From Mesaphorura yosii (Eukaryota; Arthropoda; Collembola; Poduromorpha; Tullbergiidae), in contig WIXG01000122.1 of the NCBI GenBank assembly GCA_009869945.1, positions 62,001-126,000 of the forward strand: DNA of 64,000 nt, read 5' to 3'. The notes under the pieces were generated by a model, which worked only from the letters and a program-made list of their open reading frames with translations, was not told where the DNA came from and ran no database searches. Shown here piece after piece: positions 1 to 64,000 of the stretch (position 1 is its first letter; the number at the start of each line of letters is the position of its first letter). The translations under genes and the position numbers were made by a program.

Positions 1-28
1 TTTTAATTATGAATTGAAATTATCACAC

Positions 29-1712
29 TTACTGTCGTTTAGCAAAAGTGTTGGCCGTTGTTGTATCGTAGAACGGGTAAATGACTCGACCATCCACAAC
101 GTTGAAGCCCTTCTTGATCACAGGCAGCTGCTCAAGGTCCTTCTTGAATTTTGTGAGGATCTGCTGCACCCAAACCAGCGGTTGGCGAAGGCGTTTAAGA
201 ACAGACGTCTCCAGCCATTCATTGACCTTCACAGTGTTCTTTCTGGGGTAATGCTTCTTCCGAGAAGGATCATCGACGTGGATTTTGGAGAATAACTCTG
301 GCATTTCAACATTGAGGACACCGTCTCCAGACTTGGCGTTTTCTTGGAGCAGTTTCTTGTACTTTTTGACTCCAAATGGATCAGTGACCGAGTCGCCCAG
401 TTTTCTGATGTGCTTGTATTTTTCCTGCAAATAAAATTCACGAGTCTTTCTAAGCATCTTTGAATTGATTTGATAGTTTGTGGCTTTGACTTACCGGTGG
501 GTCAATTTGGTTTTGGATCTTTTCTAACTCTTCGTCTGCCTTCTTTGCGTACTCCTCCAGTTTCTTCGCATGAAGAGCTATTGGAATTTGAAACTGTAAT
601 TCTTGAGCGGCCATCGCGTTTGCGTATCTCGTAAGCGCTTGCCAGTCGGTGTGATCGAAGTCAATCTTCGGATATTGATACCAAGCCTCCATCAGATGGG
701 TTCTCTTGGAAGGGTCACTCGGTGGCGGGCCGAAGATCATGCTGGTGTCTTCCCTTTCTGTGAGTCGCATGCTTCCATTAATTGCAACCAGGGCTATCGT
801 CTTTGGTGTCTTAGGCTTCGAAGGTGGTGCTGGTAGCTTCTTGGGGGAAGAAAATGAAATAGGCTTAGCTTTAGTTGCTGACGAAGTTGCCCTCGACTTG
901 GGCTTCGGATGAACTTGTTTGTGATGCTCCAATGCCTCTGCTCTCTTCAGCAGCTCGACCAGGGCCTCGTGTCTTTCGGCAACCCCGGACGGGTGTTCTG
1001 GTTTACCCGCGTGTTCCACCAAAGCAGCATCAGGATAATGTCCAGGTCCAGCGACTGGGAATTCTGGAAGAGCAGGCTTCTCTGTAGTATTCTGAATGGA
1101 AGGGATCTTTCCTCCGACGATGTCACTTGAATTAATGTCAAACGGCTTGTGCTTCGATGGACCATCCGTAATCCCGAGACACCTGCGGCGCATAATCTTC
1201 ACAGCCAGAGCCTTCTGCATTCTTCGAAGCAAAACGTTGCCAGAGTTAGCGATTGTATTATGGTTTGTGATGAGATCCGTGAAGTCCGACTTGTCGTAGC
1301 AAGCAAGCGAGGAGCATTGACTCAAGAACCGGTTCTTCAGAATCGGCTTCCTCGGCTTGTAGTTCTGGTTAGGGAAGGGTAGTTGGAACTCCACTTCAGA
1401 TGGGGGCTCCAGTGCTTCTGATCCGACTGAGACCTTTGGGTTGAACTTGATTGTTGTAGTTTTAGGGGCTGGATCAGGAGTCGATTCAAATTTTCTTTCA
1501 TGCGTCTCCACATAATCAAACAGGTCCCTCAGGCGAGAAAGACTGTGAATTCTCTTACGTTGTTCCAGATGAATGCGAGTGTGGAATGTTCCAGTTTGGA
1601 CAGGTCCAGTGTGAAATGCGCCAGAGTGGAGAGTTCTAGTATCAGTTGTTGATCCAGTGTCTGTCAACAGTGAAGTTTGCTTTTTGGTGTATCTGACTGT
1701 CGACAACGCCAT
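29..1712 (-). CDS. Unrecognised basic, proline-rich protein (edge of window)
   Basis: I do not recognise this protein. Two exons fit: 1712-495 (406 codons from ATG) and 424-29, joined in phase 0 by a 70-bp intron (494-425) with a GTAAGT donor and a TTTTATTTGCAG acceptor. The product would be about 537 residues. The N-terminal part is Thr/Ser-rich. The middle holds a Lys/Ala/Pro-rich linker, and there is a Glu/Lys-rich helix (EEYAKKADEELEKIQ) near residue 395. The second exon is a compact basic segment with VNEWLETSVLKRLRQPLVWV. The TAA at 31-29 is followed by bases that also read as a donor (CAGTAAGTG), so the gene may continue past the left edge. It lies 0.5 kb downstream of KANSL2 on the same strand. 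No catalytic motif or membrane segment is visible. I trust that the region codes for protein, not any function. Confidence 0.6.
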
Positions 1713-2232
1713 AGTGGATTAACAGGAATTAGTAGAGAAAGCAGCAGGAGATGAAAGCCGATTAACTGATTGTAATTTTGTATATCCCGATATTAAGTAC
1801 GAAGTAAAAAATTTTAATAGATAATTGGTTGCGCTCTAATCGTTTGAGACCAGATAAATAAATAAAACGAAAACACCGAGAGAAGAATGGCAACGGCAGA
1901 ACGAAAAGCCCAAAGCCGTAAAGCGAATTTGCTTAGAGGAAAGAATTCAGCAACACGCCCAGCATTTGTATTGAATTCGGACTCTGGGAAGAGAATTTGC
2001 ACGATTTAACATTGTTTTATTTCAGCCAGGACAGTCAGAAGCATAACGAGAAATGACTTGGTACTCTGCACCTCAGTAAAATTCTTTTTCAACTTTTATT
2101 TCATTCATAATGTCAATATAAATGTATTAAAATGTATTACATCATTATCATGCAATAAGATTTTGGCTACTTAAACAGAGGGAAAAGATTCATGCACAAG
2201 AAAAACGAAGTAAATACAAATCAGCTTAAAAC
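1713..2232. other. Short intergenic spacer
   Basis: This spacer separates the unrecognised gene from the 3' end of KANSL2 and presumably carries the promoter of the former. It is AT-rich with no coding signal. The one 62-codon minus frame (2002-1814) has no supporting splice sites or recognisable motif. Confidence 0.5.
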
Positions 2233-2409
2233 CTAAAACTTTATTGTCATGTATCCTGGCCCGGGTCCCAGGCCAGTCAGTTCATCCTCGAACTCTTCAC
2301 TGTCATCAGTATCGTTCTTGGTAACTCTATTGTTTGTGATCAGCTCCCGGATGTGGTCCACACTTACGGCTTGATCGACGACCAACTTCTCCAATGGTGC
2401 AACAGCCTT
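2233..2409 (-). CDS. Possible alternative last exon of KANSL2
   Basis: A 59-codon open stretch on the minus strand follows a good acceptor (GTGACTTGCAG, exon from 2409). It ends in TAG at 2235-2233. Its product is acidic (NDTDDSEEFEDELTG) and an AATAAA overlaps the stop. It can be joined in phase 0 to KANSL2 codon AAA at 2878-2876, where GTAATT could act as a donor, replacing the Lys-rich tail that ends at 2831. The competing model is that KANSL2 ends at 2831 and uses an AATAAA at 2678-2673. Nothing between 2416 and 2830 codes, so this exon has no other obvious partner. A chance open frame cannot be excluded. Confidence 0.4.
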   Translation of the reverse strand, partial: KAVAPLEKLVVDQAVSVDHIRELITNNRVTKNDTDDSEEFEDELTGLGPGPGYMTIKF

Positions 2410-2830
2410 CTGCAAGTCACAATTAAGAACATGGGGTTATTTCAGATGGATTCGAGTGTAATTCAGTTAATGAAAAAAAAACAATCCTGGCACAGATTTG
2501 GGACTTTAGTTTTTCTTAAGAGAGACCTGGGAAGAAACCGCTTGTAAAGACGAGCGCAACAATCAAGTCTTAAGCACTCTATTGTGGGGGATTTATCTTT
2601 AAAACTGGTGGTTCGCTTCCAGCTATTGTTTTGCTTAGATATTTTTAGTCAAATGAAAATACTTAGGAAAGTTTTATTGAGCAAGAAACCCCTTTAAAAA
2701 ATCCCCGGGATGTGTTGGCATTAAAACTTTCTTCATAACGAATAAGAAGAAATTAAAGTAGAATCTTAAACCTTAGAGGACATTCTCTAGAAAAATAGTG
2801 CTAAAGAGAATATTCTCATTCACCAAAAAT

Positions 2831-5800
2831 TTAGTGCTTTTTTTTTCTTTTAACATTACGTAAATTTTCAATTACTTTGCGACTTCGAACTTTCGGCTGA
2901 GCACGAATCTTTGCCTGAAGAGACTTTTTAGCTTCTTGATCCTCCGACAAATCTCGAACGACAGGCATGTGATGCATTGGGCAGCCAAGTTTATCGATGA
3001 TGCCCAAGACAGGAATATCGCAGGTGGATCCGGAAGCCAGTTTGCGGCCGCAGGGTTTGAAAAGGTGCTGCTTTCCAGACTGAAAAAATCAAACGCACAT
3101 TTAAACGTTGAAACAGTGTTCAAGCACACAGAACTTACGTTCATAATATGTGCCAGACAAAATTTAGCCAACGGCAAAGCCGGATCAGAGCATCTGGGCT
3201 CATTTCCCTGTGCACCAGCGTACTCGCATCGCACCACAACTTTTGGGGGTTCTATGCGCTCCACAGTGTTCATCCTTCGAACCTCTTCACAAAACTCATG
3301 ATAAGATTTATCCTCGAAGTCCTCGACATCAGTCTCGGCAATGTTTTCAATGTTTGATGGATCCAACGGAGCGACGTTCTCAGTCTCCTTTTCCTTGTCT
3401 TTGATCTCCTGCAAGGAGGAAATGAGTGCAGGTAGTGACAATGGACCCAATGAACAGGCATTTCAAGTTTAAATGTCCGAAAAAGTGTACCTGAAATTTT
3501 TGCAGGGCCATCTTGTGAAGAACTGCTCGTTGGCTATTATTTTTATGGTACTGCAACAACTTTTGATAATATTTGTATTGTTTGTGTTCTTCTCGAATAA
3601 AATCGTCTGTGATTTCGAGCTGCTCATCACGCACCAAGTGATGCGGGTTTGTTGTAAACGGCACCTTGGCCTTTAGCAGCCTGATCCTGTTTCTGAGGTA
3701 ATTTGATCGCATAAGTTTGTAGTCATCCTTCAGGTCCTCGAATTGATCTTCGTACGCATCAAGCAGCTTGGTCGATTTTGTTGTTATAATCAGCGAAATT
3801 TCTTCGGCGGTGTAAACACCAGCATTTCTGTGTTACATAATAAAGCGTGTTATTATACAAACAGGTCCACGCGTAAGCCGAAATATAGTACTAGTTAACA
3901 AAATCTTAAAATGCTTACATGATAGCTATCGAGTCGTTCATATCATCTCCGTCGTCTGAGTCGTCAATGTCTCGTTCAAGGTACTCAAATGCTTCAATGG
4001 GCATATTCGTGGGCAAATCCTTCAGCCATTCGCTGGGGATTTTGGGTGGAAGGGGTGGAGGCGGTGGAGGTTTGGGGGCAGCGGCGGGAAGCGGTACACG
4101 CTTTTTCTTTGTAGGTTTGACAGGTGGTCGTTTGACAGGTGGTGTTGGCTCGTTCATTCCAACGTCAATGAAATCGTCTTCATTTGTCGACTCGACGTTG
4201 CGTAATCGGAGATTCTGTTTTTTCGATCCTCGACGACCTCGACCACTTTTGGTTGGTGATTCTGCTGCCGGAGTCGATGGCCTCGGTGCCCTCGGACTCG
4301 GAGCGCGTGGCCGTGCAGAACCACGTGCTTTTTTAGCAAATCCCGTTGGTTTCGGAAACTGAATCGGGGCACCAGACCCACGAGAAGTAGATTGAACCGA
4401 AGCAGGAATGAGGGATGCAGCGGTGGTTGGCCCGACGGAAGAGATTGGCGCCGAGCCAAGACTCTGAGTGGTGGCAGTATGGGCTGGACGATAAGCTGCA
4501 GACGTAGACTGGCCCGTGAATACAACCGCTGTCGTCGGGATGGTGGGAGATGTTGAAGAAGCATTGGCTGCGATATACCTATCCACGGCTGCCTCGACTT
4601 CGCATTGCGTCATTAGGAGGGGAGGTACACGAGCAGCCTCAGTTGGGGCGACGGATGGAGAAGGCGCCGTGGAGGGGCACGGCGGAGGTCGACTAGGAAC
4701 AGGTTGCCCGGGAGTCGTATTTACGAAGGCCGAGCCATGCATCGGAGGACGACATTCACTCGACGTTTTGGAGACACTGCCAGGAGCACGAGTAGAAGTA
4801 AGCGCGGATTGGGAAACAGATCCAAGCGAATTTGTTGAGCTGGTGGCAGGAGCTGGTGGCTGCTTAGGTGTAGCGCGATTTGCAAGTGATGTTGGCGAGA
4901 GAAGAGGGATGGTAGGAGGACGCCTGGGAAGCCCGATGTCAAATTGACGCAAAGCGGGATGACAAAAGGGATTGGAGGTAGGCGGCGCCGGAAGTCGAAT
5001 AAAACGACGTGGAAATGGCATCGTACGCACGAACATCGGAGGACGACTTGAAACAGGTTGGCTTGCAACTCCACTCGAGTGATTCCCAGTCGTTAAGTTG
5101 GTCACTGGTGCTGGAGGACGAGAAGGCCCAGACTGTGCTGTAAATCCACTCGATTGACTCTGAGTCGCCAAGCTGGATGATGACACTGATGGCCGAGTAG
5201 ACGCAGGACTTGCAATTGTTGTCGAGAAAAGTGGGATGAAAGGAGGACGTCTGGGCTCGGGAGGGTTGACAAATGCAGGAGGTTTGGAGGGCCGCGGCGG
5301 AGGTCGAAACGTAGAGAGAGTCATAGGAGGAGGAAGAGTGGAAGGAGATGGTCGTACAGGCGAGGGAGTCACGAAGGTGAACGTTGGAGGACGACTGGAA
5401 ACAGGTGGACCAGAAACTGAACTCGAGGGAGTAAAAGTAACCAAGACGTGTGTCGGCCCTGAAGGATCAGTGGTAGAAGGTAATTTTATAGGTCCAGTCG
5501 AGCGTATATTCGCCAAGGAGACCAAGGCGTACGCTAGCCGTGGAGGACGAGATGGTCCAGACTGTGTTGGAGATCCTGTCGATATCGTCGGAGTGCCGGG
5601 CCGGTAAGATGGAGAACTCACAAATCCTACTGCCGATGGCATCACCGGGATAGGCGCTGTAGGACGACTTGGTCCTTGTAGCCTCGGAGTAGTCGCGATG
5701 GTACTGGTGCTTGGAACTACTGTTGTTACTGGGCGAAGGTTGGGGCCGAATCCGGTTTGACTAAGAACTCCAATCGATGACGTCGGAAGAGTCTCCACAA

Positions 5801-7494
5801 CTCGGCCCGGAGAAGTGCTGACGATTCTTGAAGGCAGACTTGAGACCAACTGAGGCGGAGCTCTGGAGCTGGAGACGGACGAGGTTACGCTGGAGCTTTG
5901 CATGGTCGAAGTGCTGGCACTCGAAGATGGTCGTGATGCAAGCATATTCATAAGGTTTAGCGTGGGAGTATTAGCACTCTGGGTGGAGTCCGTTGCCTGA
6001 TTTCTTGAGGTCGATTGTACAGAAACACAGGTGATCGGCCTCATGTCGCACGATCGTTGTGTTGTCGGTACACCACCAGGCCCAGCCTGAGCGAGTGGTC
6101 CAAGTGAGGCTGTCGAAGGTAACTCCCCAGTTTTGGCCATATTGACGTAAGCACTCGGAATAAAAGCCCCGGCGGAGGTCATGAGTCCACTGCATGAAAC
6201 TGGGATCAATCGTGCGTCTAAGTCTTTCAATGGGCCAGTCGTAACCGGCACGGATGGCAAAGGTTGTCCATGAGACGAGGTCGGGGCCGTTCCAGTAGCA
6301 GAAGTGGAGCTGAATGCTGCTGGGGTGTTGGGTATGGGCAGCTGGGTCACAATACCGATGCACGTGATCGGACGGGCGTTAAGAACTTGATCTGGTTTAA
6401 ATATAATCGTCCTGCCAGTACCCATAGTGTAGGCCGTGGTCGGGACTCCTTGAGTAGTAACGGTAGTAGAGGAATCAGTAGTCGTGCTTGAATGTGTTAA
6501 TTTGGGAATAATACCGGAAGGCAGCGTAGGGATGAACGTGTAGGCTTGTTTCTCGATACCAACGTTCTCCGGATGTTTAGAGAGGTTAGACTGACTGGAA
6601 GTCGATTCAGTCGACACAGCTGCAACTGCGGTACTCTGAACTTGCGTTTGAGGAGTGACAGCTTGTTTAGTAATCTTGGTAATTCGAATGTTGGGTACTT
6701 CCACGGACTTTGTAGGCGCAAGAGAAGTCTTAGGTGCAGGCATGCGTACAAGACGAATAGCCGGCGGATGCGGTTGACCATCGCCGACACCAGGAAGGCC
6801 AGGGCCACCCGGCTTCGTGCTCGTAGATGCATTTCGAGGCGGACGCACAAAACGCGAAGCTGGAACCCCTCGAATCCTGATGACTCGTGGTCTTTGAGGG
6901 CGACTGGGACCAGGTCCAGGTTGGGTCAGCAACGGTACTTTTGGTATAAAGATGTCAAGTTCGGGAAGATACAACTGACGAACTTCTTCTGGCTCAGGTG
7001 CTCGTGCGCTGGGACCGGGCTGAACAAACAGAAAGATTCATGAACTTCCTTTTCAAAGCCCACAAATAAGAGTCATAAACGGTTCAGGTTCAAGCAAACC
7101 TCTCTTTTGTCAGCGTCATTCGAAGTGGTCGCAGGGGTAACAAGCTGTGTTGTCACCGTCACCGGATCACTATCGGCTGAAAAATGAAAGAATAAGATGC
7201 AGGTGACTACTTGATTACACTAACCATTTCGAGGTTTACCAAACATTTGGCTGCTAACTAATAACTTATTTATGGAAAGTGCTACAAGTACACTATGTGC
7301 TTAACTACATACTGTAGTCAGTAGCTTAGCCCGAAACCTATCATTAAATACATACCAGAGGGGGAGACGGAGCCCACTGAAGTTAAAGAAGCTGGCCCGG
7401 GCGGTTGGACTGGATTTGGAACTTCCAAAACATTTTCCTCACTTCGGGGCTCCTCGGCAGGTTGGACCGGTGGAGCACCTTGATCGTTGGCCAT
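2831..7494 (-). CDS. KANSL2: KANSL2 (NSL complex subunit) with a giant Pro/Ser/Thr-rich exon
   Basis: Six exons: 7494-7356, 7176-7100, 7019-3919, 3827-3491, 3408-3139 and 3079-2831, about 1390 residues. KANSL2 is a scaffold subunit of the NSL histone H4 acetyltransferase complex in the nucleus. The family signature NAGVYTAEEISLI opens exon 4 and matches the HAGVYTAEEVALI region of the human protein. Exons 5-6 encode one zf-C3Hc3H domain: C-x12-C, LPLAKFCLAHIMN, LFKPCGRK, then CPMHHM. Exon 3 alone encodes about 1030 residues of low-complexity Pro/Ser/Thr sequence rich in GPSRPP-type repeats, with an acidic end just before the signature. Human KANSL2 is 492 residues with two such zinc fingers. 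Here I find only the C-terminal one, so the N-terminal finger appears replaced or lost. INO80D shares this finger and is the main alternative, but it lacks the AGVYTAEE block. Confidence 0.85.
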
Positions 7495-8252
7495 CCCGAG
7501 TGCCTTACTTACGCTCTTTCCAATATTGCTACACTTAACCTAATCAGTTACGTATAAATAATTAATCTTCTTAAATCAGTAATTGTTCATTTTCACGGAG
7601 CTTTGCAGCAGAAGTTTTCCCTCTCGAGCTTGAAATCAGCAATGAGTGCATGTACTTAATTTAGCCGGTGATAGTCGTCTTAACGCTTCTCTGCTGGCTT
7701 TGGTTGATGAAATCTCGCATGTTCACGTGACGAGCCAAAACCGGGATTCTTGCACATGCATGTGAGCTGCTCAAAAAAGTATACTTATTACGACTACGTG
7801 AAAAACTAAAGTCGGAAGAATCACAGTGACGAAAACTTGGACTTAATTACTGGTTAAGCTAAATTTCGATAATTTTGCGGACTTTGAAACTTCAGCTCGT
7901 ATGTGGCTTGAATATTGACTGAAATCACAGCAGCAATTCGGTAAGTTATCTTGGTAAATTTTGGCCTGGATATTTAACCAGTGCTTTTACCCTTATCGTT
8001 GCTAAGTCCTAAACTAAGCCAAGGTTAGGTAGAGAATTTAACTAATTTTGGATCTGAAGATAAGAAGTAGTCACCAGAAGAAAGAAGAATTTCTTTTCCG
8101 GCATCGGTGCCTCTTCCTTTGGACCCTAGTCTGTAATGTAAGTCGAAGTTAACTACGCAATTACGATTTGCATGATAACGAAGCATTTAACGATGGTACT
8201 ATGTATCCTCGCAGCTTGAGGAGTTCAACAGTTACCCACGGACCTCCATCTG
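7495..8252. promoter_or_regulatory. Shared divergent promoter region of KANSL2 and PAM16
   Basis: These 758 bp separate the two start codons, which point away from each other, so a bidirectional promoter is likely. A GTAAGT donor at 8138 and a CTCGCAG acceptor ending at 8214 suggest a 77-bp intron in the PAM16 leader. If that intron is kept, a 15-codon upstream frame (8172-8219) precedes the PAM16 start. No TATA box stands out. Confidence 0.5.
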
Positions 8253-8699
8253 ATGGCAAAATACATTGTACAAATTGTGATTCTTGGAACTCAGGCGGTC
8301 GGCAAAGCGTTTGCTCGTGCGTTAAGACAAGAATATCAAGCGAGCCAGGAGGCTGCGTCAAGACGACGGACGGCGACGGCTGGATCTCGCGGAGCCTCAG
8401 CTGCATCAGACAGCAACGTCGCAGCCGAGAACATGCGAATGGGAATCTCGTTGGAGGAAGCGAGGCAGATTCTGAACGTGCCACCAGACGCCAAACCGGA
8501 GGAGATTGTGAAGAAGTTTGAACATTTATTCAATACAAACGACAAAGCAAAAGGTGGTTCGTTCTACCTTCAGTCGAAGGTGTACAGAGCGCAAGAACGA
8601 CTGCTGAAGGAGCACGGCATGTCACCCAGTCCCACGCCAAAAGACAAAGCTGAAGCCAACACGGAAGGGACCCGAACCACAGAGAGTCAGAAACCTTGA
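8253..8699 (+). CDS. PAM16: PAM16/TIMM16 (Magmas), mitochondrial import motor subunit
   Basis: A single-exon frame of 148 residues; human PAM16 has 125. PAM16 is a J-like protein of the presequence translocase motor on the matrix face of the inner membrane. It pairs with PAM18/TIMM14 and restrains its stimulation of mtHsp70. The start [20 protein letters not shown] and the following FARALRQEY are the conserved N-terminal membrane-contacting helix. The degenerate J domain runs from [12 protein letters not shown] to [17 protein letters not shown], without an HPD tripeptide, as expected. The C-terminal extension ([20 protein letters not shown]) is polar and probably disordered. An AATAAA at 8821-8826 is a likely polyadenylation signal. 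The gene is convergent with the cotransporter to its right. Confidence 0.97.
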
Positions 8700-9037
8700 C
8701 GTACATTTCAATTACTTAATAATATTTTTGATAGTCTAGCCTACTCCTAACTCAATTTATATAATTTATTAGCGAGACAGATCAACCGTGCGTATGTTTA
8801 ATTGCGACATAGTCAAACCAAATAAATTCGCGCATACAAAGTCACCAATATTTTGCTCTGTTGCCTCTGAAAATTATTCATTAATAATTGTTCACTGATT
8901 GGAATGTTTTTAATTACATATTGGGCATACGGAAGGTAGGGAAATAAATTGAGATTCATGGACGCATATTTTACAAACTGGAATGGCACTAAGTAAAAAT
9001 AATACAGTTTCATGTCGCGAATTGATTCTTGTCTAGG
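8700..9037. other. Convergent 3' ends of PAM16 and the SGLT gene
   Basis: Only 338 bp separate the two stop codons. The plus-strand AATAAA for PAM16 lies at 8821-8826. The minus-strand AATAAA for the cotransporter lies at 8770-8765, beyond the PAM16 signal. If both are used, the two 3' UTRs overlap by roughly 60-90 bp in antisense. Confidence 0.5.
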
Positions 9038-12000
9038 CTAGGCGTAGTAGGCCCAGACGAAGGTGGCAACAACCATCAGCAGAATTGCATTGCCATTGAC
9101 GAATCTGAAATTTGAATAGCAACAAACCCAACTCTTGTATCACAATGTCACGCCAAATTCGATACCGAAATTATAGACTCTCACATGCGCCAGAATTTAG
9201 TTTCCTCCAAAAACTTGGCTGCGGCCGATGCCTCTTCTTCCGGTGACAGTTTTGGCTCCATGTCGATGACCGCAGCCGCGTTGGCCGATGACTCCAGCCC
9301 GCAGATGCAGTTAAACACTTTCCTGAGCCCACTGTCCGGTTTCGGCTCCTGTGCCGGTCCTGTGTGGAGTTTGAAATATTTTATTGCATTAAGTTACGTA
9401 CAAAAATTTGCGCATTTCTCTCCAGCACAGCACCTGTTTTCAAGTTGCCATTCTGTGCATTTTTGTCGTTACCATTATCTGCTACACTGCACTTGACGTC
9501 ATCATCGAGAGCCTGTCGCACCTCGTGGCTGTGTCGCGTCCAAAAAGTTAACCGGTGCAGCTGGAATTGAAGACTGCGTTAAGCACCCGAGTTTTGAGGT
9601 CCTTGTCTTGTACATGCAGGCTACCTTTTCCTCTGGGATTGGCTCTGTCATGTAACTGATGACGACTGTCACGGCGAGCGTGACCACAAAGAGAAAGATT
9701 CCGTAATGCAGGTAGTGAACGTCGCCGACGAATATTTTGATCCAATCAGGTCGCGTGTCAGCCTCGTCTAAAGTATCATACAAGCAAAAGCCTTTCTTTA
9801 CTCTGACTCCGTGTTGTGTCTGTCAACTTAACGCCAACGGAAGTCTAAGAATAACCGACCTGAGCCGCAAGTCGGAGGCGTGAATGTAAACTCGAGGATG
9901 AATCTGAAGAGCCCGAGAGCCAACCCAGTCATCAGTCCCCAGAACGCACCCTTTCAGAAAAACAGCAGGTCGAAATTAAAATTGCGATCAGTGCGAGCTA
10001 CAAACAGAAATCAGCACAGCATGCGTTCATGGCGTTGCAATTTTCGTGGCTGATTAGAATGAATGTGAATTCCACATCCACAAGCCAAGGCAAGAAAAGA
10101 AAGCATAATGTGAAGCGGATGACGCACGGTTTATTCAGTTTCACGCGGAGAAAGCTGGCGGAATTTCTGGGCTACGGGGACGACGACAACGAATGTTCAA
10201 AGAAAGTAAACAACAAACAAACCACAACGCAGCATGGCTCGGGCTGGCCAGTTGCCCTAATTAGTTGGCATAAGCAAGAAAGACCCAAGTTGTTAAACAA
10301 CATTGGCGTTGAAGCAGAAACAGAAGCATCGAATGTACAAATTGACATGCTACATGCCACATGGCACGTGTAAGTCAAAACAAGGCAATGAAGGCAAGGC
10401 AAATAAAAGAGATTATTAATAAAGCAGCACCTGCTCATTAGCTCGTGCGATAAACACGCCCGAAAAGAAGATGGCGGAGACAGGCGGCGCGAGGAGCGAG
10501 GTGATATTCTGAATGTATTTGAATAGTTGAGACTCTTTGTAGTTGATGATAATTGGGACCCAAAACAAACTCACAAACACCAACACAATCACGAACAACC
10601 TGTTGACCAAGTAAACAATGCAAACCGCTAAGATTCGTGACCTTCACCTTCGCCCTTCACGTCTCACGCGTGTGAGTGCGACAACGCGAAATTCGAGACC
10701 CGAGAAAGCGTGCGTGTGCGGAACATAGAACCCGTAAGCCGCAAATTCATTAGAGGTGACACGGCGACATGACGTTTTACCGGTTCATTCGTTCTGCGCA
10801 TGAAAAATGCCAGGAGGAAGACTGCGGTGACGGGCGGCGACAAGAAATTAGAAACTTAAAGAAAATAATGAAACAAAATACATCAACAAAAATTGGGTCA
10901 ATCGTCAACTTAAATTCAGAATAATTCACCTTGCTGGATGTAAACAAAGAGCTGAGACGTTTTCAGCTCTTTCAGAACCGGAACCCAGAGAACGGAAATG
11001 ACGAGAAGAACTAAAACTGATAATCTTTGAGGAAAAGAGAAAGGAACGAAAATAAAATGTCGGGAATTTTCGAGTTTCGGCTTGCCCTTCCAAAATTTTA
11101 CGATTTTACCTGCCAACGAGCAGGAGCTCCGTGTCGCTCGGATTCTTCCTGATTCGAGTCCAGATATCAATGGTAAATATTGTTGAACTGGAGTTGAATA
11201 TGGAAGTCAGTGAACTCATAAGGGCGGCCATCATCACAGCCAGCATCATTCCAGATAGTCCTGCAAAGAATTGGTGGCAAGATTTGTCGAGTACTGGTTG
11301 GGCAGCATAGTTGACGTTCAGCAAGCGTGGTGTTTCTGTTCTTAGTACTCACCGACTGGCATGAGTCGGAGGACCAGTTCCGCATACGCAATGTTGGTGC
11401 AACCAGTTCGTGACCCGCATACTTTGAAGCAAATGTCCGGGTTCGCACAAGCAATGCGGTCGGTGTACAGAACGCGGGCTGCCATGCCGGGAAATACGAG
11501 CAGGAACATCGGCAAAAGTTTTAAATAGCCGGCGAGGATGCAGCCGCCTTTCGCATTGCACATGTTCCTGGAAGCAAGGGCCCGTTGCACGATGACCTGG
11601 TCCGAGCACCAGTACCAGATTGAAGAAATCGTCATCCCAATGACCACACCGGTCCAGGGCAAGTCTGACTCTCCGGGGACGACGCTGCGGAAGAGATGCA
11701 GTGCGTCAGGAGGAACTGCGCCACACGTCTTGTTGAATTCGTCCATGATCGCTCCGGTCGTGGGATTCGACTCCTCCATGTACTTTCGAAGAAGTTCGTT
11801 GTAGCCGCCTACTGCGTCAAATGCTGCAAGGAACGAGAACGGGAACGTCAGTCCGCAATCGGCGACATTCTACGAACAATTTTCAACCATCTCTTACCAA
11901 GAGCGCTCAGAATAATTGCTCCAATCAGCATCAGCACGGTCTGCACGAAGTCTGTCCAAATCACCGCCGTTAAGCCACCCGCGATCGTGAAAAGTGCGGC

Positions 12001-15000
12001 GATTGACAGCAAGATAATGATTGAAATGTACAGCCCGCCATCACCGCCAAATCCGAGAGCAAGTTGGATGAAGAGAGCCCCGGCGTACAAGTCGGCCTTC
12101 GGAACACAAAAGCAAAAAGCTTTCGCTATGCAAAAGTGCATTCGCATCAGTCACTCCAAATCCTTGTTGCAATCTTACCGAAACCTTCGTGAAAATGTAA
12201 AGAATGAGAGCGAGCACGGCGAGATAGACGCGAATTCGTTGTCCACCAAATCGCAGACGCAGGTACTCCGGCATTCTGCAATAGACGAGCAATTAATCAT
12301 TCCACGGACATTTTACAGATTGTTTGTATAGATTACGTGTAAACGTTGGCAGCCATGTACACTGGGACAAAAATCCATCCAAGTATCATCAGCACGAAAA
12401 TTGCCTGCCAAGGGAAAACTTAATGAGTAAGATCAGGATTCTCGGAGGAGGAGCGGCTGACAGCTGATGTGTTTGACGGCGCGCTGTTCGCATTTGACCT
12501 TTTCACTCAGGCATCAGAGCGGCCCGGCGAGTGGAAATAAAATTAGGCTAAGAAGCAGACAGCTTGGGAACACTTGAGAAACCCTAAGTCTACTTGGAAA
12601 ATGATTATCATGGCACTAGATTGTCAGCGCGTGGGATATTCTCAGGATTTTAGCATCATTTTAACTGCTTAGACATAAGGGTGATGAGAGGCAGAATTGA
12701 TCATGTCACATTTCATCTCTTCCACGTGTGCCCAGTGCGGAAGTGGGTGTATCGGACCTCATTAATCAATCATCCCTGCCGCTGCCTAACTGCCGTAGCC
12801 TCAAATATTTGCATGCATGAAAGTTTACATAACATGCCGTTGCTCCTAATTACATGCAGCTAAATGTAAGTTTCAGCTGACGCGTCCGGCACAACTGCCA
12901 TTTCCTCAAGGCCAAGTTCGTGTGGCCTGCAAGCCGGCCGGTAGGTTGCCCTCTTGTCAGCATACACAGTCATTTAAAAATTTCAATATTCAATGGGTTT
13001 GCATCGAAGCACGATTTTAAGTATTAGCAACTTACGTTTAGTTCGAAAGCAGCTATTCCAATTCCTGACGCGGCACTGTAAAAACGTAATTCGTCGTGTG
13101 AATTAAAAAAGAGTGTCCAATTAGTGGACATTTGGGCACGAGGTTACCCTACCCAGATCCAGCCAGCCCCACGAAATGCCCGCTTCCGATGTTGCTGGCG
13201 AATAGCGACGCCCCAACCGGAATCCACTGCAAAAGATTAAAGTAGAGCCATTCAGCATATTTCCTTTACATTCCGCGGAATTTGGTGAGTTTTTGCATTG
13301 CTATCAGTGGCAGTGGCTTACATGCATGCTTCTGGAGGCCAAGAAATAACCTTGGACGCTGCTTCGCTTGCTCCGGTACGACGACTGAAAATTTTGAATC
13401 AACGTCAGTCAGAGTTACAGCGAATAACGGGTAGTACTTCATTCATTTTCTCAATACACTAATTTTAGTGGAATTACGTCAATAAAACACGGATGCCATG
13501 AGTTGTCAAATTCGCGAATTGTTTGTAAATGTGCAAAAATGCCAGACGTCAATTAATGCAGGCGATCGTCCTGCGATAAGATCATGAAGGAAGCACGCAT
13601 TCAGCGTAAAGAATCATCTTGAAGAATACGTTGAAGCCTTAACGCTTGTATAACGCATGCATTGGATGCACACAAGGAGCGCCTGATTGTCCTCCGGCGT
13701 CTGTCGTGCTGAATATTCATAATATTATGATTTGAGCGCCTGCATCAATCAAATCTTCATTAGCCTCATTAATATTCCGGCGGAATCAGGTAAACGCATG
13801 CACTCATGACGTCAGCGGCGCTCATTATTTCCAAATTCTTTGCATTTTTGCTCAATCGCGTCCTGTTCTCCTGTTCTGTGCTGTGCTACGCGTACTTTGC
13901 TGCTGTACCCATCATCAATGTCACACATGACACCGTATAATTATTGTCTGTGAAGTGTCAAACATTACTGGAAAAATAGACAGGGCGAGTGTGCAGTAAC
14001 TGATTGGGCTACATAATTCGTGTCTGAATCAACAGCTTTGACAAGCAAATTTGCATTGAGCGAAGTAACGCACATCACACTTGCCATGCCATGGAATTAG
14101 GAAGGATAGAAGAATTACATCGTTATGTAATCAGAAATCAGAAATCAAGTTCACGTCCGTCAATCGATGGTCCTTCCATGTCTGGAAATTGAGCTGCACT
14201 GCACTGATTTGATTTTTTGCATGACTCGGACTCACATCTCGTGTAGAACTTGCTTTCAGCTCGCCAGCTTTTATTACTTGGAATTATGCACACGTGCAAT
14301 ACGCTCTATGTTCCAGTACCTCACTGTCGCTGTCGCTTATGAATTAACGATAAATTTGCTATGTACACGGGAAACCTACAAACAGCCAGGCCAATTGCGT
14401 GTAACGTGTATAAGTTTGACAATTATTTACTCATTTAATTATATGTAAAATTAAAGTTCTTGTGAAATGCATGAATTCCCTCAATTCTTACCACTGTGAT
14501 GGGCTCTTATGATAATCGCCCCGCATGCGTTTGCGTTTAGCGCATCACGTATCGCGTATCTCGTTTGCTTTTCGCCGCGTAATCCCAATTAATCTAACCG
14601 CCTTTTATTGTCCATCCGACGCACAATAGAACAATGCAATCAAAATTTGTAAGCTTTCGAGTGTGTCGTCATTAAAAATGATCCAAGTCAAGTGGGTTAA
14701 AGAGAATCCCTGTCAGAGGATCGTCGTCAAGTTGTTAATGTAATTAGCTCTTTGCTTGCTTGCGAACTGCGATATTTGCTGTCCACTACGACTGCGATGG
14801 AGAAATTATCGTCTCCTGTGGCAGACAACGAACGAAGAGAAGCATTGTAAAAGCACGGATTCCTGAGAAAAATTCCGATAGGACACAAGGTTAAGCCTTG
14901 ATAATCTTTTCGCGGTACTCCGAGCAAGAGAAAGCAAGATAGAATGCTTTCATCTTTATCTCCACATTTCTTCTACTAAGAATCGGGCAGAATTCAATCT

Positions 15001-15754
15001 GGAGTTGTTGGCCTTGCATCTTGGTCATCGCTTTTGCATCACTACATTTGACGACACTTTGCGCACTCGCGCCGTGAGCTCAGTGAAGCGATGAACGAAC
15101 GACGTTTACTATAAAATAAAAATGACATGAAAATTATCATATAAATGGAAAATATGCTTTATAAAAATAGTCTCATTCCTCGTAGAGTAGCGTCGGCGTT
15201 GGCTTGGCTTTGAATGACCGTTCTAACTTCTAACCTGGCCGTGGTACAATCACAACACGACCAAGGCACCAATCCGTCACTCAAGTTATTGTCAATTTCG
15301 TCTCGAGGTCTCGCAACTTGTGATTTGTGGAATGCGAGAAGGCAAAAGGCACAGCACAAGCAGCCATGGAGGAGGGTCCGAAGGTCGGTCGGTAAAATTT
15401 TATGCGGGATTTAGGGATGGGTAAGCCTTAAGCCGGATTAAACAGAAGTTTATGCAATTTGCTTAGTCTGCCGTCGCTGTGAGGCCAACGGTTTTCAGAA
15501 CTCAGAGTTTGCATTGAACTTGAGCCGAAACTCAAGTTCAGTTCAGTTCTGATAATTAACGCGTTGCATACAAGAATTTGAGAAACGTGAGAAAGTCAGT
15601 CTCAGCTTACCCACAGTCCCACAACGAGCACAAACACAAAGTAGGCTCCGATGACAATGAAATCAATGTAGTTTGGTTGTCTCCTCCCTTCCACATCGGG
15701 GTCGTGGCTCGTTTCGCCTTCGCTGAGCGACGGCGTACTTGAAATTGACTCCAT
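9038..15754 (-). CDS. SLC5-family Na+/glucose cotransporter (SGLT type) with duplicated exon cassette
   Basis: Exons: 15754-15611, 13384-13322, 13226-13153, 13075-13036, 12404-12337, 12275-12179, 12096-11898, 11823-11353, 11260-11110, then cassette A (11024-10930 + 10854-10781) or B (10599-10431), then 9950-9860, 9767-9625, 9560-9434, 9359-9185 and 9104-9038. Either choice gives 692 residues; human SGLT1 has 664. The protein is a multi-pass plasma-membrane symporter. SGLT hallmarks are present: [16 protein letters not shown] (the N78/H83 region), FELN (E102), [13 protein letters not shown] (Y290/W291), GYLKLLPMF (K321), Cys-rich extracellular loop, and a final hydrophobic helix ending in WAYYA. 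All junctions keep phase. The sugar carried cannot be told from sequence. Intron 1 (2.2 kb) is the only long one. Confidence 0.95.
10431..10599 (-). other. SGLT cassette B (single-exon version of the TM10-11 region)
   Basis: One 169-nt exon encodes 57 residues from [16 protein letters not shown] through [17 protein letters not shown] to ARANEQ. Entry phase (2) and exit phase (0) are the same as for cassette A. By hand count 27 of 57 positions are identical to A. It has a CAACAG acceptor and a CAG|GTGCTG donor. Including both A and B would duplicate a membrane segment, so only one should be used per mRNA. The position matching SGLT1 T460 is threonine here. Confidence 0.9.
10781..11024 (-). other. 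SGLT cassette A (two-exon version of the TM10-11 region)
   Basis: Exons 11024-10930 (95 nt) and 10854-10781 (74 nt), split by a 75-bp intron (10929-10855), encode 57 residues from [16 protein letters not shown] through [17 protein letters not shown] to RRTNEP. The cassette is entered in phase 2 and left in phase 0. It totals 169 nt, exactly the length of cassette B. The Tyr-Ile-Gln triplet corresponds to the Q457 sugar-contact region of human SGLT1. The position matching T460 is serine here. Confidence 0.9.
13385..15610 (-). other. First intron of the SGLT gene
   Basis: A 2.2 kb intron in phase 0 falls right after the first membrane segment. It is AT-rich with no convincing coding stretch. 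Short open frames at 14167-14448 (plus) and 14927-14727 (minus) have no family match I can recognise. Confidence 0.6.
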
Positions 15755-17729
15755 CGCGTGGTGCGCTGTTGCAGGGCTCAAGTGACAATGTCACGGCTGT
15801 AGGGTAAGAGTTCTAGAGTGACTAGAGTTAAGAATCACTGCTGATCGAGCGACGACGATGGCTGATAAATTGCTAGTTTCCCATGGCCATTGCCTGGATA
15901 ATTGCCATGGCAGTGAGTCTCGACTAATTAATCTCTCCAGCCAGTTATTACAAGCACGCAACGTCGAATTTGACTTAGAAATTTGCTTGGCTGAGATGAC
16001 ACCGCCCAGTGCCAAGTCAAGCCTCCAGTTCGCCTTGGATTTCGGATCAAAGATTACAGGCAAATGCACTCTGAATGGACGTGCTTCGTAAGCAAATTGT
16101 TGTGGTGTGAGCGATGAGATGAAACCACGTTAGACGTTACGACTCAGCGTAGTGCAGCGTCTGCGTTTTTCCTGAGCTTCACAACCTGAAACTTGATTCC
16201 TGAGAATCTGCAACTCAACTGAGGATCCAGGATGGAGTTCGACATTAGTTTTATACGCATGCACTAAAGCATCTAACGCGTCTGATGATTTAATGCTCTA
16301 CTCGAGGACGCGAACAAAGCATCAATAGCGTCACTGCAATGTTGACTAGTTGAATTTGTTTCGCACTTCATCGCGTGCATGTGCTGCGGGATAGGATTCG
16401 GGCCGGCATGATCGGAACGAATAAAAACAGTTTCCGACCACAAAATTTATGTGTTCACCAATCCAAATTCGGGCACACCTGAATTGAAACGGGTATTATG
16501 CGTACCCTGCAATCCTGCAGAGAAATCATCAGTGAACCAAACTACTTGAGTGAAACTAGTGAAAACTAAATGAATTCATCAGTGGAAGTTTGGCGAATTA
16601 AAGTCTTCGTAGTGCCTTCAAATCGAGCGCATCGCATTTACGCTCTTACAAAGTGGACAGTTTTAGCAGTTGCTGGAAATTCAGTCAGTTTTTGTTAACA
16701 AGGCTTTAGCGCGGAGAGGCCACATAACGTCGTTGATTCTGTCGGATTTAATTTCTACTGTGCGTAATTTCTAGTAAATTAATCATTCATATACTGACTT
16801 CAAAGTGAAATCATACACTGACTTCCAGTATTTGGTATTGCCACATACTGCTAATTCTATTTATGCTACAGTAAGTTTATTATTCTTTTTTTATTAGTAG
16901 CAATGCTTACTTCCATTTTTATCTAAAATCAAACTTCTGATTTCATACATTCTAGGAACACGCACCCCTTAGTTGATTCATTTGTTGATGTGACGCATCC
17001 AAAAAATAGAAACTGGCAAAAAGGAAGACGAAGAGAAGGAGAAGAGGAAGAGGGGGGCGGAAAAGGTAAGGTTTCTTCGGTTTCTTCATCCAGGCTTACG
17101 AATTTATAGATACTAGACATATGAAAGAAAAAGCAAAAAGGGTAGGAGAAGCAAAAAGGCTGACAAGGAACGGAAAGGAAAGCAGGAGGGCATAAAAGGA
17201 AAAAGAAGGAAAAGGAAAGGAAAGGAAAGTAGGAGAGAGAAGACGAGGATCGCTGATTGTGATTGCTTCAGAGAATAGAATTTAGCGTGGTTGTGGCGGT
17301 CGTGGCTCTTGCGAAGTTCTTTGTCGTAAAGTTCTATGAAACATTATGCCAGTTTAAAATTCACAGTTCAGACTAGTTTAGTTCACATCAATTTCAGTTT
17401 AATTCTCAAGCTTTTTGATTTATGCGCCGAGATCGGGAATCTTCGGGAATTGTGTTGGATCTAACTTGGTGCTGATCACAGTTTGTAGAACTTTGGGCGC
17501 GAAGGTACAGTGAAGTATCTAGTCGCCTACGACTTGAATGAGAGGTAGTTCCTTTCGAAGGAAGGATGTGACCAGCAAACTGTACCTCATCTGATGAGTA
17601 ACTCGTCTGAAAAGCGATAATTTACTACAAGTTTTAAGGCTTGTATTTTAATCCACCGCAAAAGTACTGAAATTCCTCCACAAATTCACCACTCCGCAGA
17701 AATACTTACTTTCTCCACAAAAAGATTTT
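15755..17729. other. Upstream region of the SGLT gene, including a polypurine tract
   Basis: No gene is supported here. The part next to 15755 should hold the cotransporter promoter. Around 17000-17260 the plus strand is almost purely purine over long runs, with GAAGAGGAAGAGGGG and GGAAAGGAAAGGAAAG blocks. The rest is unremarkable AT-rich sequence. Confidence 0.5.
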
Positions 17730-17849
17730 TTGACCGTGTGAAAATGAAACTTGGCCGCATTTTATTTCAAATTGACCGGATTTTAAAAAATTGTCCGCAT
17801 TTATTTAAAATTGACCACACATTTTTTTAATTGACCACATTATTTCGTA
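17730..17849. repeat. 20-bp tandem repeat
   Basis: About six units resembling TTGACCGCATTTTATTTAAA begin near 17730, 17751, 17772, 17791, 17811 and 17831, a period of 20-21 bp. Cores vary (GACCG, GGCCG, GACCGG, GTCCG, GACCAC). The array directly abuts the MULE-like relic and may belong to it. Confidence 0.7.
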
Positions 17850-17869
17850 CTGATCATAAAGATAAATAT

Positions 17870-18249
17870 TTATTGAACCAATTGCTTTGTTGCATCCGAG
17901 ATTCCATTTCTCCGCTTTTCTTGAGGTTCATGATTATGTTCGACATCAGTTCTGAACAATAACACCTTCTGTGAACTGTTGTCAGAATGAAGCATCGTTT
18001 TGCATTCGCACTTTCTTGACACTTTGCAGTCGTAAAAGTGCTTCACACCATCGGTGATTTCACGTGATTTCGTTCCCACCAGTTATTCTCCTCCTTCAAG
18101 GCCGCCAAAGCGGATCCTTTGTTCGGATATGTCGTCAGTTGTATCCATGTCAGCGCTTGTCCTCGTCGCGATTTTGGTTCAACGTTCTCAACTTCTGAAT
18201 TAGAACTATCCGTATCCGAGGAGTACACTAATTGTTGCGAACTCTTCAT
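17870..18249 (-). mobile_element. MULE-like zinc-finger fragment (DNA transposon relic)
   Basis: Two overlapping minus frames look like pieces of one protein. One has ...AALKEENNWWER at 18249-18043. The other has GVKHFYDCKVSRKCECK and then LFRTDVEHNHEPQEK at 18079-17870. The spaced Cys residues followed by His-x-His resemble the FLYWCH/WRKY-GCM1-type finger found at the start of many Mutator-like transposase genes. A one-base frame change near 18070 separates the halves and no transposase core follows, so the copy looks broken and truncated. A host FLYWCH-type gene fragment is the alternative. Confidence 0.5.
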
Positions 18250-18736
18250 TTGGTCACTTTAAGCACAATTAAAAGCAGCCGTCCGCACTATAACAACAAT
18301 AAAGGTCAAAGTGCTGCTAACTCTACTCGCTGTGTTTTCGTCCAGTGAGTCACTTCGAGTGAGTGCGGCTAAATATAGCTTTTTACTGAGACAAGCGAAT
18401 TTTATGGGGAGCCGAAGTGGATTTTTTGTAGAGAAATGCAGCATAGTTTCTGCGGTGGAATTAAAGTACATTTGTGGGGAAAAATATAATAAGTCAAGTT
18501 TTAATAGCATCTTACTCGTATCGTCTTCCGGTGTCGACGTAAATTTTTGCGTTGGCACTTTACAGTAACTATCAGTCCTCTCTTTGCAAGCTTATTTTTT
18601 AACTCTTGTTCTGTGATTCTGATACGAAGTAGCAATAGTAGGTACATTTGTGACAAAAAAAAGTGCTGTTGAGTAATTATTTATTAAACTGATTGCATTG
18701 CAGACTCGCTTTAGTACTCACTCGTAATCTTCCAAA

Positions 18737-19725
18737 ATGAGTCAAGCTCGGTCTATAGAGTCCAGACTGGGTTCTAGCTCCATTGCCACAGTCGAAAGGG
18801 GGAGTTCGCAAAGTGCAGTTCCATCAACTTCAGCTAATGCAGCTTCCATCCGACCTCAGGTTCTCCAGCGGCATAGCACCAGTAGAATCAAGCGAAACGA
18901 GTCATAGGGTCCCGGGCCCTCTGTTCATCCACATCCGCACAATCTTCGCTCAAGCGCAGCATTGCCAACAGGGTGTTGTCCACAAATGAAAGTCACTCCT
19001 ACAATTACGACTCCAGCAGCAGTCCAGTCCAAGTGTCCGTCCAAACAACACTCTCTACAATCGAGAAAGAGGTTTAATGCCTCAGGGCAGCATGGCTAAT
19101 ACATTCCAAAGCGCCCGACTGGTGCGAGTATGAACCGGGTGTGGAGGTGTTTAGTGCTGGACTTGCAAAAAATGCAACTGCTTAGTTTGTGAAGTGAGAC
19201 GACGGAGTTAATCTCCTGACTTGAAAAACCAGCCTATAATTTACATAATGCACATAGGTGATTCACGAGGGCCTGTCTTGTGAAGATTATAAACTAGTAT
19301 TGTACAAAACGTGAACGATATCAAATCGAACGAGGCTATTGAAGTAAGAACGGACGAACTGAAGAGACAATGGAACCGAAAACTCTGATATTAATTACTT
19401 GATTGCCATTTATTTTTAGGCTATGTGAGCTTCAGGAGAGTGTATGCGTTGTCCAAGCTGCAAAATCCCCGTGCAGAAGATCACCGGGTGTGACTGGGTT
19501 CTATGCTCCGCTTGTAAAATGCACATCAGTTGGATCACGAAAGGACCACGCTGGGGGCCTGCCGTAAGGCACTCAAGCCTGGAGCATTTCTAGGTTAACA
19601 TTTTTAAGTGCATTAAGCATTACTTGAAAACACGTTATTTTCTGGGCAAATGCGACCTCTCTGCCGGCTGTCGTTGTCGAGCGAACGGTATGAAATGTCA
19701 TCCGAAATGCGGTGACTACCATTAA
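18737..19725 (+). pseudogene. RBCK1: Decayed RBCK1/HOIL-1-like RBR ubiquitin-ligase gene
   Basis: The C-terminal IBR-RING2 half is recognisable. It contains WCEYEPGVEVF (about 19117-19150), CWTCKKCNCLVCE (19155-19193), VIHEGLSCEDYK (from 19258), [20 protein letters not shown] and [11 protein letters not shown] (19420-19563), and GCRCRANGMKCHPKCGDYH plus stop (to 19725). KGPRWGP and CRCxxNGxxCHPxC are distinctive of HOIL-1. Introns at 19194-19257 and 19344-19419 still have GT-AG ends, so this is not a processed copy. It is broken by frame changes near 18907, 19152 and 19310, by a TGA shortly after 19422, and by a last intron without an AG acceptor. The ubiquitin-like, NZF and first RING parts are missing. 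A Ser/Thr-rich frame at 18737-18907 may be its old N-terminus. Sequencing error is unlikely to explain all lesions. Confidence 0.78.
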
Positions 19726-21385
19726 ATAGAACAATGAGTCTCTGGACCCTCGCAAGTATACTGGAGCTGGAAATGGCTCAACGATTATGGATTTTTAAGG
19801 TGTTTTTAAGCGTTAAGAATAAATATAACAAAAACGGTTTAATAAATGGATTCCATGAAAACAATTGTCAACGTTCCCAAAATCATTAATTTTGTGACTC
19901 TGTACTATGAAAAAAGTAGTCCAAATTCTGAAGTTGTTTGCATAGCTGCTGCCACCGTCCCGCCATCTTTAAAGTTTTTCTATTTGGGTTTGGCTCCGAT
20001 CTGATCTTATGTGAAGGCATAACTCGCCTTGAAGGACTCGGTTTGGCTTTCCTGTAGGTCCGTTAGATTCTAAACCGGGCACGGAAAGGTGTGGTTGGAT
20101 TTTCATGAATTTCCTGATTAACAATGCCACCGAATACTGAATACTGATCAAACGCGTGGAAATCGGACGCCAGCCCTACGATATGGAGCTGAGTCAAGTA
20201 AGAACCAACCAGAAAAATCCAGTGATACAACATGAACCATATCATCAAATGTATTCGAAATGAAATCACAACTCACAACGCTAGGAAACCCGACTGCAAA
20301 ACTTGTCTTTCGTTTGCTCAGAGCTCAACGAACAATGAATGCAATGTACGCATTCGAGCACAAGCTCAAAGCACGCTGTTGTTTTCTTGTAAGGAAGATG
20401 GATGCTTTGCCAGAGCCAAAGCGGCCAAAGCCCAGTGCGTTCACAGTGCTCGAGCACAGTACATCGCGTTGTGCACTCTGCATTTGCAAACTCCGAAGAA
20501 CGCACTGCGCGAGAGTATGCTTGGCTTCGCGGTCCATTTCAAACGGCAATTCTTCTGCCTGTATGATGCATAGGCGATTTGGCCTACCCAAAGCAGAGTA
20601 GCTTTCCTCTCCAATCTTCCACTCACCAACAACCACCACCACCAAAATTTAGTTATTTTTTTAAGTTTTATAATTCCTTTCTATCGGGTTCTGCAGTTGG
20701 TGAATTGTGGTTGGTTCGGTGGTCAAATTGGTGAACGCAGTTAAGTTGGGCCCAGATTTAACTGCGTGGTTTGCGTCAGTCTTTCAAAACTTGTACAGTT
20801 CGTGGTGTCTGTTGCTTCATGTACATAAACACAAAATCTATGGCGTGTTTGTCCTTCACTCTACATTAATTCCTGCGATTAATCGGTGATCGTCCCAATA
20901 ACTGATACAATTACCCTGCCACAGGATAAAATGCACTGGCTGTACAAGTAAGTCGATGGTCAATCTCGATTATCGGCACAACTCCGATTTACGTTGCTTG
21001 AACCTTTTTGTAATCAGGCTGGATCTAAAAGAACCATCGAAAACTGTAAAGATAACGACGCAGAGATGAATTTAAATCATTATTTTCATGAACAATAAAA
21101 ATAGGAAGGGATTTGGATTAACTGATTCTAATTTCTAAATTACGCCATGTAAATACTTCACAAAGGGAAGATTCGCTGAAATTCTTTCCACTTGCAGGTT
21201 TTAATGACTCAGAAAACTTCTACGTGAAAGAATCATTCACGATAATCTTAGACTGAAGACACTTCGACCCTGTTCAGCCTGAGAGGAAGACCTTGCTATT
21301 GGCATCACTTGCTATTTAAGACTTGAAGACTTCATTCTTGCTATCGCACCTTGTGATAAGAACCGGAACGCTTTCATGACTCACA
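19726..21385. other. Intergenic region upstream of cyclin T
   Basis: No gene is supported. Overlapping frames at 20232-20645 on both strands are about 105-113 codons long but have no recognisable motif or splice context. The 3' part should hold the cyclin T promoter. Confidence 0.5.
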
Positions 21386-24300
21386 ATGGCATCACAATCA
21401 GCACAAGTAGTTCCATCATCCGCTGCAACTGCTCCACCAACTGCTGGATCCAGTTCATCTGCACCAGTTGCAAACACCTCGGCCAATTCATCGACACCGG
21501 TGACCATCACCAGTTCGATTGTCGAGGAGTTGATGGAGGAGAACTACAACGATGATGGTCTACCGGAAAACGCCCCAAACAGGTGGTTCTTCACGAAAGA
21601 ACAGCTGGAAAACACTCCAAGCAGAAAGGCGGGCGTCGACGCCGACCGGGAACTCATGTACAGGCAACAATCTGCTAATTTCATTCAGGACATTGGCCAA
21701 AGACTGCAAGTGTAAGTCATTTTATACTCTTATTTCGACTTAGAGACTGACTAGCCATCGATAACATTGTTCTCAGTCCATATATCAATCTTGTGTTCAT
21801 TTTCAGGAATCAACTTTGCATTAATACAGCAATAGTCTACATGCATCGATTCTACATGTTTCACCCGTTCACGGTCTACCATAGAAACTCTATTTCGACA
21901 GCGTCTGTGTTTCTTGCTGCTAAAGTGGAAGAACAACCACGAAAATTAGAATACGTCATCAGGGTCGCTCATTATTGCCTGTTCCGAGACACTCAACCTC
22001 AAATTGATCTCAAATCAGAAGTAAGAATACAAGAAGTCAAAGAGTTCGTCGATAAAAGTGTGTGCCATTATCTTTTACGATGCTAATAATTTTTTGTTAC
22101 AGGCGTATGCAAATCTCGCAGCCGAATTGGTAAGCAACGAGAATATTCTTCTTCAAACACTTGGCTTTGATGTCGGCATTGACCACCCGCACACGCATGT
22201 TGTCAAATGTTGTCAGCTTGTTCGAGGTAAATATTATTGATAGTTTTACTCAAGTTTGAATTTCAGCTTAAAATCCCGGGCATTAATTCTGTTTATTTTT
22301 TTTATATTTCAGCAAGCAAAGACTTGGCTCAGACGTCTTACTTTATGGCAACAAATAGGTAAAAAGCCTTATTTGTAATTCCAACGATTGCAGAAGTGCA
22401 TCGAACCTGGAATTATGAATTCGAATCTTTTTATTATAGTCTTCATTTGACTACCATGTGTTTGGAATACAAATCAAGCGTTGTTGCGTGCGTTTGTATT
22501 CATTTGGCATGCAAATGGTCAAACTGGGAAGTAAGTAGCAATTGTTGCAGTAGAGTAGAATAGTAAGAATAGCATGATTCTTCATTAGTGCATCAATTAA
22601 TCAACAAAAGTAGCTGTAGATATTTAATTATTCATTACTAATCCCGATCTCGGATACAGATTCCAAGGTCGAAAGAGGGCAAAGACTGGTTTTGGTATGT
22701 GGATGGAACAGTGACAGTTGAGCAGCTGGAACAATACACCAATGAATTCTTAACAATTTTCAATAAATCTCCATCTCGTCTGAAAAAGAAAATTATTAGT
22801 TTAAGTGCTGCGACGAGAGGCAACAGTGGAAACCTGAGTGCTTTCCCGTCGCACTTTAATTTGGATCCGTCTAGTCCTGGCATGCCTATGCTAAATCCTA
22901 AATCTCGATCGCCCTCACCTTCGGATTCCGCGAACGCTGGAAAGCTAAGGTAAGTTGCGGGAAAGCCCATTAGTGCTATCTTAGCCTAGACAAGAAACAT
23001 ACGATCTAATCTTCGCTTTCGACAGGTTACCTCCAAAATCAAATGCACCACAGCCGTTGTTTAAGCCAATGGTCAAGCCAAGTGTACCTGGACAGCCACA
23101 TCCAGTCACCAAACCTCATCCAGTCAGTGGCAGTGGTGCGACTGGCCATCCTCTTCATGCAGCACCGCCGCCCCCAATGTACAGGCAAACCGCACACGCA
23201 GGGTCGGCGCATCCAGTACCGCCTAAACCTGGTCATCCGTACCCGCCTGGACCACACGCAGGACTGCCCCACGGAGACCCGAAGACCCTGCTAAAACAGG
23301 GAGCGTTTCCTTCCAGTGGGCACCACCCTGCTTCGTCAGGGATGGTTCAGAATTCGCACCCGTCGGCGGCTAGGCCTCAACCTGGACATCAGAACAACAC
23401 TCAAGGTCATCAGCCTTCCTCTTCTCATCCTCCGATTGTCCCCAAGCCTGGCCTTCACCCCCCACCTGCTGTGCAGGCTGGGAATAGTGTCCAGCACGGG
23501 CTGAACGTGAATCCAAATCTTCAGAATCAAAGGCAGTCGCTGACTGGCCTACAACAGCAGCCGAGGTCGCATCACTTAAATATGCCTAGACCGAATGCCC
23601 CACCACAACAAGTCATCAGGCCACCGATGGGGTCGCAGTCACAGCTTCAGCCTTTGAAAAGACCGTATCCAGACTCGCAGCAGCAACAGCGTCCAGAGGT
23701 AAGGAATTTCACTGCGCTGTCGTCGATAAGATCACCCATTCACGTCTTACCTCAATTTTTATTAGAATCGACCAGATCTTGCGCCTAAGCAAGCTGTGCC
23801 GAGATTTCTACCGCCGAATCACATGGGCGCAGTGGCCTCAAGTCAAAGCCAAATTCGTCAAATGAATCCAATTCGGCCTAGAATTCCAGATAAACCAGGT
23901 ACACTTGTGTCTAATTTCTGCCTGTCGGTTGTATTAGTCTTGTGTAACATTTGTGAATGAATTTAGAAATTCGGCACTCAGCTTCACAGTCTTTACTTAC
24001 TGGACATCCACCCGCACATCAGGCGCCGCAAACGACGGTCCAGCCAATGCACGTGCCTGCGCCGACAACAAAGCTTCCGGCTGCTGTGGACGGTCGTCCG
24101 TGGATGGAACGATTTCTTGACAACGAGATTTCAATGTCTCACAATGACGTGCCACCGAAACCGCCTCTGGTTGCTTCGAAACCGCCTCAGCTGTCCCAGC
24201 TGCATGTGTCCTCCTCTGGACTTCCACCCGTGCAAACACAATCGACTCACTCTGCGTCCTCCTTCCATGTCTCGTCCACGTCGTCCTCAGTTCCAGGTGG

Positions 24301-24733
24301 GATGACGTCGTTGCCGCCGCAGCAGCAGCCATCATCGACCGCGTCGCTGATGATGCCGATTGCTCCGAGCGCACTGGCACTCACTCTCACTCCGAGCCCA
24401 TCAATTGCTTCCTCGTCCATCTCGTCAGACTCGGTGGGGAGCGAGAAGCGCAAGAAGGAGAAGAAGCATAAGAAAGACAAGCACAGGGACAAGGAGGAGA
24501 AGGAGCACAAGCATAAGCACAAGGAGAAGCATAAGAAGGAGCACAAGGAAAAGCATAAGCACAAAAAACATCGTGCGAGCGAAGACTTCACGATAGACGC
24601 TGGCAACAACAAGCTGAAAATCATAATCGGTCGAGACCCCAATGCTGCTGCGGCTCAAGACTCGAGGGATGCGAATTCCAAATCATCCAAACATTCGAAA
24701 GACCATCATACAGCAACCATCATAAACTATTAA
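21386..24733 (+). CDS. CCNT1: Cyclin T, regulatory subunit of P-TEFb
   Basis: Nine exons: 21386-21711, 21807-22020, 22103-22226, 22313-22358, 22440-22530, 22660-22949, 23026-23698, 23766-23898 and 23967-24733, giving 887 residues (human CCNT1 726). It pairs with CDK9 in the nucleus to phosphorylate the RNA polymerase II tail and release paused polymerase. The N-terminal cyclin boxes contain [76 protein letters not shown] and [11 protein letters not shown] long Pro/Gln/Ser-rich linker follows (from about residue 360). Near the C-terminus lies a Lys/His-rich block (24450-24580), the counterpart of the histidine cluster of cyclin T1 that promotes condensates and CTD binding. A plus-strand AATAAA lies at 25365-25370. 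Confidence 0.96.
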
Positions 24734-26960
24734 TTAGAGTACTTGCTAATTTTAGAAATTATCGAATTATGGTATTTATTCGCCATGTTCAGGTCGTGTT
24801 ACAGAATCCAGAACGAACCTTCGATTTTAGTAAACTACCTTACCAAATCTTCATCCAGAAACTCAAACATTTCCTGAAGGAAATATATTGTATTTTCTAA
24901 ACGCTGCGTCTACGACTGTATTGTTATTTACTTTACTTTGCTAGAACGTTATAGTTTTACGGACTACATTACAATGTGAATTCAAATCAGTTATTGTTGT
25001 GCCGGGCCACAGCCAGCCTGTCCCAGGAAATATTCCTCAACTACTAATTACCGGCTCTTTAGCCATCGCTATTCGCATATCTGAGTATATAATGCATTAA
25101 TGAAGTGTGTCATGATTATCGCTGTCCCTCGATTGAGTGCAATTTGGGAAAGCGGAGTCCTGCTACTCGAATCAAGACTGCACACCAAGAATGAAGTGGC
25201 GAGTAAAATGTTAATGGACAGAAGATTACTTGGGTTTTTGATATAAGCAATACACGTTTGATTATTATTGATCATCATCTTTTTGTATTCATCATACAGT
25301 GTATTCTATTTTGTTATCAGCGTCAGTTGATCGTGCAGAATGTGGCAAGCTATTCAATGAGGGAAATAAAAATCAGCGTTTTTTGGCATCACATTTTTAT
25401 ATTACAAAATTGCAATTAATTACACGTTAGGTTTCAGTTTGCCCCAAGCCTTTTTGAGTCGCCACTCAGCTTAAAATGACAGTCGGGACTGCGATTGGGC
25501 AGTTTCCCGTAAAATTCGAACCGTCAGATGGCCAGCAGCTTCAATGTTGAATCAGTCGTGAAAGTCTGACGTCCGTTTTGTAGAAGACGCTGATTGCTTT
25601 GCAATGCGTCCGTCCTTCTGCAATGGCCACGGCGTCCGAATCAAATCCAGTTATTTCAGATCGCTGCATCTTTTCATCATTTGACTCCACTGCACGCTGC
25701 GCCGCTGAGTTTCCCCACATTTCGATAATCTCGAGCGAAAGCCATTTCCTCGGTTGACTTAGTAATGGCAGTTGTAATACCCTGATTACAAGTCTCAACT
25801 CTGTTCTGCTCTTTCTGCTTCATCGTCTCCGCCGTCGATTCGTCAGAGCCCAATCCCTTTATATTATTATTATACGCGAGTTGCTTTCTCTACTGCGTCG
25901 TCCACAAAGACAAAAGACGGCGACTGAATTTTGGGAAATATTTCCATGGTCATAATCGTCGAGCAGTGGTGGCTGAGTTTCTGCATCAAATTCCAGTTTT
26001 GCGACTCGCGCAAGAAAGAAAGTTTAATATTTGCTGCTGTAACCAAGAACGCCAAGAACGGGTAACCAAGTTGGCAGAGAAAGAGACATTTTCTTCTTGG
26101 CTGAGCAAAAGAGAAAGAAGATGATGATGCTTTCGCTTTTGGCTTTTGCTGATGGGAAAGAAAAAGATTCGGCACGGCACGGGACGACGAAGAAAGCAGA
26201 GCGAGAGCGAAGCTGCAACAGTGTGAGAGAAGCTGCTCGGCGTTTATGCACAGTCCAATGGTTCGATTGGGTCCAACCCATGACTCTGCCCTCAATCTCA
26301 TCTCAACCCAATAATCGCACGGCCACGGAAGCCAACAAATAAAAAGGCTTTTACAATAATATGAATCATCATCACGGTCATCATCTGCCTCCAATGCTCT
26401 TTACTTAATAACCATTTCTTTCTTTTACGCCGAAATTGAGGAATAAGCTGTTGGACTTTAAGTGTATTAACAAATCCAACACCGCAGCATCGCAACGCGA
26501 GGAGCCAACGGCCAAGCCACGACAGTAGCGTGCTCAGAAAACTCGGATCGACTTAATTTCGGGCGACGCGACGTTCGAAAGATGATATCAGACTTCAGTT
26601 GACTGGATGTGGGATCGAACTGGACTCGGCTTTGCATTGGCAGTGAGACGGACACAGAGTGAACAGGGCCAAGATCGACTCTGGAATCTGACTGCTCCGT
26701 GGGACGCAAGTATAAAGTCGTCGCGTGCGTTGCAATAATCTGCGCATTCTTCCATTCTCATCGATGAATTATACGACGAGCGTCTTTTTCGGTGTATTGC
26801 ATTGTGAAACGTGAGACATAGCGGTTTTCACATTTGGTGTGTACGTCGTACATTGTGAATCTTTTACAATTTTTGTCAAGATTAGTCCCAAATTACACGC
26901 AGAATTGTTAGACTAAATTGTGTTTCGTGAAAGTTTCCCGTGTCGAAACCTTGATTTAAG
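24734..26960. other. Cyclin T 3' flank and MNX upstream region
   Basis: The first 640 bp are probably cyclin T 3' UTR up to the AATAAA at 25365. The remainder is upstream of MNX. Minus frames at 25798-25541 and 26394-25870 are low-complexity Ser/Leu-rich and show no family motif. Confidence 0.5.
26711..26717 (+). promoter_or_regulatory. Candidate TATA box of MNX
   Basis: TATAAAG lies 244 bp upstream of the MNX start codon, preceded by a GC-richer stretch. It predicts a start site near 26740-26750, giving a leader of roughly 210-220 nt. Position and consensus are the only support. Confidence 0.45.
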
Positions 26961-39042
<12,082 letters not shown>

Positions 39043-42000
39043 TTGTTTGTTCGTTGATTAGTTGTTTGAATTCTTGTAATTATTTTATTACAATACTCTG
39101 GGCATGTGCATATGCAAAATGCTGCACTTGAAAAGAATATACGTAAAATTGCAAATGATATTCGTATTAAGGTTAAATATTTATGGTCGTATAACTCATA
39201 AAATACGTAGCAGCTCGTCCATAATGCCAGAATACGTGCAAGAACTTAATTGCGGTCTGTAGTAGTCGTTAGTTAATTAGCTAACTGATTTAGTGGCTAG
39301 ACTTGATTAAGATTAGCAATTACTAATGCCTCAGACATACACTTTTAAAAATCAGGATTGGCATATTTGTCTGCGTTCTTGCGTCACGTGTATCATTTTT
39401 GAAATGTAAACTACACTCAATTAAGTGAATAAGCAGCCATGAGTTAGATGCACTTGATGATAAATTGGTCTCATAGGGAAGTATAACACTCTCTCGCTCG
39501 GTATTAATAAATTACTTAAATTCGTTGCTTACAAATTATTCATGCGGTTATTTTTTTTATCCTCGCACCACTTTTAGCATTAATACTCAATCACAAGCTG
39601 TTCATCTGATTGCTTTCTGCGTCCGTGCCCTGCTCAAAGTGGGTAAGAATCCCCGAACCGGAACCCTCCACGAATACTTAGTTTGTGTAAACAAATCGAA
39701 TTCCGGGTAATTGTTTTCCCCATTGTCGACGGCACAGAATGGACGTGGACACAGAGCTCGCGAGGGTTTTTCATCTTTCCTTGACTGCTGACTGCTGGTG
39801 TGCATTGTAACACTTGGCATAAACGAGTACCAATCATCCAGTACGAATTAAGGACGTCAAACACCCTTCCTCGCCCTGCACTGCCAGCAGCCTGCCAGCC
39901 AGCCAAGTCATTCTTTCCCCTATCGTATCTTCCTGCACTGAAAAGGCAAGTGGACTGATGAAATGGCTTGGCATTGTGGCTTGAGAATCGATCAGCCTGA
40001 AAGCCGCGCGAGAGGCGAATGAAAGAGAGAGACAAGACGCGAAGAGGAGAGAAGGAGAGAAAGAAGCTACTTAATTTATGACTTGGTGATGTTTGTCATC
40101 ACATTACTGCTGCTTTCTCTTTCTCCTCATTCTTTTATTTCATTAATGGCTACCGCTGCTGCTACTGCTAGCCCAACTAACTGACTGAACTGAAATTCAA
40201 TGAATTCATGATGAGTTTGAGAATGGGTTCAATTAGTGTGGCAGTAGATTGGAGCCCGAGTAGATTGGCCGAGGGAGAAAGAGGAAAATAATGAATCAAA
40301 TTACTCTACACGCGCATTGTGGAGATTTTCTATTTATTTTCCCAATTAACCATTACTGCACAATCTGCTCTCCCGTCCACGTCCCAAGTTTATTGCACTA
40401 ATCCATTCTAGGCCCAATTTTATATACTTTCTGACTGATTTTTTCACGTAATTAGAAGCACACACGCAGACGGCAATCCCATCTTCCCATCATCGTCATT
40501 CTTCATTCATCTGGCACAGCACGGCACTGCTTGTTTACATAAACGGGTCAAAATGCCTCCAATCTGTGCCGTCGGAGTCTGCAATTCATTTAAGATGCGG
40601 TCCCCGGAGCCATTTTTATTCCATTACTTTCCCGGAATTGGAAAATTAATTCAAGGAGTCGGAATGGGAACGAAATGAATGAATACAAAATGAGAGTAAT
40701 TGAGCACCAAATTCTTTTCTTTCCACACCGACTGTTGCGCCTTTCTGTTCAGAATTTTTAACAATTCGTATTGCATTCCTCAATTCTCAAATCAGCTAGT
40801 AAAAAGGTCCTTGCTTCTTCTCATTCGTCCCACCACAAACTTTCATGATAGAATGTGAAGCAAACGCAGGAATTACAAACTACCCCAATTAAAGAAGAAT
40901 TCCTGTGTAATTCCGCAGTAACTGAGAATCTTACGCCAAATAGCGAACAGTCAGGGCTGACGACGAGAGAGCTCGAGAAAAAATACGCAATTACTCCATT
41001 AGGGCACTGCGCAGAGCACGCATTGGCGTAAATCTTCCATCTGTCAACACAGATCACATAACTTATTTCCTTACCAGCTTCCCATTCCTATTATAAAACT
41101 AGGAACACAAGATTTGAGGTTTGGCTCATGTAAAAAAGGAAATCAAAATTCACAGAGTGTGGCTGAGAGAGAGAAAGTAGCACAGACACATTACTCAGCC
41201 ACCACGTATATAAATTATATTATTATTCAGGATGATGGTGGCTGGGGAGAAAGCGCGCGCAGCAGAAGAATGGATACCGTCGGATCGCGTCTTGTTCTCC
41301 CAGCACTAATCATCACTGTGTGGTGGTAATAGCGAGTAAAGGGGATTTTTTACTCTACCCATAAAATGAGAAAATCTCTGCTCGAATATTTGTGTATAAG
41401 TCGAAAAAGAAGTCAAGATATGAAACAAAAGAAAGAAAAACGGCTGTAAATCTTTTGGGCGTGAAATTTATGAGTAAACTTTTCCTTCTTTTCTTCCTTT
41501 TTGGCCCTTTTTTAAAATTGTGTGTATTTCATATGAGAGAGTAACGATGCTTGTAACGACCGACCAACCAACCAACGTCAAGCTGGCCTCCAAGAAGAGA
41601 AACGGAATCAAATGTAATTCCTCTTCACGACGCTTCCAACAAGAGAAAAGATACATGGGGAAAGTTAAGCCAAAGAAAGTCGGGAAAAGTAACGAAGAAA
41701 ATATATCCGATTAAGGAAAGTTGGTACAAAGTACTTATCCTCCGACTTATAACTCGGCGCGTTTCCTAATAATAAGAAAATATCTGCCAGAGCGTCTTGG
41801 CTTGGATTTTCATGCAACATGCAACTGGAGCCAGGAATAACAACCTCCTGAATGAAAAGGCAAGTGTGGACTAAGAAATGCATCAAATCAAGACGACCAC
41901 ACCAGCCACAGCCACTCTGCTAATCATAAAACTAAACATCAACCCTGGCTTTTTATTATCTTCATGTGTTTATGGATTTGGATTACTCTGTGTATGCGTG

Positions 42001-42619
42001 CATAAAGGAATATATTTTGAAATCAGTTCGTGATTGCTGCACAAATTCAGATGTAACTATATTAATTGTCGAGCCGAATGCAGCTCACTTTACAGGAATA
42101 CTGAAAGCGGGCGGGATTTACAGAACAACGGACATGAGATGGCAGTGTTAAAATCGAAAAAACGTTAAGCGCATGGGAGCCTTTGCCATCAGGTCGCAGC
42201 AATTCACGTGTGGTTTCTTATAAGTTCAACAGACTTGAACATGTATAAGTATGCAGCATTCATGAAATCATAATCTCCTTGATCATTAATGGAAATTCCT
42301 AACCAGCTGTGAAGCTCAAGTGGTAGCGGAGGAAGCAAAACGTAGTTGGTGCTTGAGAATTATCCCTTTGCCCTACTAGATTTTAAGGTCCAATTTTGTC
42401 ATGTAACCGTTCATAACAAACTTGCTTCTTTGCGTTTCATAGAGAGAAGCAGATATAAGGGTGCAATCGAAGAGCCCGACGTAAACGGTTGATGAGGGCA
42501 CCGGAGAATATTTTCCATGAATTTACTTCTCCGAATCGTAATTCGCACTAAACGCGGAAGCAAGTTCGAATATCCAGTTTTGATATGAGCCAATACTAAA
42601 ACACCGTCGCACAATATTC
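39043..42619. other. Non-coding region 3' of MNX
   Basis: This begins with the MNX 3' UTR; an AATAAA at 39506-39511 is a candidate end. Beyond it I see no gene. Minus frames around 39634-40035 and 40821-41057 lack motifs and splice context. Confidence 0.5.
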
Positions 42620-42965
42620 AATCGGCCGATCTTCTTAGGTTCGAGTTCGTTCTGACTCGGTGACTGCGTGCTCTATGTGTTTTGATGGGAGCTAATACTA
42701 GCCTAGCACCGCGAATAGTCTCAAGATTTTATCGGCGTATTATTTTACGTTCTAGTTTGTTCTGAATTGGTGGCTGCGTACTCTATGTGTTTTGTTGTGT
42801 GGGGGGGGGGGAATGCTACCTCGCACCGCCAATAATAGTCTTACCAAATTCTATCGGCTGATTTTCTTACGTTCGACTATGACGTTCGCGCTGACCCGAT
42901 GACTGCATATTTAGGAGGGAGAGAATGCTGCTTAGGACCGTACATTGTCTTTCAAATTTTAACCT
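42620..42965. repeat. Diverged minisatellite, about 110-130 bp unit, three copies
   Basis: Three related units follow each other. Each has a TATCGGC/ATCGGC start, a TTACGTTC-type block, GACTGCGTACTCTATGTGTTTT-like sequence (near 42662, 42772 and 42901), an AATGCT or GCTAAT block, GCACCGC and an AATAGTCTT end. The middle copy carries an 11-base G run at 42801-42811. Copy spacing is about 110 and 129 bp. Confidence 0.75.
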
Positions 42966-43579
42966 GGCAAAATTCCAAAATCTGGCACGGCCATATTGTG
43001 GCCACTTTCACATGCTACGTTTCGTTAGAGGTGCAAATGCTGAAGCCACAGAATTAAAGACTATGTAAATGGGGCGAAGGTGTCACGCTATTTCTGTTAC
43101 ATGTTCTGTAGTGCTTAGTCTGTGCTAATCTGTCCGATAACTTTATCATTGTCTGTAAGATGTGCTGGGGTGATCATGTTTGTCATGATATTATTACAAT
43201 ATACCCTATTTCCTTATTCAACATTGACGTCCAATCTTCCCTTCACAAAGCGATATCCAATCAAATTTTTAACCATGCAAGATGAAATTTGCAAATACAC
43301 GCATCAGTCGTATTTTGGTCTACGTAAGCGTTAATTCTTGGCACACAAATGAGAAGCATCACGAAATATATTCAGAATGAAATGTTTTCAGGAGACACCA
43401 AAAACAGTACAGCTACATTATATTTTCTTTACTCACTCGAGTTCAAATTTCATTTCATAATTCTTCAATTCTTATTTCACAAATCTAGAAATTTTTGTAA
43501 AATAATTTCTACCGTTTTAATATGGCTTTAAAATAAAATGAATTTTACGAAATACGACTACTTATCTCGTATTCGACGT
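42966..43579. other. AT-rich spacer
   Basis: No gene is supported between the minisatellite and the hairpin. Two 60-70 codon plus frames at 43122-43334 and 43349-43531 are AT-driven and lack motifs. Confidence 0.5.
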
Positions 43580-43677
43580 GGTCGGCCAGATGCTCCATTT
43601 CCCTTTGCTCCCTGGCATTTCCTCCATGGTCATTCACTACACTGGGACAAATGAAATGGAGCGTCTGACCGTAGACC
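43580..43677. ncRNA. Pre-miRNA-like hairpin (strand unresolved; could be a MITE)
   Basis: The left arm 43580-43612 (GGTCGGCCAGATGCTCC then ATTTC..TTTG..TCCC) pairs along almost its whole length with the right arm 43644-43677 (GGGACAAAT, GAAATGGAGCGTCTGACC, GTAGACC). About 28-30 pairs form, with one small asymmetric loop, a 3-base bulge and a terminal loop of about 31 nt. A TCGA/TCGA pairing extends the base. Size and shape suit a microRNA precursor. I do not recognise a known mature sequence, and a small inverted-repeat element would look similar. Confidence 0.45.
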
Positions 43678-45176
43678 GTTTTCGAGAACCACACGGCAAA
43701 TATGTTATAGAATGTTAACCTTGAATTTGATTAGTCTTTTGCACTACTGTACTAATAGTCTCTTTAGTTTAAGTGGATTAACTTCACTTTTCTACTGCTA
43801 TTTGCTATCATTATGACAGATTGAAGCTTTTACCTTACGTTAAGGAGAAATACGAATTTGTTCAATAAAATAAGCAAATGGGTTACAAATTACGATAAGA
43901 TTGGGTAAGACATTTTGACGACCAATGAAAATCGAGACTTTCATTATCCCACTCAATAAACATCAGTCCAATGAAACTAATGATTAATTACCAACTTGTA
44001 ACGCATTTGTAACGCCCGACAGAACATTTAAAATTTGAATTGAATTATTTAATTAGTCAATGAAGCAATGCCTATGCAATGGGGAAGTGTGAGCCCAGAG
44101 TACAGAGGGATTAGAAGTCGCTCTGGAGTCAGAAGCATGGTCATGCCTTCAGATTGTTAAAACCAAGGCGATGAGACGTCATTATTACGAAGAAAGCGCT
44201 GGCATTCTTCAAAACAAATACAGATTACAGAGAACGATGACGTTGAGGCAGTAAATTTATTTGCTGCGACTTGCAAGAAAGCTCCATTCGAGAGAGTCGA
44301 AAGACAAGTTTCAGCCAACGCAATAGCACATGGAGGAGTTGCAGCATCCACTCGCCTGCCTACCGGAGAGAAGAAAATGGGATTCCCCTGTCACCCATTT
44401 ATCTCCAAGTGGATGGCTACACTTTTAATTAACGCTAAATCGTTTCATCGCTCCCTGGACATTACTTTGATCTGAGCCTAATTAAGTGTGGAAGGAAAAG
44501 TTTAATCTGGTACTAATTCACGTCGTTTGGATCCAATCCACATTGCTCAGCAAAAACTCACCAGCCTGCCTGCGACGAGTTGATGTTCACTTTCCCCATA
44601 CAGTTTCTCAAGCAGGAATTTTTGTTTTTGTGTGTGAACGCTTTCTACGTTCACTTTTCCCGTCATTTGTCCAGCCTGTGCTTTTTCTCCTCCTCTTTCG
44701 TACTTGCTTCGCTTAACCGGGTCTCATTCGAGATTTCATCAGCTAAACACTGTGCTTATGTTTTCTGGAAAGTGCCTCAGAGAAAATTAGTAAATTTATT
44801 GCTGCGGACAACGAATTTTACAATAATTTTTGGATTTCTCCCAAATATAAAGAAATGCATATCATTGATTCATTTCTCATTGTTTATTAACTTTTCGGGA
44901 TTATACATTGTAACATGATTCAAACATCTTGCAAGATTTACAAATATGCAAAAGCATTGCTTGTCATGTGTCATACCCTAATGTCATAAATGCTTTTTCC
45001 CTCTGTCAGAAAACTACATAAAGAAACAAAGGTTGAATATTTTTTACGTAATATTAGTAAACATAAACCATTTATTCGAATTTAGTGGTGGGTGACAACA
45101 GACCACTGGTTATGAGATGCAGAGAGAAAGGGCTAACAAAGGAAATGGGTTGGTTGCACATTAGAAGAAGCGGAAG
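43678..45176. other. Spacer before the SRPK 3' end
   Basis: No gene is supported here. The minus-strand AATAAA at 45076-45071 lies about 100 bp past the SRPK stop and is its likely polyadenylation signal. Confidence 0.55.
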
Positions 45177-49202
<4,026 letters not shown>

Positions 49203-52010
49203 AACTGAAAAGGTAAGAGCAAATCTCATTGAAAACTGCATGCATGATGCTCTCTTCATTCTATGATGAATCTTAGCCTTCGCACTCTCTTGAATTTTAC
49301 TTTAGGAAATGGAACAGAAAGTGTTTCTACCAGAATTCTGTGAATTTATAATGTTTTTACCAGTTTTGGGGGTCGAACTGTACTTTTTCATCTCCAGCAA
49401 GTAAGACGTCGCTTCCACGTAAGATTAACAAATTTCAATTTAAAAAACAGAACCTTCGAAGCAGGTTGACCATTGACGTACACCGTGAGAAAGTAGAAAC
49501 TTTTTGTTTAAAGTAATTTAATGCAACCAGGAAGAAATCTTCGTCAATCAGGCTTTTACAGATTGAAAGGAAGATCGCTTTCTCCAGGACGAAGACTGAA
49601 AATGGAAGAGTTGGACACACGGAAAGATCAAGAGGAATTGTGTTTGCAAAATGCAATGCAATTTGCATAACTTTCTCCTGCGAAAGAGAAAACAAAGCAA
49701 CAAATGGCTCAACATCGAAATTCGCAACTGCGCTGACGCCGTAATGAAATTCGCGAAAAGAGAAAAACAGAATTATTACGAAAGTAATACAGAAAAGTGT
49801 ATAGAAAATGGAAATTAATGAAAGAAAGTAAAAAAAAATGAGTTTCGAACGAACAAGTTTTATGGACGAAAGGCGTCTGACGACTGGTATCCGACTCCCG
49901 AAATAATTCCTCTAGAATCTAGAATTTCGTTCTATTTTCCCGGTTGAAAGTCCTTCCATCAAAGCACTGTGAAGCTTGATGACGACGAACTCATTGCGAA
50001 AATCGGCAATAATTTTCCCAAGGTCTTGAGAGAGTCAAATCAAAATCTCTAACTTCCATTTTATGTTTAATGCCGTCATCATTGGGAATTATAATTTAGT
50101 CGATACACAGGACCGACACGAGAGTTCTCACAAACCGGGGAATAATGTGAGAGAATGCCGAATTTTCAGTTACGACCTTGCGACTATTTTAATTATAAGA
50201 CTTGAAGTGCTATTTTACGCTTCTCATTTTAATTACATCAACAGCTAAGCGTGGACGAACTCTTAAGAGAAATGCCAACTCTCTGTACGGCCAATGACAA
50301 ACTTTCACCAACGCGACTCTACAAAGATTTTTTGATTCAGGCAACGAATTGTGCTGGATGCTGGATTTGCTAAAAATCTGAATGCTTGGTTATCTTCGCG
50401 AATTTTACTGATGAACGATCTTGTCGGATATTTCAAAATTGTGCGAAAGGCGAAGTCGCATCTCGATGAAGTTTCTAGTTTCATATCAGTAAAGACTTTA
50501 GTCATACGTTCGATCTTCGGTTCCTTTGTTAAAAGTAAACTGAACGCGAAAACGGAATGCAAGATCAACAATCTCTCCCGTTGAGTGGAAGAGATTTCTC
50601 AGCTGAGTCGTCACTAAACTTCGATGTTGAATGGCTCAGGCTTTATTTCATGCAAATTGCCATTCCACTCCACGTGCACATAGATCACACCATCAGCACA
50701 ATCAGTGCTACTCGTTTTAAAATCTACAACAGTGAGCGACTTGATTAAGACAAGTTAACCAGTTGATTGAGATTTACTCAGTTTTAATTGTAACTTTGCA
50801 GGAAAAGAAATTGTAGCTTCATTTCGCCAGCAATCATCGTCCTTGGATGCCGACAAATCGTAAGTGAAATCATAACACAATCAACTTAAGGGAATTATAA
50901 TTGCAACGAAAGAAAATAAGATTCAACATAATCAAGCAACGAATCATCAAATGATATTGAGAATTGTAATCATTGATTGTTCTTAGCGTACCTGCCGCTG
51001 AACTTTTAGGTTTGTTGGGGCCCATACAACAGTGTTTCCGAGTTCAGACCCAGAGACTGTGACTCTAAGCGACGCTGATTAATGCCGAGTCTGTGGTGAC
51101 GATTTCATAGGGTCCAGTGCTCAAGCTGTCCAGTAATTAAAATCCAAAAGGTGTAGTCTTGCCATAAATTTCTACGTAGTCAAATAATTTGCTTTGTCTC
51201 CTCTTTTACAGTTAGGCTGCCTTATCCAAACTTCATCCTTTAGTTAGTATGACACCATTCTCATAGATCACCGTCTTTTCAGGGTGGATAGCCTTCTTAT
51301 CACTTATCACAATTCACTCAAAATCTCACGACTACGGCACGAGGTGAGTAACGAGATCGATTTTGGTGTCGTTGGACTTTCTTTGTCCAATTAATGTGCA
51401 CGCCAGGAATTTCCAATGGCTTAAATTCCGTTTTATGATTATTACTAGGTCCAAGCGAAGTCACACTAAACTATTTTTGGACAATTTCAATTCAACCACT
51501 TAGCTACAAATTGATGAAGACAATGGATCTCTGTTGCATGACCACAGAAGGAATTCGAAGGACAATCTTCAATCAACCTCCAGTATAATCTTTGGCTGAT
51601 GCTACTGCTATAAATGTCAATTTGCCCAAATCTACTGCAAACACTCGATAGCAGAATTTAACCACGTAGGATATTCGTACGAGTATCATGTGAGCTTGCC
51701 CTTTCTTTTACTTCTTGCATTGGTTTTGCGCACGCTTAGCACGCTTCTGTACTCAGATGTGATCCTGCATTATTACATCACAGCCTGTGGGCTCTGCCTG
51801 GCCAGAAAATCGAGCGCTGCAATACGAATCTCTGTGCGAGCAGGTGAGATTTGAAATTACAGTTCTATTCCATTTCGTGATCAGTTCATTGTGTGATGAA
51901 TGATCAGTAATCAGTGACCTAACTTGCAGGTTTTCCTGAATCTTGGTCCGTTCCGTTTCCTTGTGTTTGACAGCTCATGTAGACGATTCTCAGACATTGA
52001 CGAAGTTACT
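49203..52010. other. Divergent intergenic region between SRPK and POLR3K
   Basis: These 2.8 kb hold the 5' ends of both neighbours. An acceptor-like GACCTAACTTGCAG ends at 51929 and may close a POLR3K leader intron. Frames at 49435-49695 (minus) and 50305-50584 (both strands) are AT-driven and not recognised. Confidence 0.5.
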
Positions 52011-52643
52011 ATGTTCGGAGGAGAAGACGCAATCAAGGAAGAATCAGACCTAGATACCAAGATCCTCCTCCCGACCCAACTGCAGTTGCAGAATCCAGTG
52101 GACATCGTCCCCGAAACCGAAACTCAACTCCCGATCTGCCAAGATCAAGAGCAATATCGAGAAGGAAGCTCATCGGAATCTGAGGACTCGGGCACTGAGG
52201 ACTACGACGATTATGAGGCAGAAGAAAATTTCCAAGTGAGGAGATTTCTATTTTGTCAACGTTGCAGCAATTTATTGACCACAGACACTGACGAAGCTTT
52301 GAAGTGTTACCGCCTTTTTTGCCCAACTTGCCCTTTTTACCTGAACATATCCAGACGATTTGTGCTGACTAAACAAAAGGTAAGGAGTTTGACGAAGTGT
52401 CTTTCATGTCCCTATGCTTACTTCTAATAATTTTCTTTATCGCAGACGAAAGTAGAAGACGAGCAGAAGGAAGTCATTTACGACGCTTCGAAAGCTAACG
52501 AACATCGTCAGAAAACAGAAGTATTGTGTCCCGAGTGCACTCACAACGAAGCCTACTTTTATCAGATGCAAACAAGGTCTGCCGATGAGCCGATGACCAA
52601 CTTCTACCAGTGTCTAAAATGCAAACATAACTGGCGTGATTGA
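52011..52643 (+). CDS. POLR3K: RNA polymerase III subunit RPC10 (POLR3K/C11) with acidic N-terminal extension
   Basis: Two exons, 52011-52379 and 52446-52643, joined in phase 0, giving 188 residues; human POLR3K has 108. This small Pol III subunit supports RNA cleavage, termination and reinitiation. The N-terminal zinc ribbon FLFCQRCSNLL ... CYRLFCPTCPF and the TFIIS-like C-terminal ribbon LCPECTHNEAYFYQMQTRSADEPM ... CLKCKHNWRD are intact, including the catalytic RSADE hairpin. About 75 acidic/Ser-rich residues (SSSESEDSGTEDYDDYEAEE) precede the usual start and are in the same frame. No internal Met lies at the usual start, so the extension is probably real unless an upstream exon supplies another start. 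YRDC begins 138 bp downstream on the same strand. Confidence 0.92.
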
Positions 52644-52766
52644 GAACTTGCTAAACTTTTTCGACTCTATGTAAATATTTTTATACTAAAGCACTTTAAT
52701 AACGTGGACTCCAGTCCAAAATTAACGACCAAAAGTTCCCTCTTTCTTCCAACGGAAGTTTGCGCA

Positions 52767-52782
52767 GTTAATTTTGTATAAA
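52767..52782 (+). promoter_or_regulatory. Acceptor-like site just before the YRDC start
   Basis: A pyrimidine-rich run (CCCTCTTTCTTCC) followed by GTTTGCGCAG ends at 52767, 14 bases before the YRDC ATG. It could close a short leader intron or receive a spliced leader. The sequence alone cannot decide. Confidence 0.3.
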
Positions 52783-53789
52783 TGGTGCAGCAAGTGATTA
52801 GACAATTAGTGTTCAAGCAGAATCATGTACTGCTAAAATTCAAGCAAGTATTCGCAAAATCTGTTAATCCCCTGCACAAGTGCTTATCAAGCCTGCCTCA
52901 ATCAGCGACCGAAACAAAATCAGCCGGTGTCAAAATCGACAAGAAAATTCAAAGCATCAAAATCCGTGACGAGGGACGAAGCAAAAGCAATAACGTAGAA
53001 AGCTTGAATAATTCCTGTGCCAACATTGTTATGAGTGCCCATGAAAATGCTATGCCTTCAATAATTCATCTCGCAGCCACCAACTCATTGAGTTCGGCAA
53101 GAATTGGGGGAGAAATTTTGAAAAGTGGGGGCATAATTGCAACTCCTACAGATACTGTGTACGGGTTGGCGGCGGACGCGCAGAATATTCAAGCAGTAGC
53201 AAAATTATACGAAATCAAAGGAAGAAACCAGGAGAAGCCGATTGCCATTTGTGTGTCAGAAATTAGTCAGTTGTCAACCTGGGCGAAGGTCACTGTTTCC
53301 AACGAGCTGCTGAATGATTTCCTTCCTGGTCCTGTCACATTAGTCTTTGAAAGGAAGCCAGCACTGAACAAAGAGTTGAACCCTGAGACAGATTTAATCG
53401 GAATTCGAATCCCGAACCACACGTTCATTCGTCAGTTGGCGAAGGAGCACGGGGGCCCACTCGCACTCACGAGTGCAAATCCATCTTCGCAGCCAAGCAC
53501 TCTTTCACCGGATGAATTCCGCTCCCTGTGGCCTTATCTAGACTGCGTATTCGACGGCGGGGATCTACGAAATATTCATCCCAATCCACATCTTCCGGAT
53601 TCGCAAAAGCAGCATTCCAACAACAACCTTCAAGACGAGAGGATTGTCCGAGCGGGCTCGACTGTGATTAATTTGTCCCAAGTAGGGTACTTTAGTATTA
53701 TTCGAGAGGGCTCCGCCTACAAAACCTGTGTGCAGCTGCTGAAAGAAAAGTATCACTTGATCGAAAAGAACGATTTTGATCCCAGATGA
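52782..53789 (+). CDS. YRDC: YRDC threonylcarbamoyl-AMP synthase
   Basis: A single-exon gene of 335 residues; human YRDC has 279. It makes threonylcarbamoyl-AMP from threonine, bicarbonate and ATP, the first step of tRNA t6A37 synthesis, and hands it to KEOPS in the cytosol or OSGEPL1 in mitochondria. The YrdC/Sua5 core starts near residue 105: GGIIATPTDTVYGLAADA, the KGRNQEKPIAICV basic cluster that binds substrate, FLPGPVTLVF, DLIGIRIPNH, LALTSANPSS and IVRAGSTVINL. The first 90 residues are basic and Ser-rich with few acidic residues at the start (VIRQLVFKQNHVLLKFKQ), compatible with a mitochondrial targeting peptide. It is sandwiched between POLR3K and the PLEKHM1-like gene with very short spacers. 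Confidence 0.97.
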   Translation: MVQQVIRQLVFKQNHVLLKFKQVFAKSVNPLHKCLSSLPQSATETKSAGVKIDKKIQSIKIRDEGRSKSNNVESLNNSCANIVMSAHENAMPSIIHLAATNSLSSARIGGEILKSGGIIATPTDTVYGLAADAQNIQAVAKLYEIKGRNQEKPIAICVSEISQLSTWAKVTVSNELLNDFLPGPVTLVFERKPALNKELNPETDLIGIRIPNHTFIRQLAKEHGGPLALTSANPSSQPSTLSPDEFRSLWPYLDCVFDGGDLRNIHPNPHLPDSQKQHSNNNLQDERIVRAGSTVINLSQVGYFSIIREGSAYKTCVQLLKEKYHLIEKNDFDPR

Positions 53790-53862
53790 ATTGACTTTTA
53801 TTGTGAAGAACTAGGATTTAGCATTAAGAATTAACTAAAACCAACGCGCACATAACTTGAAA

Positions 53863-56800
53863 ATGTCCATGCTACGTCGAGTGCTGGACCGGGAAGCCTT
53901 AGTCAAGAGTAGTTTAATAGAATCGCTGAGAGAGTGTGTCAAGGAACTGCAGCTACGAGATGCTGGCGAAAGAGGTCAAGCCCTAACGAACGACGAAATA
54001 ACCAATAACCTTTGCTGGATCCTGGAGGCGCTATTTATCCATGGACTCAAGAATCCGTTCCTGAAGTCTGTCTCCTCTGCGTTGGCCTCTCGGACAATCA
54101 CTGAGCCTCAGCTCCCTGAACCATCCTTCTGGGAATTTATTCTCATATTCTGTCACCATGAAGTCATCATTCAGATCAACAATTTTACCCACATCCGGAC
54201 TGACATTGGGAGATGCAGAGCCTGGTTGAGGCTCGCAATCAACGATGGGCTCCTCATCAGTTACCTGCAACTCATTCTGTCAGACAAGACGACAGTCAAA
54301 GATTACTACAAGCCAAACGCTTTCCTTCGTGATGCAGAAAAATGTGATATCCTCAAAAGTTACCTGTACGGGATCGAATCGTACGATTTTCAGTTGGCAT
54401 GTAACTCCAGTTTGCTGAACACGTGGAACGTGCAGCCACTGAGCATGGTTGGTTTGTGGGTCCAAACTGACCATTCCATCGCGCAGGGAATCGATGTGGC
54501 CGAAAATATGGACTCGAAGGACCTGCAAGCTATACCGCAGCTTAGGAAGGCAACTCCTCCGAAACCATCCTTCTTCACTTCCATCGAGTCAAGGGTTCCT
54601 TTGCTGGAAGAAGACGAAGCTCTTCGAGTGATCCTGTCGTCTGCGTCTCGAGGATCCGAAACCTCGTCTGCACAAGCTTCAACCTCCTCAAGCAGAAAGA
54701 ATTCTGATGGTTCTTCGTCATATACTCCTCCTACAAAGCCGCATCCCTCCACTTTGTTATCTGTAGGCGCTTCAAGTTTAGCTCCTAATCAGTCTGTCGG
54801 GAAGAAGGCGATTCAGCGTGGAAGAAAAACTAGTCGAGAAGAAACGTCCGCGAAAGGAGCGGGTACAAATATCCAAGAAGAGGCAGATAAAGTCGACAGT
54901 AACAATGTCTCCAGCTTGAAGAAACAAGTTCAAGTTCCACCTGTCAGTAAAGTTATCTTGTCCCCAGAACAAACCGGCTCTCAACTTACAACATCCACTT
55001 CCACCGCGAAAGTTGCAGCTGCGACATCCCCACAATCGCGACTGAAAGAGCAAAAACCCAACGCGAGCGTTGTGGAAAGCGTTCAAACGGCCCACTCCGC
55101 CAAATTCAGCAGCGACGGGACTGCTCCAATTGCAATCCGGCAAAACTCGACAAATTCGATGGTGACTTCGACCGAGGAAGACAGCTATGCTGCTTTGTTT
55201 CACAGCTACAATCGTGACAGCGTAATCGGAACACCGATAACTGTGGGCAGTTTCATAGGAAGCCAGTTCAGCTCCGGATACGGAGGAGGAAATCAACTTG
55301 GTAACGAAACCTCAACTTCCTCCGAGTTGGATCCCGCGCTAGGATCCAGCGTTGAGGAAAATCACAGTGTGAGTTGGTGCCGATAATATTAATGTGTGCA
55401 GTTTTGATTTGCATGACTAGCGCAATATTCTTTGAGCTTACAATTTAACTTTCTCCTGCTTAATTTACCTTACTCGAAAGTAGAGCCTTCGAGAATTTAC
55501 TCAAAATGAGTTCTGGACAGTGGAACCTTGTCAAATTTCCAAGTATTCCATTTCCAGCCGTTTTAAGTGAAACCGTTGGCAATATTTTGGAAAGCTTTTC
55601 GTTCACAAGCACGGAGCCTTGTCATGCTTCTGTAAATGTATCGGTAATTATTTTTAGTTTTGCTTGACGCTTGCTAGTTGCTTGTCCCCACAAACTCCTT
55701 TGGTGATGGTGATTGTCTTCCTTGAGCTACTTTGGTGAGCGGTGTGAGCGTGTACGGCACGTTAAATTAAATCATCGACCATGAGAAGAAATTAAAACTT
55801 CACACCAAAGAAAAACGTTCATTGGATCGATCCTGGACCTCAAATGCCCAACTGCTAAAGCTTAATGTGCCGGCAGCCTTGTTGTGTTGACCTGTTGACC
55901 GTCTCAAGAAATGCCACTCATTTTTGTTGTTTCTCCCAATTCTCAGAACTCCACTACACCCGTGGACATTTCGTGCTATGAAATTCTCGATTCAGAATTT
56001 TTATCCAATGGACTTTTTTCTGACATGGTAAAATCCATGTATTCAAGTACATTTTTCATTTTTTATATTCTCAATTCTCCTTCTCAATAACCTTTTCAAA
56101 ATATTTTGTATTTGTGCGAATGAACACAAATTAGACGCATTTGATTAAACTAAGCTAAGCGAGGATTTGTTCCTAATAAGTGTGGATTGTTTCTTATTCC
56201 AGCTCTCACAAATTGAATTGTATTCACAGCGAATTCCGTCGGAAATGGGACTGGATGTACAAAATTATCGATGCCAAAACTGCGAAAGACAAATTGGCAT
56301 GATATATGGTCCAGCCAGGTAATGCCCAATCTTACAATCTTATGTCTTATCTTAAATTGAATTTATGTTTGTCTCTGTTCTCATAGGATTTGTGCTCTAA
56401 CTGGATATTATTATTGCCCTGAATGTCACTCCAACGACGAATCCGTGATCCCAGCAAGAATACTACTAAATTGGGATTTCACACGCTACAATGTTTGCAA
56501 AACGTCAAAGGAGTTTCTTGAAGAAGTCATTGAGAAGCCGTTGTTTAATCTAAAAGAAATCAATGAGAAATTGTACCGAGAAGTGGACGAATGTGCGGAG
56601 TTGAGCGTACGTTTTTCAACTTTTCCACGTTTATTCCCTACTTTGAATATTTTGTAATTTATCCCTCAGACGATTCGCACAAAGCTGAACTCGATATCAA
56701 TCTATTTACGCACATGTAAAGAGCCAATCATGTCCCAGTTCACAAAGGAAATATGGCCAAAGGACTATTTGTATGAGGACATTCACACGTACTCTTTGTC

Positions 56801-57246
56801 CGTAAGTTTATTCTTCAAATGCTCTGCAAATTGATTTTCTGTAAAATATTTGTAGTTGCGATTTTTGTATTCGCAGGATTTGCTTAATATCCTTAATCGT
56901 AGTTTACGCGGAAGTCTTACAAAACTTTTGAATATGGGGAAAGAGCACATTGCCTCCTGTTCCGTGTGTCAGCTGAAAGGATTTGTTTGCGAAGTTTGTA
57001 AAAATCCTCAAGTCATCTTCCCGTTTGAACTAGAGCGTATTTACAAGGTAGGCTGACACTGCAGAATTCTTGGCCTATCAGTTATAATTACCCGCCGTAA
57101 TCGGTTTCTAATTGCCATCATTTAATTTGCAGTGTTCTTCCTGCGGCGCCGTGTATCACAACATTTGCATGAACAACATGAAGCCATGTCCACGGTGTGA
57201 GAGATGGAAAATAAGTGCTTATGACGCAGATCTTTCAAGTCTGTAA
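53863..57246 (+). CDS. PLEKHM1: PLEKHM1-like protein: RUN domain plus Rubicon-homology zinc domain
   Basis: Seven exons: 53863-55368, 55947-56027, 56203-56318, 56387-56606, 56670-56801, 56877-57047 and 57133-57246, giving 779 residues. PLEKHM1 is a RAB7/ARL8 effector that links late endosomes and autophagosomes to HOPS on lysosomes. The N-terminal RUN domain (about 20-190) has ALFIHGLKNPF, DIGRCRAWLRLAINDGLL and YYKPNAFLRDAE, closer to PLEKHM1 than to Rubicon. A Ser/Thr-rich linker follows. The C-terminal domain has CQNCERQIG, GYYYCPECHSNDESVIPARI, LNWDFTRY, CSVCQLKGFVCEVC, IIFPFE-like VIFPFELERIYK and PCPRCERW. I see no PH domains, unlike human PLEKHM1 (1056 residues). A possible LC3-binding motif is EEDSYAAL in the linker. 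An extra exon in 55486-55640 cannot be excluded. AATAAA lies near 57489. Confidence 0.86.
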
Positions 57247-58668
57247 ACAAACAGTCCAGACTCTTAAATTATTTAATTAAGACAGCCTGCCAAATTCTGT
57301 AAATAGTAAACTTGGTGAATTTAAATCTCTATAACTGTGCTACTAGAGTTAATTTAGTATACTTATTGCATTCTGGAACAGATTTTACTGACCTTTGATC
57401 TGCAAAACTGTTGCTGTATTTAAAATTCTCCTTACTACCAAATATCTTTTGCAATACTCTGAAATGTATTTTGATGCAAGTGGTTCACAAATAAAGGCAA
57501 CACAAAACGAGTACTCGTTTCTCTTCGGGTTAAATTCTTGAGTGTATTTTATTTCATTTCGGTCTTCGGTCATAATTTTATTGATACATACATAGAATTA
57601 TTATAATTACTATTTCTTGCTTCGTGATTTGCTTAACTCGTAAGACTTCATTTGAATTGTAAAACATTTGCGATGTGTCTACATTTTGTACTAAATGCAT
57701 TATTTATTTTTCTCTGGTTCCACGAACTCATTTCGCATTCGGCGAATCGAGTCGCGTGGAGGCACCATTTCGGGAAGAGTTTCACAATCCGCGAGCTCCA
57801 AGAACATCACGGTTATTGCGAAGAGACTCAGCGATTAAATTATTACCTTTCAAGTTAGCAACAAATTTAACAATACAATCTGAAATACAACATTGTTCGT
57901 ATAAAAAATGCATTTACGTAAATATGTAATTGATTGCGCGCAGAATTGCATTGAACTGAAGTAGTGTAAAATACAGGACAAAAGTCGGCAGTCTGAAAGA
58001 TGAATTAAGTAGGTAGGCCGATTAACTAACTTAGGATGAATCAACAATTAAATATGTAGTTTGTTAGTAACTGGCACCAAAGTTAGTTAAGTACAATGAA
58101 TACTAATAAGAATACTACGCGAAGGGAAATCATAATCTCAACTAACAAACCAACTCATGAATACAGAACAAATACTTCATAAAAGTAGGCTATAAGGTAC
58201 TACGTCAACGCTCGCCTTACTACTACACCAACAACAGCAACAATGTCACTGGAAGAACTGATTTTAGTCGGACTGGAGCTGTTTAGGACCGATTGCAATT
58301 ACATTTAGTCTTTAGTCAATCATTGCCTTTGCTTTTCGAGTCCAATTCTCAAACCAAGCGTCTTTCTCCTCTCTTCATTGCTGCGTCTACTTCGGGGCCT
58401 CTCACATTTTATCACATTTACAATTTACACCATCTCAATAAATTGGTTTCTGAACCCTGCTGGGCACACTCTTCTTTGGCATTATCAAGTTCGTCAGTTG
58501 ACCAGCCAATTTGGTGGCCGTCCTTGCCGTTTTATAACTTTTCTATATTCTCAGGATTGACTTCGATGCTGTTTCGTCTTGTTTTTGGATCGGATTCAGT
58601 GTAGCACAGATTCTGTGTATTTTTCTTCAAGTTGGGAAACAAGAGCATTAATTTTGGGCGATTAATGA
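57247..58668. other. Convergent 3' region of PLEKHM1-like gene and MAPKAPK2
   Basis: About 1.4 kb between the two stop codons. The plus-strand AATAAA near 57489 fits the left gene. Minus-strand AATAAA complements occur near 57579 and 57700 for MAPKAPK2, far downstream, so its 3' UTR may be about 1 kb. No gene is seen. Confidence 0.5.
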
Positions 58669-63897
<5,229 letters not shown>

Positions 63898-64000
63898 GTC
63901 TGCCTCGTCTGAGTTCAAGTCAATAACTGAGGAACCGTTCGACGAAGTACGATAATAAGACCGTTTCGCCAGACCAGAATTTAACTCAATTAAGGATCAC

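Follow-up and report, generated by a model that had tools for sequence, protein, structure and literature searches.

Can splicing of a duplicated cassette let a single sodium/sugar cotransporter gene encode two proteins that differ in one membrane segment? The question is raised by a gene on the minus strand of a 64,000-nucleotide stretch of the Mesaphorura yosii genome; the whole stretch is referred to here as the window. A complete SGLT-type gene was pieced together in the window (15754-9038, minus strand), with homology and GT-AG sites as guides to a gene model drawn up by eye. Upstream, nine coding exons are common to both forms, match SGLT1 and SGLT2 and lie between 15754 and 11110 (15754-15611, 13384-13322, 13226-13153, 13075-13036, 12404-12337, 12275-12179, 12096-11898, 11823-11353 and 11260-11110). 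Their common coding length is 1307 nt, with a remainder of 2 and without stops. Five common downstream coding exons complete the assembled gene model between 9950 and 9038 (9950-9860, 9767-9625, 9560-9434, 9359-9185 and 9104-9038), the last of which ends in TAG. The shared donor at 11110 and the shared acceptor at 9950 enclose a variable region, which holds two homologous 169-nt cassettes, A and B.

The identity of the gene was investigated by comparison of the A form over its full length with chains in the PDB, while B was compared as a segment of 92 residues that included its flanks. The A-form protein matched SGLT1 (7sl8, E 5.7e-216; 7wmv, E 9.8e-210) and SGLT2 (8hb0, E 1.2e-208) over nearly the whole length, and the Pfam SSF family (PF00474, E 2.5e-129). 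We take these three chains to be the human proteins. The B segment found the same SGLT1 and SGLT2 chains, with a best E of 5.3e-27. The earlier identification of an SGLT-type gene is therefore borne out, with both chains found at E of about 1e-208 or better for the A form and found again with the B segment. The product is a predicted SGLT-clade cotransporter, which would carry out sodium-driven transport of sugar. A full-length search of the genome returned weak matches at other loci, with 24 % identity for the longest, 28, 32, 43 and 45 % for shorter ones, and a best E of 4.9e-10. The gene thus looks like the only SGLT-clade gene in the genome, within an exon-by-exon search of the best candidates; by eye, some of the other loci resemble SMVT/SMCT-type SLC5 genes. 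Two adjoining SSF-family loci on contig C137 (L001 and L003) have long unbroken frames, one of 504 residues and one of at least 427, in contrast to the many introns of the SGLT gene, and are possible retrocopies or tandem duplicates.

Cassette A consists of two exons. The first, A1 (11024-10930, 95 nt), has the acceptor TTTTCCTCAAAG and the donor GTGAAT, and the second, A2 (10854-10781, 74 nt), has the donor CCG/GTAAAA. They are separated by an intron of 75 nt (10929-10855) that has no counterpart in B and that introduces in-frame stops when retained. After an intron of 181 nt (10780-10600) comes cassette B, a single exon of 169 nt (10599-10431) with the acceptor TTGGTCAACAG and the donor CAG/GTGCTG. 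The intron from B to the common downstream exon measures 480 nt (10430-9951), or 830 nt when counted from A2. The two-exon structure of A and the one-exon structure of B imply that, once the cassette had been duplicated, either A acquired an intron or B lost one. A preliminary description of this DNA had presented two cassettes of 169 nt, each entered in phase 2 and left in phase 0 and matching at 27 of 57 residues. The lengths, phases and coordinates were all correct when re-read in the sequence, and the 27 matches were recovered when counted from the in-frame translation. One point needs clarifying: A is not a single exon, its length being the sum of 95 and 74 nt. The four junctions listed there (11110 to 11024, 11110 to 10599, 10781 to 9950 and 10431 to 9950) are right as given, and the internal A junction, 10930 to 10854, must be added to them.

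The reading frame separates the combinations tested. With A alone or B alone, 692 codons are open to the natural TAG. Joining A to B causes a frameshift, with stops that fall inside B, and omission of both cassettes shifts the frame to an early stop. The same outcome, a frameshift and an early stop, was found for A1 only, A2 only, A1 with B and A2 with B. A single protein with both cassettes was considered as a candidate product and is ruled out by the A-to-B frameshift. Every junction of both cassettes has GT-AG sites, with phase 2 on entry and phase 0 on exit. Equal length, homology, compatible splice sites, identical phases and the frameshift with both or neither together strongly imply mutually exclusive use, as had been proposed, and mutually exclusive splicing, predicted here from gene anatomy, is the best reading of the two cassettes.

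Criteria by which mutually exclusive exons are predicted comprise length, reading frame with splice sites, and homology (Pillmann et al. 2011, PMC3228551). A and B agree in all three. According to the same study, such features are shared by 90 of the 16180 exons on the Drosophila X chromosome that are not mutually exclusive (PMC3228551), a base rate that gives a low prior for a false call. In human, 377 clusters (60 %) are reported as frame-incompatible if joined, and reads that join the exons are reported for 83 (22 %) of those (PMC5740500). The cassettes resemble the clusters described in these two sources (PMC3228551; Hatje et al. 2017, PMC5740500) in being neighbouring, homologous, equal-length internal exons that are incompatible in frame. 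Their identity of 47 % is close to an average of 49.1 % given in PMC5740500, apparently for pairs that carry disease mutations. They differ from known clusters in that alternative A is itself made up of two exons and in that usage is predicted from DNA. SLC25A3 and SLC39A14, transporters of other families in which splicing likewise swaps a homologous segment, are named as genes with mutually exclusive exons (PMC5740500). The part that is swapped here is, in contrast, TM9-TM10 of an SLC5 protein, including a gating helix. The variation that sits between separate genes in human SGLT1 (SLC5A1) and SGLT2 (SLC5A2) sits here between cassettes of one gene. A further transporter with mutually exclusive exons is, we believe, SLC12A1/NKCC2. 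SLC5 does not occur in the main text of PMC5740500, and neither 'transporter' nor 'SLC' occurs in the paper on the Kassiopeia database. No report of an SLC5 gene with mutually exclusive exons was found in the open-licence literature, as far as titles and the beginnings of abstracts reveal, which agrees with the earlier remark that the arrangement is unusual for such a gene. The type of splicing is already known; its predicted location in an SLC5 gene appears to be new and is telling for mechanism.

The likeness of the cassettes was compared with chance. A and B are identical at 92 of 171 bases and differ at 79. Identities by codon position were 28, 46 and 18 of 57 for the first, second and third positions, a pattern of coding constraint. 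Ten shifted alignments (-5 to +5 without 0) gave at most seven matching residues. When 79 random base changes were put into either cassette (20000 trials each), 27 residue matches were reached in no trial from either starting point (best 26, mean 15 to 16), and the frame was still free of stops in 2681 of 20000 trials starting from B and 2814 of 20000 starting from A. Searches of the window detected B with A1 (51.6 % identity over 31 residues, E 1.2e-6) and with A2 (43.5 % over 23 residues, E 4e-4), and a genome search with A plus the downstream exon found B at E 2.8e-11. For the remaining exons of the gene, the window contains no second copy at E <0.01, the best other match being 0.049. There was no third cassette within the window or, at E up to 10, in the 93-Mb genome among the best three candidates for each query (A plus the downstream exon, or B); in these genome searches the best three candidates matched only the two cassettes and that exon.

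By alignment, the cassette corresponds to residues 427-483 of SGLT1 and would span TM9, the outer loop that follows it and the greater part of the gating helix TM10, with helix ends that are approximate. The preliminary description had placed it at TM10-11. In the numbering of the structure papers the segment is TM9-TM10; the label TM10-11 presumably follows an older numbering of helices from 1 to 14. TM9 belongs to the hash domain, and TM5 and TM10 are the gating helices, according to a review (PMC12605011), while F453, D454 and Q457 are assigned to M10 of SGLT1 (PMC9616851). F453, Y455, I456 and Q457 are present in both cassettes, so that the Tyr-Ile-Gln sugar site attributed to the segment is carried by A and B alike. 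Q457 is described as touching the glucose part of inhibitors (PMC9616851, PMC10803289). Again as first described, A has Ser at residue 460 and B has Thr. At residues 459-460, A has Val-Ser as in SGLT2 and B has Ile-Thr as in SGLT1 chain 7wmv. S460 versus T460 is among the residues reported to set the C6-OH pocket of SGLT2 apart from that of SGLT1 (PMC10803289). However, SGLT1 chains 7sl8 and 7sla also have Val-Ser at these positions, and the difference at residue 460 is therefore a mild one. Residue 454 is Val in A and Lys in B and is Asp in both human proteins; in human SGLT1, D454A is reported to make a long-tailed inhibitor less potent (PMC9616851). The change at 454 and the exchange of a large part of TM9 and TM10 may outweigh that at 460.

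The two cassettes are about equally similar to the human proteins, with 30 of 57 residues of A and 28 of 57 of B identical to SGLT1, and the same numbers to SGLT2. Among the 33 columns that are identical in both human proteins, A keeps 23 and B keeps 21, with 20 in common; nine are lost by both, one by A only and three by B only. In comparison with human SGLT1, the 154 residues upstream match at 95 positions and the 28 residues downstream at 14. Both cassettes are thus less SGLT1-like than the upstream stretch and similar in this respect to the downstream one.

To place these columns in a wider set, the two human segments were aligned with 22 bacterial loci (n=24). Relatives are encoded by 22 of the 45 prokaryotic stretches that matched, with 31-37 % identity in the best segment, and all 22 served for conservation only; the search of viral contigs returned no relatives. 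Four residues, W440, F453, P465 and R479, do not vary among the 24 sequences, and both cassettes retain them. Q457, present in both human proteins and both cassettes, is Asn in all 22 bacterial loci. Q445 is invariant in 24 of 24 and is lost in A and B, while V470, also invariant in the set, is kept in A and is Ile in B. Of 21 columns with at least 80 % conservation, one of which (442) is filled by the two human sequences only, A keeps eight and B keeps nine. These columns give no hint of a difference in decay between the cassettes, and they indicate that both have moved from the bacterial pattern. In a maximum-likelihood tree of the 57 positions, A groups with B to the exclusion of the other sequences (ultrafast bootstrap 89). 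With 57 positions and long branches, this weakly suggests that the duplication postdates the separation from the vertebrate lineage.

Splice sites and introns were investigated for devices that could enforce exclusion. All of the sites are GT-AG, and none resembles the U12 type, judged by its consensus. For RNA pairing among the three introns, the observed energy was reached by 9, 11 and 82 of 100 shuffles, and docking/selector pairing was rejected as lying within the shuffle range. One inverted repeat (10505-10517 with 10911-10923) is within chance, as 10 of 40 base shuffles reached the observed count. Steric interference is defined by a distance of <50 bp from donor to branch point (PMC5740500); it is unlikely here, given that A2 and B are 181 nt apart. 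No active exclusion device was found among the three types checked (steric, U2/U12 and intron pairing), and frame incompatibility is present. Active devices are not required; steric interference is reported for 9 % and U2/U12 incompatibility for 0.79 % of human clusters (PMC5740500). Scores from a crude leave-one-out model built from the splice sites of this gene were 6.12 and 12.29 for the acceptors of A (pyrimidines at 16 and 14 of 18 positions) and 3.38 for that of B (11 of 18). The donor of B scored 4.42, against 5.45 for A1 and 6.87 for A2. Both B sites are below most sites of the gene, with three other donors and four other acceptors lower still. The weaker scores of B suggest that A may be the default choice and B the regulated one.

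Such scores also bear on whether only one cassette functions, the other being a relic or a rarely used exon left by the duplication. The splice sites of B, on the weak side for the gene, speak for a relic. However, neither cassette has a stop in its 57 codons, both have intact GT-AG sites and fit the phases, and they are about equally near to the human SGLTs (30 and 28 of 57). As random change left a stop-free frame in only 2681 (B) and 2814 (A) of 20000 trials and gave 27 matches in none, a relic or rarely used exon is improbable. Another reading of the same frameshifts is regulated unproductive splicing, in which one protein isoform dominates, and transcripts with both cassettes or with neither serve to switch the gene off by nonsense-mediated decay. 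Translation of the form with A and B, and of the form with neither, would indeed end prematurely, ahead of the last exons, and the 181-nt intron between A and B is long enough to splice. A pure poison exon, however, need not keep a homologous, frame-compatible membrane segment of 57 residues that includes residues invariant among relatives, which makes this reading highly improbable; an off switch and mutually exclusive splicing can coexist. The division of the assembly into 1127 contigs also raises the question of whether two haplotypes or paralogues were joined in tandem. Such an artefact is barely conceivable, since 79 of the 171 bases are different in A and B, far beyond alleles, both fit the same phases, and neither the window nor the best candidates in the genome include another close copy of the flanking exons.

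It is very likely that this one SGLT-clade gene gives rise to two proteins of 692 residues each, the copies of a duplicated cassette being spliced in a mutually exclusive way. Splicing from the donor at 11110 would lead either to A1, followed by A2, or to B, and A2 or B would then join the acceptor at 9950; both cassettes would be in use, in separate transcripts. Exclusivity would be enforced at least by the frame, because transcripts with both or neither would meet an early stop and probably undergo nonsense-mediated decay. The swap would exchange TM9 of the hash domain, the outer loop between TM9 and TM10, and most of TM10, with Q457 and F453 retained. The retention of these two residues while TM9 and TM10 are exchanged suggests that sugar transport would be tuned rather than abolished. 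Cassette choice may affect turnover, apparent affinity or the pocket for the C6 hydroxyl (Ser460/Thr460), and also the outer vestibule (Val454/Lys454). More tentatively, the splicing of one gene could possibly supply two cotransporters with different gating helices, as vertebrates do by separate genes, with SGLT2-like (Ser460) and SGLT1-like (Thr460) C6 pockets, Val or Lys at 454, and affinity or capacity set per tissue. If mutually exclusive splicing does operate here, the gene would amount to a natural experiment on a sodium/glucose cotransporter: TM9 and the gating helix TM10 would be swapped while the rest is held constant, which would bear directly on the role of TM10 in sugar recognition and in alternating access. 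The gene would also represent transporter diversity by a route other than gene duplication, as no second gene as near to SGLT1 was found among the best candidates in the genome.

Rfam and tRNA scans of the window gave no matches. A search for Chitin_bind_4 gave 66 matches and one for nematode cuticle collagen gave 0; together they suggest an arthropod or close kin, although the zero does not by itself prove absence. Several protein-coding frames were observed beside the SGLT gene. A gene for Pam16 of the mitochondrial import motor (8220-8699, plus strand; single open frame, Pfam E 2.5e-38) faces the SGLT gene tail to tail, and approximately 340 bases separate the end of its frame from the stop codon of the SGLT gene. 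Also on the plus strand, a Sua5/YrdC-type frame (52782-53789) is followed by a RUN-domain frame (53839-55386), and the tight spacing within this region (52782-55386) might mean a common transcript. A further plus-strand frame (38215-39042) has a homeodomain end just below the Pfam cut-off (22.5 versus 22.9 bits). Another (26955-28085, plus strand) has no Pfam match and contains a stretch of 14 residues that resembles what we take to be the start of an Mnx-type homeobox protein. The start of a protein kinase domain was detected at 62783-63757 on the minus strand, below the Pfam cut-off (25.3 versus 31.7 bits) and MAPKAP kinase-like by eye.
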